A DNA stretch of 64,000 nt from Myxococcales bacterium (GTDB taxonomy: Bacteria > Myxococcota_A > Polyangia > Polyangiales > Polyangiaceae), in contig CAHJWM010000002.1 in NCBI GenBank assembly GCA_903642325.1, positions 124,001 through 188,000 of the forward strand. Reading direction: 5' to 3'. How positions within the stretch are numbered: position 1 is the first letter of the stretch; the number at the start of each line of letters is the position of its first letter. The position numbers and the translations under genes were made by a program. Below, piece after piece: positions 1 through 64,000 of the stretch. Under the pieces are notes generated by a model, which was not told the DNA's origin, searched no databases, and saw only the letters and a program-made list of their open reading frames with translations.

Positions 1-2
1 CG

Positions 3-533
3 GAGAAGATGATCGGCGCGTTGTGCCGCGCGAGCGACTCGGATCGCGCGCCCAAGTTCGCTCGTGCCGTGACCGCGCTCGGAGCCAAGTGCGGCATGAT
101 GGATCTGGACGACGGTCCGGAACAACTACCGCTAGACCGCGGCGCCCTTCGCAACGCGCTCCGCTCTCTAATCGGTGAGCGAGGGTTCGATCTCGTGATC
201 ACGCACTCGCCGCGTGGTGAGTACACGCGCCATGTCAGACACGAAGAAGTGGGCGCCGCCGTGCTCGAAATGTGGAGGGATGGCGAGCTGCGCGCGAACG
301 AGCTTTGGCTGTTCGCGTATGAAGATGGCCAGCGCAGTCATTTGCCGCGTGCCGTGTCGACGGCTGACCTCACGCTCGATCTGCCTGATGAACTTTGGTC
401 TCAGAAGGCGCGCCTGATCACGGACGTGTACGGGTTTGCCAGCGAAAGCTGGGAAGCGCGTGTCACGCCGCGCCGCGAGGCTTTTTGGCGCGTGACTTCG
501 ACGAGTGACGCGCTGGCACGTCTCGACGATTGA
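3..533 (+). CDS. PIG-L (LmbE-like) family deacetylase, 5' end outside window
   Basis: C-terminal part of a PIG-L/LmbE-like zinc deacetylase, a family that removes N-acetyl groups from GlcNAc-containing conjugates or small molecules. The frame is open back to the window edge, so the ATG at 9 is probably internal and the N-terminal AHPDDE zinc motif lies outside. Visible are the DLDDGPEQ segment and the conserved THSPRGEYTRHVRHEEV block, whose histidines match the third metal/catalytic region. The substrate cannot be told. Family call is fairly sure; the start is not in the window. Confidence 0.7.
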   Translation, partial: EKMIGALCRASDSDRAPKFARAVTALGAKCGMMDLDDGPEQLPLDRGALRNALRSLIGERGFDLVITHSPRGEYTRHVRHEEVGAAVLEMWRDGELRANELWLFAYEDGQRSHLPRAVSTADLTLDLPDELWSQKARLITDVYGFASESWEARVTPRREAFWRVTSTSDALARLDD

Positions 534-863
534 CGGCGCGCCTAACACGCGCTCGAGGGCGTCCACCAATACTCAATCACGGTCATGCGCCGCTTGCCCG
601 CCGGGCGCGGCCTCACCGGCAATGCGAACTTGCAAACGCGTCAAGTGTGCGGCGACGCAGAGGCCGCCGGCCTATTGCCGTACACGCCTTGACAGGAGCA
701 AACGTACGCCGGCACGTAGCAATCGGCCTCAGTGAGCGTCGGCGCACGAGGTATTACCTTCGGAAGTCGCGCGTTGGCTCAGTTCGGCGGGAAATACCAC
801 TCGGATCCGCGTTGCTTGCGCTGGCATTGAGTTTGCTGAGGCGTGCGCAGGAGAATCAAGACT
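534..863. other. Intergenic stretch without a recognisable gene
   Basis: About 330 bases between the PIG-L gene and the hemerythrin gene. Open frames exist on both strands but are Arg/Ala-rich and match nothing I recognise. A TTGACA hexamer lies at 689-694, but I see no convincing -10 box at the right distance. Confidence 0.4.
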
Positions 864-1469
864 ATGAATACTAAGAAGAAGACGCGCGGCGCCGGCGGCA
901 CGGTCAAGCGCACCGTCCGGTTGCTGAAAGATGCCTTTTCTGGCGAGGAAACAGCGATCGATTTGCTGAAGGCCCAGCACGAGGAAGTGGCCGCGCTGTT
1001 CAAGAAGATCGAAAAAACCAGCGCGCGCGCCCAGAAGACCAAGCTGTTCGACGAGATGGCATCCAAGCTCGCTGGCCATGACGCGATCGAACGCGAGCTA
1101 TTTTACCCCGCGTGCGAAAAGGCCATGGGCATGACGGACCTTCTTGGCGAAGCCCTCGTGGAGCACGGCATCGTCGAATTCAGTATTTACCAGGCTGACC
1201 AGGCGCGCCAGGGCAAAGACTTTCAGTTCAAATGCACCGTGCTGAGCGAGATCGTCGAGCACCACGTGAAAGAGGAAGAGGAAGAGTTCTTCCCCAAGGT
1301 CGAAAAGGCCATTGGCAAGGACAAGCTCGTGGAGCTTGGTGCACGCATGAAAGAGCGCTTCGAAGAGAGTCAGGCCGAGGACTATCGAGCGGCGGTACAA
1401 AATAACTTGAAGCAAGTCTTCGCCGGGGCGCTCAAACCGGCGAAGAAGGTCAAACCTACGGCTGCGTGA
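864..1469 (+). CDS. Hemerythrin HHE domain-containing protein
   Basis: Predicted 201-residue cytoplasmic protein with a Lys/Arg-rich N-terminus followed by a hemerythrin-like four-helix bundle (about residues 30-165). Likely metal ligands are the His in LLKAQHEE, the His in KLAGHDAIERELFYP, the His in VEHGIVEF and the His/Glu set in EIVEHHVKEEEEEFFP. Such proteins bind a diiron centre and sense or buffer oxygen, NO or iron; the exact role is unknown. I chose the ATG at 864 over the longer frame from 843 because AGGAGA at 849-854 is well placed. It stands alone between convergent or unrelated neighbours. Confidence 0.85.
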   Translation: MNTKKKTRGAGGTVKRTVRLLKDAFSGEETAIDLLKAQHEEVAALFKKIEKTSARAQKTKLFDEMASKLAGHDAIERELFYPACEKAMGMTDLLGEALVEHGIVEFSIYQADQARQGKDFQFKCTVLSEIVEHHVKEEEEEFFPKVEKAIGKDKLVELGARMKERFEESQAEDYRAAVQNNLKQVFAGALKPAKKVKPTAA

Positions 1470-1531
1470 AAGCGAATTGGGGCGGTGATGTGATCGTGGC
1501 GGAGAACGGTCACCCGCCCCATGTCGTCACT

Positions 1532-2509
1532 CTAGAGCTCGTCGGCTCGCTCTCGTCGCGCTCGCTTGACTCGGCTAAAAGCGCCGAGCTCTGGCCGCAT
1601 TACGAACTGCCACAGCGTGTTGGTCCACGAGCGGTGGTGGTAAAGGTCGTCGTAATACTCCGGCGCGATGGCTCGCACCGATGCTAGTCGCGAGCCCGGA
1701 ATGTACGGGAAATCGTGGTGCTCGTTGTGGTAGCCCACGTTGAAGGTGAGCCGGTTCAGCGGTCCGTAGTACGAATAGGTTTCCTGCCCCTTCCGGAACA
1801 CGTAGTGTTCGGAGACGTAATGGCCCGCGACGGGGTGGAGCCCCATGACGATCAGCGAGCTGATGGGCAAATAAGCGAGCGCGCGCGGGCCCCAAAAGTA
1901 AAGGACCAGCGCGTCGAAGACGAGCTGTAGCGCCAGATTAAGGAGCTCAGCCGCACTCGGCCGTTTGGGGTGGACGAATAGCGGCCGCAAAGCGTAGGCA
2001 AAGCCCTGCACCAGTAGCCACAGCAGCTTTGACAACGGTCCGCTGAGAGCGCGGCCCTCGCGCTCAGTAGGCAGATCGGTGTCCGTGCCGGCCTCGCCCT
2101 GATGAACGTGATGCAACAAATGGTAGTAGCGGAAGGTTTCGGCCACCGGCACGCCTACTGGCAGATTGATTAAAACTGCGAAAATGCGGTTTTGCCACGG
2201 CTTGCGGAAGGCCAGGTTATGGCTCAGCTCGTGGATGGCCAGCAGCAGCGCCTGATTCAACACGCCTCCCAAGGCGTACGCCGTGAGTACCACCGCCCAC
2301 CAGGGCTCGCCGCGCACTAAATACGCTGCAGTCAACTGCGCCGCTACGATCAGGATGCACACGTATTTGGTTCGCGGGCACGGACCGTACAGCGCTTTGA
2401 CCTCTGGATACTTATGCAGCATCTCTCGGCGCCGCTGCGCGTGCGGCTCACGTTCCGTCGACCACGCAAAGCCCGCGTGAGAAGAGTCCTTCGCCCGATT
2501 GGCGTTCAT
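1532..2509 (-). CDS. Sphingolipid delta-4 desaturase (DEGS1-like) fatty acid desaturase
   Basis: A 325-residue integral membrane diiron desaturase that closely resembles eukaryotic dihydroceramide delta-4 desaturase (DES1/DEGS1). The N-terminal EPHAQRRREMLHKYPEVKAL segment matches the DEGS signature, and the three histidine boxes HELSH, HLLHH and NEHHD are intact. The run YYGPLNRLTFNVGYHNEHHD is almost the same as I recall from animal enzymes, and hydrophobic segments flank the boxes. The expected reaction is O2-dependent introduction of a trans double bond at C4 of a (dihydro)sphingoid base. It is the last minus-strand gene after the DprE-like block, separated by 137 bases holding a palindrome at 2512-2526. 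Product identity is strong; the true substrate in a bacterium is inference. Confidence 0.9.
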   Translation of the reverse strand: MNANRAKDSSHAGFAWSTEREPHAQRRREMLHKYPEVKALYGPCPRTKYVCILIVAAQLTAAYLVRGEPWWAVVLTAYALGGVLNQALLLAIHELSHNLAFRKPWQNRIFAVLINLPVGVPVAETFRYYHLLHHVHQGEAGTDTDLPTEREGRALSGPLSKLLWLLVQGFAYALRPLFVHPKRPSAAELLNLALQLVFDALVLYFWGPRALAYLPISSLIVMGLHPVAGHYVSEHYVFRKGQETYSYYGPLNRLTFNVGYHNEHHDFPYIPGSRLASVRAIAPEYYDDLYHHRSWTNTLWQFVMRPELGAFSRVKRARRERADEL

Positions 2510-2511
2510 CT

Positions 2512-2526
2512 TGTGAGTATCTCACA
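2512..2526. promoter_or_regulatory. 15-bp perfect palindrome abutting the desaturase start
   Basis: TGTGAG, a 3-base centre, then CTCACA forms an exact inverted repeat that ends 2 bases before the desaturase ATG on the minus strand, covering the ribosome-binding region. It could be an operator for a dimeric repressor or an RNA hairpin that hides the start. Function is inferred. Confidence 0.4.
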
Positions 2527-2646
2527 GCCGCGAGCGGGCGGCGATTGCACCAATTTCAACCCATCTGCACCCGCTCTTGCGCTGAAGACGGATAGAAAGC
2601 TTATCGTCACGCTAACCGGGTAGGGTCGGGAAAGTTTCACCTCGCG

Positions 2647-3408
2647 TCAGCGGCCGGACAAGAACGGCAAACGCTGGAACAACCACTCCGGCGTGTTTCT
2701 GACGAGCGGCATGACCACTGCCCAGAACGACGGCACGTAGACTTCAGGCACGCACGCATCCAGCGCGCGAACGATCGAACGCGCAACCGACTGGGGCTGC
2801 CCAAACAGGGCATGCTTCGCATGGTCACGGGTCATGGGTGTGTCGACGGGGCCGAGCTTCAGCGTCGTGACTGCGACGCCAGCCGCATGGAGCCGAGTAC
2901 GGAGCCCCTGCAAATACACGTTGAGCGCGCCTTTGGCGGCACCATACGTGTAATTGCGCGGCCGACCGCGATCACCCGCGACCGAGGTAATGACGCCGAT
3001 ACGGCCTTGCCGCGTCACTTCCAAGTGATTCGCGAGCGGAATCAGCAGCGAGACGACGCTGCTGAAGTTCACGCGCAGGGTGTGCTCGGCTTGCTCGAAG
3101 CCGCGTTCGCTGGCCAACTGATCGCCGAGATCACCGTGAGCGATCAGGACTAAATCGACCTTTCCGAGCGTGGCGATCGCCTTCTGGACGGTGGCCGCGT
3201 TTGCCTCGAGCTGTCCGAAGTCTGCGAGCTGGACGGTCACGGTGGCGCAGGCGCCCGAGCAACGTCGCGCAACTTCCGCCAGCTTGTCCGCGTTGCGCGC
3301 CACCAAGTGCAGGCGTTCGGCCCGCGCTGCGTAGAGCACCGAGACCTCGGCGGCGATGGCTGAGGTGGCTCCGAAGACGAGGACCTGTTTTGGTGCGGCG
3401 GCGACCAT
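2647..3408 (-). CDS. SDR family reductase, DprE2-like (second copy)
   Basis: A 253-residue short-chain dehydrogenase. The Rossmann motif is VFGATSAIAAEV near the N-terminus, and the active site has the Tyr-Lys pair in NYTYGAAKGALNVY with a Ser in VITSVAGDRGR. The C-terminal VPSFWAVVMPLVRNTPEWLF resembles the membrane-leaning tail of DprE2, the reductase that converts the 2-keto intermediate made by DprE1 into the arabino epimer. It starts 1 base after the stop of the similar SDR upstream, so the two are translationally linked. The pair probably arose by duplication. Family is sure; the substrate is inferred from context. Confidence 0.8.
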   Translation of the reverse strand: MVAAAPKQVLVFGATSAIAAEVSVLYAARAERLHLVARNADKLAEVARRCSGACATVTVQLADFGQLEANAATVQKAIATLGKVDLVLIAHGDLGDQLASERGFEQAEHTLRVNFSSVVSLLIPLANHLEVTRQGRIGVITSVAGDRGRPRNYTYGAAKGALNVYLQGLRTRLHAAGVAVTTLKLGPVDTPMTRDHAKHALFGQPQSVARSIVRALDACVPEVYVPSFWAVVMPLVRNTPEWLFQRLPFLSGR

Positions 3409-3409
3409 C

Positions 3410-4150
3410 TCAGAAGTTGATCTTACGCATCACGAAGCGTGGCAAAAGCTTGATCACGAACATCACCAACCGCCACATGCCGGGCGTGTAAACGACGGGC
3501 TGTCGCTTGTCCAACGCCCGCACGACGTCACGCGCCACTTGATCGGGCTCGCCCGCGAAGGGCGGCGGCTTCAGCCCGGCTGTCATGGCGGTCTTGACGA
3601 AGCCTGGCTTCACGCACACCACACTCAACCCGGCGGCGTGATACTTGTGATCCAGGGCCTCTAAATACACCGACAGGCCAGCCTTCGCCGATCCGTAAAT
3701 GGCCACGGGCTTGCGCCCGCGGTCGCCGGCGACCGATGAGAAGACCGCTAGCCGGCCGCCCCCACGTGCGAGCAGACGCTTTCGCACGTGCTCGCAAAAT
3801 ATTAGCGTGTGCGCATAGTCGAAGGTGACGAGCTTCTGGCATAGCTCGATGTCCGACTCCAGTGCTTCTTGCGACGCGAAGACCGCCGCTGTCACGACGA
3901 CTGTATCGAAGTCACCGAGCGCGGCGTCCGCCGCGTCAAGCGCTGCAGCAAAGCCCTCTGGCTTCGCGAGATCGCAGAGCGCGTAACCCACCTCCACCGC
4001 CGCGGTTTGGCGCGCCTTTAGATCCGCGGCGCTGCGCTGCAGCTCCGCCTCGTCATTAGCCAATAGAAAGACCGCGTCGCCGCGTTCCGCCAAGCGCCGC
4101 GCAACGGCGCGCCCCATCCCGCTCGTGCCACCGAAAACGATTGCTTTCAT
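3410..4150 (-). CDS. SDR family reductase, DprE2-like
   Basis: A 246-residue NAD(P)-dependent SDR with N-terminal VFGGTSGMGRAVA and active-site VFSSVAGDRGR...AIYGSAKAG (Ser, Tyr, Lys). Its C-terminus (PGMWRLVMFVIKLLPRFVMR) matches the end of mycobacterial DprE2 in layout. Its ATG overlaps the DprE1-like stop as ATGA. In the known pathway DprE1 oxidises C2 of polyprenyl-phosphoryl ribose and DprE2 reduces the ketone to give the arabinose epimer. Here a similar two-step epimerisation is likely on an unknown glycolipid. Confidence 0.82.
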   Translation of the reverse strand: MKAIVFGGTSGMGRAVARRLAERGDAVFLLANDEAELQRSAADLKARQTAAVEVGYALCDLAKPEGFAAALDAADAALGDFDTVVVTAAVFASQEALESDIELCQKLVTFDYAHTLIFCEHVRKRLLARGGGRLAVFSSVAGDRGRKPVAIYGSAKAGLSVYLEALDHKYHAAGLSVVCVKPGFVKTAMTAGLKPPPFAGEPDQVARDVVRALDKRQPVVYTPGMWRLVMFVIKLLPRFVMRKINF

Positions 4151-5532
4151 ACCTTGTCGCCAAAGAGTCGTACTGACTGCGCGCTACGCAGTCGGTGCCT
4201 GGGATCCCACTTTTCGCGCAAGCTTAGGAACGTGGCTAAACGTGGCTCCATGGCCCGGAAATGCTCGGCGCGCGTGAAGCGATCCTTCGACAAATAGATG
4301 CGGCCTTTAGCCGCGATCACGAACTCGTTCAAGCGATCGATGATGCGCTGAAGGTCGGGGGCCATGGCCATGTCCACCGCGATGGACGTACCTTCCAATG
4401 GAAACGACAGCACTCCTCTGCCTTCCGGACCGCAGTCTTTGATCACGCACAGCGGTGAAGCACCGCCAAGCCTGGTCAAGAGCTGCATGAAGTCACGCAC
4501 CGCAGGGGCGCCGGCAGCACGCGGCAGCACGCACTGATATTGAGTGAAGCCGCGCGAGCCGTAGGCCCGGTTCCAATCCAAGATTGCGTCGAGCGGATAG
4601 AAAAAGGGATCCGGCGCAACGATGCCTGCGCGGCGTCGGCGCACGTGGCGCCAATAGTACGCCATATTGAATAGCTTCGCGGTCACGCGATTCAGCGCAA
4701 AATTGGGCAGATCAGCGGGGAAAGACTTTTTCTTCGCCTCCACCGGCGGCGTGGACGGGGCTTCTTCGTGAGTGGCCCAACGCCCTGCCATCATGATCCC
4801 GCGACCCATGGATTGGCCGCGGCTCAGGCAATCGATCCAACCCATGGACATAGGAAATGCTGCGGCGGCACGCCCGAGCGAGCCCAAAAACTCATCGACG
4901 CCTGGAACGCGTTCGCTTTCCATCCAAAGCCAAGGGCTGCTGATGCGGTGGAATGCGAACTCGACCTCGAGGACATGACCCAGGAGGCCCATACCGCCGA
5001 TGGTTCCGTAAAACAGATCCGCGTATTGGGTGGGCGAACACTCGACCACGCTGTCGTCCGCTAGGCGCAGGCGGAGCCAGCGGACATGCGCGCCAAAGCA
5101 GCCGTCGATATGATGATTTTTTCCATGCACATCACTGGCCACCATGCCGCCGAGCGTGACGTACTTGGTGCCCGGGGTGACCGGCGTGAACCAGCCCCGC
5201 GGGATGAACAGACGATTCATCTCCGCCAGGCTCAAGCCCGCTTCTGCGCGGATTACGCCTGTTTTTTCATCGAAGGCGACGATACGGTTGGCAAGCCGGG
5301 TCCCCACGACGCGGTCGGCGGCGCTGGCGGGCAAAGACGAATCGCCATACGAGCGACCTAAGCCCCGCGAGAGGCGTGCGCCCAGCGTGGCTCGCTCCAG
5401 CGTCTCGCTCAAGAGCTCTTCGCCCGCCGCCGGGATACGCCCCCAGCCAGCGAGCTGCGGCTGGGCGATACCCGGCCGGGCATCTGCGACCTCTGGAGAG
5501 AGCTCGAGCGTCGCGGGCGGCCGACCAGTCAC
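4147..5532 (-). CDS. FAD-binding oxidase, DprE1-like
   Basis: FAD-dependent oxidase of the VAO/PCMH fold that closely follows mycobacterial DprE1 (decaprenylphosphoryl-beta-D-ribose 2'-oxidase). Visible motifs are RGLGRSYGDSS (FAD binding), VTPGTKYVTLGGMVASDVHG followed by KNHH (His near the flavin), FYPLDAILDWNRAYG and KDRFTRAEHF near the end. At the position of the benzothiazinone-target Cys387 of DprE1 (NICVDF) this protein reads SIAVDM, so Ala replaces Cys. A GTG at 5532 gives 461 residues and fits the family N-terminus. A GTG at 5601 is also open but would overlap the PHP gene by 31 bases. It heads the two DprE2-like genes by ATGA overlap. Confidence 0.85.
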   Translation of the reverse strand: MTGRPPATLELSPEVADARPGIAQPQLAGWGRIPAAGEELLSETLERATLGARLSRGLGRSYGDSSLPASAADRVVGTRLANRIVAFDEKTGVIRAEAGLSLAEMNRLFIPRGWFTPVTPGTKYVTLGGMVASDVHGKNHHIDGCFGAHVRWLRLRLADDSVVECSPTQYADLFYGTIGGMGLLGHVLEVEFAFHRISSPWLWMESERVPGVDEFLGSLGRAAAAFPMSMGWIDCLSRGQSMGRGIMMAGRWATHEEAPSTPPVEAKKKSFPADLPNFALNRVTAKLFNMAYYWRHVRRRRAGIVAPDPFFYPLDAILDWNRAYGSRGFTQYQCVLPRAAGAPAVRDFMQLLTRLGGASPLCVIKDCGPEGRGVLSFPLEGTSIAVDMAMAPDLQRIIDRLNEFVIAAKGRIYLSKDRFTRAEHFRAMEPRLATFLSLREKWDPRHRLRSAQSVRLFGDKV

Positions 5533-5570
5533 GCGAAACGGTATGCCGGAACCCGAGCACCGGCAAGCGG

Positions 5571-6644
5571 TCAGTTCGATACGCGTACCGCCGGGGTCCA
5601 CGCGCGCCTGCCGTCTGGGAGCTCGACACGCGCGCGAACATAACCCTCGTCACCGCGAGCTCGATAAACCGCCGGCCCATCGCCTGCCTCGAGGCGCGCA
5701 AGTTCTCGGCCACCAGCGCCGATAAAGACCACGATCGCCTGCGCCTGCGCCTGAGCTGGCACGGGCTCTACTTCGTAGCGTTGATCGCGAACCGAGACCC
5801 GCTGTAAATCGATACCGGTGGAAGCGTAAAGGTCTCCGAGCGCGAGGGCCGCGCAGATCGGCGCCGGATCCGTTAGCTCACCAAAGGTCGCAATCCAAGC
5901 GCGGCCGGGGGTTGCCGGCGGGTCGCTCGATACGTCGATGTGGTGCTCGTCGTCAACGCCGACGCCCATGAAGTCGGCACCGGAGGAGAGCGCGATGTCC
6001 CAGAGCGATTCGTGTGACGGATGCGTTGCGTCGCCCGCTGAGTGCACGTATGGATGCCCGCTCGCGATTTCTAGCAATGCGGCGTCGCGCGCGTCGGTAA
6101 CGTCGGCCGCGGACAACCCCCAATCGAAGTTTGGATGGTTGACGATGGCGACGCCGCCCTGTGCTCGCACTTGGCTGATGGCGGTAGACAAAGCCGCTGC
6201 CGCGCTGCCGAACGCCCCGCCGGGAATGCGGGTGTGCGTGCAGAGCGCGTTCACGTGAACTTGCCGGCCATTGCCGGTCATGGTGATCTCCTCGCCTGAG
6301 ATCAGCACGAATCCCGGCTCTTGTAAGGAAGCGTAACGAGCGGGGTTCGACTGAATGTTGTGATCGGTCAGCGCCAGGAATTGATAGCCGTGACTGCGGT
6401 ACCAAGCGATGGTTTGCTCGGGGCTGCTGCCGCCGTCGCTCAGCGTGGTGTGGGTGTGAACGTTGCCCTTCTGAAAGTGACTCACGTCGAAGCTGCGTAA
6501 AAAATGAGGATGAGCAGCGGCTCCCTGTGTGGATGCGCTACGCGCAGGCGGCTCGACTTGCGCACCCAAGCCCAGGCCACTCAGCAAGCAGACCGCGCTA
6601 ATCAGAATCGAAACGATTCCTCGGCGGTGTGAAACGAACGGCAT
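5571..6644 (-). CDS. Secreted PHP-domain (CehA/McbA-type) metallohydrolase
   Basis: A 357-residue protein with a hydrophobic signal peptide (SILISAVCLLSGLGLGAQV) followed by a PHP phosphoesterase-like domain. Metal-binding motifs are GNVHTHTTLSDGG, LALTDHN, GEEITM, IVNHPN and the final DDEHHID. The C-terminal part (about 270-357) looks like a small beta domain common in this group. It is likely an envelope-localised hydrolase, substrate unknown. It lies directly upstream of the DprE1-like gene on the same strand and may be cotranscribed. The start ATG faces away from the hydroxylase gene. Confidence 0.75.
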   Translation of the reverse strand: MPFVSHRRGIVSILISAVCLLSGLGLGAQVEPPARSASTQGAAAHPHFLRSFDVSHFQKGNVHTHTTLSDGGSSPEQTIAWYRSHGYQFLALTDHNIQSNPARYASLQEPGFVLISGEEITMTGNGRQVHVNALCTHTRIPGGAFGSAAAALSTAISQVRAQGGVAIVNHPNFDWGLSAADVTDARDAALLEIASGHPYVHSAGDATHPSHESLWDIALSSGADFMGVGVDDEHHIDVSSDPPATPGRAWIATFGELTDPAPICAALALGDLYASTGIDLQRVSVRDQRYEVEPVPAQAQAQAIVVFIGAGGRELARLEAGDGPAVYRARGDEGYVRARVELPDGRRAWTPAVRVSN

Positions 6645-6847
6645 TTGCGTGGGGCGGAGCTAGCGAGCGAAGGCCGATGAACGGTGTGCTCGACTATAGC
6701 GCCCCGGGCAAGAACCGCCCCCGGGTCCCCCCCGCGCGCGCCCGAGCGGGGTCTGGCTTGACCGTATTCGTGTTAAACTTCCCAGAGATTGCTCGTGATG
6801 GGCACGAGCATCGTTTGCCACGATCCGCCCTTGCTGAGCGTTCCCCT

Positions 6848-7495
6848 GTGAACTTGACGATCATTAGCAGGTTGCTCACCCCTGACCTTCTCAGCCAAAT
6901 CACCGCCAGGCTGGCCTCCGCCCCGTGGGTAGACGGCCTACAAACGGCCGGCCCCGTTGCGTCCAAGGTCAAACGGAATATCCAGGTGGAGGCCACGAGC
7001 CCGGAGGCCCTAGAGCTCGGCGAGCTGATAAAAAAGACGCTCCTTACCAACGATAGGTTTCCGCCGCTCGCCCTGCCACGGCGCATGACGCCCATCCTGT
7101 TCAGCCGTTATGAGGTAGGCATGGAGTACGGAGCTCACACGGACGACGCCGTGCGCAGCCGCGACGGGCTGCGCACGGATTTGGCCGCCACTCTGTTCCT
7201 GTCCGAACCCGATACTTACGATGGCGGGGAGCTCGTCGTGAACGGGAATAAGGTCAAGCCGGCGGCTGGTGATTTGGTGCTCTATCCAGCGACGACGATT
7301 CACCGCGTCGCGCCGGTAACGCGCGGAGCGCGTGTCGCGGCCATATTTTGGGTGCAGAGCTTGGTGCGCAGCTCCGAGCAGCGTGAGCTCTTACTGACGT
7401 TGCACGGCGTGCTGGCACGTTTGGGTGATCACCCCGCGGCGCTCAGCGTTTCCTCGGTTCAACAGAATCTGCTGCGCATGTGGGCGGAGCCGTAA
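6848..7495 (+). CDS. Fe(II)/2-oxoglutarate-dependent PKHD-type hydroxylase (YbiX/PiuC family)
   Basis: A 215-residue protein close in length to E. coli YbiX and Pseudomonas PiuC (about 225). The jelly-roll iron site is the HxD in YGAHTDDAVR and the His in TTIHRVAPVTRGARV, with the Arg that binds 2-oxoglutarate. TDLAATLFLSEPDTYDGGEL is a family hallmark. PiuC-type enzymes sit beside TonB siderophore receptors elsewhere; none is here. The frame is open from 6629, but homology begins at the GTG at 6848 (MNLTIISRLL), so I use that start; its Shine-Dalgarno sequence is weak. Confidence 0.85.
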   Translation: MNLTIISRLLTPDLLSQITARLASAPWVDGLQTAGPVASKVKRNIQVEATSPEALELGELIKKTLLTNDRFPPLALPRRMTPILFSRYEVGMEYGAHTDDAVRSRDGLRTDLAATLFLSEPDTYDGGELVVNGNKVKPAAGDLVLYPATTIHRVAPVTRGARVAAIFWVQSLVRSSEQRELLLTLHGVLARLGDHPAALSVSSVQQNLLRMWAEP

Positions 7496-7498
7496 AGC

Positions 7499-7636
7499 TC
7501 AGGGCCACACGCCGTCTAGTGCGGTGATGCCGGGGGCGCCGTTGTACAGCCAATCGAGCAAGACGTTTTTGCAGCTGATGGCGTTGATTGCCGCGCAACC
7601 GGTGGTGGCAAACGACCCCGACGACGACGCGTACAT
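7499..7636 (-). CDS. Small 45-residue ORF coupled to the VCBS gene
   Basis: Too short for ordinary gene callers. Reading the minus strand, the VCBS gene ends TGA and the very next codon is ATG (7636-7634). From there 45 codons run to TGA at 7499-7501. Codon third positions are mostly G/C as in real genes of this genome. The product begins MYASSSGSFATTGCAAINAI, has two Cys, and ends with LDGVWP. It could be a translationally coupled small protein or the preserved tail of a larger protein. I recognise no family. Confidence 0.45.
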   Translation of the reverse strand: MYASSSGSFATTGCAAINAISCKNVLLDWLYNGAPGITALDGVWP

Positions 7637-9976
7637 TCAGTTGCTGTTGCGACGGCGGCGCGCGAGACCGAGCATGCCCAGACCGAAGCTCAGCATGACC
7701 GCGCCCCCGCTCCTCTTCGCCGGGGTGACGGCAGATATAGCGCAACCGCCGCTGTCATCGCCGGTGGTCGTTATGGAGCCCGGAGTGCCGGAGTCCGTGC
7801 CGGGCGCTTCGCCGCCAGCTTCGACGCTCGACGCGCCGGCTTTGCTCCCGGAGCCTGCCTTGCCGCTCGCACCCGCCTTACTGCTGCCAGTTGGCTCTCC
7901 GCCGGAGCCGCCTTCGGCAACTCGCGTAGCCCCCGCTTCGCCGCCCTCGCCGGCTACTGCCTGGGCGGCGCCCTTGCCGCCCGTAGTGGCGGTGAGACCG
8001 CCGGTTCCCCCGCCACCATCGACGTTGGCCGAACCGCCCGCGCCTACAGCGGGTGGCGTGGAGACCGCGTACCCAGTGACCTTGTATTTGTAAGCTGGCG
8101 CGGTGCCCGTGAGGTTCGCGCGGTCGACCGCGCTCAACATAACCGTAACCTCGGTCCCAACCGGTTGCGCCGGGATGGTGGCGCGGAACAAATCCCCGCC
8201 GTACCAAACCGCCGCGAGGGACTCGGTTGCACCACCAGTGATGGTGTAGGTGACCGTTGCGCTCTTTACCATCTGGCCGGTTTCACTAGTAGCCGCGTCG
8301 CGCAAGGCGAAGCGAATCACCGTGGGCGTGTCGACGAACGGCATCGGAGTTTCGATGGCGCGGAACGCGGGAGGCGTGTGGTCCGGCACCGAGGGTCCGC
8401 CGCCGAGATAGACGCGATTCTGAGAGTTACCGCTCTCGCCGGACCCGGTAATCAAGTCCAGGATGTTGTCGCCGTTGAGGTCGGCCGCGTCGAGTGACAG
8501 CGAGGAATCCGAGAACACCGGAATGGCGTCACCGATCATCTGGAAGTGCGCGGTCCCGTCGTTTAGCAAGAACTTCTCACTCCGGCCCGTGAGCGTCGCG
8601 ACGACCATGTCGTAGTGGCCATCGCCGCTAAAATCTGCGCACTTGACAGCGTTATCGTCAGCGCCGAGCTCACCGATGATGCGGTTTGCGGTGTCATCGG
8701 TGAACTTACCGTGACCGTCGTTGAGCGAGAGCTGCATCACGTCGATCGAGGGGGTCGTGGCGGTTCCGCCACCCGGAGCCCAACTCTGGTTGTTGACGGG
8801 CTTCGGACCGACGTTATCGAGAAGCATGTCCATATCGCCGTCTTCGTCGATATCGCAGAATTCTTGATTGTAAACATACGGGCCGCGCTTGAGCGGCCAG
8901 TTCGTGGAAACGGTCTGAGTCATGCCGTCCGCCGACGTGGTCAGCTTGAAGTTGGTGCCGTCCGCAAAATGGCCATGGCCGTCGTTCAAGAACATGCGGC
9001 TGTAGCCGTTGCGGTGATTGACCATGATGTCGAGGTCGAAGTCATTATCGATATCGACGAGATCGACATCGATGGGTCGAACACCCCAATAGGTGATGGA
9101 GCCGAATGGAGCTGTATTGGTGACGGTGAAGACGGACGTGCCGGAAGGCGGCGCGTTGCCAGACGCGGGCAGCGTTGGCGGTAAGATATCGGTAGCGGTG
9201 GCGTATTGAGGGTCGTTCTGCATGCCGGCGAAAGTGAACTTGCCGGTCCCGTCATTGGTGTAAATGATCGCTCGGTCAACCGTGTTGGTTTGCCCAATGC
9301 CCCAATCCATGACGAGGATGTCGGCATCACCGTCGCCGTCGAGATCACCCATGTGCGACGAGCCGGCATGAGACATCAGACCGCTCGGTAGCTGAGTGTC
9401 GGCTTTGTTGACGAAGACTCCAAGGGTCGTCTGAATCCATAGCTTATCGAGGTCCACACCGAAGCCGCCGGACTGATAGATGTCGAGGTCGCCGTCGCCG
9501 TCGACGTCCGCAATAGATTCTTGACGAAGGCGGTTGGTGGCGCCGCCGAACGCGGTCGGAGTAGCGTTAATAAAGACGCCGGCCCCGTTGTTGAGCAGAA
9601 CCGTAGACTCGTTGACGGAGCCGATTGGACTGTAAGAGCCGCCGTTTGCCCACAGCTGGTCGAAGTCCCCATCGTTGTCGAGGTCGGCAACCTCCAGCCA
9701 ATTCGTGTAACAGCCCTTCGTGGTCGACTCCGGACAAACTACGCCGTTCGGCGGCACCGCATGGCCGGTATCATCCACGAAGTATCCGACGGCTTTGGCA
9801 TCGCGCGGTGCGGCAACTGCGGCCAGCAATCCCACGGTGAAGACGCCCGTCGCGCGGCCAAGCTTCTTCCAGACCGAGCTGGCAGCCGACCCCTGCTGGG
9901 CAGCCTCGGCGTGCAGGACCGTGGCCGCCGTGTGCGCCAAGCTAGAATCGATTACCACCCGCAAGTGCTTAACCAT
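7637..9976 (-). CDS. Secreted VCBS/FG-GAP repeat protein with MYXO-CTERM-like tail
   Basis: A predicted 779-residue exported protein. After an N-terminal charged region and a hydrophobic stretch ending PRDAKA (likely signal peptide), it carries at least seven calcium-binding FG-GAP/VCBS blades of the form DxDxDGDxD (for example DLDNDGDFD, DVDGDGDLD, DIDEDGDMD), suggesting a beta-propeller. Next come an Ig-like segment and a long Gly/Ala/Ser linker. The C-terminus is GGCAISA, a hydrophobic helix and ARRRRNSN, which matches the MYXO-CTERM sorting layout for outer-surface lipid anchoring. The start at 9976 (MVKHLRV) is chosen over 10117 because the upstream part looks non-coding. It diverges from the ABC lipoprotein. 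Confidence 0.8.
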   Translation of the reverse strand: MVKHLRVVIDSSLAHTAATVLHAEAAQQGSAASSVWKKLGRATGVFTVGLLAAVAAPRDAKAVGYFVDDTGHAVPPNGVVCPESTTKGCYTNWLEVADLDNDGDFDQLWANGGSYSPIGSVNESTVLLNNGAGVFINATPTAFGGATNRLRQESIADVDGDGDLDIYQSGGFGVDLDKLWIQTTLGVFVNKADTQLPSGLMSHAGSSHMGDLDGDGDADILVMDWGIGQTNTVDRAIIYTNDGTGKFTFAGMQNDPQYATATDILPPTLPASGNAPPSGTSVFTVTNTAPFGSITYWGVRPIDVDLVDIDNDFDLDIMVNHRNGYSRMFLNDGHGHFADGTNFKLTTSADGMTQTVSTNWPLKRGPYVYNQEFCDIDEDGDMDMLLDNVGPKPVNNQSWAPGGGTATTPSIDVMQLSLNDGHGKFTDDTANRIIGELGADDNAVKCADFSGDGHYDMVVATLTGRSEKFLLNDGTAHFQMIGDAIPVFSDSSLSLDAADLNGDNILDLITGSGESGNSQNRVYLGGGPSVPDHTPPAFRAIETPMPFVDTPTVIRFALRDAATSETGQMVKSATVTYTITGGATESLAAVWYGGDLFRATIPAQPVGTEVTVMLSAVDRANLTGTAPAYKYKVTGYAVSTPPAVGAGGSANVDGGGGTGGLTATTGGKGAAQAVAGEGGEAGATRVAEGGSGGEPTGSSKAGASGKAGSGSKAGASSVEAGGEAPGTDSGTPGSITTTGDDSGGCAISAVTPAKRSGGAVMLSFGLGMLGLARRRRNSN

Positions 9977-10465
9977 TTTCAAGACCGTCCGAAGCTTACA
10001 CGTTTCTTTAGAAACTGAGCTGAGCTCCGATGGGTCTAACGCTGACGGTGAGCGCCGACCGCCGGTGCATGTCAGGACCATGCCCGGCAGATGACGGTGT
10101 AGATGGGCGTCGCCCAAGCCGGAAAGATCTTTGCATCGGTCGACGCTGCTTTCGGCGACGACCTCGGGCCTACGACATTTATGAGGGCTCGATACTGCCC
10201 GTTCGGCTTCCTTCGGGTTTTAGGGACGTTTTAGCGGCTTGCTCCTCATTGCGCTGAAGTGCTTCGTACAGCCGGACGGGGCAAAATTCCACCAGCCGGA
10301 GGACGGAGACGCAATCACAGATATGCCCATTTGGCGCGCAGCTGCCCTGTTCGAGGGACGAAGTGCCTATTGGTTGGATTAATAGCCGAAGCGTGTCCGA
10401 AATAAATCAGCAATGCTAGTCGCTGGATCCTGCCCCGCGTCAGCCCCTCACAAACTAGGCCACCG
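9977..10465. other. Divergent intergenic region
   Basis: About 490 bases between two divergent secreted-protein genes. Promoters for both must lie here. I looked for TPP, cobalamin and guanidine riboswitch cores and saw none, and no small ORF looks coding. Confidence 0.4.
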
Positions 10466-11551
10466 ATGATCATTTCCCACAGAATCTCTGCGTATTTTCT
10501 GGCATTCGCCGCCTCGCTCGCTGCCTGTAGCAAACCTTCGCCTCCCGCCCCAGCTGAAGACAGCAAGCCCACCATGTCGGCCGCTCCGGCGGCGAGCGCA
10601 GCGCCAATGGCCAGCGCCGCAATGCCGATGCCCACAGGCCCAACCCTGAAGATCGCATACAGCGACTGGCCGGGCTGGGTCGCCTGGGAGATTGCGATTC
10701 AGAGGGGCTGGTTCAAGGAAGCCGGCGTAAACGTCGAGTTCAAATGGTTCGACTATGTCCCGTCAATGGATGCGTTCACGGCCAACAAGGTCGACGCGGA
10801 TTCGATGACCAACGGCGACGCGCTCGTGACCGGCAGCGGTGGCGGCAAGAGCGTTTGCATCCTTGCCAACGACTATAGCGACGGCAACGACATGATCGTC
10901 GCCAAGCCGGGCATCAAGACGATGGCCGACCTCAAGGGCAAAAAGATTGGCGTGGAGGTCGGCTTCGTCGACCATTTGCTAGTCTTGAATGCGCTGAAGT
11001 CCGCCGGCATGAAGGACAAGGACGTCAAGGTCGTCAACGTGAAGACGGATGATACCCCGAACGCCCTCAAGTCCGGCACCGTTGACGCAATAGCGGCCTG
11101 GCAGCCCAATAGTGGGGCCGCCCTGAAAGAGCTCCCGGGCTCTACGCCGATTTTCACGAGCGCCAACGTGCCGGGCTTGATCTATGACCACCTCTGCGTC
11201 AGCCCGCGTAGTCTGTCAGAAAATCGGGCCGAATGGCTCAAGGTCGTCAAGGTTTGGTTTCGCGTCGTTGACTTCATCGCCGACCCCGCGAATTTGGACG
11301 AAGCTGCCAAGCTCATGAGCGCACGGGTCGGTCTCACACCGGACGTTTACAAGGGGCTCATGAAAGGCACGCATCTCTTGAACGCAGCCGAAAACATGAA
11401 GCACTACGCCAAGGGCGAGACGTTCGAGTCCATATACGGCTCAAGCAAGATTGTCGACGAGTTCAATGTGAAGAACGGCGTGTACAAGGTGCCGATGAAG
11501 GTCGACGATTATTTCGACTCGACGCTCGTGGAAGAGGCCGCCAAAAAGTAA
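10466..11551 (+). CDS. ABC transporter substrate-binding lipoprotein (NMT1/SsuA-like)
   Basis: A 361-residue lipoprotein. The signal peptide ends in the lipobox LAAC (Cys about residue 22) and is followed by a Pro/Ala-rich linker to about residue 60. The rest is a periplasmic binding fold of the nitrate/sulfonate/thiamine-precursor group: [15 protein letters not shown], the [13 protein letters not shown] segment and [12 protein letters not shown] are typical. No permease or ATPase gene lies beside it, so it is an orphan binding protein. It may serve a transporter elsewhere or act as a sensor. The ligand is unknown. A strong hairpin lies just downstream. Confidence 0.82.
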
Positions 11552-11562
11552 CCGGCGTTACG

Positions 11563-11592
11563 ACGCCAGGCAGCGAAGCTGCTGCTTGGCGT
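11563..11592 (+). terminator. Hairpin downstream of the substrate-binding protein
   Basis: ACGCCAGGCAGC at 11563-11574 pairs with GCTGCTTGGCGT at 11581-11592 (12-bp stem with one G-U pair, 6-base loop), 11 bases after the stop codon. No T-tract follows, so it may act as an RNA-stability hairpin or weak terminator. Confidence 0.45.
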
Positions 11593-11717
11593 ACACCCGG
11601 AACCGGCGGTGTGCCCTACGTGACGCCAGAGGAGATCTGCTACGCTGAACGAACCGATTTGCGCGATGGCAGCGCGTAGCGGATCATGTCCGGACTTCGT
11701 TCGTTACACTGCCCGCG

Positions 11718-12449
11718 TCAACCGGAGCGGACATCGAGCGCGGGCGACGCATTCGAATCCGCCGCCAGCGGGATTAAAAGGCTGACTGCAGCGCCAAGCT
11801 CGACGCCACCGACAACGAGCTCCCCCTCGAGGCGAGAGGCGATGCGGCGGGCCATGCTCAAGCCGAGGCCGAGGTGTCCGACCTTGCTACTCGTAAATTG
11901 AGTGAGACCATGCGGCGGCTCCCCGAAGCCAGGGCCATTGTCGGACACCGTGAAGCGATACTGGTCGCCCGAGGGCTCAGCGCTGACGGTCACTACTCCT
12001 GAGCCCGCGGCCTCGCCCGCGTTCTCGATCAAACAACGCACGGCAAACGCAAGTACCTCTCGCTCGGCGTCGACCTCGACCTCGTCGCCCGAGGTGGAGG
12101 ACAGCTCGACCCGGACGGTGTTCGGGAGGCGTGTACAGGCGATGGCGAGGCGTGCGCACTCAAGCGCCCGTACACGCGCTGTACCCGGCGGACGAGCTGC
12201 CTGGATGCGCGCCGACCACAGACTGATAGTCTCATCGGTGCGCTCGACTTCGCGCTCGATCCGATTCAAGAGCTCTTGCAGACGGGGGTCGCGCGCCGAA
12301 TTGGGCTCAGCCATGAGCTTGCGGCCGACCACGAATGCCAGATTGCGAACCGAGGCGAGGCGGTTTCGCACGTCGTGATTGAGGGGCGCCGTGGCTTCTT
12401 CGAGAAGAGCCAAGAGCTCGACCGTGCGCAGAGGATCGACGGCGATCAC
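11718..12449 (-). CDS. Cytoplasmic sensor histidine kinase
   Basis: A 243-residue kinase without transmembrane segments or an obvious sensor domain. The H-box is LNHDVRNRLASV (phosphorylated His about residue 24). The N-box is CLIENAGEAA, and ATP-lid motifs are DNGPGFG and GHLGLGLSMARR. It starts with GTG overlapping the stop of the response regulator upstream (GTGA), so the two form a cognate pair. The pared-down layout suggests it receives its signal from a partner protein or from the regulator itself. Confidence 0.85.
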   Translation of the reverse strand: MIAVDPLRTVELLALLEEATAPLNHDVRNRLASVRNLAFVVGRKLMAEPNSARDPRLQELLNRIEREVERTDETISLWSARIQAARPPGTARVRALECARLAIACTRLPNTVRVELSSTSGDEVEVDAEREVLAFAVRCLIENAGEAAGSGVVTVSAEPSGDQYRFTVSDNGPGFGEPPHGLTQFTSSKVGHLGLGLSMARRIASRLEGELVVGGVELGAAVSLLIPLAADSNASPALDVRSG

Positions 12450-12877
12450 TTGTCGGTCGCGCCTGACTTCTGCGCGGCTTTCGAGCGCTTCAAATGCGCC
12501 ACGCCCGCGAACTGATTGACGCGTTCGATCAGCTGCTCGGGGCTGAAGGGCTTGCGCAACATGCCGAGTATTTTTCGGTCTCGATAAGGGACTTGCTCCA
12601 ATAGCTCAGCCGCGTAGGCGGTGACCAAGACGAAGCAGGGCAGGAGCTGCTGCTCACGCTGGGCGACCGCATTGAAAAAGGCAATTCCGTCCATCCCCGG
12701 CATCTGCCAGTCGGCGCACACGACCTGAAATGCTTCTGTGTCGAACAGCTTGAGTGCCTCATCAGCCGAAGGGCACGTGCGCACGTCGAACTGCTCGCTC
12801 AGGACGGCCGCCATGCTCTCGAGCAGAGCTTCGTCATCGTCCACAAGCAATACGCGAAGCGGTTCGAGTTCAATCAT
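12446..12877 (-). CDS. Single-domain response regulator
   Basis: A 143-residue receiver domain. The acidic pocket is VLLVDDDEAL, the phosphoacceptor Asp is in VVCADWQMPGMDG, the Thr is in VTAYAA and the Lys is in MLRKPFSP. There is no output domain, only a short Lys/Ala tail. The frame stays open far upstream, but the Arg-rich extension is not coding-like. The ATG at 12877 has GGGAG in front and begins the homologous region. Cotranscribed with the kinase that follows. Confidence 0.85.
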   Translation of the reverse strand: MIELEPLRVLLVDDDEALLESMAAVLSEQFDVRTCPSADEALKLFDTEAFQVVCADWQMPGMDGIAFFNAVAQREQQLLPCFVLVTAYAAELLEQVPYRDRKILGMLRKPFSPEQLIERVNQFAGVAHLKRSKAAQKSGATDK

Positions 12878-13155
12878 TCTGCTCCCACACAAAAACCGCC
12901 CACGCCCCACTACAGTAACCAGCAAACGCCGGCGCGCGGTCTTTATTCGTAGGGCCTTGTGATTTCTGTCCAATAGGCCAGACGGCACCACTCGACGAGA
13001 GCCGGGCAAGTATCGGGAGTCGCGGCGCTCTTGGGTCGCGTGCTGCAAGAACGCAACAAGCGGGGATCTTCGACGGCCAGCGCGCTCCCCCAGGCCCGCT
13101 CGCAAATCAGTCGGCCAACCCGGCACGGCGAGGCGCCTTGCGACGAGGTTTCGCG

Positions 13156-13527
13156 TCACGGTTCGCGGGAGCCGACGAGCTCCACAACGGCCTGATCCAC
13201 GCTGTACGTCGAGGGAACCCGTAGCTTGGTCGCAGCGACTCGCACGCGCGAGGCCGGAGTTTCGACGAGCAGCCGTTCGAGCAGGCGCTGCGCATACACT
13301 TCGAGCAGGCGGTACGGCTCCTCGAGACCTACCTCTACGACTAGGCGGACTACTGCGTCGTAATCGACGACTTCGCGTTTCGTGTCGCGTTTGGGTAGCG
13401 CAGACACCGGCAACTCGAGATCGACATCGACCACGAGGTCTTGCGGGATCGAGCGTTCCGCAGCCGAGGCGCCGATGCTCGCCCGAAACCGCACGGCGTT
13501 GAGGCGAAGCGTGTACTCGCGGATCAT
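13156..13527 (-). CDS. folB: Dihydroneopterin aldolase
   Basis: A 123-residue enzyme of folate synthesis that cleaves 7,8-dihydroneopterin to 6-hydroxymethyl-dihydropterin and glycolaldehyde. FRASIGASAAERSIPQ, the VDVDLEL strand, VVDYDAV and YRLLEVYAQRLLERLL match FolB; the conserved Glu of the family is in AAERSIPQ or LLEVYA. Its ATG overlaps the thioesterase stop as ATGA, making a two-gene unit. No other folate genes are nearby. Confidence 0.82.
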   Translation of the reverse strand: MIREYTLRLNAVRFRASIGASAAERSIPQDLVVDVDLELPVSALPKRDTKREVVDYDAVVRLVVEVGLEEPYRLLEVYAQRLLERLLVETPASRVRVAATKLRVPSTYSVDQAVVELVGSREP

Positions 13528-13952
13528 TCTTTGCCGGCCCCCCCCGGTGCTTGCTCGAGCGCGACGATTGGTGACGGGCGCCCATCGGGGCCGACCGCAA
13601 CGAACACGAAGCGCCCTTGGGTACCGAGCTGGCGCTCGCCTGTCAGCAAATCTTCGGAGTATAACTGTACCTCGACCGCGATCGAGGTGCGGCCCGTACT
13701 GACCACACGTGCCAAGAGCTCCACCAGCTGGCCTTGCTTGACTGGCACATGAAAATCGACACGCTCACTGCTTCGTGTAACGACTGCGCGGCGCGCGTAA
13801 CGCGAGGCTGCGATGAACGCAGCCTTGTCCATCAGCGCGAGCGCTTGGCCTCCGTACAGCGTGCCGTAGTGGTTCGTCTGCTCGGGGAACACCATTTCGA
13901 TCAGACGCGCCTCCGTCAGCCGACCCGCTTCGATGATCTCGACCTCAGACAT
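13524..13952 (-). CDS. Acyl-CoA thioesterase, hotdog fold (YciA-like)
   Basis: A 142-residue hotdog-fold thioesterase. MVFPEQTNHYGTLYGGQALA is the family signature, with the Asn-His and the helix that includes LMDKAAFIAASRYAR. SERVDFHVPVKQGQLVEL is the second conserved strand. Expected role: hydrolysis of short- to medium-chain acyl-CoAs in the cytoplasm. It precedes folB with a 4-base overlap; the two functions are not obviously linked. Confidence 0.82.
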   Translation of the reverse strand: MSEVEIIEAGRLTEARLIEMVFPEQTNHYGTLYGGQALALMDKAAFIAASRYARRAVVTRSSERVDFHVPVKQGQLVELLARVVSTGRTSIAVEVQLYSEDLLTGERQLGTQGRFVFVAVGPDGRPSPIVALEQAPGGAGKE

Positions 13953-14059
13953 CGCCTTCTCCTCGCCTCACCTGCGCGTCGACATGTGCATCCATCGGAC
14001 GGCGCTTGAACATGGGCGGATTAATCGCTCAGATGAGCGAGGGTTCATAGCCCCCAAAG

Positions 14060-14279
14060 CAGCGTCGCCCCCAGTGGCGGTGACGTCAGCCGGACCCGCT
14101 TCGCCAGATAGCTCCGGCGCCGCGGAACCGGGTACCTTCGAGCCGTAGCTCGAAGGTACGGGCCCGGTTCAGCGTCGCCCCCAGTGGCGGTGACGTCAGC
14201 CGGACCCGCTTCGCCAGATAGCTCCGGCGCCGCGGGATGGGGCACCTTCGGGCCGTAGCTCGAAGGTACGGGCCCGGTC
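14060..14279. repeat. 110-bp tandem duplication with internal hairpins
   Basis: Two adjacent copies at 14060-14169 and 14170-14279, nearly identical. Each ends in a stem-loop: in copy 1, 14132-14143 pairs perfectly with 14148-14159 (12 bp, loop CGTA). In copy 2 (14242-14253 with 14258-14269) there is one mismatch and one G-U pair. The body starts CAGCGTCGCCCCCAGTGGCG. It lies in a 600-base non-coding gap upstream of a small lipoprotein gene. It resembles an intergenic REP-like unit; function unknown. Confidence 0.85.
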
Positions 14280-14568
14280 GGGGGCGGCATAACTAGAGTA
14301 GCCGCTCCCGGCCTCGAGCTGTCGCTCGACGAAGTTGAGCCGTGTCGCGTGGCCGTTCTATCGGCGACGCTTCCGGCGGTCGATGGCGCCGCTCGCGGGT
14401 ACGCGTGCCACGCACACGGGTAGGTTCGACGATTGCGACAACTCAAACCTTGCTTGGAGGCCGACTATCTGGACCCGCCGCCTGCCGGGTTGCCTGTGGC
14501 GGATTGTCAACGGATCGGAGCAAACGACCGTCACTAGCGATGGACTGGTTATTGCTCGAACACGCGAC

Positions 14569-14775
14569 ATGAAAGCCATCTGCTTGCTCGCATTCGTCAG
14601 CTTGAGCGCGGGTTGCGCTAGGACTGGCGCACCCCCGGTGCAACCTGAGTCGGCCGCGTCCCTCCAGGCTGCCAGCCAGCCCCAAACGGCGGGGGAGTTA
14701 CGCCATTTTTATCTGTTGTCGCCGGGACCGAATGCGACACTGGTCTTGACCCGTAGCGATCTGTCCGCGCACTAA
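14569..14775 (+). CDS. Small lipoprotein, 68 residues
   Basis: Starts MKAICLLAFVSLSAGCART, a compact lipoprotein signal peptide with lipobox LSAGC and Cys about residue 16. A Pro/Ala/Gln-rich stretch and a short mature part ending LTRSDLSAH follow. No family recognised. The ATG at 14569 is chosen because it begins the signal peptide; the longer frame from 14335 is unlikely. No strong Shine-Dalgarno sequence is visible. It lies downstream of the 110-bp repeat pair. Confidence 0.5.
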   Translation: MKAICLLAFVSLSAGCARTGAPPVQPESAASLQAASQPQTAGELRHFYLLSPGPNATLVLTRSDLSAH

Positions 14776-15316
14776 CCTTTTGTAGGACGCGTTGCCGGCG
14801 CATCAAGCCGTTCTGTAACGCGTTTGGCACTGCTTTGGGCAGTTCCTCTTTCTCATTGTCTGTGCTGGTATTGCCTAAAGGGGACGGCGAGCCGACCGCA
14901 CCGACTACGCCGCCCACCAACAACGCACCGAACCACTCGGCCCTACGGTGCCGCCTATTCGAAGCTGAACGGTCGGGCCAGACCCGCGCGGTTGCCGCCG
15001 CTGTCGGTAATAGGCTTGCGCGCAGGTTCAAAAGACGCTCTTGGCGCTTCGGTTAGTCGACTGGCCGACTTCCGCCATTGTCGCACAACGCGGGAGAGGG
15101 ACAGCAACTCCCTAATCAATGAACCGCTTCAAACTAATTCAGCTTCACGAAAGGAAGTAGTCCAATCCCGCTATGTTGTCGAATCAAAGCGGGTTAGGCC
15201 ATGGGCATGCAGTGATATCGCATCAATAGTCTGATTTTCATGTTGTCCCCACTCGGGTGTTGTGGCTTCACTCCCGGTAGGCGCATGTCCCACTTGCGCC
15301 GGAGTTGAGCTTTGAC
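14776..15316. other. Intergenic stretch without a recognisable gene
   Basis: About 540 bases. Several frames are open by chance, but products are low-complexity and start sites are poor. The last bases carry GGAG at 15301-15304 serving the next gene. Confidence 0.4.
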
Positions 15317-17476
15317 ATGTCCTCACTAAGTCGGCTTTTAGTAGTACCGCTTGCAGTGGCCGGCTTGGCCTTATCAATCTTTGCCGGCTGTAGCGATAGC
15401 GACGCCATCGGGACCGGCTCTTCGGATGCCGGCGCCGTCGCCGGCGCTGGAGGTGAAACACCATCCGGCGGCTCCGCCGCCATCGGGGGTGGCACGGGAG
15501 AAGCAGGGACCGGAGGGACGACGCCAGTCGTAGCGTCCTGCGACCCTGGGAGCAGCGGTTCCAAGTGTGCTCCCTGTAAGCCAGGAACGTACTGTGCTGG
15601 CGGGGAAGCCGAGCCAGTTCGATGCGAGCTCGGCACCTTCGATGACGATTTGGACGCGGCCACCCAGTGCGTTCTTCTAAGCGACTGTTCTGCCGGCACC
15701 TACCTCGTGAAGGATGGCACGGGGACGGCCAACCGCGTGTGCGGTAAGTGCACCACCGGAACCTTCTCGGTCGATAAAAACGCGCTGATCTGTCTGCAGT
15801 ACACCGCGTGCAACCCGGGTGCTTACGTGGCCACGCCCGGCAGCGCGACTTCGGATCAGACCTGTTCCGGTTGCGACTCCGGCACTTTCTCGACGCTCGC
15901 GAACGCGCCGGCCTGTGCGCCGTGGACAGACTGCCAGCCGGGCACGCACATCCTCAACAGGCCCAGCTCGAAGTTGGACCGCATTTGCGAGGCCTGCGCG
16001 GCGGGCATGAGCTCCACTATCCCGAATGTGTCTCAATGCGGACCGCCCCGCGCTTGCGCGCCCGGTACATACCAGATAGCGCCGGCTACGCAGGCGACGC
16101 CGCCGACTTGCGCGGCCTGCGTCAAAGGGAGCTCGTGCGTGGGTGGCGTTTCTCTCCCTATCGCGTGCGCCCAGGGCACCTGGGACGATGATGCGAACCC
16201 CGCTACCCCGTGCATCGACAAGACGACCTGCGTGGTCGGCACCTCCGTCGCCTCCGAAGGGGACACGCTGACCGACCGGGCGTGCGCAGCATGCACGCCC
16301 GGCACGTTCTCCTCGGCCGAGAACAGCTCGACCTGCACGCCTCAGATCATCTGCCCGGCAGGTACCCTGACGGCAGGTCCTGGCACGGCCACGACCCAAA
16401 CGGCCTGCGCCGAATGTGCATTTGGCAACTTCAACACGGCCTCGGCTTCTACGTCATGTAGCCCGTGGAAGGTCATGTGTGTGGCAGGTCAGTTCTCGAG
16501 CCCTCCCCCGTCGATCACGTACGACCGCAACTGTGTCTCGTGCACGCTTGGAACGAATTTTTCAACCGGCGCCAACGCAACCTCGTGCACTGCCGTAGCA
16601 ACGTGCGGCTTGGGCACCTATCAGGTGGCAGCGCCCACCGCGGCCAGCAACCGCACGTGCGCAAACTGCGCTCCGACCGTAGTCGGTACGCAGACCGTGC
16701 AGACCTACAACGCGACAACAATCAATGCGCCGACGAGCGCGGTGTGTATCCCCTACCCGACCAACTGCGTCGCTGGCCAGTACTCGAGCCCGGTCGCAAG
16801 CCTGTCGGTTGCCCCGATTTGTGTGCCTTGCCCGGCCGGTAAGTTCAGCGTGGCGACGGTCGGCACCGGAACGCCGACGCCCACGTTGGCGACAACCAAC
16901 ACGGTAGCAGAGTGCACTCCGTACACCGCTTGTACTGCCGGGCAATACGTCTCGACCGTGGGCACTTCGAGCACGAACCAGGTTTGCTCCAACTGCGCAA
17001 CGGGTACCTTCAATGCGGACACGGTCGATGCGCCCAACTGCACGCCTTATACGATGTGCACTGCCGGCCAGTACGCCTCTACCCAGCCGAGCACGACGGC
17101 CGCGCCAGTGTGCAGCGCGTGTCCTACGGGCACGTTCACTTCGGCCAGCAATACGGCACTCGCTTGCACCGTCTGGTCGACCTGCCTCCAAGGCACGTCC
17201 CAAACCGCCATTCCGACCGTCGTGTCCGATCGAATCTGCGCGGCGTGCGCGCCGGGCACATTCAGCAACGCGACCAACTCCGCGAGCTGCATGGCCTGCC
17301 CGACGGGTCAGTACACGAGCGCGTCGGGTTCGACGACTTGCATCGGGTTCTCGCCCTGCGCCGTCGACTTCTACGTGAGCACGGCCGGTACCCCCACCTC
17401 CGACCAAGTGTGCACGGCGTGCCCCGCCGGTCAGACTAGCCCAGGTGGCAGCGTAACCGCGTGTACGGTGACTTGA
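15317..17476 (+). CDS. Cysteine-rich (TNFR/ephrin-receptor-like, GCC2/GCC3) repeat lipoprotein
   Basis: A 719-residue surface lipoprotein. The signal peptide ends in FAGC (Cys about residue 25) and a Gly/Ala linker follows. Then come about a dozen Cys-rich units of the form CxxCxxGTFS...C...C.xGxY, for example CSGCDSGTFST and CAACAPGTFSN. They resemble eukaryotic GCC2/GCC3 and TNF-receptor repeats, stabilised by disulfides. Probably a stalk or adhesion protein outside the cell. The ATG at 15317 has GGAG 12 bases upstream; TTG at 15305 is possible but would overlap the Shine-Dalgarno sequence. The antisense strand is also open along much of it, a by-product of codon bias. Confidence 0.85.
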   Translation: MSSLSRLLVVPLAVAGLALSIFAGCSDSDAIGTGSSDAGAVAGAGGETPSGGSAAIGGGTGEAGTGGTTPVVASCDPGSSGSKCAPCKPGTYCAGGEAEPVRCELGTFDDDLDAATQCVLLSDCSAGTYLVKDGTGTANRVCGKCTTGTFSVDKNALICLQYTACNPGAYVATPGSATSDQTCSGCDSGTFSTLANAPACAPWTDCQPGTHILNRPSSKLDRICEACAAGMSSTIPNVSQCGPPRACAPGTYQIAPATQATPPTCAACVKGSSCVGGVSLPIACAQGTWDDDANPATPCIDKTTCVVGTSVASEGDTLTDRACAACTPGTFSSAENSSTCTPQIICPAGTLTAGPGTATTQTACAECAFGNFNTASASTSCSPWKVMCVAGQFSSPPPSITYDRNCVSCTLGTNFSTGANATSCTAVATCGLGTYQVAAPTAASNRTCANCAPTVVGTQTVQTYNATTINAPTSAVCIPYPTNCVAGQYSSPVASLSVAPICVPCPAGKFSVATVGTGTPTPTLATTNTVAECTPYTACTAGQYVSTVGTSSTNQVCSNCATGTFNADTVDAPNCTPYTMCTAGQYASTQPSTTAAPVCSACPTGTFTSASNTALACTVWSTCLQGTSQTAIPTVVSDRICAACAPGTFSNATNSASCMACPTGQYTSASGSTTCIGFSPCAVDFYVSTAGTPTSDQVCTACPAGQTSPGGSVTACTVT

Positions 17477-17525
17477 GCGAGGCAGCGTTCGCTTACAATG
17501 GGCGAGCCGTGCGGTATTGTGTAAG

Positions 17526-19454
17526 CTACGTCGCGCCACTCAACAGCAGGCGCACCTTTTCCGCCAACGCGTCCGCGGAAAAGGGCTTCTCGATGTAGGG
17601 CGCGCCCGACTCCAAGGCGCCCGAGCGCTCGCTGGCACCGCCTGGATAGCCGGACATATAGAGGACACGGAGCTTGGGGTACTGCTCGGTCAGCTCACGC
17701 GCTAGCTGCGGGCCCGCACACTCGGGCATGATCACGTCCGTGAGCAGCAGGTCGATTGCTTCTCCATGCTCCGCGCACAGCGCGCGCGCATCCGCTGGAT
17801 AGCGGGCTTCGAGCACGGTGTAGCCGCGCTCGCGTAGAATACGCGAAGCGACCTGGCGCACGGCCGCGTAGTCCTCCACGACCAAAATCGTTCCACCGTG
17901 GCCAGGGGTGACGAGGCCAGTGCCCGGCCCGTGGTCACGCTCCGGGCCGTTCCGCAAGCGCGGGAAGTAGATCTTGAACGCGCTGCCGCGACCAGGCTCG
18001 CTGAACACACGGATCTGCCCGCCCGTCTGCTGCACGATTCCGTACACGGTCGCAAGCCCGAGGCCGGTCCCCTTTCCTACCCCTTTCGTGGTGAAAAACG
18101 GCTCGAAGATGCGACGTTCGGTGTCCGCATCCATGCCCGTCCCGGTGTCCCTGACGGACAGCAGGACGTAGTCGCCTGGCATGACGTTCGGGTGCGCCAC
18201 CGCATAGTCGGCGTCGTCATCGACGTTGAACGTTTCGATCAGAAGCTGCCCACCGTTGGGCATGGCGTCTCGAGCATTGATGGACAGATTGAGAATCACT
18301 TGGTCGAGCTGGCCGGGGTCCGCCCGGATCAAGCCGAGCTCTGGCAGGAGGCGCGTTGACAGCTCGATATCCTCACCGATGATTCGATGCAGCATCTTTT
18401 CGATGCCGGACACGAGGTCATTCAACTGCACGTCGACCGGCTGAACCGTCTCACTGCGGCTGAAGGCTAAGAGCTGCTTGGTCAATGCCGCGGCTCGCCG
18501 CGCGGCTGACAACACCTCGCCCAAGTCACCACGCGCCGGATCATTCGCCGGCAAGCCATCCCGCACGAGCTCCGCGTAACTTTGGATCACGACGAGCAGG
18601 TTGTTGAAATCATGTGCGACGCCGCCCGCAAGGCGCCCGATCGCGTCCATTTTTTGCGATTGACTGAGCTGTGTCTCGAGCTCACGTTGCTGCGTCACGT
18701 CGCGGAGCACCGCGACGCCGCCCGAGATCCCGTGTTGGCCTCCGCCGAGTGGTGTGCCCGTCATGCTGACGGTTGCGCCTGGCACGGAAGCATTCTTCAC
18801 GAAGACTTCTGCCGGAGGCGAGGTTTCACCGGCCATGGCGCGAATCAGTGGGTTTTCAGCAGCCGGCAGTAGATCGCTGCGATTTGCCGTGAACACGCCG
18901 TAGTGCCGCGCCCACGTTTCCGGATCGACGTCTTGCGCGCCCATCCCCAAGATTTTTTCCGCTCGTGGGTTGAATAACAGGCACTTCCCTTCGCGGTCGG
19001 CCGCCACGATCCCCTCGTTCAGGCTGTTGACGATCGAATCGAGCAGGTGACGCTCGCGTGCCAACTGCTGCGCGAGCCGGTAGTGCTCCGCCGCCTTTCG
19101 CACCTTCATCAGCAGGTCGTCCGGGTTCCAGGGCTTGGTGACATAGGCAAAGATTTTGCCGTTGTTCACCGCGCGGATCACCGCTGAAAGATCGGCAAAA
19201 GCGGTAACCAAAATACGACGTGCGTCCGACGCGGTGCCGAGCTTGGCCAGCAGCTCGTCACCGGTCATTTTCGGCATGCGTTGATCGCTAATCACGACGG
19301 CAATTCCTCGATCATGGCGCACGATCTCGAGTGCTTCTTCGGGGAATCCGGTCTTCAAGATCACGAAGTCGTCGCCCAGCAGGTCCTCGAGCGCTACCAA
19401 GATCTCCGGTTCGTCGTCGACTAGCAACACTCGTTCCTTGACGGCGGCTTGCAT
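17526..19454 (-). CDS. Hybrid sensor histidine kinase (REC-PAS-HisKA-HATPase-REC)
   Basis: A 642-residue soluble kinase. Residues 8-120 form a receiver (VLLVDDEP, VVISDQRMPKMTG, YVTKPW), about 140-265 a PAS domain (IVNSLNEGIVAADREG), and about 275-510 the kinase core. The H-box is GRLAGGVAHDFNNLL, the N-box LNLSINARDAMP, with DTGTGMD and GTGLGLATVYGIV. About 525-642 is a second receiver (LLLTDVIMPECAGPQ, phosphoacceptor Asp). The front receiver with an RpfG-like WNPDDLL ending suggests input by phosphorelay. It starts 4 bases after the stop of the kinase upstream, so the two are one operon. Confidence 0.9.
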   Translation of the reverse strand: MQAAVKERVLLVDDEPEILVALEDLLGDDFVILKTGFPEEALEIVRHDRGIAVVISDQRMPKMTGDELLAKLGTASDARRILVTAFADLSAVIRAVNNGKIFAYVTKPWNPDDLLMKVRKAAEHYRLAQQLARERHLLDSIVNSLNEGIVAADREGKCLLFNPRAEKILGMGAQDVDPETWARHYGVFTANRSDLLPAAENPLIRAMAGETSPPAEVFVKNASVPGATVSMTGTPLGGGQHGISGGVAVLRDVTQQRELETQLSQSQKMDAIGRLAGGVAHDFNNLLVVIQSYAELVRDGLPANDPARGDLGEVLSAARRAAALTKQLLAFSRSETVQPVDVQLNDLVSGIEKMLHRIIGEDIELSTRLLPELGLIRADPGQLDQVILNLSINARDAMPNGGQLLIETFNVDDDADYAVAHPNVMPGDYVLLSVRDTGTGMDADTERRIFEPFFTTKGVGKGTGLGLATVYGIVQQTGGQIRVFSEPGRGSAFKIYFPRLRNGPERDHGPGTGLVTPGHGGTILVVEDYAAVRQVASRILRERGYTVLEARYPADARALCAEHGEAIDLLLTDVIMPECAGPQLARELTEQYPKLRVLYMSGYPGGASERSGALESGAPYIEKPFSADALAEKVRLLLSGAT

Positions 19455-19458
19455 GATC

Positions 19459-20418
19459 TTACCGGTGGTCGCCCAGGTTCAGCGGAATGCGAATTATGGC
19501 GGACGTTCCACCGGATTCCGAGTCGATAAGGTCAAGCACCCCGCCGTGTTTGCGCGCGATTGAATAGGATGTCGATAGTCCGAGCCCACTGCCGTCGCCC
19601 ACCGGCTTCGTGCTGAAAAACGGCTCGAACACCCGCTCGCGGAGCCCGGGGGGTATTCCGGCTCCCGTGTCCGAGATGGTAATCGTATACGTATCGCCCG
19701 TTCCCTCGGCGCTGATGCCGAGCACGCCGGACCCAGCCATGGCGTCCAAGGCGTTGCAGATCAAGCTCATGATCGCCTGATTCAACAAGCCCGCGTAGCA
19801 CTCGATCTCGAAGGGCGGGCGGAAGCGAGTTTCGATTCGAATGCCATCGCCGAGCCGATGCCCGAGCATCGTAAGCACCGACTCCACCGATTCTTGCACG
19901 TTCATCTGCTTTCGCTCGCCTTCGCCGAGGCGGGAAAAGGTGTGAAGCTTGACTACCAGCTCCCGGATGCGCTCGAGCCCCGGGGAGATCTCGTTCAGCC
20001 GCTCGCTTGCGCGCTGAAAGCTGTGTATCGCGCCGTCGGGCAAGTCTTCAGGGAGATGTTCGGCCACGTGACTCAAACAGCGAAGGGCCGTGTCCAAGTG
20101 GCCGAGCACGAACGCCAGCGGATTGTTGATTTCATGGGCGATCCCCGCGACCAGCTCCACGAGTGACGCCATCTTGGCGGATTGGACCAGTCTTAGCTGC
20201 TCGTCTTGCAGCGCCGCGAAGGCCGCATCGAGCGCCGTGCTCTTGCCCGGTGAACCGTCTGCGCCAGAATCTGCGAGCGCGGCCCGAGAAGCGGCGTGCT
20301 CGACAGAGGTGTGGAGAGCGGCCAGGTTGGCCTGAACGCCGTCTACCGCGAGCAACACAGGGCGCAGCTCGGCATCTGAGCCAAACAAGGGCGCCGGTTT
20401 CTCGAGCTCGTTATGCAT
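19459..20418 (-). CDS. Sensor histidine kinase
   Basis: A 319-residue soluble kinase with an N-terminal helical region of unknown function (about 1-75). The kinase core follows: H-box VELVAGIAHEINNPLAFV, N-box MSLICNALDAMA, ATP lid DTGAGIPPG and DGSGLGLSTSYSIA. No receiver or membrane segment. It is the first gene of a pair with the hybrid kinase and may pass phosphate to that protein's N-terminal receiver, which lacks its own partner. Confidence 0.88.
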   Translation of the reverse strand: MHNELEKPAPLFGSDAELRPVLLAVDGVQANLAALHTSVEHAASRAALADSGADGSPGKSTALDAAFAALQDEQLRLVQSAKMASLVELVAGIAHEINNPLAFVLGHLDTALRCLSHVAEHLPEDLPDGAIHSFQRASERLNEISPGLERIRELVVKLHTFSRLGEGERKQMNVQESVESVLTMLGHRLGDGIRIETRFRPPFEIECYAGLLNQAIMSLICNALDAMAGSGVLGISAEGTGDTYTITISDTGAGIPPGLRERVFEPFFSTKPVGDGSGLGLSTSYSIARKHGGVLDLIDSESGGTSAIIRIPLNLGDHR

Positions 20419-21028
20419 CGACGCAGCATCCTTTGGGCAACTGCGGGTCGCGCGGACGCCCGACTCTCGCCCCGACGATGCGCCCTAGCGATTGACGTGT
20501 TCTTAGCGCGTGCGACGCGCTCTCAGCACTCTTTCCCACTCTAATGAGTGAGTGTCTCTGGACGCAGCTCGCACGTCAAGGAAGGACGGCCGACATGCTG
20601 GGGCCGTCGAGGGCGAATCGCCTTCCTGCCACAGTCACCGAAAGCGCCCCTCGGCGGCAGCGCCGCGGCCGATTCAGCGATTCGGCGCGTCGCGAGCCCA
20701 TCGAGAAAGCTCCCCGGCAGGCACCTCTTGGCGGGCTCCCTTTGGAGGTCGGGGCACGTGGTGAGAGCGGCACGCACATGTAACTCATTGTCATCACTTG
20801 TCGGGGTGTATCGGAGTTGAAATACCGTGTTTCCGTGAGACGGTCTTCGTCGAACCTGCCATCAACGGCGCCGAACCGTGCTCAATTAAGCCTGGAAATG
20901 CCTTAAAAATACGACTCGTTGCCGGAATATTTCGCTCAAGGGCGAGCCAAGTGCCCCGTTCACTAGCGCCAGAGTCGAACGGGATATCCCGTCGCAGGTC
21001 GCGACGAACCCGCACGAGGAGACTTTCC
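20419..21028. other. Divergent intergenic region
   Basis: About 610 bases between the kinase pair and the RTX lipoprotein. From 20540 to 20800 three plus frames and one minus frame are all open, which reflects base composition rather than genes. AAAAATAC at 20903-20910 is locally AT-rich and may belong to the downstream promoter. Confidence 0.4.
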
Positions 21029-22711
21029 ATGCGCAACCGTCTGTCCTTCCTGCCCTTTAGTTGCTTGGTCGTATTTTCGCTCGCCGGCTGTGCGGGAACC
21101 TCGACCCCGGTAACGTCTGACGACCCGTTCAAGACTGCAGAAGAAAATCTGACGCCCCTCACCACGGGTTGCACGTTCGTCGCCGCCTCGGGGCTGATGA
21201 CCGTCACCGTCGCCGCGGGCGAGACCGCGATTATCTCACGCCGGGCCGCCGATTCCGCGATCTTGCAGAACGGCGCGTCGTGCGACAACCTGGCAACCAG
21301 CAGCACCCTGAAGAGGATACAGGTGACCGGCGCCGCCAGCGGTGCTGCCAAAGAAGTCATCCTGGACTTCACCAATGGCTTGTTTGCCACGGGCACGAGC
21401 TCGCTCGCCACTACGGGCATCGTGGTTGACCTGGGCGCGGTGAGCGGCAATACGCTCGGCATCCGCGGCACCGCGGCCATCGATAACATCGCCTACGGGT
21501 CCACCGGCGTGAACCTGAACAACGACGCTTTCAAGGACATCAGCATTGCGAACGTGACGACCCATACGGTCTATCTCGGCGACGGTGCCGACATCTTCAC
21601 AGCGTCCGGCGGGGCCGCCATCGGCACCGCCTTCACCTCCCCGCTCACCGTGTATGGCGGGGCGGGCGCGGATCTTTTCAACGAGGGCGCGGCGTCGACG
21701 GCTGGCGAGACCATTTTCGGTGGCGCGGATATCGATACGGTATCCTACGCCGCCCGCTCCGCCGTAGTCACCGTAACCGTCGGCGCGGGCTCGGCCAATG
21801 ATGGCGTTTCGGGCGAAGCCGATGACATCAAGAGCGACGTGGAAATCGTGACCGGTGGCACGGGCGCCGACGTCCTCACCGGCGCGCCCGGCGTGGCAAT
21901 CACGCTCAACGGCGGGGCGGGCAACGACACCTTGACCGGTGACACGGCAGCCGACACCTTGAACGGCGACGCGGGCGACGACACGCTGCTCGGCAAGGCC
22001 GGCGCCGACACCCTGAACGGCGGCGACGGCGACGACACGTTCGACGAGGAAGCTGCCGCCAATGGAGGCGATATATTCAACGGCGGTAACGGCATCGACA
22101 CGGTCAATTATTCGGCGCGCACCGCTCTGGTGCACGTGACCATGGACGGCGTAGCGGCCGACGACGGCGCGGCCATGGAGTCCGACAACGTGAAGGCCGA
22201 CGTCGAAAACCTTCTCGGCTCGGCCTACGACGACGTTATCACCGGCAACGCGCTGAACAATAGAATCAAGGGCAACGCTGGCAACGATACCCTCGCTGGC
22301 GGCGCTGGGGATGACGTGTTCGACGAGGGTGCAGCCGCCAGTGGCGGCGACACCATCACCGGCGGTTTGGGTGTCGATACCGTAGACTACTCGGCGCGCA
22401 CTGCTGTGCTCACGGTCACGCTAAACGCCACCGCGGTGTCTGGCGCGTCCGGTGAGAATGACTCGCTGGGATTGGACATGGAGAACGTGCTCGGTGGCAC
22501 TCTCGGCGACACCATCACGGGCAACGCTCTGAACAACGAGTTGGACGGCGGCGCGGGCGACGATACCCTGAATGGCTTGGCTGGCGACGACGTTTTGGAG
22601 GGCGGCGGCGGCTCGGAGGCCAACGTGCTCGACTGCGGCGCCGGTGACGGTGACATCGGCTTTGGTGCCGGTTCTGGCATGGGCGCTTCGACGACCAATT
22701 GCGAGTTCTGA
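21029..22711 (+). CDS. RTX-like calcium-binding repeat lipoprotein
   Basis: A 560-residue lipoprotein. The signal peptide ends with SLAGC (Cys about residue 19). From about residue 230 it carries glycine-rich nonapeptide repeats (GGAGNDTLTG, GDAGDDTLLG, GGDGDDTFDE) that form calcium-binding beta rolls. They are arranged in three larger modules, each opening with D-T-V-x-Y-x-A-R (DTVSYAARS, DTVNYSART, DTVDYSART). Likely exposed on the cell surface. Start ATG 21029 is supported by GAGGAG at 21016-21021; the longer frame from 20798 is not. A terminator follows at 22736. Confidence 0.88.
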   Translation: MRNRLSFLPFSCLVVFSLAGCAGTSTPVTSDDPFKTAEENLTPLTTGCTFVAASGLMTVTVAAGETAIISRRAADSAILQNGASCDNLATSSTLKRIQVTGAASGAAKEVILDFTNGLFATGTSSLATTGIVVDLGAVSGNTLGIRGTAAIDNIAYGSTGVNLNNDAFKDISIANVTTHTVYLGDGADIFTASGGAAIGTAFTSPLTVYGGAGADLFNEGAASTAGETIFGGADIDTVSYAARSAVVTVTVGAGSANDGVSGEADDIKSDVEIVTGGTGADVLTGAPGVAITLNGGAGNDTLTGDTAADTLNGDAGDDTLLGKAGADTLNGGDGDDTFDEEAAANGGDIFNGGNGIDTVNYSARTALVHVTMDGVAADDGAAMESDNVKADVENLLGSAYDDVITGNALNNRIKGNAGNDTLAGGAGDDVFDEGAAASGGDTITGGLGVDTVDYSARTAVLTVTLNATAVSGASGENDSLGLDMENVLGGTLGDTITGNALNNELDGGAGDDTLNGLAGDDVLEGGGGSEANVLDCGAGDGDIGFGAGSGMGASTTNCEF

Positions 22712-22735
22712 TTTGCTCTAGAACGAAGGACTTAC

Positions 22736-22772
22736 ACGCCGCACGGATTGCCCGCGCGGCGTTCGCATTTTT
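22736..22772 (+). terminator. Rho-independent terminator after the RTX gene
   Basis: ACGCCGC at 22736-22742 pairs with GCGGCGT at 22756-22762 (7 bp), and TTTTT lies at 22768-22772. It is 25 bases after the stop codon. Confidence 0.6.
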
Positions 22773-22904
22773 GTACCCGTCATGGCTCTGGCGCGAGCCA
22801 AGCGATTGACGCTCGAAGGCCGCCAAAAGCAGCGGAATCGACGGCAATTGAGCGAGTTTTCGAGAGCGGTGGGAGGCACGCTGCTTGCTTTGGCCGGTGA
22901 CGCC

Positions 22905-24440
22905 ATGAAAGCTCCTCTAAATTCGCTCGTATTGTGGTTGATTGCGCTGTCAGCCGCATGCTCGAACCTGGCAAGTTCGGTCGATCCCGGCTCAGGCGCA
23001 AACGGCACGGAAGGCAAAGACTCGTCGCACGCCGGCGCGAACGGCGGCGGTCATGACAGTAACGACGGCAGCGGGGCCGCTGCTACCAAAGCGAGTGCGG
23101 GCGCATCCGGCAAGGCCGGAGAGAGCGGCGGCGGCGTACTCTCGCTGGCTACCGTCGATGCCCACGTGGTGGGTCGCAATGGCAACGGCATCCGCTTTAC
23201 GGTGAAGGGCACGCAGCCGGACTCGAAGGTGGCGAGCATCTCCGTCAGCTTTCGAGGCGGAGATGGCAAGCCAGTCCCGGTGTTCGATGGAGATTGGGAC
23301 GGTAGCCCCGACACGGCGGATGGTCGCATCGTGCTGGACTCGTTGCCGACGGACGCCGCGTTCACGGCCTCGGCCACGATCAGCGGATTGTTAGACGCTA
23401 CGAAATTGCTCGAGGCAAACGTCGCATTGGTCGACGGCGACGACAATTCATCGGCACAGGTCAGCGCACAAATCCTGCAACAACGCGCGAAAAAGCTGGG
23501 GGAAAGCTGCGACCCGAGCTACGTGCTCGATCGCTGCGAAGCGGGCGAGTCGTGCGCGGGGGCGCCCACGGTGTGCACCGCTGGCGTGCCTCCGGTGTTG
23601 GCGGAGCTTCGCTACTTGCATGCAACGTACGGCCCGGTGATCCTTGCCCGCGGCACAGACCCAGACGACGACATGGGTAAGTTTCACATCGAGCTCTTGG
23701 ATGCGAACAACAAGCCAGTGACGGTCGATCTCGACTCCGGGCCGACGACCGCGATCGACACCCAGCCGGCATTCATCTCGGCTCAGGGCACGTTTTACGG
23801 CTATAACAAGGGCGGGCTGACGCTCGATACGCAAGTGCCCAAAGTCCGGGTCACACCCGTCGACTCGTTGGGCCACGAAGGCCCGCCGCAATTGGCCAGC
23901 ATCGCTGCCCTCACGCGCGCGGCCGACGGCGGGGGCTGCGACGCTCGCGGTTTCATCGGTTGTCCCGCCGACGAGGTGTGTACTCCGGGGCTGCCCGTCG
24001 TGGTTGGTCGCTGTGCGAAGGGCAAGGGCTTACGTCAGTCGGCATGCGCCGGCGCGCTCAAGCTAGATCCTGCGAAGGGTGTGATCGCCGCCGCTGGCGT
24101 GATCGATGGGTCGAGCCTTTGGGACCCGCCTCACAGTTGCACGAACGATCAGAATATCGATCGGCCGGAAGGCGTGGTTCGGCTGCACCTCGCCGCAGCG
24201 GTGGCTAAATTGACGATCAGCACGCGGCGGCCCGAAACGAATGTCGACACGGTTCTGTATGTACTGCCGGGTTGTGCGGACGACTCCAAAGACGCCCTCG
24301 ACTGTAATGACGACGCGCCGACGGGCGGTTTTGCTTCCGAGCTCGTACTAAAAAAGGTGCCTGCCGGAGATTACGCGATTGTGGTCGAGTCGGCGCAGTT
24401 AGGCGGGGGCTCCTTTGGAGTGTCGGTGGCGACGGACTGA
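22905..24440 (+). CDS. Secreted lipoprotein with Gly/Ser linker and C-terminal PPC-like domain
   Basis: A 511-residue lipoprotein. Lipobox ALSAAC (Cys about residue 19) is followed by a Gly/Ser/Ala linker to about residue 75. The middle part is unrecognised and holds Cys pairs (CDPSYVLDRCEAGESCAG) like those in other myxobacterial surface proteins. The last 110 residues (TRRPETNVDTVLYVLPGC to the C-terminus GGGSFGVSVATD) resemble a pre-peptidase C-terminal type beta-sandwich. The ATG at 22905 starts the signal peptide. No partner genes; function unknown. Confidence 0.7.
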   Translation: MKAPLNSLVLWLIALSAACSNLASSVDPGSGANGTEGKDSSHAGANGGGHDSNDGSGAAATKASAGASGKAGESGGGVLSLATVDAHVVGRNGNGIRFTVKGTQPDSKVASISVSFRGGDGKPVPVFDGDWDGSPDTADGRIVLDSLPTDAAFTASATISGLLDATKLLEANVALVDGDDNSSAQVSAQILQQRAKKLGESCDPSYVLDRCEAGESCAGAPTVCTAGVPPVLAELRYLHATYGPVILARGTDPDDDMGKFHIELLDANNKPVTVDLDSGPTTAIDTQPAFISAQGTFYGYNKGGLTLDTQVPKVRVTPVDSLGHEGPPQLASIAALTRAADGGGCDARGFIGCPADEVCTPGLPVVVGRCAKGKGLRQSACAGALKLDPAKGVIAAAGVIDGSSLWDPPHSCTNDQNIDRPEGVVRLHLAAAVAKLTISTRRPETNVDTVLYVLPGCADDSKDALDCNDDAPTGGFASELVLKKVPAGDYAIVVESAQLGGGSFGVSVATD

Positions 24441-24477
24441 GAGCACTTATGGCGCGTGCATCGCCAACGGTGGTGGC

Positions 24478-24762
24478 TCAAGGCGCGCCGCTGCCAGAGC
24501 CCGTACCAGGGCCACCGTTGCCGGGTGGTGAGCCGGTGCCCGTACCGCTGCCGGCGCCGATGCCGTTTCCCAGGCTGCCAGGTCCGCCCTCAGCGCTCGT
24601 CCCGGGGCCGGTATTGCTTGGACCGGGCTCGGAGCTCATCGCATCGGGCGCGCCCGTCCCTTTACTGACCGCAGCCGCGCTAGCGTCCTTGGGGGCGGGG
24701 GTCGTTTCCAGACAAGCGTTGCTCGCAAGCGCCGCCGTGACTAGCAGAAGAGTTCGGATCAT
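24478..24762 (-). CDS. Small Gly/Pro-rich lipoprotein
   Basis: A 94-residue product beginning MIRTLLLVTAALASNACLET, a signal peptide with a slightly atypical lipobox (ASNAC). The whole mature part is low complexity in Gly, Ser, Thr and Pro. It is convergent with the lipoprotein on the other strand. The opposite-strand frame (24449-24787) gives a Pro-rich chain without a signal peptide, so I prefer this strand. Function unknown. Confidence 0.55.
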   Translation of the reverse strand: MIRTLLLVTAALASNACLETTPAPKDASAAAVSKGTGAPDAMSSEPGPSNTGPGTSAEGGPGSLGNGIGAGSGTGTGSPPGNGGPGTGSGSGAP

Positions 24763-24912
24763 GACGGCCTTTTTATCTCGTGCTTGAGCGTTCGAGTGCA
24801 ACGTTAGCAGAGCGACGGAGCAAGTCACCTGTCTTGGCGCCAGTGGCGGCGCGTAAGCAGATCCCGCCGGCTAGACCCGAGCTCGGCTGGGGCGCTATGG
24901 TAATTCAAGAAC

Positions 24913-25788
24913 GTGACAGCGCCCGCCCTGCTGATCGACACTTATTCTCTGTTCTTTCGCGCGCACCACGCGCTTCCGTCCATGTCCACCCAGCAGGGCG
25001 AACCGACCGCCGCGCTGTACGGATTCTGCGCATTGATTCTCAAGTTGCTGCGGGAGCAGCGCGGAGCCGCACTAGCCTTTGCGCTCGATGCGCCACAAGC
25101 CACATTTCGACACGAGAGCTTCGATGCCTACAAGGCTGGTCGGGGGCCCACCCCGTCCGTGTTGGCGGCCCAATTTGGTCGGCTACGCCAACTGCTCGAT
25201 GCCCTTGCGGTACCGGTCTACCGATGCCCCGGTTTCGAGGCAGACGACGTCCTCGCAACGCTAGCCAAGTTGGCGCGGGACGAGCAATCCCCGGCGCTGG
25301 TGGTCAGTGGGGATCGGGATATGCTCCAGCTTGCGCGCGGGTCGGTGCAGGTCAATTTTGTTGGGCGACGCGGCAAAGATGCGCTGGTGTACGACGCGGC
25401 AAAAGTGCAGGCGCGGTTCGGGGTGCCCGCGGAATTTTTACCGTCGTTCATCGCTTTGATCGGGGACCCTTCGGACAATTTGCCGGGGGTACCGGGGATC
25501 GGCGCATCTACGGCGAGCAAGCTCCTCACCTCGAAGCGTAATTGCCTCGAGCTCTTGGATGGGCTCGACAGGCTCGAGAGCGCGCGCATGCGTGACATCT
25601 TGAGCACGCATCGCGAGCAAATCCTGCGCACGGAGGCGTTGGCTCGGCTGCGCGAGGACGCGCCGATCAACGTAACTGGCACGGCTTGGGCCGTCCCGTC
25701 ACTTTCGGGAATGCTGGCGTGGGGCGCGCTCTTCGAGGAGCTGGAATTCAAGAGCCTGAGCACGCGCTTGAAAGCGCTGATTGCGTGA
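24913..25788 (+). CDS. 5'-3' exonuclease (PolA N-terminal domain-like)
   Basis: A 291-residue stand-alone FEN/5'-3' exonuclease. Metal-binding acidic motifs are LLIDTYSLFFRAHHAL, CPGFEADDVLATLA, VVSGDRDMLQLA and IALIGDPSDNLPGVPGIG, the last with its helix-hairpin-helix DNA-binding turn. This equals the nuclease domain of DNA polymerase I without the polymerase. Likely removes RNA primers or flaps. It starts with GTG at 24913. The next gene on the same strand is DUF4326. Confidence 0.85.
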   Translation: MTAPALLIDTYSLFFRAHHALPSMSTQQGEPTAALYGFCALILKLLREQRGAALAFALDAPQATFRHESFDAYKAGRGPTPSVLAAQFGRLRQLLDALAVPVYRCPGFEADDVLATLAKLARDEQSPALVVSGDRDMLQLARGSVQVNFVGRRGKDALVYDAAKVQARFGVPAEFLPSFIALIGDPSDNLPGVPGIGASTASKLLTSKRNCLELLDGLDRLESARMRDILSTHREQILRTEALARLREDAPINVTGTAWAVPSLSGMLAWGALFEELEFKSLSTRLKALIA

Positions 25789-25839
25789 ATCGGCGCACCG
25801 CATCGTGCGCTAAGACATGGCTCGCATAGAGGAGCTCTC

Positions 25840-26169
25840 ATGGTGGATCCCATCCGCATCCAGCGCAGTCGTGCCAAAGGCGCCCGTCTCGTCTCGCCGA
25901 ACGGCCTCCCGATCGTCTGCGTGACGCGGCCCAGCAAGTGGAGCAATCCCTTCAAGCTCGAGCCGGGCCGGCTGGATGAAGCGGCCCAGCGAAAGCAGCG
26001 CGCCGCTTCGGTCGAGAAGTTCGAGCGCGCCCTGCGCGCCGCCGAGCCCATTCTGCCCATCACCATCGCCGCGGTGAAACGCGAGCTTTGCGGTATTAAC
26101 CTGGCTTGTTGGTGTCCGCTTGGCGAGCCCTGTCACGCGGACGTGCTGCTCTTCTTCGCGAGCCGTTAG
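25840..26169 (+). CDS. DUF4326 domain-containing protein
   Basis: A 109-residue protein with the DUF4326 hallmarks: an N-terminal basic strand, VTRPSKWSNPFKL, and the Cys/His-rich end CGINLACWCPLGEPCHADVL. The function of the family is unknown; it is often encoded on phages or mobile DNA. The ATG at 25840 has GGAGCTC just upstream. Confidence 0.8.
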   Translation: MVDPIRIQRSRAKGARLVSPNGLPIVCVTRPSKWSNPFKLEPGRLDEAAQRKQRAASVEKFERALRAAEPILPITIAAVKRELCGINLACWCPLGEPCHADVLLFFASR

Positions 26170-26432
26170 CCGTGCGCCACGAGCACGCCGCCAATCGTCG
26201 ACCACTCTGCCTGTGCCGCTCCGACCGAGATACGATCGATCATCGCAGGAAAGCAGCTGCCCGCGTCGTCCTGGATCACGAAGCGCAGCAGCTTTCCGAT
26301 TTCAATGCACCCGATGGCGCTGGTGGGCAGCAACGCTTCGAAGCGGGCCCCGCTGCGGCCAACTGGGTACGCGATCTGCAGCGAAGCAAGTGCCGCGATT
26401 CGGCGGCCTGAGCGTGTCAGAAGCTTTGCCAC
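26166..26432 (-). CDS. Possible 88-residue hypothetical protein
   Basis: An open frame on the minus strand, ending on the DUF4326 stop and filling an otherwise 308-base gap. The product starts MAKLLTRSGRRIAALA and ends STIGGVLVAHG. No family is recognised, and the start lacks a clear ribosome-binding site. It may be chance; listed so the gap is not left blank. Confidence 0.25.
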   Translation of the reverse strand: MAKLLTRSGRRIAALASLQIAYPVGRSGARFEALLPTSAIGCIEIGKLLRFVIQDDAGSCFPAMIDRISVGAAQAEWSTIGGVLVAHG

Positions 26433-26477
26433 GACGATCGGACGAAAACAGGCACGCGAGCTGCATAGCGAAACTCG

Positions 26478-26936
26478 ATGTCTTCATCAAGTGTCGTTTC
26501 TCGGGCTTTGATCTCATCGGCGTTGACCGGTGCGGCTACCACCGCTGTAGCGCTCCTGCTTTCTGCGAAGGATACCGGCCACCCTGCCGCCGCTTTGAAC
26601 GCGACCAGCCACATATTGTGGGGCGACCAGGCGGCAAGCGTCGATGGTGCCGATTACCAACATACGGTCGTCGGCGGGGCGCTCAACGCCAGCGCCGTCG
26701 CGCTTTGGTCTACCATTCATTCACTGCTGCCCAAGCCGCAATCGGCGCTCGCCAGGTTGCGGAATGCAGCGCTGGTCGCGGCCGCGGCGTATGTCACTGA
26801 CTACTATGTCGTTCCGAAGCGCCTGACGCCGGGCTTCGAGAAACGGCTGTCCGGACCAAGCCTGTTTGGCATGTACTTGACCCTTGCGGCTTCTCTCGCG
26901 CTGGCCGGCGTTACAACAACCGAGTCCAAGTCGTGA
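26478..26936 (+). CDS. Integral membrane protein of unknown function
   Basis: A 152-residue protein with about four hydrophobic segments (residues 8-28, 63-83, 95-112 and 128-145). Between the first two is a polar conserved-looking block, LNATSHILWGDQAA. The family is not known to me. Its stop codon overlaps the GTG start of the next gene (GTGA), so the two are cotranscribed. Confidence 0.65.
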   Translation: MSSSSVVSRALISSALTGAATTAVALLLSAKDTGHPAAALNATSHILWGDQAASVDGADYQHTVVGGALNASAVALWSTIHSLLPKPQSALARLRNAALVAAAAYVTDYYVVPKRLTPGFEKRLSGPSLFGMYLTLAASLALAGVTTTESKS

Positions 26937-27307
26937 GTGAGTCGGATGGCCTAGAAGAGCCCGACGACTATCCCGGGGTTGCGGGCATGGAACAAAAGCG
27001 GCCCGCCCTGACGGCGCCTATCGTCCGTCCCCGAGGCGAGGCCAACGCCGAAGGCGATACGTTCCCACTAAGTGCGAGTCGCCACTTCATCGAGCGGGAC
27101 GAGACCGCGGGGCTCGTCGGTATCCTATTTCACGCGCAGCAGGCGGTGTTACTCGCGGGCAACTGTGCCGACGACGCGCGAGACGCGAACGATGACGAGC
27201 TCGCACTCTTCCTCGAAGAAGCTCAACGTGAAAGCTCGGCACGCGCCGAGCGCGCCAAGCGCTTACTCGCGCAGCGACTCAACCGTAGCGACGCTGCCTC
27301 CGACTAA
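26933..27307 (+). CDS. Hypothetical soluble protein, 124 residues
   Basis: Starts with GTG inside the stop codon of the membrane protein gene. The first 50 residues are acidic and probably disordered. The rest is helical with a charged coiled-coil-like end (LALFLEEAQRESSARAERAK). No motif recognised. Its coupling to the membrane protein suggests a shared job. Confidence 0.55.
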   Translation: MSESDGLEEPDDYPGVAGMEQKRPALTAPIVRPRGEANAEGDTFPLSASRHFIERDETAGLVGILFHAQQAVLLAGNCADDARDANDDELALFLEEAQRESSARAERAKRLLAQRLNRSDAASD

Positions 27308-27407
27308 ACGCTCACATCACTATAAGTTAGCAAGCCGTTTGCGATGTTGACCGCCTCTTGATACGTTGCACTGCGAGGCTGAAAAGCAAATTCAGATGCC
27401 ACGACGA

Positions 27408-28319
27408 TCAGGCCCCGGCATTAGACTGATCGCGTGACCATAGCTCGTAACGGTACCTGTCAAAGCACCGCTCGCCCGCGCGTAAACGAAGGAGGGCACC
27501 CTCCGCGATAAGCGGCGCGACTTCAGGGTTCGCTTCTATCAGGGGGAACAACGCCTCGCGATTCCAAGCCTGTGAATGGCGGACATCGAGCGTGGCGTGA
27601 AGCGCGTAGTAGCGGCGAGCAGCCCCCCCGATACCTAAGCGCTTCAAGCCCGCGTTGACGAGCTCAGATCGCCCCGGCGCCGTCAGCTCGATCACGCCGA
27701 GGGCTCCGACCGATTGGTAGGCGTAATGACGAGCCGTCGCCAATGCGACCATCAAGTTTCCGAGCGCAAGTGATTGCCAGACCGTGTGTCCGGAAGTATT
27801 CAAGTGGAGTGCGTCGGCGAGGGCCGCCAACATTGGCCCGTGCATCCCGCTTTCTTTTCCCTGGCCCATCTCATCCCAGTAATTACGCGCCAGCTCCAAC
27901 TTGGCTTGCGCGGGCAGCTTGACTTGTGTCAGCGCGACCAAATCCTCGAAGCCAGCTTCGCCTGCAAGCTCCTGCTGCAGGAACCAACACATCTGTTCGT
28001 GACTCGCGTGCTGAGCCAACCACGGAAAGAGCGCATCATTCTGGCCCGGGCCAGTGAGCTTCAGCGACTCGAACCATTGCACGAAGCCCGGGGCGTCCGT
28101 GGGGACCCGCTCGACCAGCGGTGCCACCGCCGCGCGCTCCGCTTCGACGAACACGCGTTCGATTCGACGGAGAGAGCATTCCTGTTCCAGCCCGGCCTCA
28201 AAGTCGGTAATGCCCAGGCTGGGGCTAAAACGCTCAGCGTGGGAGGCGGCGAGCAGGCGATGAATCATCTCCTCAGGACTGGCCGAGCTGTCGCGATTAT
28301 GCGTGAGGAGACGGGACAT
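27408..28319 (-). CDS. Heme-oxygenase-like diiron (iron-containing redox) enzyme
   Basis: A 303-residue helical protein of the TenA/heme-oxygenase-like group annotated as iron-containing redox enzyme. Candidate ligands are Glu and His in QQELAGEAGFEDL, EMGQGKESGMHG, and HATLDVRHSQAWNRE, spaced as in HDO-type diiron oxygenases. Substrate unknown; relatives act on amino acids or fatty acids. The ATG at 28319 is preceded by AGGGGG. The longer frame to 28565 is Arg-rich and not coding-like. No pathway partner is adjacent. Confidence 0.75.
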   Translation of the reverse strand: MSRLLTHNRDSSASPEEMIHRLLAASHAERFSPSLGITDFEAGLEQECSLRRIERVFVEAERAAVAPLVERVPTDAPGFVQWFESLKLTGPGQNDALFPWLAQHASHEQMCWFLQQELAGEAGFEDLVALTQVKLPAQAKLELARNYWDEMGQGKESGMHGPMLAALADALHLNTSGHTVWQSLALGNLMVALATARHYAYQSVGALGVIELTAPGRSELVNAGLKRLGIGGAARRYYALHATLDVRHSQAWNREALFPLIEANPEVAPLIAEGALLRLRAGERCFDRYRYELWSRDQSNAGA

Positions 28320-28639
28320 GTAGGCCCCCTGTGCAATGCCGGTGCCAATGTCGGCAGCGTGGAACACGCTTGAAACTCCCGAGTCCGGTGGACTTCGATG
28401 TTGAGCTCGCGCCGGCCTGCCCCGGCGGGACCTTTTGCTACCACCGGGTGTCACAGGCGCGGCATGTATTTCCGTTTGCACTTCGCCGTGGCCCGGCGGG
28501 GGGTGCAAACCCCCTGCACCCGCGTAACGACCCTCGAACACTCTGGCCGCGTGCCCGGCACCCATTGGCGTGGCGTGTAGCCGAGCACGGTCCGGGCGCC
28601 GTCTTGTCTACTCTGGGCGAGAACAGCGCCGTTTAACCT

Positions 28640-28985
28640 CACCCGAAATTAGTGAGTAGCCAGCGCCAAGTTGTAGAAGCGAAAGGCTCGTCGTGTCGAA
28701 GTTCGAAATCAGCGCCGGCGCAGCCCCGCGCGCGACGCACGCTTCGAAGCCATCGAGCAAGTGACTGAGCTCGCCACGCTAGTTGAACGACCGCGTCCGT
28801 TCCCTCGAACGGATGCTCCAACGGGTCGGCGCCCACATTGCCGCTGGGAATTCGACGCTGCAAGGTCGCGCGTCGCGGGCGGCTTTCAACATCGCGGCGG
28901 CATTCGGCTCTGGGATAGGCAGCAGGTGACCGCAGCCCATGGGTCCCGGGTTCCCCATCGCACCAACCACGGCAATGCGCTCTCA
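28640..28985 (-). pseudogene. Remnant of an NAD-dependent epimerase/dehydratase gene
   Basis: The gap between the diiron enzyme and the phosphatase has no intact gene, but the minus strand keeps pieces of an epimerase in different frames. ERIAVVGAMGNPG resembles the Rossmann start AVTGATGNVG. VGADPLEHPFEGTDAVVQLA resembles the next conserved strand (FEGADAVVHLA). FEACVARGAAPALI resembles VFEACVAAGVPALV. At least two frameshifts and a stop separate them. The call rests on remembered family patterns, so it is moderate. Confidence 0.4.
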
Positions 28986-29096
28986 AGCGAGAGCCATAGT
29001 CATGCCAAGTTGCCGCGCCTGATCCGGGGCGCACGAAGGCGAGGCGGTCCCTCCCTCGCCCCTGGAATGGCCCGGGGATTGCACCGAGCTGATACC

Positions 29097-29870
29097 GTGA
29101 CAAGTGAAATGGAGGCCGGGCGCGCCGGCTGGCCAACGGCCCTATGGCTGGTGCGTCACGGCGAGAGTGCAGGCAACGTCGCACGCGATGCCGCGGAGTC
29201 GTCCGGGGCGACACGCATCGACATTGCGGGGCGTGATGTTGACGTGGCCCTCTCCGCACTGGGCGAACGTCAAGCCCGCGCAGTCGGCGTGTGGTTCATG
29301 CGCCAGCCTCCTAAAGAGCGACCCACTATCGTGCTCAGCTCGCCGTACAAGCGCGCGGCCGCGACTGCTCGCTTGATCATCGAAGCGGCTCAACTCGAGC
29401 AGGCCCGCTACTTCTCGGATGAGCGCCTACGCGAAAAGGAGTTCGGTAGTCTGAATCGGCTGACTCGCGCGGGCATCGTCGCAACCTTTCCCGAAGAAGC
29501 TCGGCTCCGTGCAGAGCTAGGAAAGTTTTATTATCGGCCCCCTGGCGGGGAGAGTTGGTGCGACGTGATTCTGCGCCTGCGCAGCCTGATCGAAGAATTG
29601 CAAATACGCCACGCTGGTGAGCGCGTGCTAATCGTCACGCACCAGGTGGTGGTCCTTTGCTTCCGATATCTCATGGAAGATTTAGACGAAGAGCGACTGC
29701 TCGCGATTGATCGAGCGGGCGATGTAGCTAACTGCGCGATTACGAGCTTTCACGCTGAGACGGGCATGGAGACGCGACGCATGGCGCTCCGCGACTACAA
29801 CCTCGTCGAACCGGTGGCGGATGCAGGGGAGCCAGTTACGAGCGTTCCGGATCTGGCGGTAAAAAAGTGA
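29097..29870 (+). CDS. Histidine phosphatase family protein
   Basis: A 257-residue phosphoglycerate-mutase-like phosphatase. The catalytic RHG motif is LWLVRHGESAGN, with the second active-site region LSSPYKRAAATARL and the late His in ERVLIVTHQVV. Substrate unknown. Start is GTG at 29097 or ATG at 29109; neither has a strong ribosome-binding site, and homology starts soon after. Its stop overlaps the NnrD start as GTGA. Confidence 0.82.
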   Translation: MTSEMEAGRAGWPTALWLVRHGESAGNVARDAAESSGATRIDIAGRDVDVALSALGERQARAVGVWFMRQPPKERPTIVLSSPYKRAAATARLIIEAAQLEQARYFSDERLREKEFGSLNRLTRAGIVATFPEEARLRAELGKFYYRPPGGESWCDVILRLRSLIEELQIRHAGERVLIVTHQVVVLCFRYLMEDLDEERLLAIDRAGDVANCAITSFHAETGMETRRMALRDYNLVEPVADAGEPVTSVPDLAVKK

Positions 29871-30763
29871 GGCGCCAGAGCCCACCCACGCTGATAACGA
29901 CGAAAGTGCTTCGCGACTGGCCGATGCCCGACATCCATCCAAAACTCGGCAAGGAGGGCCGTGGCAGTGTGCTCGTGGTCGGTGGCTCGGCGCGCATCCC
30001 AGGGGCAGTGATCCTCGCCGCGACGGGGGCGCTGCGGGCGGGCGCCGGCAAGTTGCAGATCGCGACTGCGCGCTCCGTGGCGGCGCACGTCGCAGTGACG
30101 GTGCCGGAGGCCTGCGTGATTGCCGTCCCTGAGACGCGGCAGGGTGAGCTCGCGCGAACCTGCATCAACTCCTTGAAGTCGCAGCTCGCGGATGCCGACG
30201 CCGTTTTGGTTGGGCCGGGAATGATGGATGCTCGAGGCGGGGTCGGCGTGCTCGAGCACTGTGTGCGCGCGAACACCGACATGTCGCTGATTATCGACGC
30301 GGCGGCGTTGCACGTTTTCGATGCGCATAAGCCACTCGTCAAGGCGCGCTCGGCAGAGGTCATCGCCACACCTCATGCGGGCGAAATGGCGAAGCTTTGG
30401 GGCTGCAGCCGCGCGCAGGTCATCGCGCGACCGCTAGAAATTGCCCGTGAAGCGGCTTCGACGCTGAACGTCGTCATCGCACTGAAGGGCGCCCAAACGT
30501 TCGTGGTTGCTCCCGACGGAACGGCTTACCGCAACACCGCGGGCAACATCGGGCTCGGCACGTCCGGCTCCGGCGACACACTGTCGGGGGTCATCGCAGG
30601 ACTATGCGCGCGCGGCGCAAGCGCATTACAGGCCGCCGTATGGGGCGTCTACCTCCATGCAAAAGCGGGTGATCTTCTCGCGCGCCGCATCGGCGCGCTT
30701 GGGTTTTTGGCTCGTGAGCTACTCACCGAGATCCCGCAACTCATGGTCAAAGTTTCACGCTAA
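29867..30763 (+). CDS. nnrD: ADP-dependent (S)-NAD(P)H-hydrate dehydratase
   Basis: A 298-residue enzyme of nicotinamide nucleotide repair, corresponding to the C-terminal half of bacterial YjeF. Motifs are GSVLVVGGSARIPGAV, the VGPGM turn, TPHAGEMAKLWG and the ribokinase-like NIGLGTSGSGDTLSGVIAG (anion hole and catalytic Asp). The NnrE epimerase domain that is usually fused in front is absent. It starts with GTG overlapping the phosphatase stop; the pair is cotranscribed and convergent with an SDR gene. Confidence 0.88.
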   Translation: MRRQSPPTLITTKVLRDWPMPDIHPKLGKEGRGSVLVVGGSARIPGAVILAATGALRAGAGKLQIATARSVAAHVAVTVPEACVIAVPETRQGELARTCINSLKSQLADADAVLVGPGMMDARGGVGVLEHCVRANTDMSLIIDAAALHVFDAHKPLVKARSAEVIATPHAGEMAKLWGCSRAQVIARPLEIAREAASTLNVVIALKGAQTFVVAPDGTAYRNTAGNIGLGTSGSGDTLSGVIAGLCARGASALQAAVWGVYLHAKAGDLLARRIGALGFLARELLTEIPQLMVKVSR

Positions 30764-30852
30764 CCGCACTGCGCGCGCCCGACGCGCCATGGCGGATTGG
30801 GGCACGGGCGCGCTCGCGAGCGGGTCGCGAGCGCGCTGCGGCTTTCGCCAGC

Positions 30853-31641
30853 TCAATTTTTAGCGCCGCCTGGCTCCGCCATTTTGCGATGTTGCTCGGC
30901 CAGCATTTCGTTTGGCAGCACGTGAGCCACCGTTGCCTGCAACTTATTTTTCCAGCCCGCAATGACGTCTGTCTCGCCCTTCATCATCGCGTCGAAGCCG
31001 ACCTTGGCGACCTCCTCGGGCGGCTGCTTCTTACCGGTCCCGACCTTGGTATCCATCATGTCAGCGCGCTCGAAGAAGTCGGTATCGGTCGCGCCAGGCA
31101 TCAAGCAGGTCACGGTAATGCCAGAATCCTTGAGCTCAGCGCGCAGAGCCACCGAGAACGAATCCAAGAGAGCCTTGGTGCCGTTATACACAGCTTGAAA
31201 GGTGCCGGGCATGACCCCGGCGATCGAGCCAGTGATCAAAATTTTTCCTTGCCCTTGTGTACGCATGTCGCGCCCGAACCGCTGGATCACGTACAATGTC
31301 CCGGTGACGTTGGTGTCGATGACGCGCCTCACCTCTTCGAAGCTTTGATCTAAGAACGCGTGACCGAGACCACGGCCGGCGTTGGCGAGCAGTGCGCCCA
31401 CCGGACGACCCGCAGCAGCGGCGTAGAGAGCATCTACGCCTTGCTCGGTTGCCAGGTCCGCCTCGATCGCTTCCACCGCTACATCGTAGGATCGCAACAA
31501 CGTAGCGGCTTCTTGAATTTCTGGCTCGTCGGCGGCGATCAAGAGATCGAAGCCGTTCACGGCGCAGCATTTGGCGAGCTCGAGACCGATACCGGACGAA
31601 GCACCGGTGACGACAGCGAGGGGTCGAGACTGTATTGCCAT
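30853..31641 (-). CDS. SDR family NAD(P)-dependent oxidoreductase
   Basis: A 262-residue classical SDR. Cofactor motif VVTGASSGIGLELAK; LLANAGRG; catalytic Ser in ILITGSIAGVMPG and YNGTKALLDSF with Tyr and Lys. AAGG-type Shine-Dalgarno (AAGGAG) lies in front of the ATG at 31641. The substrate is unknown. It lies 77 bases downstream of the DNA ligase on the same strand and may be the last gene of that operon. Confidence 0.82.
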   Translation of the reverse strand: MAIQSRPLAVVTGASSGIGLELAKCCAVNGFDLLIAADEPEIQEAATLLRSYDVAVEAIEADLATEQGVDALYAAAAGRPVGALLANAGRGLGHAFLDQSFEEVRRVIDTNVTGTLYVIQRFGRDMRTQGQGKILITGSIAGVMPGTFQAVYNGTKALLDSFSVALRAELKDSGITVTCLMPGATDTDFFERADMMDTKVGTGKKQPPEEVAKVGFDAMMKGETDVIAGWKNKLQATVAHVLPNEMLAEQHRKMAEPGGAKN

Positions 31642-31718
31642 TGGAAAACTCCTTGTGGTGAATGCAACAGCGGCAATGCAACGCACATTCCAAAAAGGCG
31701 CGCGCTTTCGCGACGCGC

Positions 31719-32807
31719 TCAACGGTTGCCGAAGATACCGGACAGCTCTTGCGCCGGAACCGTCTCGAGCTGCGCGTAATTGCATTGGGCGACGGGCTTA
31801 TCGGTACGAAAGCGTCTAAATTGCGCGGTGTGACGAAAACGGCCGCTCTGCATATGGTCATACGACACCTCGACCACGAGCTCAGGGCGAAGCGGCTCCC
31901 AGGACAAGTCTTTGCCTTGGCTCCAACGGCTCTTACCGCCGGGCATGCGCTGCTCTTTCGCGCCCATGCCAGGTAGAGAATCTTCGGCCCAAGCCCGCCA
32001 CGGGTGCGCGGCGAGCGCGTGCTCGCGATAAGGCTGGAGGAACGAGACGAGCTCGCGCCGCTTCTTGTCGGTGAAGCTCGCACACACGCCAACGTGCTGT
32101 AAATCGCCCGCGTCGTCGAATAGGCCTAACAGGAGGGAACCCACCGCTTCTCCCTCTCCTTTCTTGTGCCATCGAAAGCCCGCGATCACGCAGTCGCAGT
32201 CACGATCATGTTTGACCTTCAACATGACGCGTTTGTTCGGTTCATAAGCGCCATTGTTTGCTTTGGCCATGACGCCATCGAGGCCCGCCCCCTCGAAACG
32301 TTTGAACCAATCCGCAGCCACGCCGCGATCCGTCGTCGCCGGCGTCAGGAAAAGCGGCGGCCGGACATCCGCAAGCACCGTTTCGAGCCGCTTCCGGCGC
32401 GCCTGGTAGGGCTCTGAGCGCAGGTCTATAGCGCCCTCGCAAAGCAAATCGAAAAACACAATCGCCGCGGGGATCTCCACGGACAGAAGCTTCACGCGCG
32501 ACGCCGCTGGGTGCACGCGCAGCTGGAGTGCGTCGAAGTCGAGAGTCCCGCCCCTGGCAATCACGATCTCCCCGTCGCACACGCACCGCTCGGGAAGCTG
32601 CGCGCGAATGGGCTCGAGGAGCTCTGGGAAATAGCGGTTCAATGTCTTTTCGTCGCGGCTTTGCAGCAAGACCTCTTCGCCATCGCGAAAAATCAGCGTA
32701 CGAAAGCCGTCCCACTTCGGCTCGAAGGTCCAGTTGTCCCCGGCTGGCAATTGCTCCACACGCTTGGCCAGCATGGGCAAAATCGGTGGGTTGACGGCGA
32801 GCCGCAT
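31719..32807 (-). CDS. ATP-dependent DNA ligase (LigC/LigD-ligase type)
   Basis: A 362-residue ligase with an adenylation domain (nucleotide-binding Lys in EPKWDGFRTLIF; CDGEIVIARG; VFFDLLCEG; GLDGVMAKANNGAYEPNKR; MLKVKHDRDCDCV) followed by an OB-fold. This is the mycobacterial LigC-like layout, small and without a nuclease or polymerase domain. It would seal nicks with ATP in a second pathway beside NAD-dependent LigA. Its TTG at 32816 would overlap the GH13 stop (TTGA), but ATG at 32807 is more usual. Odd context: third gene of a trehalose/glucan operon. Confidence 0.88.
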   Translation of the reverse strand: MRLAVNPPILPMLAKRVEQLPAGDNWTFEPKWDGFRTLIFRDGEEVLLQSRDEKTLNRYFPELLEPIRAQLPERCVCDGEIVIARGGTLDFDALQLRVHPAASRVKLLSVEIPAAIVFFDLLCEGAIDLRSEPYQARRKRLETVLADVRPPLFLTPATTDRGVAADWFKRFEGAGLDGVMAKANNGAYEPNKRVMLKVKHDRDCDCVIAGFRWHKKGEGEAVGSLLLGLFDDAGDLQHVGVCASFTDKKRRELVSFLQPYREHALAAHPWRAWAEDSLPGMGAKEQRMPGGKSRWSQGKDLSWEPLRPELVVEVSYDHMQSGRFRHTAQFRRFRTDKPVAQCNYAQLETVPAQELSGIFGNR

Positions 32808-32812
32808 GGCAA

Positions 32813-34390
32813 TCAAGAGCCGTTCAAGAGAACGACCAAGCCGTCATCCCCCATGAGAGGGACCCGCTGGTTAATCGGCTCGCCTTCGCGCGCGCGGTCG
32901 GTCGCGACGACCACCGTGCCCACTGCGTCCCGCTGGCTGAAGAGGTGCGAGGAGTGTCCCAGGTTCAACACGATTAGGAAGCGACGCCCGTCCTGCTCTC
33001 GAATGTAAGACAGGACCTCCCCTTGCGTGGCGACCGGAGTGTAAGAGCCAGCATTGAGAGCAGGCTCCGCGCGCCGTAAGTCGATCAGACGGCGATACAG
33101 GCCGAGCATCGAATCGGGATCCTGTTGCTCCACGGCCACGTTACAGCGCGCATGTTCCATGGACACCGGCAGCCAGGGTTTTCCTGTCGTAAAACCTGCG
33201 CCCCGGCCAGCGGACCATTGCATCGGGGTTCGCTGCGGGTCGCGGCTCAGTCCCACGTTCTTGCCTTGCGGGTCTTCCGCTTCCTCTGGCGTGATGACCC
33301 CGTCTCGCATGCCGATCTCGTCGCCGTAGTAATGGGTGGGCGTACCGCGCAGGGTCATCAAAAGCAGCGCCGCCACGCGCGCCTGAGCGAGGCCAACGCG
33401 GCTGGCGATGCGTGGCTGGTCGTGATTGCCGAGCACCCAATTTGGCCAGGCATTGAGCGGCAGCGCGCCCTCGTACTCGCTGACCGCCGCCGCGATTTGC
33501 GTCGCGCTCCAGGGCAGGGTCACGAGCTGAAAGTTGAACGGTAAATGCGCGCCGTCTTGCGCAGCACCGTAGTAGCTAACGAGGCGATGGATGGGCAAGT
33601 AGACCTCGCCGATCAATACTCGCTCGGAATAACGGTCGAGCAGAGCGCGCATCTCGCGCACTATTTCGTGCACCTCGGGTTGGTCGGTCGAGTAGACAGG
33701 TAAGAGCGAGTTGTACGGGGTCTGCCCGCTTACGTAATCCGGGTTTTGGGGATTGTCGCGGTAGGTTCCGTCTTTGATCAAGTGCCACAGCACATCCACG
33801 CGAAAGCCGTCCACCCCGCGATCCAGCCAAAACTGTAGAGCGCCGTACATGGCCGCGCGCACCTCCCGGTTGCGCCAGTTCAGGTCCGGCTGCTCTTTCA
33901 AGAATGCGTGGCAATAGTACTGCTGGGTTTCGGGGTCCCAGGTCCAGCCCGGCCCTCCGAAGACGCTGAGCCAATTGTTCGGCGGCGAGCCGTCGGGTTT
34001 CGGATCGGCCCAGAGATACCAGTCACGTTTAGGGTTCGTGCGAGAGCTGCGCGACTCCAAGAACCACGGATGCTGGTTCGAAGTGTGGTTGGGCACGAAG
34101 TCCAAGATAATCTTGATCCCGCGCTGGTGCGCCGCTTCGATCAAAGCGTCCATATCCGCCAACGTGCCGAACAAGGGATGGATATCGACGTAGTTGGCGA
34201 CGTCATACCCGTGGTCGGCCATCGGCGATGGGAAGACGGGAGACACCCAAATTGCATCGATACCCAGCCATTGTAGATAATCGAGTTTGGCGTGAATGCC
34301 CGGCAGGTCGCCAATGCCATCCCCATTGGAGTCCGCGTACGAGCGCGGATACACCTGATAGACAATGCCTTTTTGCCACCACAAGGTCAT
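32813..34390 (-). CDS. GH13 alpha-glucosidase family hydrolase
   Basis: A 525-residue (beta/alpha)8 enzyme. Region I is FVPNHTSNQHPW, region II GVDGFRVDVLWH with the nucleophile Asp, region III LIGEVYLP with the acid/base Glu and region IV VLGNHDQPR with the third Asp. YPRSYADSNGDGIGDLPGI near the N-terminus is typical of oligo-1,6-glucosidase/alpha-glucosidase subfamilies. No signal peptide, so it acts in the cytoplasm on maltooligosaccharides or isomaltose-type ends. The ATG at 34390 overlaps the treZ stop (ATGA). Confidence 0.85.
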   Translation of the reverse strand: MTLWWQKGIVYQVYPRSYADSNGDGIGDLPGIHAKLDYLQWLGIDAIWVSPVFPSPMADHGYDVANYVDIHPLFGTLADMDALIEAAHQRGIKIILDFVPNHTSNQHPWFLESRSSRTNPKRDWYLWADPKPDGSPPNNWLSVFGGPGWTWDPETQQYYCHAFLKEQPDLNWRNREVRAAMYGALQFWLDRGVDGFRVDVLWHLIKDGTYRDNPQNPDYVSGQTPYNSLLPVYSTDQPEVHEIVREMRALLDRYSERVLIGEVYLPIHRLVSYYGAAQDGAHLPFNFQLVTLPWSATQIAAAVSEYEGALPLNAWPNWVLGNHDQPRIASRVGLAQARVAALLLMTLRGTPTHYYGDEIGMRDGVITPEEAEDPQGKNVGLSRDPQRTPMQWSAGRGAGFTTGKPWLPVSMEHARCNVAVEQQDPDSMLGLYRRLIDLRRAEPALNAGSYTPVATQGEVLSYIREQDGRRFLIVLNLGHSSHLFSQRDAVGTVVVATDRAREGEPINQRVPLMGDDGLVVLLNGS

Positions 34391-36303
34391 GCGCTCGATT
34401 CCTCTTCCGCGCGTTCGGACCCACGCTTTGGTGCATCTTTGGTCGTAAACAAAATCGTCGAGCGGGCGGGCAGAACGAGCTTTCCCACCTGCCAGGGGGG
34501 GCCATAACTCTGTCCGCCGTATCTCACGTCCTCCGTCGAGAGCAGCACGGCCCACAGCGTGTTGGGCGGCGGCGCGAGCAACGGTTCCGCGATCGGTCGA
34601 AGCTCCAAGTCGCCACCCAAGTTGGTGATCAGCAGCTGGTCGCCCTGGTCACACAGAAAGCGCAAGGCCAGAACCCGATCGGCGAGCACCGATCCATGCA
34701 TGCGTGCGGCGAGACGCTGCTTGAGCGCGGGTTGCTCTCGGCGTAGCCGCAACAAATCCTTATGTAGCGCATACATGGCCGCGTTCGTTCGGCGTTCGGA
34801 GAAATTCAGCTTGCAGCGCTCGAACGTGGACAACTCTGCGGGGCGCGCCATCTGTTCTTGCGCTTGGCGCGCCGCCGCGGACGGAAATTGTTCGAGGAAC
34901 TTGCGGCGGTCTTTATCCGCGGACGCGCGCAGCTCCCCTTCATGGTCGGCAAAAAAGTAAAACGGCGCCGAGGACGCGAATTCTTGTCCTTGAAAAAGCA
35001 TCGGGGTCGGCGGTGACAGCAACATCAGCGCGGTGATGGCCCGAAGCTCGGCGGCGCTGGTCAATCGATCGACGCGGGAGCCGGTGACGCTATTTGCAAT
35101 TTGGTCGTGGTTTTGCAAATAAGTGACGAAGTGGCGGGCATCCAAATCCAATGCCGGGGTCCCGCGCGTATTCTTCTGCCAATAATAGTGCTGTCCTTGA
35201 AACAAGTACCCCCACTTGAGGCCCGAGATCAGCTCCTGCGGCGTGCCGCGATAATCGTTGTAATAGGCTTCGTGCCGACCGGTGAGCGCGACCATTGCCG
35301 AATGATGGAAGTCGTCGTTCCAAAGGGCGTCGATCCCATATCCGCCGGCCTCGGGAGAACGCACGAGCTTGGTTTCTTGCGGCTCGTTCTCGGCCACGAT
35401 GAAGATGCTTTTGGAAAGCGCCTCGCCGCCACGCCGCGCGGCCCGCACGATATCCGCGAGAACATGCGGCTGCGATTTGTCGAAGATCGCCTGAGTGGCG
35501 TCGAGTCGCAGACCGTCGAAGTGGAACTCTTCGATCCAATAGCGGGCGTTCTCACAAAAAAATTCCCGCACGGCAGGGCTGCCGGGTCCGTCGAAATTGA
35601 TCGGATCCCCCCAGTCATTCTGGTAGGCGTCGCTGAAGTAATCGCGCGAGAACATCGAAAAGTAGCTGCCGTTCGGCCCGAAGTGGTTATAAACTACGTC
35701 TAAAATCACACCCAAGCCGTGCGCATGGGCCGTAGCTACGAGGACCCGTAAGTCGTCGGGCGAGCCGTAAATTTGGACGGGCGCCCATGGGTTGACACCG
35801 TCGTAGCCCCAGCCGAACCGGCCCGGAAAGCCGTTGATTGGCATCAGCTCGATGGTGGTTATTCCGAGCTCGGCGAGCTCGGCGAACTGAGCCGCGGCTG
35901 CTCGATACGTGCCCTCCTTGGTGAAGGTTCCCAAGTGAAGCTCGTATATCACCCGCGCATCCGGGCTTTCTTCGAACCCGGAGTCTTGCCAAGCAAAGGT
36001 CGATGACTCTACGACCTGGGATGGCCCATGAGGGCCTTCGGGCTGAAAGCGCGAGGCGGGGTCGGGATACAACTTCGGCTCGTCGTCCAGCCGGAACAAG
36101 TATCGGGCTCCGCCGCGCATGCCGGTGACGTGCCCAGAGTGATAGCCATTCTCTTCGAGCAGCAGCAGCTGCTCGGGGCGATCGCCGCTACAGTCCACAA
36201 CGGAGACTCTTTTACGGTCGGGCGCCCAAACGCGGAAGAGCGTTCCGCCTTCTTCTACCTCCGCACCAACCGCGAAGCGCCGAGCAGATGTCGTTGGACT
36301 CAT
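34387..36303 (-). CDS. treZ: Malto-oligosyltrehalose trehalohydrolase
   Basis: A 638-residue enzyme that releases trehalose from maltooligosyl trehalose. It has an N-terminal CBM48-like domain (RRFAVGAEVEEGGTLFRVWA), then the GH13_10 barrel with DVVYNHFGPNG, HFDGLRLDATQAIFD (nucleophile Asp), IFIVAENE (Glu) and TYLQNHDQIAN. The companion TreY synthase is not in the window. It is the first gene of a three- to four-gene minus-strand operon with a GH13 glucosidase and a DNA ligase. Start ATG 36303 is preferred over TTG 36324. Confidence 0.9.
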   Translation of the reverse strand: MSPTTSARRFAVGAEVEEGGTLFRVWAPDRKRVSVVDCSGDRPEQLLLLEENGYHSGHVTGMRGGARYLFRLDDEPKLYPDPASRFQPEGPHGPSQVVESSTFAWQDSGFEESPDARVIYELHLGTFTKEGTYRAAAAQFAELAELGITTIELMPINGFPGRFGWGYDGVNPWAPVQIYGSPDDLRVLVATAHAHGLGVILDVVYNHFGPNGSYFSMFSRDYFSDAYQNDWGDPINFDGPGSPAVREFFCENARYWIEEFHFDGLRLDATQAIFDKSQPHVLADIVRAARRGGEALSKSIFIVAENEPQETKLVRSPEAGGYGIDALWNDDFHHSAMVALTGRHEAYYNDYRGTPQELISGLKWGYLFQGQHYYWQKNTRGTPALDLDARHFVTYLQNHDQIANSVTGSRVDRLTSAAELRAITALMLLSPPTPMLFQGQEFASSAPFYFFADHEGELRASADKDRRKFLEQFPSAAARQAQEQMARPAELSTFERCKLNFSERRTNAAMYALHKDLLRLRREQPALKQRLAARMHGSVLADRVLALRFLCDQGDQLLITNLGGDLELRPIAEPLLAPPPNTLWAVLLSTEDVRYGGQSYGPPWQVGKLVLPARSTILFTTKDAPKRGSERAEEESSA

Positions 36304-36426
36304 AGCCAGTGCCGCGCGATGCAAGGGTCGCGCCGTAGTGGCTGGTTATTCCTCACGTTCGGCATTCGGCAAACGTCGCGGGCAGCGCTCGCGGAGCTCG
36401 ACCCCAGGGTCGCCAGGGTATGCTTC

Positions 36427-36957
36427 ATGCGCTATTATCGAACGATGACCATGGAACTTGGCACGCGCGCGGCGCCGGCGCCTGGCGCGTTGCTCGAGGA
36501 CTACGACCCGGCCCATCAGCTCCCTGTCGCCGGGTATGCCGCTCTTATTTCGGTGTGGGGCGCGTTGATGGGCGCCGTGCTGGTCACGAGCAAGCCGGCC
36601 TCGCTTCATCTGCGCACTGGAGACACGCTGCTCGTGGGAGTCGCCACATTTCAATTGACTCGGATTATGGCCAAAGACCGGGTTTTGGCGCCCGTGCGCG
36701 CGCCCTTCACGTCTTATCAAAAACCCGCCGGCGCGGGGGAGGTGGAAGAGAAAGCCCGCGGCACCGGCCTGCGCAAAGCCATTGGCGAGCTACTCACCTG
36801 CCCATACTGCCTCGCGCCCTGGGTCGCGAGCGCGCTAGCGTTCTTTCTCGTCAAAGCGCCACAAAAAACGCGCTGGCTCGCCTCGGTCTTCGCGGCCGTG
36901 GCTTTGGCAGATGTCTGCCAACAAGGTTATTCCGCTTTGAAGCAGCTTTCAAAATGA
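36427..36957 (+). CDS. DUF1360 family membrane protein
   Basis: A 176-residue protein with two or three membrane segments. Family hallmarks are VATFQLTRIMAKDRVLAPVR, FTSYQ and the cysteine motif ELLTCPYCLAPWVAS. Function unknown; relatives occur in Gram-positive and myxobacterial genomes. The start is one of three ATGs (36427, 36445, 36451); AGGG at 36414-36417 favours the first. It diverges from treZ. Confidence 0.75.
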   Translation: MRYYRTMTMELGTRAAPAPGALLEDYDPAHQLPVAGYAALISVWGALMGAVLVTSKPASLHLRTGDTLLVGVATFQLTRIMAKDRVLAPVRAPFTSYQKPAGAGEVEEKARGTGLRKAIGELLTCPYCLAPWVASALAFFLVKAPQKTRWLASVFAAVALADVCQQGYSALKQLSK

Positions 36958-36979
36958 GATCCAATCACTAGTGACACCT

Positions 36980-37831
36980 ATGTCTGACGAGCCCGTCGCA
37001 CCGCCCGCTGCCCTGTCGCCGCTCGATGCCGCTAATCGGGTCTTCGCGAAGACCTACGAGAGCTCGCGCGAGGCGGCGCAGGACGAGGTGCCCGTCCTCG
37101 TGCTCATGCCGGGGGAAGTCGTCTTACGCCGCGGAGCGGCGCGTAGCGCATCTCCGGTTTTCCGAGCCTCGTTTGCAGCGGCGAAAGACGTCGCTCACAT
37201 TGCGGTGGCTCTGTTCGCGCTCACTGCGCGCGATCGTCACCTATCCGCAGAAAGCTTGGAACGGGCCCGGGGCTTACGCAAGCATGCGTCACAGGCGCTC
37301 GACCAGCTCCAAGATCCAGCATTGAGCAGCGTCAGCCGGAGCCTTTTTAGCGTGCTCGAGCTCGCTGCGCAGTTCGCCACCGAGGTCGTGGAAAATCGCG
37401 GAGCCAGCGCGGAGGACCGCGCCGCATTCGCGAGCACCGTGGGCCCCCAGCTCCTACGGCTCACGGCGCTCGCGACGGGCGAACAGATCGCCGAGCTACA
37501 TCGGGCCGTGGAGTCTCTGCTCGCGCCACTTCCAAGCGCGGAGCGCGCGCGGGTGCAGGTCGTCGTGGTCGGCGACCATCAGGCACGGGCCCGCAGTCTG
37601 GGCATGCAATACTTCCAACGCCGGCTGGGCGAAGGTCCCGGGGAAGACGAGCGAGTCACCTACGGTGAAAATATCGTGGACGAGGAAGAGGCGCTCGCCC
37701 TCGTCGGGACGCGGCGATTGGACCGCGTCATCGCGGCCGCCTTTTTTGGCGACGCAAAACGATTGCAACGGGACGTCCTGGGAGACGCCGCCAAGGCTTG
37801 CCTCGAACAGCTCGACTTGCCGCCGCTTTGA
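36980..37831 (+). CDS. Hypothetical protein, 283 residues
   Basis: A mainly helical soluble protein with acidic Pro/Ala-rich ends and no signal peptide. Blocks such as VLVLMPGEVVLRRGAA and LARVQVVVVGDHQARARSLG-like segments are not familiar to me. It follows the DUF1360 gene closely (22 bases) and may be cotranscribed. A GTG at 36971 is an alternative start. Confidence 0.6.
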   Translation: MSDEPVAPPAALSPLDAANRVFAKTYESSREAAQDEVPVLVLMPGEVVLRRGAARSASPVFRASFAAAKDVAHIAVALFALTARDRHLSAESLERARGLRKHASQALDQLQDPALSSVSRSLFSVLELAAQFATEVVENRGASAEDRAAFASTVGPQLLRLTALATGEQIAELHRAVESLLAPLPSAERARVQVVVVGDHQARARSLGMQYFQRRLGEGPGEDERVTYGENIVDEEEALALVGTRRLDRVIAAAFFGDAKRLQRDVLGDAAKACLEQLDLPPL

Positions 37832-37853
37832 GCGGGCGACGCAGCTATGAGCA

Positions 37854-38165
37854 TCAGCGGTGAGCTGGCGCAAGTATGATCAATCGACGAGCGACGTAAG
37901 CGGCAACGTTTCCCGGCTCCCTCGCTTCCCCTCGCCCAATGGCGAACAGGATCCCGCCGCATTGGGTCCAGGTAGCGGTGTCGATGGATTCGGTGCCGTC
38001 CAAGAATACCGGCGCGTCATCTCGGCGCTCTTGAGTCGGGACCTCGAGGGCCCGAGCCACCGCGATCAGCTCCTGTACGGCCGACTCCGATTTCAGAGGA
38101 TCGTTGAGATCAGGGGTCAGGCGTTCAAGCGCTTCAATCAGGTCGCTACGCGACGGGGTGTTCAT
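37854..38165 (-). CDS. Small hypothetical protein, 103 residues
   Basis: Starts MNTPSRSDLIEALERLTPDL with AAAGG upstream of the ATG at 38165. The product is acidic in the N-terminal half and has a hydrophobic strand (CGGILFAIGRG). No family recognised. It lies downstream of the degenerate NtrC-like regulator on the same strand. Confidence 0.55.
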   Translation of the reverse strand: MNTPSRSDLIEALERLTPDLNDPLKSESAVQELIAVARALEVPTQERRDDAPVFLDGTESIDTATWTQCGGILFAIGRGEAREPGNVAAYVARRLIILAPAHR

Positions 38166-38305
38166 GATTGCAATACCTTTCGGCGAGCGCCCGCTCCCCT
38201 TGTGCCAACCCGTGCCGCGATTGGAGACTGATTGTAGACGAAAATTGGTTTGCCCTCAGCGCTGCAATGCGCCTCACACGCGGCAACTTGCGACGTTCAG
38301 TTAAA

Positions 38306-39514
38306 CTAACGGCGCGAAGGTTCACGACCATTCGCCGTACGCAAGGCGGGGGCCAGATCCATTGGGGGGGGCACGTTGGATTCTCTCATCGCGATCCCAA
38401 ATTTCGACATCCGGTAACGAATTTGGTCTCTAGTCAGACCCAGCAACGCCGCGGCGCGAGTTTGATTGTTCTCCGCGAGGCGGAGGGCTTGCACCAGCAC
38501 GTCGCGTTCCAGCTCGGCCAAATCGATGCCGGCAAGTGGCAGCCGAAAATCGATTCCGGTTTGCGTCAGCTGAAATGGCGGTAAATCCTCGGCTTCGACC
38601 GCGCCGTGCTCGCCGCTCAGGCCGCACCGCTCGACCAAGTGACATAGCTCACGCACATTGCCAGGCCAGTCGTGGTCCCGCAGTTTCCGCAGTGCGCCTT
38701 CGCTGAATCTAAGCGGCTTCGCCCCGTAGCGGCTCGCGGTATTTTGCGCGAAGTGTGCGGCGAGCGGGGCGATATCCTCCGCGCGGTCGCGCAGCGGCGG
38801 GATCTCGAGCACGAATGGAAAGCGATATGCAAGCTCCGGACGGACGAAACCATCACGCGCGGCGCGACCAAGATCTCTGCTCGAGGAGGCAACGAGGCGC
38901 ACCGAACGCGCCGACTCGTTGACATCGCGAAGCAGGCGCAAAATATTGGCCTGAACGTCAGGTGACGTCTCGCCGATCTCATGCACGTAGATCGTCGTTC
39001 CAACGCCCGCCAAGAGCTCACGACGCGCACTCGTTGCATCGAGTATTTTTGCGATTTTTGCGTGCGCATTCGCGGCCTCCAAGATCACGAACTCGCCGTC
39101 TGGATAGGTCGAGTCGTGCAGCGCTTTGGCGACGTGGCGCTTTCCCGTGCCAGTCTCACCCCGCAGAAGCAGCGCGGCGCGCGGCTTGGCCGCAAGCTGG
39201 CCAATCGTGGAGGCCAAACGCGCCGCCGGCTCGCTAGTCCCGATCAGCGCGGCGGGAGTCGTCGCGTGCCGACTGCTCGCCGACGAGGGGGCTTCACGCC
39301 ACGCTTGCCGAACGCGATCGATGAATTCGTCGAACGTGAAGGGCGCGCTGACCTCACCTGAAACGTCTGCGCACAAGACCGCCGCTTGCGGCCGAAGGTC
39401 GTCGACGCGCTCCGCGAATACCTTCGTCGTACAAATCTCGTAGCCTTGCTTGGCCAAGCACTCGATGATCTCGGTCGTTTCTGGCTGAGTGCCCACGACC
39501 AGCGCGCGTTTCAT
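38306..39514 (-). CDS. Degenerate NtrC-family (sigma-54 type) AAA+ regulator
   Basis: A 402-residue protein with a short receiver-like N-terminus (RALVVGTQPETTEIIE) lacking a clear phosphoacceptor, then an AAA+ domain and a Fis-type helix-turn-helix (NNQTRAAALLGLTRDQIRYR). The Walker A is GETGTGKRHVAKAL, with Arg where the family has Glu. The GAFTGA loop that contacts sigma-54 is missing entirely, and the Walker B reads IYVHEIGE, with His replacing the catalytic Asp. It probably cannot drive sigma-54 open-complex formation and may act as a repressor or with sigma-70. Start ATG 39514 begins the homologous part. Confidence 0.85.
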   Translation of the reverse strand: MKRALVVGTQPETTEIIECLAKQGYEICTTKVFAERVDDLRPQAAVLCADVSGEVSAPFTFDEFIDRVRQAWREAPSSASSRHATTPAALIGTSEPAARLASTIGQLAAKPRAALLLRGETGTGKRHVAKALHDSTYPDGEFVILEAANAHAKIAKILDATSARRELLAGVGTTIYVHEIGETSPDVQANILRLLRDVNESARSVRLVASSSRDLGRAARDGFVRPELAYRFPFVLEIPPLRDRAEDIAPLAAHFAQNTASRYGAKPLRFSEGALRKLRDHDWPGNVRELCHLVERCGLSGEHGAVEAEDLPPFQLTQTGIDFRLPLAGIDLAELERDVLVQALRLAENNQTRAAALLGLTRDQIRYRMSKFGIAMRESNVPPPMDLAPALRTANGREPSRR

Positions 39515-39672
39515 GACACCTCCGACGACGCTGGGACACGGCGCGCCTGCCCGACCATGGTGCACGCGCCATGCCCGGGGTTGCGTGGAGCGCGCACTCA
39601 AGGCGCAACACGCGGCTGTCGTTCGTCGAGTAGAGCAGGGCGGCCCTGCTCCACTTGCCTACGTCGTCCGTC

Positions 39673-42093
39673 TCAGAGCCCTGGCGGATCCATTTCCCGC
39701 TCGTGATGGCGGTGCCGCGCAATGGCCTTGATGAAGTCGGGCAGCGCCTTGGCGGCCGCATCGTACTTGCCCACGAGCATGCCCGGGTCGGGACTGCCCG
39801 AGGGTAGCAAAGTGGGCGCGCCCGCCGTTTGAAGCAACGAGGCAGCGTCGCTCAGAGCCAAAATGGGCTTTGCGTGTCGATATTGATCTTTGATGAACTC
39901 GAGCACGTGCCCGAGACTGGCGAGGGTGGCCAGCGCTGCTTTGCCGCCGGGTATGGCGAGCGCATCGAAGACCACCGAGGGCATGGTTTCCAGCGTGGCT
40001 TCGACTTCGATTCGGTCGCCGGTTTCCGAGCTGACGCTGCCCAATCGGGCCCCGACATAGCGAGGAACCGCGCCCTGTTCGGTCAAGCCGACATGTAAGG
40101 CGCGCGCGGCCTCGCCGTCCACACCATTGGCGACCAAAATCGCAATGCGGCGAGTAGCAATGCTGCCATCACCTGGGTGAGCCATCAAGGAGAGCGCCGG
40201 CGACACTTCCACTTCCGGTTTCGTCACGCTCTTCAGCACCTTCGGGGCGGGCTTCGGCATATCCATGCCGAGCTCGATGGCGAGCTTGCGAGCCAGGCCG
40301 GAATCCACGTTGGCCAGGATCGATACCATGCGTTCCCGGATGGCGGGCGTCTGCACTTTGGTCAGCTCGAAGCGAAACCCACGTAGGATGTGGGCCTTCT
40401 CGACCGCGCTTTGACTGTTGAAAAAGAGCGTGGCCTGCGTGTAGTGGTCAGCAAAGCGCTCCGGCTTTCCGCGCACCTTGTCGTCCTCGATGTGCTCGCG
40501 GAAGGAAGTGAAACCTGCCGCACCGGCTTGGAACGGGCAGCCCCCACCCAGCGAATTCGGCTCGTAGGATACCCGTCCTCGGTTAATCGCCTGGCGGTGC
40601 AGGCCGTCCCGTTGATTGTTATGGGTCTGAACAATCGGGGCGTTGATCGGAATCTCGTGGAAGTTTGGGCCGCCCAAACGGGAAATCTGCGTGTCGACGT
40701 AGGAATGAATGCGGCCGGCCAATAGCGGGTCATTCGAGAAGTCCAGACCAGGAACGATGTGCGCCGTACAAAACGCCACTTGCTCTGTCTCGGCGAAAAA
40801 GTTGTCGGGGTTGCGATTGAGCACCATCTTACCCACCGGCGTCAGCGGCACGAGCTCCTCCGGCACTAGCTTCGTCGAGTCCAGTATGTCGAAGCTGAAA
40901 CCTTCGGCCTGCTTTTCCGAAAACATCTGGAAGCTGAGCTCCCACTCTGGGAATGCACCCGCCTCGATCGCCTCCCACAGGTCTCGGCGATGAAAGTCGG
41001 CGTCGGCACCCGCCAGTTTGACGGCCTCGTCCCAATCCAGTGAGTGAGTGCCGGCAACCGGCCGCCAATGAAACTTCACGAACGTCGCTTTGCCTTGCTC
41101 GTTGACTAGACGGAACGTGTGCACGCCAAAGCCCTGCATCATGCGGTAACTGCGCGGCAGAGCGCGATCCGACATGATCCACATCAGCATGTGCACCGAC
41201 TCCGGCATCAGCGAGACGAAATCCCAAAATGTATCGTGCGCGGTCGCCGCTTGCGGGATGCCCATATGCGGCTCGGGCTTCGCGGCGTGGATCAAGTCCG
41301 GAAACTTCATCGCGTCTTGAATGAAGAACACGGGGATGTTGTTGCCCACCAAATCCCAGTTGCCTTCGTCGGTATAGAATTTCACGGCGAAACCGCGCAC
41401 GTCTCGCGCGGTGTCGACCGAGCCGCGCTCGCCCGCAACCGTCGAGAAACGGACGAAGACCGGCGTTCGCTTGCCCGCTTCCGCAAACAGCGATGCCCGC
41501 GTCACGTTCGTCATGGGCTTGTAGCATTCGAAATAACCATGGGCCCCGGAGCCACGAGCATGGACGATGCGCTCCGGAATGCGTTCGTGATCGAAGTGAG
41601 TGATCTTCTCGCGGAGGACGAAGTCCTCGAGCAGTGCGGGCCCGCGGAGACCTGCCTTGAGTGAGCTCTGATTGTCCGAGACCGGCACGCCCTGGTTGGT
41701 CGTGAGCACGCGGTCGCTGGCATCGGTCCGCACGCGGTCGAGCGGCAGCACGCCTGGGTTTACGCCGAGGTTTGGCTTGCCAGCACCCACTTTTGCCGAA
41801 GCCGTCTGCTCCGTCAGCGTGCTGCCCGTGACGCTGGGGCTCGCAGGCTTTGCGGTTGCGCCGGTCTGGGGTTTGGCGGTGGCCTTGCCGTACTCACCGG
41901 CCTTGTTCGGATTGAAGGGCATGGCGGCGACCAACTCTTCGGTGCCTGCCATCTTTTCAGCGAGCGCGTCGGAAGAGCCGCGCTTGCTGCCTCGCGCGGG
42001 ACCGCTAACGGTGGAACGCGCGCTTGTGGTCGAGCCGGAAGCTGGGTCGCTCTTGGCGAGGGGCTTTCCGTCAAAAGGTTTCTTGGCGGCCAT
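39673..42093 (-). CDS. katE: Large-subunit (clade 2, KatE/HPII-type) catalase
   Basis: An 806-residue heme catalase. An Ala/Ser/Lys-rich N-terminal extension (about 1-130) precedes the core: distal His in RIVHARGSGAHGYFE, the heme-binding region RFSTVAGERGS, and proximal Tyr in RIHSYVDTQISRLGGPNF. The C-terminal 150 residues form the flavodoxin/DJ-1-like domain unique to large catalases (RRIAILVANGVDGE). Where E. coli HPII has His392, cross-linked to the heme Tyr, this protein has Cys (AFCTAHIVPG). Destroys H2O2 in the cytoplasm. Divergent from the CBM48-GH13 gene. Confidence 0.93.
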   Translation of the reverse strand: MAAKKPFDGKPLAKSDPASGSTTSARSTVSGPARGSKRGSSDALAEKMAGTEELVAAMPFNPNKAGEYGKATAKPQTGATAKPASPSVTGSTLTEQTASAKVGAGKPNLGVNPGVLPLDRVRTDASDRVLTTNQGVPVSDNQSSLKAGLRGPALLEDFVLREKITHFDHERIPERIVHARGSGAHGYFECYKPMTNVTRASLFAEAGKRTPVFVRFSTVAGERGSVDTARDVRGFAVKFYTDEGNWDLVGNNIPVFFIQDAMKFPDLIHAAKPEPHMGIPQAATAHDTFWDFVSLMPESVHMLMWIMSDRALPRSYRMMQGFGVHTFRLVNEQGKATFVKFHWRPVAGTHSLDWDEAVKLAGADADFHRRDLWEAIEAGAFPEWELSFQMFSEKQAEGFSFDILDSTKLVPEELVPLTPVGKMVLNRNPDNFFAETEQVAFCTAHIVPGLDFSNDPLLAGRIHSYVDTQISRLGGPNFHEIPINAPIVQTHNNQRDGLHRQAINRGRVSYEPNSLGGGCPFQAGAAGFTSFREHIEDDKVRGKPERFADHYTQATLFFNSQSAVEKAHILRGFRFELTKVQTPAIRERMVSILANVDSGLARKLAIELGMDMPKPAPKVLKSVTKPEVEVSPALSLMAHPGDGSIATRRIAILVANGVDGEAARALHVGLTEQGAVPRYVGARLGSVSSETGDRIEVEATLETMPSVVFDALAIPGGKAALATLASLGHVLEFIKDQYRHAKPILALSDAASLLQTAGAPTLLPSGSPDPGMLVGKYDAAAKALPDFIKAIARHRHHEREMDPPGL

Positions 42094-42473
42094 TGGGAAG
42101 GACTCCGTTTCAACGTGTGAGCTGAGAAGTGGAAATGAGATCGAACGTGAACGACGCGCGAAGGCGTCTCCGGCTCGACGGGTGGCGGGATACTGCACGG
42201 GATCAAACAAAGCCGACAACGAATAAAGGGCGCGGCCATCGATTTACTAGCTGGGGCGTGTTGCACCAACGAGGCTGATTGCGACGTACGGAGCGGCTAA
42301 TGCTCTGTTTCGCTATGCTCATTCTGTGACGTCTGTAGCGCTGTTTAGCCTTGGTCTAAGTTTGGCCGGGGCGGTGAGTGGGCCGTCTAATTACAAGCTA
42401 GAAGCGACGCGCGCCGGTCGAAATTTGTTCGCAAGACCCGCGACGGGTGTGAGAAAGTCCCGACCCAAGTCGC
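42094..42473. other. Divergent intergenic region
   Basis: About 380 bases between the catalase and the GH13 gene. It must hold both promoters; I see no clear operator, repeat or terminator. Confidence 0.4.
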
Positions 42474-44894
42474 ATGAGCCAAGTCGTCAAGTTCGTTTAT
42501 GACACCGGAATTCGCAGAAAACTTTTTCATAATGTCCGCCTGCGCGGCACTTGGGATCCGAAGGGAAAGCTCAGCCAAGCTTGGGCAGAGAGCCCGATGC
42601 GCGAGGTCGCCGGTCCCGACGGCGCATGGACGTACGAGGCCCATGTCGAGCTCGAAGAGAACGAGCGCGGCAAAGAGTTCATGTGGAGTGTGCTTCATGA
42701 CGGGCCGCTCGGGCTCGACCGACAAGGCGTCGTCAACGAACAGCGAGGGGAAGGCCACGAAGCTCTCCATCGCACCTTCACGCTGACGGCTGGCGTCGAT
42801 GAGCAGCGCTACTACCTGACGCACGTGCGTCGCTTGGGCGCTCGTAAGGTGCGGATACCCGGCGGCGATGGATGCGGCCTGCGCTTCGCCGTGTGGGCAC
42901 CCAATGCGCAGTCGGTCGAGGTCGTGTTCGGCGACCCGAGGCACGGGTACATCGCCGACGACGGCACCGGCATCGACCCGCAGCGGCCAGTGATCGAGCT
43001 CGAGAGGACAGAAGACGGAGTATGGATCGCCGAACCCGGTAAACACCCCGAATTGGCGCGCTTCGAAGACTTCGCCGGAGCGCCTTACATGTACCGGATC
43101 CGCCAGCAAGACGGCGAGCTCGCCTACCGGACGGACTTGCATTCGCGCGCGCAGCTCGGCACCGGCGACGCGAATCCGGAAGGCGCGGCGTACGCCGGCA
43201 CCCCCGCCGACTTGAACGGCGTGGTGGGTTGCTCTTTAGTCGTCGACACGGAGGTCGTGCAGCCGCACTTGGTGCCGAAGGCCGACGACGTCCCGATCCC
43301 GGAGGACGAATTTTGGCGCGACGAGTTCAATCACGCAACGCCGTTCCCGCACCGCATCGACGACATGGTGATCTACGAGCTCCACGTCGGCTCCTTGGGC
43401 TTCGGCGAGGATCGTCCGGGCAACCTAGATGACGCCATTGCGTTGCTCGATTATCTCGGCGCCCTCGGCGTCAACGCCATCGAGCTTTTGCCCATCGCGG
43501 AGGCCAGCGGCACGAAGACCTGGGGCTACGGCAACTCTCACCACTTCGCGATCGAGTCGAGCGCAGGCGGCCGCGATAAGTTCCGGCACTTCGTGCGCGC
43601 CTGTCATCAGCGCGGCATCGCCGTGATCGTGGACGTAGTGTACAATCACTACGTGCCCAACGGCGAGCGAGCACAGTGGCACTACGACTCGCTGCGCGAG
43701 GAAAACAACATCTATTACTGGTACGAGGGCAATCCGAGCGATTACCCTGCGCCGGACGGGGGCTACCTCGACAACCTCTCGACGGGCTTTGCGCCGCGCT
43801 TTCACGAAGAGATGGTGCGCAAGCTCTTCATCAGCAGCGCGGTCGCCCTGGTGATCGACTTTCACGTCGACGGATTTCGAGTCGATCAGACCACGTCTAT
43901 CCACGCGTACAACGTCGTCCACGCGGACGGCCGCGCGGCGGGAGCCGCGAATCATGAAGGCGCGAAGTTTCTGCGTGAGCTGAGCCGAACGCTGCGGCTC
44001 ATCCGCCCGACCACGCTGCTCACGTGTGAGGATCACTCGGACTGGGTGCTCGTCACCGAGCACCCAGACGGCGCGGGCCTCGGCTTCGATGCCACGTGGT
44101 ACTCGAACTTTTATCACAACCTGATCGGCGACACCGGCCGCGGAGCGGAGTGCGCCAACTTGCTCAAGACCGCCGGCATGGGCGGGGATGGTGAGCTCGC
44201 GATGGATCGCTTTGCGGAGACGTTGGCGGCCACGGGCCGCAAGACCGTCGTCTATCACGAGTCGCACGATGAAGCGGGGAATTCCGAGCATTCGGGGCGC
44301 ACGCTGATGGTCGCCATCGCCGCGGACAAGGACACGCCACCGCCCACGGGCGAGCTGAGGAAAATTGCCGAGGCGCGCGTCCATTTCGTTGCCGGCATGA
44401 CCCTGCTTTCAGCTGGTACGCCCATGTTTCTGATGGGCGAGGAAATCGGTGCGCTCAAGGATTTCAAGTACGACGCTTTCCTCGAAAACCGGGAGGACTT
44501 GCACGGTGAGCGTAAGGGTGCGGGCAAACAGCTGTTTCGTTTCTATGGCGACCTGATCCGGTTGCGTCGGCGTCATCACACGCTCTCGACCGCCAACATC
44601 GAGATCACTCAGGTTCACAATGCCGATCGCGTGCTGGTGTTCCACCGTTGGAAGGGTCCGGAGCATTACTTGGTCGCGTCCACTTTGAGTGACGCGGGCT
44701 ATCCCGAGGGCTACGAGGTCAAGACACCCGTCGTTGCCACCGGCACCTGGCGTGAAATCTTCAACAGCGACGCCCTCGCCTACGGCGGAGCTGGAGTCAG
44801 CAACCAACATTCGCTCGAGGCCAACGACGGCATCCTCACGCTCAAGCTTCCGGCCCGAGGCTTCGTCGTCCTTCGCCACCTGCCGAGGAGCTGA
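42474..44894 (+). CDS. CBM48-containing GH13 alpha-glucan enzyme (branching-enzyme-like)
   Basis: An 806-residue enzyme. A first beta domain (1-110) and a CBM48-like domain (about 125-260, LRFAVWAPNAQSVEVVFG) precede the barrel. Catalytic regions: DVVYNHYVPNG, HVDGFRVDQTTS (nucleophile Asp), LLTCEDHSDW (Glu) and VYHESHDEAGNS. The SHDE form of region IV is as in branching enzymes, unlike NHDQ of hydrolases. Its stop overlaps the glgB start by one base (TGATG), so both act on the same glucan. It may be a second branching or transferase activity; exact reaction uncertain. Confidence 0.85.
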   Translation: MSQVVKFVYDTGIRRKLFHNVRLRGTWDPKGKLSQAWAESPMREVAGPDGAWTYEAHVELEENERGKEFMWSVLHDGPLGLDRQGVVNEQRGEGHEALHRTFTLTAGVDEQRYYLTHVRRLGARKVRIPGGDGCGLRFAVWAPNAQSVEVVFGDPRHGYIADDGTGIDPQRPVIELERTEDGVWIAEPGKHPELARFEDFAGAPYMYRIRQQDGELAYRTDLHSRAQLGTGDANPEGAAYAGTPADLNGVVGCSLVVDTEVVQPHLVPKADDVPIPEDEFWRDEFNHATPFPHRIDDMVIYELHVGSLGFGEDRPGNLDDAIALLDYLGALGVNAIELLPIAEASGTKTWGYGNSHHFAIESSAGGRDKFRHFVRACHQRGIAVIVDVVYNHYVPNGERAQWHYDSLREENNIYYWYEGNPSDYPAPDGGYLDNLSTGFAPRFHEEMVRKLFISSAVALVIDFHVDGFRVDQTTSIHAYNVVHADGRAAGAANHEGAKFLRELSRTLRLIRPTTLLTCEDHSDWVLVTEHPDGAGLGFDATWYSNFYHNLIGDTGRGAECANLLKTAGMGGDGELAMDRFAETLAATGRKTVVYHESHDEAGNSEHSGRTLMVAIAADKDTPPPTGELRKIAEARVHFVAGMTLLSAGTPMFLMGEEIGALKDFKYDAFLENREDLHGERKGAGKQLFRFYGDLIRLRRRHHTLSTANIEITQVHNADRVLVFHRWKGPEHYLVASTLSDAGYPEGYEVKTPVVATGTWREIFNSDALAYGGAGVSNQHSLEANDGILTLKLPARGFVVLRHLPRS

Positions 44895-47134
44895 TGGACT
44901 CACTTAGCCCAGAACGGCGTGCAGAAGTGCTTATCCATGGCGACCCTGCCGCGCTAGCCCGTTTGCGCGACGGCCGCTTGCATGATCCGCATGGCCTATT
45001 GGGCGTACATGCCGTCCAGTTGGGCGGCGTGTCCGGCATGGTGGTTCGGGCGTTCCACCCGGACGCAGTCAGCTGCGACTTCGTGCAAGACGAGGAAGTG
45101 CGGCCGATGGATGGGCTAGGCGGTGGCTTTTTTACGGCATTTTTCCCGAGCTCGACGCGACCCTTCGCCTACCGGCTGCGCTTCGCATTTGCCGACGGCG
45201 CGCGCTTCGAGCGCGAAGATCCGTATCGCTTCGCGCCCACCCTGGGCGAGCTCGACCTTTACTTTATCTCGGAGGGCACTCATCGCGAGCTGTGGAAAGT
45301 GCTGGGCGCGAACGTGCGGGTAGAGGACGGCGTGAGCGGCACGAGCTTCGCGGTCTGGGCACCGAGCGCGCTCGGCGTGAGCTTGGTGGGCGACTTCAAT
45401 GGTTGGGACGGTCGGCTATTGCCGATGCGCGCGCTCGGCAATACCGGTGTGTGGGAGATCTTCGTGCCTGGGATCGGCGCGGGGGCGCTGTACAAATACG
45501 AGATCCGCGCTCAAAACGGCGAGCTTCGCTTGAAGACGGACCCTATGGCGAAGTCAATCGAGCCATCCCCGGGAACGGCTGGGCTGGTCGTTCATTCGAG
45601 CCATGACTGGCGAGATAGCGGTTGGCTGGCCGCGCGTGCCAAGCGGGAGATTGCACGGGAACCCGTGGCGATTTACGAGGTCCACTTGGGCTCTTGGGCA
45701 CGAGTGCCCGAAGAGGGCAACCGCATGCTCAGCTATCGAGAGCTCGCCCCGCGCTTGGTCGAGCACGCGAAGCGCCTGAACTTCAGTCACTTGGAGCTGA
45801 TGCCAATCGCAGAGCACGGTTACTATCCGTCGTGGGGGTATCAAGTATCTGGTTACTTTGCGCCGAGCGCGCGCTACGGAACACCCGACGATTTCAGGTA
45901 CTTCGTCGACCTGTGCCATCAGCACGGCATCGGCGTGATCGTGGACTGGGTACCCGCACACTTTCCGAAAGACGACCACGCACTCCGCCGCTTCGATGGG
46001 TCCGCGCTTTACGAGCACGAAGATCCGCGGCGCGGTGAGCACCCGGATTGGGGCACGCTCATTTTCAACTTGGGCCGGCGCGAGGTCTGTAACTTTCTGA
46101 CCGCCAACGCGCTTTATTGGTTGAAAGAGCTGCATGTCGATGGTCTGCGCGTGGATGCCGTTGCCTCCATGCTGTACCTGGACTTCAGCCGCAAAGAGGG
46201 GCAGTGGCTGCCGAATATTTACGGCGGCCGCGAGAATCTCGAGGCCGTTGCCTTCCTTAAAACCGTTAACGACTTAGTGCACGCCGAGGTTCCTGGCGCC
46301 TTTACGGTGGCCGAGGAGTCGACCGCATGGTGGGGCATCACGCGTCCGCCGAGCGAGGGTGGTTTGGGCTTCGACTTCAAATGGAATATGGGCTGGATGC
46401 ACGACACGCTCGACTTTTTTAGCCAAGAGCCGGTGCATCGCAAATATCACGTGGACCGCCTGACGTTTTCGATGGTCTACGAGTACACAGAGCGGTTCAT
46501 CAACTCGATTTCTCACGACGAGGTCGTGTACGGCAAGCGGTCTATGTTCGAGAAGATGCCCGGCGATCCCTGGCAGAAGCTCGCCAACCTGCGCTTGCTA
46601 CTGGCTTATCAATACACGCGCCCCGGTAAACAGTTGCTTTTCATGGGCGCGGAGATCGCCCAGTACCGCGAGTGGAACTTCGATAGCAGCGTGGATTGGC
46701 ACCTCGCCCGTGAACCACATGGCCACGACATGGAAGCGTTTGTCAGCGCCCTCGGCGCGCTATACGCGAAGACCCCAGCGCTCTGGCGGAGCGACCCCGA
46801 TCCCGCAGGCTTCGAGTGGCTCGATTGCAACGATCGGGACAACACGGTCATCAGTTACCTGCGCAAAGACGGACAGGAGCACGTGCTCGTGATCTTGAAC
46901 TTTACGCCTATTCCTCGGCCCGGCTACCGCATCGGGGTGCCTCGAGCGGGCGCTTACGAACTAGTCTTTTCCAGCGATGACGCCGAGTTTGGCGGCAGCG
47001 GCTACACCCCACGCGCGGTCATCCCGAGCGAGCCCGTCGCCTACCACGGTCGCCCGCAGTCGGTTTGCGTCGCCCTTCCACCGCTCGGCGCGCTCATCTT
47101 GTCGCCGCTCGCCTCATGGGCCGAGCCGGCGTGA
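44894..47134 (+). CDS. glgB: 1,4-alpha-glucan branching enzyme
   Basis: A 746-residue branching enzyme of full family length. N-terminal CBM48 repeats include the DPHGLLGVHA start and FAVWAPSALGVSLVGDFNGW. The barrel motifs are DWVPAHFPKDDHAL, HVDGLRVDAVASMLYLD (nucleophile Asp), TVAEESTAW (Glu) and INSISHDEVVYGK. FNMGWMHDTLDFFSQEP-type residues (here WNMGWMHDTL) are typical GlgB. It forms alpha-1,6 branches in glycogen. Its 3' end overlaps the convergent amidotransferase gene by 21 bases. Confidence 0.93.
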   Translation: MDSLSPERRAEVLIHGDPAALARLRDGRLHDPHGLLGVHAVQLGGVSGMVVRAFHPDAVSCDFVQDEEVRPMDGLGGGFFTAFFPSSTRPFAYRLRFAFADGARFEREDPYRFAPTLGELDLYFISEGTHRELWKVLGANVRVEDGVSGTSFAVWAPSALGVSLVGDFNGWDGRLLPMRALGNTGVWEIFVPGIGAGALYKYEIRAQNGELRLKTDPMAKSIEPSPGTAGLVVHSSHDWRDSGWLAARAKREIAREPVAIYEVHLGSWARVPEEGNRMLSYRELAPRLVEHAKRLNFSHLELMPIAEHGYYPSWGYQVSGYFAPSARYGTPDDFRYFVDLCHQHGIGVIVDWVPAHFPKDDHALRRFDGSALYEHEDPRRGEHPDWGTLIFNLGRREVCNFLTANALYWLKELHVDGLRVDAVASMLYLDFSRKEGQWLPNIYGGRENLEAVAFLKTVNDLVHAEVPGAFTVAEESTAWWGITRPPSEGGLGFDFKWNMGWMHDTLDFFSQEPVHRKYHVDRLTFSMVYEYTERFINSISHDEVVYGKRSMFEKMPGDPWQKLANLRLLLAYQYTRPGKQLLFMGAEIAQYREWNFDSSVDWHLAREPHGHDMEAFVSALGALYAKTPALWRSDPDPAGFEWLDCNDRDNTVISYLRKDGQEHVLVILNFTPIPRPGYRIGVPRAGAYELVFSSDDAEFGGSGYTPRAVIPSEPVAYHGRPQSVCVALPPLGALILSPLASWAEPA

Positions 47135-47899
47135 CGCGCAGCGCTCACCCCCGCGGAATGTCATGCGCGTGTTCGGGTCGAACGGTCGCCAAGCCGGGTC
47201 TTCGTCCAGCGGCTCGGACGCAACGAGCACGCCGCCGATGACCTCCCGCCAATAAAGACTCGGCGGCTTCTGGCCAGGAGTCGCGTAACGTACGGCGACC
47301 GCTTCGTCGCCGTTGCTCGCCAGCAAATTGAGCGTCGCCCCGCGGCCAACTTCGTGCGCCAACCGTGAGACCTTGTCTACTAAGGAATCGAGCGCGCGGT
47401 CGAGCTTGCCTTCACTCGCGGCGACAGCATCGAGCAGCAGTGCAAACAAGTGCGCGGAGTCGATCATTCCGCGCGGAACGGCCCGCTTAGAGGCGCTGAT
47501 CGTCCGGCGCAGTGGCTCCAGAAATGCAACTTCGAAGTCCTCGAGCTCCCCATTGTGGGCGAAGCTCAGCGAACCTCTCACGAAGGGTTGGTTATTCACG
47601 AGCGCTAGCTCTGAATCGCCAGTAGCCACTCGGGTGGCGGCCATGAAGTGCGCGGCACGGATGTGAGGACTGAGTGATTCGAGATTGGCGTCTCGCCACA
47701 TCGGCAGCACGGTGCGGTACAACCCGGGCTCGGAGCTCGCCGCCGTGTACCAAGCAACGCCCCAGCCGTCGGCGCTGGGCAGGTTCGGGTTCAGCTCTCT
47801 TGGCGCGAGTGCTTGCTGGACCAACGCGTGCGGCGCCTCTTTCAAGTAATTGGAGAGGGGCTGCTCGACCGTCGATTGGTACATCAAGAAGCGACACAT
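47114..47899 (-). CDS. Class II glutamine amidotransferase (EgtC/YafJ-like)
   Basis: A 261-residue Ntn-type amidotransferase domain. The catalytic Cys is residue 2 (MCRFLMYQS) and becomes N-terminal after Met removal, which fixes the start at 47899. Other motifs are NPNLPSADGWGVAWY, the RVATGDSELALVNNQPF glutamine pocket and FAHNGELEDF. No ergothioneine genes (egtB, egtD) lie nearby, so the acceptor is unknown. Convergent with glgB. Confidence 0.85.
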   Translation of the reverse strand: MCRFLMYQSTVEQPLSNYLKEAPHALVQQALAPRELNPNLPSADGWGVAWYTAASSEPGLYRTVLPMWRDANLESLSPHIRAAHFMAATRVATGDSELALVNNQPFVRGSLSFAHNGELEDFEVAFLEPLRRTISASKRAVPRGMIDSAHLFALLLDAVAASEGKLDRALDSLVDKVSRLAHEVGRGATLNLLASNGDEAVAVRYATPGQKPPSLYWREVIGGVLVASEPLDEDPAWRPFDPNTRMTFRGGERCASRRLGP

Positions 47900-48002
47900 A
47901 CCTGGAAATCTACAACGCTTTGAGCTCGGCAGCCCGTCGCAGCTCTTCGTGCCGACGCCACGCTGGCACGACCGCATCCGCCCGTCCCGCGCTGATCGCC
48001 CC

Positions 48003-49754
48003 TCAAACCTGGGTTGCGTGACTTGCTTTGGGCGCCATAACCCACGCGGAGAGCTGTTCTGCGGGCCACGTATTCGGCACCCGACTTGGGTCGACCCAAG
48101 CCCGCTCTGCGTTCAGCGCCGCGAACTCGACCAAGGCTAACTCGCGGGTGTGATGGGCGTCGCTCGTCAGCATGAAATGAACGCCCTGTTCGCGAGCCTG
48201 GCGCAGCACATCGACCGAGCAATCGAGCCTCGGCAGCGCGCCATTGACCTCGAGCACGGTACCAGTCGCCCTCGCCACTTGGAACACCTCGTTCAAGTCG
48301 AGTGGAATGGGGGGGCGTCCGCCGATCATGCGCGCCGTCAAATGGCCGATCATCCGCACACTCGGATCACGCATGGCCTGGACCACACGTGCGGTCTGAG
48401 CGGCGGCGTCCAGCTCGAAGTGCGAGTGGACGGACGCCACGCACCAGTCGAAGCTCCGCCGAAATTCGAGGTCGTAATCGAGCTCCCCGCTCGGACCGAT
48501 ATTCAACTCCACGCCGTGCAATAACCGTAGCGAGCCGCCGAGCTCGTTTTGCAGTGCTCGTATCCGCGCTCGCTGCTCGAGCAGCGTTGCGCGGTCTACG
48601 CCGGAGAGCGTCCCCTCGGCATGGTCGGTGATGGTCAGCACGCCATAGCCTCGCTCCCGAGCCGCGCTCACCATCTCCTCCAAAGGCGAGCGACCATCAC
48701 CCGAAACGCTGGTGTGCACGTGAAAATCACCGCTGAGCGGGCCCATGGGTCGCGGCAGCTCCCTCACCGCCGCCGCTTCGATCTCGCCCGTGTCCTCGCG
48801 TAGAACGGGCGGAACGAACACCAGGCCCAAAGCCTCGTAGATTTCCGCCTCGCTCTCGCTGGCCACGACTTTGCCAGACGCCGAGTCCGTCAACGCGTAC
48901 TCGTTCAGCGTCCAACCGCGCGCCAGGGCGCGTTGCCGCAACTTGATGTTGTGGCTCTTCGAGCCCGTGAAATAGATCATGGCGGCACCGAGCTGTTCGG
49001 GGACGACCACGCGCACGTCGACCTGGATGCCGCGCTTGGTCACGACGCTGGTTTTGGTGTCGCCACGAGCGAGCACTCGCTCCACCAAGTTGAGGCTGAC
49101 GAGCGCTTCCATCACGGGACCGGCTGCCCGCGCGGCAATCAGCAGATCGATGTCGCCGACCGTCTCCTGAAAGCGGCGGAGCGATCCACAATGAGCGGCA
49201 GAGCTCACGCCTGGCACCGCGCGCAGCTCAGCCAACACTCGCTCGGCGTGCGGCAAAGCCACCGAGAGCGGGCTGCGTTCGAGCGGCCCCTGCTCTTCGA
49301 GTCGGGTCAGCGCTTGACCCAGCTTCTCCTCGGATTTTTCGCCGAAGCCCTTTAGGCCGCGCAATTGTTTGAGTGTCAGCGCTCGCCGCAAATCCTCGAT
49401 CCCCGCCACGCCGAGCTCGGCCCTCAGGCGCAGCACGGCCTTTGGCCCGAGGCCTTGGATTCGAAGCAAAGTGCGCAATTGGCGAGGATATTTTTCGCGC
49501 AACACCTCCAGCTTCTGAACCCTACCCGTGTCCACCAACTCCAAAATCTTGTCGGCTGTACTCTTGCCGATGCCCGAGATCTTCTGCAGATCCTTCCGCG
49601 AGAGGCGGCCTAAATCGGTCGCTTGGCTCGCGATCGCTTGTGAGGCATTTTCGTAAGCGCGCACGCGAAACGATGGCGCGCCGCCTTCGTCCAGAGTCGT
49701 CAGCTCGGCAAGCTCGCGGAGCATGTCCAAGACGTCCTGTTTGGTGTCGGACAT
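48003..49754 (-). CDS. polX: Family X DNA polymerase / PHP 3'-5' exonuclease
   Basis: A 583-residue bacterial PolX. N-terminal helix-hairpin-helix repeats (KISGIGKSTADKI, RIQGLGPKAVLRL) precede the nucleotidyl transferase palm with GSLRRFQETVGDIDLLI (metal Asp pair) and VDVRVV (third Asp). The C-terminal PHP nuclease shows GDFHVHTSVSGDG, LTITDHAEG, CVASVHSHF and LTSDAHHTREL. It fills short gaps in repair. Several PHP positions differ slightly from the usual (IGHLT for IGHPT), so nuclease activity may be altered. Divergent from the PolDom gene with only 69 bases between. Confidence 0.92.
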   Translation of the reverse strand: MSDTKQDVLDMLRELAELTTLDEGGAPSFRVRAYENASQAIASQATDLGRLSRKDLQKISGIGKSTADKILELVDTGRVQKLEVLREKYPRQLRTLLRIQGLGPKAVLRLRAELGVAGIEDLRRALTLKQLRGLKGFGEKSEEKLGQALTRLEEQGPLERSPLSVALPHAERVLAELRAVPGVSSAAHCGSLRRFQETVGDIDLLIAARAAGPVMEALVSLNLVERVLARGDTKTSVVTKRGIQVDVRVVVPEQLGAAMIYFTGSKSHNIKLRQRALARGWTLNEYALTDSASGKVVASESEAEIYEALGLVFVPPVLREDTGEIEAAAVRELPRPMGPLSGDFHVHTSVSGDGRSPLEEMVSAARERGYGVLTITDHAEGTLSGVDRATLLEQRARIRALQNELGGSLRLLHGVELNIGPSGELDYDLEFRRSFDWCVASVHSHFELDAAAQTARVVQAMRDPSVRMIGHLTARMIGGRPPIPLDLNEVFQVARATGTVLEVNGALPRLDCSVDVLRQAREQGVHFMLTSDAHHTRELALVEFAALNAERAWVDPSRVPNTWPAEQLSAWVMAPKASHATQV

Positions 49755-49823
49755 ACCTTGGTGTAGCCGATCTCGCGCCTAAAATCAGGCTCTTTGCCGC
49801 CGCTTTTGCGCTAGCCTTCACGG

Positions 49824-51113
49824 GTGGCCAGAGACGAAGGCGCGGTAACGCTCACGATTGGCGGTCGAGACGTGCAAGTCACGCACCCTGAAAAGCTCTA
49901 CTTCTCGAAGCAGCAAAAGATCATGAAGCTGCAGGTCGTGCAGTATTACTTGAGCGTGGCGGAAGGCGCCCTTCAAGGCATTCGAGCACGGCCGATCGTG
50001 CTGAAGCGCTTCGTAGATGGCGCCGAGGCCGCGCCGTTTTATCAAAAGCGCGCCCCCGACAAGCGGCCCGCCTGGCTACGCAGCGTAACGCTGGCCTTTC
50101 CGTCCGGCCGAACCGCACAAGAGGTCGTGGTGGACGACGCGGCCGGGCTCGGCTGGATCGTGAATCTCGGATGTCTCGAGCTTCACCCGCACCCCGTGCG
50201 CAGCACAGACCTAGACCATCCTGACGAGCTCCGCGTCGATCTCGATCCCGGCCCGGGCGTATCCTGGGAGGACGTGCGGCGCGTCGCACTGGAGGTGAAA
50301 GCCGTGCTGGAGGAGCATGGGCTCAAAGGCTTTCCAAAGACCAGTGGCTCGCGCGGAATCCACATCAACGCGCGCCTTGAGCCGCGTTGGGGCTTCAGCG
50401 AGGTGCGGCGCGCCGCGCTCGCGTTATCGCGCGAGGTCGAGCGCCGGGTGCCGAAGCTTGCTACCTCCAAGTGGTGGAAAGAAGAGCGTCATGGCGTCTT
50501 CTTGGACTACAATCAAAATGCCAAGGATCGGACCACGTGCTCGGCATACTCGATCCGACCGCTGCCTGACGCGCGTGTCTCGGCGCCGCTCACCTGGTCG
50601 GAGGTACCGGACTGTAATCCGGCGGACTTCAACCTGTTTACGCTACCCAAGCGCTTCTCCGAGATCGGTGATCCACATTCCGATATGGATCGCTACGCGG
50701 GCTCGCTCGACGCGCTCCTAGAGCTTGCGGCTCGGGATGAAGCGGCGGGCCTCGGTGACGCCCCCTGGCCTCCGCACTTCCGAAAAGAAAAAGGCGAAGC
50801 GCCTCGCGTCGCGCCGTCACGAGCCGCTAGCCCAACCAAGAGCAGCGCAAGCCCAAGCAAGAAACCGCGCGCCAAAGCGCCGCTCTTGGTGGTGGCCAAG
50901 TCGAGCGACAAGGAGTCCGCGCTCGCCGGCCTCGAACGCTGGCTTCAGGCGCACGCAGAAGCGGCCAAACACTTAGCCGTCGATGACATTCTAGTCGACT
51001 CGATGCGCGGGCGATCATCGACTTGGACGCGCATCCGCGTGAATCTGCGTCATGTCCCGGAGGCGACACGCCCCGCCCCGGGCAAGCCGGACCCCGACGA
51101 CGCGCCCAAATAA
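49824..51113 (+). CDS. LigD-type polymerase domain (PolDom, primase-polymerase) protein
   Basis: A 429-residue protein. The first 300 residues are the archaeo-eukaryotic primase-like polymerase found in LigD: THPEKLYF start, DELRVDLDPGPG (catalytic DxD), SGSRGIHIN (His) and FLDYNQNAKDRTTCSAYSIR. After that come a Lys/Ala/Pro-rich linker and a short C-terminal helical-strand domain. No ligase or nuclease domain is fused, unlike full LigD. It starts with GTG at 49824. Likely adds nucleotides at broken ends in non-homologous end joining, with a separate ligase such as the one at 31719. Confidence 0.9.
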   Translation: MARDEGAVTLTIGGRDVQVTHPEKLYFSKQQKIMKLQVVQYYLSVAEGALQGIRARPIVLKRFVDGAEAAPFYQKRAPDKRPAWLRSVTLAFPSGRTAQEVVVDDAAGLGWIVNLGCLELHPHPVRSTDLDHPDELRVDLDPGPGVSWEDVRRVALEVKAVLEEHGLKGFPKTSGSRGIHINARLEPRWGFSEVRRAALALSREVERRVPKLATSKWWKEERHGVFLDYNQNAKDRTTCSAYSIRPLPDARVSAPLTWSEVPDCNPADFNLFTLPKRFSEIGDPHSDMDRYAGSLDALLELAARDEAAGLGDAPWPPHFRKEKGEAPRVAPSRAASPTKSSASPSKKPRAKAPLLVVAKSSDKESALAGLERWLQAHAEAAKHLAVDDILVDSMRGRSSTWTRIRVNLRHVPEATRPAPGKPDPDDAPK

Positions 51114-51129
51114 GGCGCGGCGACGCGGA

Positions 51130-51873
51130 TCACGCGACGTCGTACAGGCGCCCGCTCATGACGAGCCCGGTAGTGGCCATCTTCAGATTTCCGATGATGC
51201 TCGGGAAACGGTCGATTGCCAATTTGTCGAGGGCTTCGGTCGTAAATGAAATGGCAACCAGCATCGTGCCGTCCAAGTAACTACCGGCCATGCCGAAGAC
51301 GGTTTCGATCTTGTACTTGGCCACGAAATCTTGAGCTGAAATGATCAGTCGGCCGCCGCTATCGCGCGCCTCTTTGGCATTGGCCACGTAGAAACACTTA
51401 CCGGAGCTACCGAGCATCGGGCGAGATGCGATGGGTGTCGCGGTGTCGAGCCAGCCCAGCCCCACGTCCAGATCAGCCAAGAGCTGAGCGATCATGGGGA
51501 TGCCTTGAACGATCTCTTTACTGAGCAATGGGATCGCCAGATGGCCGGTCGATTGCTGGCGATCATTCCAATTCGGCGCCGCCCCCGCCGTGCCGAGCAA
51601 AGACAAGATGGGCGTGTCGGGTCGCAGCAACTGAGAGGCCCCTAGCTGGCCGGCCACACGAGTCGAAAGCTCACGCTCGGCTTCCGGAAGCCGAGCGCAC
51701 GGAAGCACGGCAAACACGCGCGCCAAGACAACACTCGGAAACTGCTCCACGAACAGGCGAGAATAAAGTTGAGCGGCGGCGCATAGGGTCACTTCCCGAG
51801 AGATCTCGGCCGACATCATGTCTCGGAACGCGTTGATCTCGCTCCAACTCGCTGTCTTGAGAAGGCCGCTCAC
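51130..51873 (-). CDS. Hypothetical protein, 247 residues
   Basis: A soluble alpha/beta protein with no signal peptide. Segments such as SGHLAIPLLSKEIVQGIP-like text (here STGHLAIPLLSKEIVQG) and LDVGLGWLDTATP suggest a ligand-binding GAF-like or V4R-like fold, but I cannot assign a family. It is convergent with the PolDom gene and divergent from DUF72. Confidence 0.6.
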   Translation of the reverse strand: MSGLLKTASWSEINAFRDMMSAEISREVTLCAAAQLYSRLFVEQFPSVVLARVFAVLPCARLPEAERELSTRVAGQLGASQLLRPDTPILSLLGTAGAAPNWNDRQQSTGHLAIPLLSKEIVQGIPMIAQLLADLDVGLGWLDTATPIASRPMLGSSGKCFYVANAKEARDSGGRLIISAQDFVAKYKIETVFGMAGSYLDGTMLVAISFTTEALDKLAIDRFPSIIGNLKMATTGLVMSGRLYDVA

Positions 51874-51998
51874 TTCGTTGTCGTATCATCCCCCGGTGCT
51901 CGCGACTACTCGACGAAGCCCTGCGCTCATCCACAGGCGGCGGCCATGAGCCGCAAGCCTTGAGCGCGCGGCGCTGAAGTTGCTACATCACGGCAAGA

Positions 51999-52727
51999 AT
52001 GCCTGGTGTAATCGTAGCCACAGCGGGCTGGGGCGTCCCGCGCGAGCTGAAGGCGCGGGTCGCGGAGAGTGGTAGCGGTCTCCAAAAATACGCAAGTGTG
52101 CTCGGCGCAACGGAGATCAACTCCACTTTTTGGCGGCGACACCGTCCGAGCACTTTCGTGCGCTGGCATGACAGCGTCCCCGCCGACTTTCGGTTCGCGG
52201 TCAAAGTACCGCGAACCATCACGCACGAGGCGGGTCTGGTTTCGGTGGGCGCCGAGCTCACGGCTTTCTTCGACGACATCCACGGCCTGGGACCGAAGCT
52301 CGGTCCCGTGCTCGTGCAATTGCCCGCGAGCGATCACTTTCAGGCGCGGCGTGTCAGCGCATTTTTCCGCGCCTTACGCGCGCGACATTCCGGCCCAGTC
52401 GCATGCGAGCCGCGCCACGCTAGCTGGTATGGCGAGGGCGCATCGGAAGTGCTCACCCGCTACGACGTGGCCCGCGTCATCGCCGATCCGCCGCGCCCCG
52501 CGGACGCGCGCTTGCCCGGCGGCACGCCTACCCTGAGGTACGTTCGCTGGCACGGGTCGCCCCGCGTGTACTGGTCGGCCTACGGGGAAGAACGGCTCGC
52601 CGCACTAGCGGAGCAGGCAAACGAAGAGGCCAAGCAGGCAACGGTGTGGTGCGTCTTCGACAACACCGCCTCTGGCGCCGCCCTGGCAGATGCACTGCGC
52701 CTTCGTGAGCTGACTTCGCCGCGCTGA
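51999..52727 (+). CDS. DUF72 domain-containing protein
   Basis: A 242-residue TIM-barrel-like protein of the DUF72 family (YecE). Hallmarks: GATEINSTFWRRHRPSTFVR, FRFAVKVPRTITHE, LGPVLVQLP, and VACEPRHASWY with the Glu. Function of the family is uncertain. A single gene. Confidence 0.85.
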   Translation: MPGVIVATAGWGVPRELKARVAESGSGLQKYASVLGATEINSTFWRRHRPSTFVRWHDSVPADFRFAVKVPRTITHEAGLVSVGAELTAFFDDIHGLGPKLGPVLVQLPASDHFQARRVSAFFRALRARHSGPVACEPRHASWYGEGASEVLTRYDVARVIADPPRPADARLPGGTPTLRYVRWHGSPRVYWSAYGEERLAALAEQANEEAKQATVWCVFDNTASGAALADALRLRELTSPR

Positions 52728-53215
52728 GAGAATGTCTGGTCGCCCGAGTCTCGTCGCCAATCTCGGCGCCGCACGTGCTGAGCACGATCCGATGAAAATT
52801 TTTGCGACCGGCATGGGCTAGCGAAACCCTTTGGACACCGTGGTGACAACTTCTGAAACAGCGTTGAGCTTACGCTTACCCGATGAATGCATCGAGCGAG
52901 TCGGAGGCACCATCGAGCATCGGCCGTCCTCAACGCACGGAGAACGGCGCCGAGTCGCAGCGTGCACCCTCGTTCGGAGGAGGGCGGCCCGCGCGCATCC
53001 GCGAACGTGCTCGAACCAGTAAGCGGCGCTGGTCATCCTGGCCGGCTCGCCCCAACCATCGCGCCTGGGCGGAAGTGCTGCGAAGCAAGCTCCCGATCGT
53101 CTCGGCGGTACTATCGCGGCTGGGGGTTCCCTAAATACACGTCGATTGCCCGGCCCGGGCGTCGCCTTCCGTGAATCGCTTGGCGCATCGGCCAGAGCGG
53201 CGTAATTATGGTCCG
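52728..53215. other. Intergenic stretch without a recognisable gene
   Basis: About 490 bases. A frame at 52883-53134 gives an 83-residue Arg/Ser-rich chain with no ribosome-binding site, which I do not support. Confidence 0.35.
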
Positions 53216-53824
53216 ATGTCAAATGCGTCAGATGCGGGCGCGACGCAATTTTCGATGCTCGAGCCCACGCGGAGCTCCGACGGCAAGCGTTCCTCCGTCA
53301 TGCTCGACGTCCGTGGCCATGCTTTCCAAGCCGTGTTCGTGTGCTTGCCGACGGGTGAGCTCTCCGAGCCAGCAATTCACGGCACGCGGGCAGACCCCAT
53401 GACGCCCGCGCAGCGCATCGAGCTGGAAGCTGAAGCGCGCTTGCTGGCGGCCCGGCTCAAGCAGGACCACGCCGCCGAGCTCTTGGCCGGAATGAGCGTC
53501 GTCAGCATCGCGGATCTCTTGCGCTGCGTAGCCCACGCTCCGGCCCCACCTCATTCGGGCGACGAGCATCGGATGGACGATTGGGATGCGCTCACCGGCG
53601 CCGACGAAGCCCGCACACCGCCCCTCGCGCACCCCGTGCTTTTCCGCGGCGACTACCAAGGCGCACCCGCCTGGCTGTTTTGGGGCACCCTGGATTTGGC
53701 GGTCGAGACTCCCGAGCCGGAGCCGGAGCGGCTCGCGCAAAGCCTCGCCCAAACGATCGGCGCAAAGCACGTTCAGGTACGCAGCATCTGGTTGGGGCGG
53801 CCCGAGGTTTGGGCCTTTTTTTGA
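53216..53824 (+). CDS. Hypothetical protein, 202 residues
   Basis: A soluble protein with an acidic Ala/Glu helix in the middle and a C-terminal strand-rich part (AWLFWGTLDLAVETPE). No signal peptide and no known motif. The ATG at 53216 is favoured over GTG at 53171. Convergent with the glycosyltransferase gene on the other strand. Confidence 0.5.
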   Translation: MSNASDAGATQFSMLEPTRSSDGKRSSVMLDVRGHAFQAVFVCLPTGELSEPAIHGTRADPMTPAQRIELEAEARLLAARLKQDHAAELLAGMSVVSIADLLRCVAHAPAPPHSGDEHRMDDWDALTGADEARTPPLAHPVLFRGDYQGAPAWLFWGTLDLAVETPEPEPERLAQSLAQTIGAKHVQVRSIWLGRPEVWAFF

Positions 53825-54025
53825 GTCAACGCGCCCGGAGCTGCTCGTCTCTCAGTCAGCGGCTCCCGGCGCCAACGGCTTTCGCGAGAGGTGGGCGTTC
53901 GTGATCCAGCGCCGCACCTCTCGCTGAGGCTCAGCTCCGATGAGGCGACCCGAACGCAATCTGCGGCGTGACCGACAAGTATCGCGGGAGCTCTGCGGCG
54001 CCTCACGAGCGCAGCTCGAATGCAT

Positions 54026-55177
54026 TCAGCTGGCGTTGATTTGGTCAGCGCGGATGCTCCGGCCCTTCCAGGCGACGGGCCGCCCAAGCGCGCGATCCAC
54101 GAGCGCCAAGCACGAGATCCACACGAACAAGAGCGCAAACAAGGGATAGGCGATCGCACTGCGATCTCGGAACGCCCCGATGTGGCGCTGCCAGCGAGCG
54201 ATCGCAAAACAGCTGATGGCAAACGCGCTTCCGGCCAGAAAAGTGAGGACACCGTCGCCAGCGATGGAGGCTTCCATTAGCCAGCGTGGTGTGTCTAGCA
54301 GCCAACCGACGACGAGCGCCGTTTCCAAGATTCCGCTCGGGCCAGCCGCGCGCATTCCCTCGCGAAAATTCCGGCGCCAGCCGGCCATGAACGATGAGAG
54401 CCCATCCGGATACATGCGGACGCGAAGCGCACCCGGCTCGTGCACGAGGGCGAAGCGCAAACCGCGCTCTTCGATCAATCGCGCCATCGCCAGGTCCTCG
54501 GCAACACGATGCCGAATAGCGGTATGACCGCCGATGCGCTCGTAAGCGGCCCGCCGAATCAACAAATATTGACCGATGCAAAAACAGCGCTCCCCGCCCG
54601 CCCTCGAGGCTCCCGCTCGCGTGGCGACCAGAAGCAAAAGCTGAAAGACGCCTTGTAGCTTTTCCCACCCGGATACGGCGATATGCGCGGGCAATACCGA
54701 AACGAGGTCCGCCGCCTCGCTCTCCAATGCAGAAACCGTCAAGCCCAGGAGCTCCGGCGCGTGCACTGTATCCGCGTCGGTGAAGAGCAGCAGGCGGCCC
54801 CTCGCCACTGCAGCGCCGGCGGCGCAAGCCCACTGTTTTCCGACCCACCCGGCCGGCAGCGGGCCGGGCTCGACCACGCGCACACCGAACGACGCGGCGA
54901 CAGCGGCGGTGTCGTCCGTCGAATGGTCGTTGACGACGATGACCTCCAAGGCCGCGGGCTGGAGGGCCGCGATAGAAGCCAATAAACTTGGTAAGTTGTT
55001 GGCTTCGTTTCGGGCGGGGATGATGACCGAGACCTCGGTAGCCGGCGAGACCCCTGAACAAAGCCGCCTTGGTTGGACCCGGAGCGCGGTGCGCATCCGC
55101 GCGTTGAACACGAAAAAGCCAGCCACGCCGGCGCTAGCCCGGATCAAGACCAAGAGCCCGTGCACGTTCATCCCCAT
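54026..55177 (-). CDS. Membrane glycosyltransferase, family 2
   Basis: A 383-residue GT-A enzyme. An N-terminal membrane helix precedes VSVIIPARNEANNLP, VIVVNDHSTDDTAA and LLLFTDADTVHAP (DxD). The GQYLLIRRAAYERIGGH and HRVAEDLAMARLIEERG blocks resemble carotenoid/hopanoid glycosyltransferases (CrtQ/HpnB-like). At least three hydrophobic helices end the protein. It probably moves a sugar to a lipid at the inner membrane; the acceptor is unknown. It follows the methyltransferase on the same strand after 80 bases. Confidence 0.82.
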   Translation of the reverse strand: MGMNVHGLLVLIRASAGVAGFFVFNARMRTALRVQPRRLCSGVSPATEVSVIIPARNEANNLPSLLASIAALQPAALEVIVVNDHSTDDTAAVAASFGVRVVEPGPLPAGWVGKQWACAAGAAVARGRLLLFTDADTVHAPELLGLTVSALESEAADLVSVLPAHIAVSGWEKLQGVFQLLLLVATRAGASRAGGERCFCIGQYLLIRRAAYERIGGHTAIRHRVAEDLAMARLIEERGLRFALVHEPGALRVRMYPDGLSSFMAGWRRNFREGMRAAGPSGILETALVVGWLLDTPRWLMEASIAGDGVLTFLAGSAFAISCFAIARWQRHIGAFRDRSAIAYPLFALLFVWISCLALVDRALGRPVAWKGRSIRADQINAS

Positions 55178-55257
55178 GTTCTTGGTGCTCGCAGGCCCGA
55201 AACGCCAGCATATCACGGCATACGCCGTCGAATACGAACAAGCACGGCCCGTGGCCG

Positions 55258-56193
55258 CTAACTACTGCGTATAACTTTTACGCGCAGCAGCACGGCGGCA
55301 ATGCGCTCAACGGACAGATAGTCGGGCTGGTCGAGCTCCTCCGAGAACACGTCGGGGTCTACCTCCTCGTACCAGAATTCCACGTCCGGCTTCGTCAGCA
55401 CGTCACGCACGGCGCTAAAGAACGTGTCTCGGCCGAGGACGATGGGCGCCCCGGTGTAGAGCAGAAGCACACCGCCCGAGGGCGCGCGTCGCAGGCGTGC
55501 CAGCGCCTCGACGACGATCCGAACGGCTAGGCCTTCCCCCAGCTCGCCGCCGCCGTCGCGGTAGGTGCGAGCCGCGCCGTCGCGCATGTACGGGGGGTTC
55601 GAGACAATGAGGTCAGGGTCGCCCGCCACGTCCGCCAGGATGTCGCTCTGAACGACCTCTGCGGCGACCCCGGCCAGCTGCGCGTTGAGCCGCGCAAAGC
55701 GCAACGCCGAGGCATTCACGTCGGCGAGCACGACCGGTGCTTGACTGCGGCCAAGCTTGGCAAGCAAAAGGCCCCCGACTCCGGTGCCGCAGCCCACGTC
55801 CACTATTCGCCTCGCCTGGGGCGCATGCTGGCGGATGGCGCGCGCAAAGCGATAGGTGTCAGGCCCGAAAAATACCGCGTCCGATTGCGACGTGGGAAAC
55901 GGCGAGTGCGCGAACAGCAACCCGTCGAGCGTCGAAAACCGGACGTTCGCCCGCCAAAGCGAGCTGCCGTGGATCTGCTCGCAGGCGCCCGCGCTGCACA
56001 TCAGCTCGAACACGGGGCCGGGCAAGCAATCGGGCTGAAAGGGACGGCTCCAACCCAATACATCGCGAAGGCACGACGACACTTCATTGCCGGCGCGCGC
56101 ATTCACTAACCGATGAGTATCAGGGGTGACCGTCGTGAATGAGTAGCCCTCCTGCATGAGGAGCCTTCCCAGCTCGATTAGGCCCGCCGACAT
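55258..56193 (-). CDS. SAM-dependent methyltransferase (small domain, HemK-like)
   Basis: A 311-residue class I methyltransferase. The SAM loop is IVDVGCGTGVGGLLLAKLG; VVLADVNASALRFARLNAQL is motif II and DLIVSNPPYMRDGA is the NPPY motif seen in enzymes that methylate Gln, Asn or amino groups of bases. The first 100 residues are an unrecognised helical domain. ATG 56193 is chosen over TTG 56211. Substrate unknown. Paired with the glycosyltransferase gene. Confidence 0.82.
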   Translation of the reverse strand: MSAGLIELGRLLMQEGYSFTTVTPDTHRLVNARAGNEVSSCLRDVLGWSRPFQPDCLPGPVFELMCSAGACEQIHGSSLWRANVRFSTLDGLLFAHSPFPTSQSDAVFFGPDTYRFARAIRQHAPQARRIVDVGCGTGVGGLLLAKLGRSQAPVVLADVNASALRFARLNAQLAGVAAEVVQSDILADVAGDPDLIVSNPPYMRDGAARTYRDGGGELGEGLAVRIVVEALARLRRAPSGGVLLLYTGAPIVLGRDTFFSAVRDVLTKPDVEFWYEEVDPDVFSEELDQPDYLSVERIAAVLLRVKVIRSS

Positions 56194-56468
56194 GCCGGGG
56201 CGATGTTGCACTAATCGAACCAGGCGTCACGTCCCAAAGTCGAGCGACACGTTGCCGGTGCCGTCATCGAATGGCGGTTTGCCTCGTTGAGCGCGTTTTG
56301 CAGCGCGGCTCCGTTCCCATTACCGCTTTCAACCGGTAAACCGCAGCCGCCTCGGGTCGAGCTGGCCGTTTACGCTCAGCTCGCTGCGTGATTGCCGCAA
56401 GATGAGCGCACCGCCGTGACACTCGCCCTGCTGCGCGCACCCGGTACGACCCTTGCTTGAACGCGCGC

Positions 56469-57485
56469 ATGAAGATCGAGCTAAAACCGTTGGCCCAGCA
56501 GGTGGTGCTCATCACGGGAGCGTCCAGTGGCATAGGCAGACAATCGGCCCTGCGCTTCGCCAAAGCTGGTGCGAAGGTAGCGCTCGTCGCGCGGAACGAA
56601 GAGGCGTTGCGCTCCGCCGTCGCTGAGATTGAGGCCGCCGGTGGCGTTGCGACGTACGCAGTCGCCGATGTCGCTGATGCCGAGCAGCTCGCGGCCGCCG
56701 CGACCAGCGCCGTCGCAAAGCTCGGCCACCTGACCACGTGGGTAAATAATGCTGGCGTCGGCATGTACACCAAGATCCTGGCCACCGATGTGGTCGACGA
56801 ACGGCGCCTGTTCGAGACCAACTTCTGGGGCGTGGTCAACGGCTCCCGCCTTGCCGTCCGCCACCTGAAAGCGAGTGGCGGCGGCGCGCTGATCAATCTA
56901 GGGAGCGAGGTATCGGACATCTCGATTCCGATTCAGGGCATGTATGCGACCAGCAAGCACGCAATCCGTGGCTTCACCGACGCTCTCCGTGACGAGATCC
57001 TCGCAGATAACCTGCCGGTCAGTGTCACGCTGATCAAGCCCGCGGCGATCAATACGCCGTTCACGCGTCACGCAAAAAACAACTTGATGCACGACGCCAC
57101 GCTGCCGCCCCCGGTGTACGACGTCGACATCGTCGCTGATCAGATCTTGCACGCGGCGGTCCACGGCGGTCGTGAGCTGTACGCTGGCGGCGGCGGCCGC
57201 ATCACCGCCCTGTTAGGCCAGCATTTTCCTAACTTGACCGACCACTTGATGGCCACCTGGGGCGTCAGTCATCAATTGACGAAACGGCCCGCGGACAGGT
57301 CCTATGAGAGCCTGTACAGCTCACGCCCCGGGTTTCACCGCACTCACGGCGATGTGGATCGCGATCGCTATGTCCAAAAGGTCAGCCTGTACGGCTTAGC
57401 CCGACGCCACCCCCTTGCCAGCTTGGCCTTGGCGTCATTTAGCGTGCTCGCCGCAGGCCTCGTCCTGAAGCGTGACCATCACTGA
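56469..57485 (+). CDS. SDR family oxidoreductase with C-terminal membrane segment
   Basis: A 338-residue SDR. Cofactor motif VVLITGASSGIGRQSALRFA, NNAGVGM, catalytic Ser in INLGSEVSD and Tyr-Lys in MYATSKHAIRG. After the core (about 250 residues) a tail of about 85 residues ends in a hydrophobic helix (ASLALASFSVLAAGLVL), suggesting membrane attachment. The ATG at 56469 is preferred to TTG 56457. Convergent with a small hypothetical gene 2 bases on. Confidence 0.82.
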   Translation: MKIELKPLAQQVVLITGASSGIGRQSALRFAKAGAKVALVARNEEALRSAVAEIEAAGGVATYAVADVADAEQLAAAATSAVAKLGHLTTWVNNAGVGMYTKILATDVVDERRLFETNFWGVVNGSRLAVRHLKASGGGALINLGSEVSDISIPIQGMYATSKHAIRGFTDALRDEILADNLPVSVTLIKPAAINTPFTRHAKNNLMHDATLPPPVYDVDIVADQILHAAVHGGRELYAGGGGRITALLGQHFPNLTDHLMATWGVSHQLTKRPADRSYESLYSSRPGFHRTHGDVDRDRYVQKVSLYGLARRHPLASLALASFSVLAAGLVLKRDHH

Positions 57486-57487
57486 CC

Positions 57488-57766
57488 TCAGGGCACGGGT
57501 GCGAGCGCCTGATCCGCACACAGCACGCCGCCCTGCTCCACCATGATGCGGGTAATCTCGCGTGCAGCAGTGGCGGGGAATCGAACCACGTATTCTTGCG
57601 CGGAACCGTTCGACCCGATCGTCCCTCCCGCGCGATCGAGCGCTTTGACGGCGGCTTCGATCAGCTGACGACCGTCGATCGAAAATCGCGCGTTCCAGAT
57701 CTCCGCGTTCGGGTTATGCGCGGTGATTTGCTCTAGCCATTCATCGGTGAGTGCTTCGTTGGTCAT
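57488..57766 (-). CDS. Small hypothetical protein, 92 residues
   Basis: Starts MTNEALTDEWLEQITAHNPN. It looks like a compact alpha/beta domain (AEIWNARFSIDGRQLIEAAV, EYVVRFPATAAREITRI) but I cannot name it. Convergent with the SDR gene and divergent from the XRE-cupin gene. Confidence 0.5.
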   Translation of the reverse strand: MTNEALTDEWLEQITAHNPNAEIWNARFSIDGRQLIEAAVKALDRAGGTIGSNGSAQEYVVRFPATAAREITRIMVEQGGVLCADQALAPVP

Positions 57767-58032
57767 GGCGCGGACTATGCAACCGGTGCGCCAGAGAAGC
57801 TCGCTCCAACCGCGCACCCCCAGCCAACCTGGAGGGTCTATTAGGGGGCGCCCCGAAGCCAGATTCGCGGCCAAGAGCCCGGATGTTTGGCGAGCTCGGC
57901 AATCGGAACCGCAACCGGCGCGCTGGCGAGCGACCGCCAACCACGCGCCGGAGGCCAACTCGGCGCTTTCTCGACATAAAGCGACGCCTAGGCCCTGGCC
58001 ACTTTCACCCGAAAGCGGTTACAAGTCTGTTC

Positions 58033-58755
58033 ATGGCAGCAACAGCGAAACCCCGGGCAAAGGCCCCCACCGAGGCGTCACGAAAACAGAAGTCGACGCG
58101 AAAGAAGCCACAGCCCGCGGCGGACGCTCAGGTCGCTCAAGCCGAACGCGGACGGCCGCGCGTCCTTGCCGGGTCCGGAGACGAGCTGGGGGCCGCGGAG
58201 GTGGCGCGACGAGTGGCCGATGGGCTGAAACATTTCCGGAAAGTACGTGGACTTTCCCTAGATGACTTGGCATCCCGAAGTGGCGTGAGCCGCGCCGCGC
58301 TGTCGCAGATCGAGGGTACCCGTACCAACCCAACGCTTTCGGTACTGTGGAAAGTCGCGGTTGGATTGGATGTGCCTTTCCACGAGCTGCTTGGGGTGTC
58401 AGAAGATGGTTCTGCGAAAGTTCTCCGCGCCGCAGACTCTCCACCGCTCAAGAGCGGCGATGGTCGCATGGAAAGTCGACTGCTTTCACCAGGTGGCTCA
58501 TCGACGGACGTGGAAATCTACGAGCTTCGCTTCTTGGCGAAGGCCGTTCATCGAAGCGAGCCACACGGCCGCGGGACCTTGGAGACCTTGGTCGTGTTGA
58601 CCGGCGCGCTACGCCTGCTCATCGAAAACGCCGAGCACGATCTTCTGCCCGGTGACACGATCTTCTTCAAGGCGGACGTTCAGCACGTATACGAGAACCG
58701 CTCGAGCCACGAGACGCGCTGCTTCAACGTGATTCGCTATCAGCGCGACAGCTGA
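58033..58755 (+). CDS. XRE family transcriptional regulator with C-terminal cupin
   Basis: A 240-residue regulator. Residues 1-50 are a Lys/Ala-rich disordered tail. About 58-115 is an XRE helix-turn-helix (FRKVRGLSLDDLASRSGVSR and LSQIEGTRTNPTLSVLWKVA). About 150-235 is a cupin sensor domain (PHGRGTLETLVVLTGALRLL, LLPGDTIFFKADVQHVYEN) with His that may bind a metal or small ligand. Relatives regulate amino-acid or polyamine use. The target genes are not evident; ribBA is convergent with it. Confidence 0.85.
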   Translation: MAATAKPRAKAPTEASRKQKSTRKKPQPAADAQVAQAERGRPRVLAGSGDELGAAEVARRVADGLKHFRKVRGLSLDDLASRSGVSRAALSQIEGTRTNPTLSVLWKVAVGLDVPFHELLGVSEDGSAKVLRAADSPPLKSGDGRMESRLLSPGGSSTDVEIYELRFLAKAVHRSEPHGRGTLETLVVLTGALRLLIENAEHDLLPGDTIFFKADVQHVYENRSSHETRCFNVIRYQRDS

Positions 58756-58892
58756 TCAGACGGGTGACGCCGAACCTCGCACGTGACGATTCATCTTCGT
58801 CGGTGCCAGCTGAGGTCTGAAGCGCATGATTCTGCGCCGACGCGGTTCTAGCGACGGCCACGCGCCTCGCCCGGTGCCCATGCCGAGACTCT

Positions 58893-60128
58893 TCAGCTCG
58901 GCGGCGTTGCGGGCGCGCAGGGGAGGACGTCCAAGTAGTGCCCGAGCTTGATCTGTTTTGCTTTCAGATAGGCAAGGTTGTCCGCGGTCGGCCGAGTGAC
59001 GAGCGGGACGCGCTCCACGATGCGCAACGGATAGCCTTCGAGCTCGCGAAATTTAGCGGGATTATTGCTCATCAACCGCAGAGTGGTGACGCCCAGGTCA
59101 GCCAGGATCTGTGCGCCGACGTCATATCTTCGCGAATCGACTGGCAGACCTAGGTCGAGATTTGCCTCGACCGTATCGCGCCCCTGGTCTTGGAGTTTGT
59201 AGGCGTGCATCTTGCTGGTCAGGCCGATGCCGCGGCCCTCGTGACCACGCAGGTAGACAACGACGCCTTGCCCGGCGCTGGCAATCTTCTCGAGTGCCGA
59301 GTCGAGCTGCGTCCCGCAATCGCAGCGTGTCGAGCCAAAGATGTCGCCGGTGAGGCACTCCGAATGCACGCGCACGAGCACGTTCTCCGCGCCGCGAACG
59401 TCGCCGCATACGAGCGCCACGTGCTCGTTGCCGTCCAGCATACCGCGGTAGATTCTGGCACTAAAGACGCCGTGCCTCGTGGGCAAACGAGCGTCTGCCA
59501 CCGGCTCGACGAGCTTTTCAGTGCGTCGCCGGTACGCAATCAAATCTGCGATGCTGATGCGACGGAGATGATGCTCGACGGCGAAGCGCTCGACCTGACC
59601 CGGGTCCGCCATCGTACCATCGTCATTGACAAGCTCCGCTAAAACACCGACCGGCGACAGCCCCGCAAGCCGCGCCAGATCGGATGCCGCCTCGGTGTGG
59701 CCTTCACGGCGGAGGACACCACCTTCCGCGCAGCGAAGCGGGAAGATATGACCTGGCCGCGCAAAGTCCGACGCACGGCTAAGCGGGCTGGCAAGCGCGC
59801 GCAGCGTAGAGCAGCGGTCGGCCGCCGAGATCCCGGTAGAAGTTCCTATCGTGTAATCGACGGACACCGTGAAGGCCGTGCGCTGAGACTCGGTATTGTC
59901 GGAAACCATCAAGGGCAACGCCAGCTCCCGAAGCCGTTGCGCCGGAAGTGTCGCGCAAAGCACGCCGCTCGTGTGGCGTATCATGAAGCCGATCTTTTCC
60001 GGTGTTGCAAACTCCGCCGCCAGGATCAGGTCACCCTCATTTTCCCGGCTCGCGTCGTCCACCACCACTACGATTTCGCCGCGCTCGATGGCGAAGACGG
60101 CGTCTGAAATTTTGTCGAATGGCATCAT
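58893..60128 (-). CDS. ribBA: Bifunctional DHBP synthase / GTP cyclohydrolase II
   Basis: A 411-residue riboflavin enzyme. The N-terminal RibB half makes 3,4-dihydroxy-2-butanone 4-phosphate (VDDASRENEGDLILAAE, ARPGHIFPLRC, REGHTEAASDLARLAGL). The C-terminal RibA half opens GTP (VHSECLTGDIFGSTRCDCG with the zinc cysteines, RGHEGRGIGL, NNPAKFRELE). Both active sites look intact. I saw no FMN riboswitch upstream and no other rib genes nearby. Confidence 0.93.
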   Translation of the reverse strand: MMPFDKISDAVFAIERGEIVVVVDDASRENEGDLILAAEFATPEKIGFMIRHTSGVLCATLPAQRLRELALPLMVSDNTESQRTAFTVSVDYTIGTSTGISAADRCSTLRALASPLSRASDFARPGHIFPLRCAEGGVLRREGHTEAASDLARLAGLSPVGVLAELVNDDGTMADPGQVERFAVEHHLRRISIADLIAYRRRTEKLVEPVADARLPTRHGVFSARIYRGMLDGNEHVALVCGDVRGAENVLVRVHSECLTGDIFGSTRCDCGTQLDSALEKIASAGQGVVVYLRGHEGRGIGLTSKMHAYKLQDQGRDTVEANLDLGLPVDSRRYDVGAQILADLGVTTLRLMSNNPAKFRELEGYPLRIVERVPLVTRPTADNLAYLKAKQIKLGHYLDVLPCAPATPPS

Positions 60129-60549
60129 TGATTAATCTCGATATCAGCGATGTGTTCAGGTACTCACGGACGGTGCCGAACGCGTTATTGCCGCCCGTGC
60201 TCGCGACGCTTCAAGCGGCGTCGGCGACAGAAAGAGCTTGCGGACTCAGCGTCGATTCCCGCTCTTTGCTCTGTCGCGCTCGTCTTTCGCGCTCAACGAG
60301 CAATGCCTTGGCGTAGGTCGATACGGCATCTGGGCCAACCGTCGTTGGCCTCGAAGAGGTGGAAGTCGAGCGGACACGGGTGATCCCACCCTAGCCCGCA
60401 ACTAGCGCAATGTCCACTTTGCAAGACACAGGGTTCGGCCGCTCGATTTGCGGGTTCGCCGCACGACGCGCCTTCGACGCGAGGTCCTACCCCCCCCCCC
60501 GGCGACACTCCGCCGCGCTTATTCGGGCGGGCGCGCCGCTACGACCGCG
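60129..60549. other. Stretch with 11-C run and possible decayed small ORF
   Basis: About 420 bases upstream of ribBA. It holds a run of 11 C at 60490-60500. On the minus strand a frame at 60293-60508 encodes a Cys-containing 71-residue chain ending PCPLDFHLFEANDGWPRCRI; the end looks coding-like, but I do not recognise it. Confidence 0.3.
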
Positions 60550-60879
60550 CTAGACCCTGACCGCGCTCGATACCCGACCGGAGGCCTGACACCACGTCCG
60601 TCGGTCGTTGTTCCCCCGCCCGGCCTCACCTCCTGACGATCGGTGGCTCCGTGAGCATGGCGAGTGGCATCGCTGGCCTCGCGTTGGCCGCCCTACACTT
60701 CGCGAGCCGCTGCTCAGGTTGGCAATCGCGAGCTTCAGCCGCTCTGGGTCGCCGCCGCGCAGTGCGTGCAACTCCTTCTTCACTTTCGCGATCTGACAGA
60801 CGAGCCTCGTGTTGTCTTCCTGGAGGAGCAACGCCGCTTTGCGTAGCAGCTCGATGTCGTCGATCTGATCAAGGGTCAC
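60550..60879 (-). pseudogene. IS66-family transposase, N-terminal remnant
   Basis: The first 55 residues (MTLDQIDDIELLRKAALLLQ... DPERLKLAIANL) match the coiled-coil start of IS66 TnpC proteins as found in myxobacteria. After that the frame drifts into an Arg/Ser-rich chain and the DDE domain is absent. No terminal repeats were found. A dead fragment. Confidence 0.5.
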
Positions 60880-60903
60880 GTCCTATTTGACGTGACGGAA
60901 GAT

Positions 60904-60934
60904 GATTCGCCGACTCAACGATGCTCGGCGAATC
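60904..60934 (-). other. Inverted repeat downstream of the VWA gene
   Basis: GATTCGCCGA at 60904-60913 pairs exactly with TCGGCGAATC at 60925-60934 (10 bp, 11-base loop), 44 bases after the VWA stop. No T-tract follows, so it may be a weak terminator or an old transposon end. Confidence 0.4.
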
Positions 60935-60978
60935 GCATTCGTGAAAACTTTCCAACGGCCACGCAGTGCCGCGGGCGG

Positions 60979-62217
60979 TTATCGTGGCGATGCCACGAGG
61001 GTCGCACAGCCGAACTGCACCTTCAGTTTGCCGCCGGAGTCTGCCTTCACCGCGTCGCATTGGGAGCCACACAAATTGATCTGAGTCATGTCTGGAGAGT
61101 ATTGCCAGCCTTGCCCCTTGGCACAATCGGTCATCGGCGGATCTTGCAAGACACTGGTGACTCGACCCTTCGAGTCGGTGTACTCGACACGCACTAGCCC
61201 AGGCTGGAACGTTTGCCCTGCAGGGGATGGTGGAATCGTGTATGTGCAGCCGAGCGCCACCGTGGTGCGGATGGCAGCGAGCGCCTTGCTCAGCTCCATG
61301 GCAGCGTCAGCATTGACGTCGACGAGAAACGCCATGGCCGCATTATTGGAGCCGGCCGCCGCAATTTGATTCAAGCTCGTTAAGTTTGGTCCGACGCCGA
61401 GCACATAGGTTGGAATGCTCGGGGTTCCAACAAAGGCCATTCCGGCGATGGTTGCGGCATTCACCACCGTATTCTGCGCGCTGCAGCCTGTTGGTTCGCC
61501 ATCCGTAGCGTAGACCACGGCCACGCGGTGGGTCGGATGGGCGGCGGCCCAAGCGCTGGCATGCTGCAGCGCGCCCTGAAGCGACGGTACGGTCGGGGTC
61601 GAACCTTTGGGCTGCTGCGCGTCGATTGCGGCCGTGAGCGTGCTACTCGTCGTCGCGAGTGGGCCTATCTCGACGTTCGGGGTCGCATAGGTTGCGGCCG
61701 AGCATTCGGCGTTGTTCCGCCGTCCGCCGCCACCGGATGGGAAAAACCCAATGCCGACGCCCAAGCCCGCATTAGCCGGGTCGGTGATGAATGATTTCAA
61801 TGCGGACTTGACCACATCGTAGCGGCTAACCGGATAAGTTCCGACGCCAGGATCCATTTCGCAGGAAGTGTCGTCCTGCGGAACCTTACAATTCATGGAG
61901 CCGGTGATGTCGATCTCGAAAAACAAGTCGACTTGAACTGGTTGACTGTCCGCCGATGTCGCTGCGCACGCTGCGTCGGAGTCGAGCGCGCCGCCTCCCG
62001 CGGTACCAGAGCCCGCTCCTTCCGGATCACCGATCACCAACCCTGGGCCCGAAATCCCGCTGTTGCTTCCAGTGCGGCCCGCCGTGTTGCCGGTTGCGTT
62101 ACCCATATCGCCACCGGCCGCGCCGTCGCGGGTTACTTTGGAGCCGGCGCCATTCGACCCGCACGCGGCGGAGATTAACAAGCCGACCAAGATTGGGGTA
62201 AGGATTCTGGCCTGCAT
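60979..62217 (-). CDS. Lipoprotein with von Willebrand factor A domain
   Basis: A 412-residue lipoprotein. The signal peptide ends LLISAAC (Cys about residue 19) and is followed by a Gly/Ser/Asn linker to about 85. The VWA domain begins VDLFFEIDITGSMNCK (MIDAS, here DITGS) and includes RVAVVYATDGEPTGC (conserved Asp). The last 80 residues are Cys-rich. Typical myxobacterial surface VWA protein that may bind proteins through a metal. The ATG at 62217 is preceded by AGGAGA. Partners unknown. Confidence 0.88.
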   Translation of the reverse strand: MQARILTPILVGLLISAACGSNGAGSKVTRDGAAGGDMGNATGNTAGRTGSNSGISGPGLVIGDPEGAGSGTAGGGALDSDAACAATSADSQPVQVDLFFEIDITGSMNCKVPQDDTSCEMDPGVGTYPVSRYDVVKSALKSFITDPANAGLGVGIGFFPSGGGGRRNNAECSAATYATPNVEIGPLATTSSTLTAAIDAQQPKGSTPTVPSLQGALQHASAWAAAHPTHRVAVVYATDGEPTGCSAQNTVVNAATIAGMAFVGTPSIPTYVLGVGPNLTSLNQIAAAGSNNAAMAFLVDVNADAAMELSKALAAIRTTVALGCTYTIPPSPAGQTFQPGLVRVEYTDSKGRVTSVLQDPPMTDCAKGQGWQYSPDMTQINLCGSQCDAVKADSGGKLKVQFGCATLVASPR

Positions 62218-62466
62218 AGCTATTCTCCTGACGCAAGGCTGCTGACGGTGAAAGAGAGCGAGCGGGTCGGGACGTATGTGCCACCCACATGTCATCTCGA
62301 CGCGGTACGCAAGTGGACTCTATGCCAACCTACCCGCCGAGGCGCCAACGAAAAGGTAAGTAATCGCAAGGCTTGTCCTTACTCGGTTGCCATCTGACCC
62401 ATTCGCTCCGAGCACCAATTTCCGCCAGCCGGGCAATCCGGCTTACAATCGATCGAATCTGTAATG

Positions 62467-62820
62467 TTACGTAATGTCGCCCGCGAGCACCTGATCGGGC
62501 GCCGGTACGGTGAGATAGCGTTCAAGCCGATTTGGCGCGATGCGCTTCGTGTGCCTCGAGTCAGTCGTCTTTCGAAAGCGGCGGGGCGTATGACCACGGA
62601 GCCCGAGGCCACGCATCACCCGCGCTACCCGCTTCTTGCTCGGCCGTGGTCCTCGCCGTCTGAGGGCGCGCCGAATGCGAGGCGCACCATAGCGGCCACG
62701 GTTCACGCGAAAGACGTCCTTGACCTCGGCGGCGAGCACCGCATCGACAATGGAGCGCGCGCTCGGCTCTGCGTGCAACCACTTGTAGTAGCCGCTGCGC
62801 GATGCGCGAAGAACCCGCAA
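62467..62820 (-). pseudogene. IS3 orfB, 5' fragment
   Basis: Continues the transposase in the right frame: VLRASRSGYYKWLHAEPSAR, GRYGAPRIRRALRRRG and APDQVLAGDIT, where rve-type integrase domains go on. A TAA ends it there. It lacks the DDE triad. One base seems deleted at about 62817 relative to the expected VTRxCRVL. Confidence 0.65.
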
Positions 62821-63158
62821 GCTCGGGTCACGGTGATATTCGCCCTCTCCGCGTGAATAAGCTCGTACACGGTTACTTTACGTCCTCGCGAAGAGGGCTG
62901 CAGCTTTTTTAGCGGCGAGTTCTCCGCCTGCAGATCGCGCAACTCGCGACGAAGACGCTCGACCTCTTCGCGTTCGCTCTGGCTCGCTTGTGCGCTGCTA
63001 GAACGCTCAGACGTAAAGCGCTCGCGCCAACGATGAAGCATGCTTTGGCTGACTCCCAGCTCCTTGGCGACTTCAGCGACCGTCTTCGAGCCGCGCGCCA
63101 TTACGCGGCGAACGGCGTCTTTCTCGAATGAATCTGGATTTGATTTTCTCTGCTGCAT
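62703..63158 (-). pseudogene. IS3 orfA, frame fused into orfB
   Basis: Starts MQQRKSNPDSFEKDAVRRVM with GGAG upstream; the helix-turn-helix VAEVAKELGVSQSMLHRWRE is intact and a leucine-zipper-like EREEVERLRRELRDLQAE follows. At the A6 run (62916-62911) normal IS3 genes end or shift frame. Here the frame runs on into orfB sequence (VYELIHAERANITVTRAC) and then drifts out at about 62817. Confidence 0.65.
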
Positions 63159-63345
63159 TGGCGGAACTCCGACGAGAGTAATCCCTTGCGGATGTCCACC
63201 AAGACGGGGCAGGCTCACACTGTCCGATAAGGGTGGTCAGGGAACCTTGGGGGCATCGACTCTTCGAGAACTGACCGGCGGGTGGCGCTTGCGAAGCGAA
63301 ATGACCGCTTTTCGCCTAGTTAGGGGCGAGACATTTTACCTACAC

Positions 63346-63365
63346 ATACCAATATCTGCTGGTAT
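63346..63365. promoter_or_regulatory. Palindromic operator upstream of abiEi
   Basis: ATACCA (63346-63351), 8 bases, TGGTAT (63360-63365). It lies 11 bases before the GTG of the AbiEi gene in a locally AT-rich stretch. AbiEi proteins are known to repress their own operon by binding inverted repeats, so this is a likely autoregulatory site. Confidence 0.55.
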
Positions 63366-63375
63366 ATTGTCTCTG

Positions 63376-63978
63376 GTGACCAAGGCGACCAGCTCCCCCG
63401 AAAGCATCTTCCGCAAGCGTGGCGGAGTGCTGCGTATGTCAGAAGCGCTAGCAGCCGGGCTGAACCGCCGCAACCTTTACGCGCTCCGTGACGCGGGCAC
63501 CATCACGCAGCTCAGTCGCGGCGTGTACCGCCTCGCATCGCTGCCGGAGCTCGAGGCGCCCGATCTCTTCACCGTGGCGGCTCGCGTCCCCGACGGCGTG
63601 GTGTGTCTGATTTCCGCGCTCGCCTACCACGAGCTCACGACGCAAATTCCGCACGCCGTCGATATCGCGCTCCCTCGCGGTGCCGAGAAGCCACGCATCG
63701 AGTACCCGCCCGTGAGCTTTCATTGGTTCTCGGGCCCTGCCTTCACAAGCGGGATCGAGACGCCAACGGTCGACGGTCAAAAGCTGCGCGTGTACAGCGC
63801 CGAGAAGAGCGTCGCCGATGCGTTCAAGTACCGCAGCAAGCTCGGTCTCGATGTGGCGCTCGAGGCGCTGAGAACCTGGCGTGGGCGCCGTGGCGCAGTC
63901 GTTCAACGCCTACTCGAACAGGCGCGGGTCTGCCGGGTCGAGCGCGTGATGCGCCCCTACCTGGAGGCCGTGACGTGA
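63376..63978 (+). CDS. AbiEi-type antitoxin / transcriptional regulator
   Basis: A 200-residue type IV antitoxin-like protein. The winged-helix N-terminus (RKRGGVLRMSEALAAGLNRRNLY, ALRDAGTITQLSRGVYRLA) and the following AbiEi domain (VCLISALAYHELTTQIPH, FHWFSG, VDGQKLRVYSAEKSVADAFKY) are as in the family. GTG 63376 begins the homologous part; the longer open frame overlaps IS3 DNA. Its stop overlaps the start of the toxin gene as GTGA. Confidence 0.85.
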   Translation: MTKATSSPESIFRKRGGVLRMSEALAAGLNRRNLYALRDAGTITQLSRGVYRLASLPELEAPDLFTVAARVPDGVVCLISALAYHELTTQIPHAVDIALPRGAEKPRIEYPPVSFHWFSGPAFTSGIETPTVDGQKLRVYSAEKSVADAFKYRSKLGLDVALEALRTWRGRRGAVVQRLLEQARVCRVERVMRPYLEAVT

Positions 63979-64000
63979 CGGGCAACACAGCAGCGTCGGT
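63975..64000 (+). CDS. AbiEii-type nucleotidyltransferase toxin, only first codons in window
   Basis: GTG at 63975 inside the antitoxin stop codon opens a frame reading MTGNTAAS, which looks like the usual AbiEii start (MTxNxAASVRARL). The rest is beyond the window. Inferred from position and this short match. Confidence 0.5.

Follow-up and report, generated by a model that had tools for sequence, protein, structure and literature searches.

The window analyzed here, a 64,000-nucleotide stretch of DNA from a Myxococcales bacterium, encodes a 402-aa protein at 38306–39514 on the minus strand, with its start ATG at 39514, a GGAGG just 5′ of that ATG, and a stop ending at 38306. Pfam places the protein among NtrC-like regulators, with matches to the AAA lid (71.2 bits), Sigma54_activ_2 (PF14532, 54.0 bits), and Sigma54_activat (PF00158, 50.2 bits), of which the last two exceed their curated cut-offs. 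The C-terminal HTH_8 match, at 44.8 bits against a cut-off of 22, identifies a Fis-family helix-turn-helix (HTH). The frame is open, with a third-position GC content of 0.70 compared to 0.72–0.79 in several neighbors. The features of the gene and its surroundings are as follows.

38306..39514, minus strand: NtrC-like regulator without the sigma54-contact loop, 402 aa (ORF, Pfam, GGAGG ahead of ATG)
39293..39514, minus strand: receiver remnant, residues 1–74 (Pfam, alignment to the relative in genome G004, pLDDT, residues read by eye)
38561..39262, minus strand: AAA+ core and lid, residues 85–318 (Pfam, AlphaFold model, FlrC 6luf Z 22.5)
39137..39160, minus strand: Walker A GETGTGKR, kept (sequence, alignment)
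38999..39079, minus strand: site of the L1 truncation, where GAFTGA is lost and 12 residues are missing (alignment, spacing)
38975..38995, minus strand: Walker B TIYVHEI, with His replacing Asp and the catalytic Glu retained (alignment, spacing)
38897..38923, minus strand: place of the shortened L2/pre-sensor I loop, 8 residues fewer (alignment, spacing)
38822..38842, minus strand: arginine-finger segment RPELAYR, both Arg kept (alignment columns)
38645..38668, minus strand: sensor II WPGNVREL, kept (alignment)
38393..38521, minus strand: Fis-type HTH, residues 332–374 (Pfam HTH_8, 64–80% identity to five clade members)
39629..39655, no strand assigned: 27-bp near-perfect inverted repeat with 13-nt arms and a 1-nt spacer, lying between the stop of catalase and the start of the regulator, a candidate terminator-like stem or operator (inverted-repeat listing)
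39673..42219, minus strand: long catalase, neighbor (neighborhood annotation)

In the family of sigma54-dependent enhancer-binding proteins (bEBPs), the L1 (GAFTGA) and L2 loops face the ring pore. An earlier note on this DNA had described the sigma-54 contact loop as missing, and this is borne out by alignment: the window protein contains no GAFTGA-like, FTG, or ELFG string, and the spacing from the Walker A Lys to the Walker B Asp position is 53 residues, compared to 64–66 in all 44 aligned relatives (65, 64, and 66 in 40, 2, and 2 of them, respectively). The spacing from the Walker B Asp position to sensor I is 33 residues, compared to 41 in 44/44 relatives. These 12- and 8-residue deficits, which fall in the L1 and L2 (pre-sensor I) regions, respectively, therefore indicate that both pore loops have been cut down. 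The Walker B segment reads TIYVHEIGE, with His at a column that is Asp in 44/44 relatives and with the Glu kept, as the same note had reported (VHEIGE). That note was also right that the DNA-binding domain and Walker A are kept. Among the features of an active bEBP, the protein thus lacks a GAFTGA-type L1, an L2 of canonical length, and an hhhhDE Walker B, and it possesses Walker A (GxxGxGK), the catalytic Glu, sensor II, both Arg fingers (Arg at both columns in 44/44 relatives as well), and, in the predicted model, the AAA+ fold of the family.

The note had named a GAFTGA or Walker B Asp that is shifted but present as the finding that would overturn its reading. Alignment reveals neither, and the spacing shows true deletions. 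Across 38881–39140, GAFTGA is likewise absent from the two alternative frames of the coding strand. An assembly slip is an unlikely cause of the lost motif because relatives also show reduced spacing.

The lesion is larger than the earlier note described, extending to the L2 deficit and to the receiver. No Response_reg match is listed by Pfam at E ≤ 1 for the window protein. Residues 1–74 align to parts of a receiver, with part of the fold missing and the best agreement to the G004 relative, whose own receiver is barely above the Pfam cut-off (30.8 vs 30.2 bits). Read by eye in that alignment, G-T-Q occupies the place of the acidic pair, and the phospho-Asp position has a residue other than Asp; the acidic pair, Asp, and Lys that define the phosphorylatable receiver of a response regulator are thus not found as a set. 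In the AlphaFold2 model, block pLDDT is 55–77 across residues 1–70. Ordinary phosphorylation of this domain appears unlikely, since the acidic pair and phospho-Asp are lost and the model is of low confidence there. With L1 and L2 shortened, the Walker B Asp lost, and the receiver degenerate, the sequence gives good support to the view that classic sigma54 activation, which the note had called impossible, is ruled out in practice. Sigma54 itself is encoded in the genome, but the protein is missing the elements known to engage it.

The AlphaFold2 model, built with 45 alignment rows, shows a confident AAA+ core, with block means of at least 88 over residues 91–280 apart from a dip to 66–80 over residues 141–170, the place of the L1 deletion. 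Residues 85–319 superimpose on single domains of FlrC, FleQ, NtrC1, LuxO, ZraR, and VpsR in VIA-align with Z scores of 21.5–22.5 and rmsd values of 2.5–2.8 Å over approximately 225 residues, whereas structural alignments that take in further domains give an rmsd of at least 11 Å. FlrC (6luf) yields Z 22.5 and 2.5 Å over 225 residues, and the GAFTGA-less VpsR (7v2b) yields Z 21.5 and 2.7 Å over 225 residues. In prediction, the AAA+ fold stands without both loops.

A search of the genome with PF00158 returned 34 matches: 25 at 197–251 bits, six weak ones at 22–28 bits, and, between these groups, outliers of 119, 58, and 48 bits, of which the lowest is the window gene. The same genome carries a loopless paralogue on contig C18 (own18), which is 45% identical in a protein search and has no receiver match at all. 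Altogether, six such genes were found in five of the eight genomes of the genus, namely, the window gene, own18, and one each in G003, G004, G005, and G007; G001, G002, and G006 (95, 84, and 98% complete, respectively) yielded none of this kind. All six have open frames. The Walker A-to-B spacing is 53 residues in the window protein and own18, 45 in G003 and G007, 61 in G004, and 41 in G005, and the Walker B pair reads HE, HD, PS, PS, GE, and GD in the window protein, own18, G003, G007, G004, and G005, respectively, so the Asp is absent in 6/6 members. The Walker A Lys is present in five members and is Arg in G005. Both finger Arg residues stand at the aligned columns in the window protein alone; the other five members each lack one (the G005 row is poorly aligned). 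The G004 protein has a nearly full-length AAA+ domain with an unrecognizable loop motif.

In a tree of 52 rows, from which the loop columns were omitted, the six members form one clade with support of 98/97. G005 branches first and G004 next, with long branches for G005 (1.43 changes per column) and own18 (1.11). Because G005 is the most eroded member and branches first, the losses must be partly parallel across branches. The G003 and G004 genes look like one locus at two stages, as both adjoin a convergent methyltransferase-like gene (66% identical); these two loci also share glycosyltransferase genes.

We extended the search to 183 genomes of the order, scoring 10–18 candidates per genome. 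The best match outside the genus reached 210 bits, compared to 568–614 bits for the four members used to build the model, 285 for G004, and 191 for G005. Eight out-of-genus matches outrank G005, and members as eroded as G005 could therefore hide outside the genus. Seven out-of-genus loci (L210–L216) all retain a GAFTGA-like motif (GAFTDA in five, GSYTGA and GAFTGA in one each) and a DE Walker B. Among the nearest canonical relatives from outside the genus are proteins that carry GAFTDA and whose HTH shares up to 28/40 residues with that of the window protein. A scan for related loci used short peptide patterns of the window protein, keeping the best 80 of 428, and matches below 60 bits to the canonical model were excluded before GAFTGA motifs were counted. 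By this count, 45 of 193 rows fail the strict GAFTGA pattern, many as small variants (GAFTDA, GAFSGA) and three as fragments; the motif is lost or badly changed in 12 rows (L026, L027, L028, which is the window gene, L032, L033, L034, L050, L080, L119, L141, L150, and L153). Two of these, L050 (G029) and L153 (G066), form another GAFTGA-less pair, whose receiver looks intact. This pair sits apart from the window clade on the tree, and GAFTGA losses thus recur.

Divergence within the clade is unevenly distributed along the protein. In 14 of the 15 clade pairs, an HTH identity of 0.56–0.80 accompanies an AAA+ identity of only 0.20–0.40 (pairs involving G005 rest on 88–94 columns), and none of the 103–330 canonical pairs at like HTH identity has an AAA+ identity so low. 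Canonical pairs with an HTH identity of 0.7–0.8 have a mean AAA+ identity of 0.72, and no tabulated pair falls below 0.37. The canonical set comprised 175 rows selected by a looser pattern that admits GAFTDA, giving 14,875 non-independent pairs, 14,418 of them in tabulated bins; for one GAFTDA protein, sigma54 binding itself is described as doubtful (PMC10714721). The fifteenth clade pair, G003/G007, has an AAA+ identity of 0.72, as expected.

Among five members (G005 left out), all 10 pairs show a smaller pN/pS for the HTH than for the AAA+ domain, with dS mostly saturated. For G003/G007, dN/dS is 0.22 in the AAA+ domain and 0.12 in the HTH, rough values given that dS is near 1. Twelve canonical pairs span AAA+ dN/dS values of 0.016–0.284, one of them above the 0.22 of G003/G007, and AAA+/HTH dN ratios of 0.52–3.39, within which the G003/G007 ratio of 2.0 falls. 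The low AAA+ identities across the clade, set beside a G003/G007 dN/dS in the canonical range, suggest that the AAA+ domain changed fast at the origin of the family and has been under ordinary selection since, and would thus be neither a canonical engine nor debris.

The catalase gene adjoins the regulator on the same strand, as the earlier note had stated, with the regulator start 158 nt downstream of the catalase stop. A role at catalase has no backing apart from this adjacency: among the ORFs picked in 19 kb at each of the other five clade loci (5.9 kb in G004), no catalase homologue was found (0/5), and no shared operator emerged. Palindromic half-sites of 4–6 nt in the upstream regions of the six members (178 nt for G004) were shared by at most 2/6 members for 4-mers, which 97 of 100 shuffled sets matched, and longer half-sites were common to none. 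The exact 19-base palindrome core of the inverted repeat at 39629–39655 occurs once in the genome, with two further copies carrying 2 mismatches; none of the inverted repeats listed for 42180–42520 corresponds to this repeat. Scans for promoters and terminators gave about as many hits as shuffled sequence (1 vs a mean of 1.0 and 6 vs 5.9, respectively).

No gene besides the regulator was common to all clade loci among ORFs picked by a simple rule, part of which were scanned against Pfam. Homologues of hemerythrin and DUF72 occur at both the window and the G007 locus, with an SDR gene in each. The window holds catalase, hemerythrin, DUF72, a LigD primase-polymerase, a DNA ligase, and trehalose/glycogen-type enzymes, with some of these families also at the G007 locus, an assemblage at most suggestive of a stress island.

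Two further observations concern the window itself. An ATP-dependent DNA ligase (31719–32816), a PolX-like polymerase (48003–49754), and a LigD primase-polymerase (49824–51113) are separate genes flanking the trehalose/catalase block. A 723-aa frame at 15305–17476 on the plus strand contains cysteine-rich TNFR_c6-like repeats, with the best stretch near its C-terminal end.

We consider the window protein to be most probably a sigma54-independent DNA-binding regulator, more likely a repressor, that uses its AAA+ domain as a scaffold (probability roughly 0.58), a reading that draws on sequence, the predicted model, and analogy. Its ancestor would have been a sigma54 activator of the receiver–AAA+–Fis type. 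Since the HTH is held, DNA binding is the probable job of the protein, and it may bind an operator as a dimer or oligomer through this conserved Fis-type HTH. The AAA+ core would serve as an assembly scaffold, possibly still binding ATP, as the kept Walker A, Glu, Arg fingers, and sensor II allow, and hardly hydrolyzing it. Action would be at sigma70-type promoters, where occlusion (repression) seems more likely than activation.

The earlier note had offered a repressor, a decoy, or an ATP-binding switch. An ATP- or ligand-sensing switch, in which DNA binding is gated by ATP or another nucleotide bound to an AAA+ domain that lacks the Walker B Asp, is unlikely in our assessment. The retention of the Walker A Lys in five of six members speaks for it, as do the predicted fold near FleQ and VpsR, two proteins that bind c-di-GMP, and published precedents (PMC10274813 and PMC10714721), but G005 has lost the Lys, and an ATP switch is thus possible without being required. 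ATP binding may even be dispensable in the clade, given the Lys-to-Arg change in G005 and the five members that are each short of one finger Arg. Less probable again is a decoy or dominant-negative protein that occupies the enhancers of a canonical sigma54 activator or joins and poisons its ring. Such a role could draw on the kept HTH and assembly-facing elements (Arg fingers, lid) in a genome with 25 strong bEBP matches. Here the suggestion of the note fares poorly, as 42% (over 38 columns) is the highest HTH identity that any canonical own-genome protein in the comparison reaches, against 80% for the loopless paralogue, and the listed canonical proteins of this genome align at approximately 36%, which makes co-assembly doubtful.

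A dedicated regulator of the adjacent catalase gene, repressor or activator, is somewhat less probable still. Strand and proximity favor it, along with the hemerythrin, DUF72, LigD-type, and trehalose/glycogen genes in the window; the other five loci without a catalase homologue among their picked ORFs, the lack of a palindrome common to the six upstream regions, and the unmatched repeat at 39629–39655 count against it. The least probable reading is that of a gene in decay, with its function lost and heading to a pseudogene. Erosion of the receiver, L1, L2, and Walker B is what decay would produce, as is an AAA+ domain that diverges more than in canonical pairs. Against this stand the open frame with near-neighbor third-position GC, an HTH that remains 64–80% identical to those of the other five members, all of them open frames, and the G003/G007 AAA+ dN/dS inside the canonical range.

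The preferred reading, a sigma54-independent regulator with a scaffold-like AAA+ domain, has close parallels. Loss of GAFTGA together with sigma54-independence is already known in other bacteria: PMC3162934 lists TyrR, DhaR, HupR, VpsR, and YplP as having lost the motif with sigma54 dependence and counts approximately 110 homologues with minor deviations. The window protein, a bEBP-type AAA+ domain plus a Fis HTH without GAFTGA, fits the pattern of these TyrR/HupR/VpsR/RcNtrC-type relatives. According to PMC10274813, the NtrC proteins of Rhodobacter capsulatus and Caulobacter resemble it in having REC–AAA+–HTH architecture with an L1 deletion that removes GAFTGA, and differ in that their receiver Asp matters for activation; the window protein additionally lacks the receiver function residues, the L2 length, and the Walker B Asp. 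The same source describes R. capsulatus NtrC, in which the L1 deletion is larger, as acting at sigma70 promoters and depending on the binding of ATP rather than on its hydrolysis, and VpsR as independent of ATP. Caulobacter NtrC is tied there to both repression and activation at sigma70 promoters, and it may repress by competing with CtrA. Caulobacter NtrC has no GAFTGA, yet growth on ammonium depends on the Walker A Lys and Walker B Asp of this protein (PMC10274813), and loop loss alone therefore need not make hydrolysis useless.

VpsR of Vibrio cholerae shares the AAA+ fold (Z 21.5) and is presented as GAFTGA-less and sigma54-independent in sections of PMC10274813 and PMC3162934, but it binds c-di-GMP (PMC10714721, in part) and keeps its receiver Asp (PMC10274813, in part), whereas the receiver of the window protein is a remnant. 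TyrR, DhaR, and HupR are likewise traced to sigma54 activators through change or loss of GAFTGA in PMC3162934, and TyrR differs by its ACT and PAS domains in front (PMC6375630, in part).

The window HTH matches Fis in PDB 1etw (E 8e-4), and the NCBIfam Fis model scores 29 bits, below its cut-off of 99. Fis is not known to have an AAA+ domain. Fis originated from an NtrC-type C-terminus, and the N-terminal make-up of DhaR and HupR differs from that of the window protein. What appears new, at the level of sequence, is that the receiver, L1, L2, and the Walker B Asp are lost jointly while the HTH is conserved, and that proteins of this kind form a clade within a single genus. A literature search found no publications on this clade, which has no name and hence is not searchable by name.

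A tentative and rather doubtful proposal is that the genus shows graded stages from a sigma54 motor to a plain DNA-binding protein, with one HTH type throughout. G004 has an AAA+ domain of nearly full length that has lost its loop motif and the Walker B Asp; in the window protein, the loops are cut and the Walker B Asp is lost; in own18, the receiver is gone; in G003 and G007, both the Walker B Asp and Glu are lost; and in G005, the Walker A Lys is lost. Erosion would have proceeded in parallel branches and not along one ladder, as G005 and then G004 are the first to diverge in the tree. If true, these stages would document in natural variants the way in which AAA+ activators can give rise to Fis-like architectural or repressor proteins, with the eroded AAA+ domain kept as a scaffold and not as an engine. 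If the preferred reading is right, the clade would also make it possible to ask which bEBP parts matter once sigma54 is given up, and its natural variants would separate DNA binding and assembly from ATP hydrolysis.

These results highlight that a sigma54-domain match alone misleads: four bEBP-like genes in this genome (the window gene, own18, L026, and L027) lack a usable GAFTGA. The last two lie approximately 4 kb apart in the same genome (G000 contig C6, 62416 and 66740) and are damaged in both GAFTGA and Walker B, with GA-DGA and LFFSEI in L026 and NEVEVS and LCLREV in L027.
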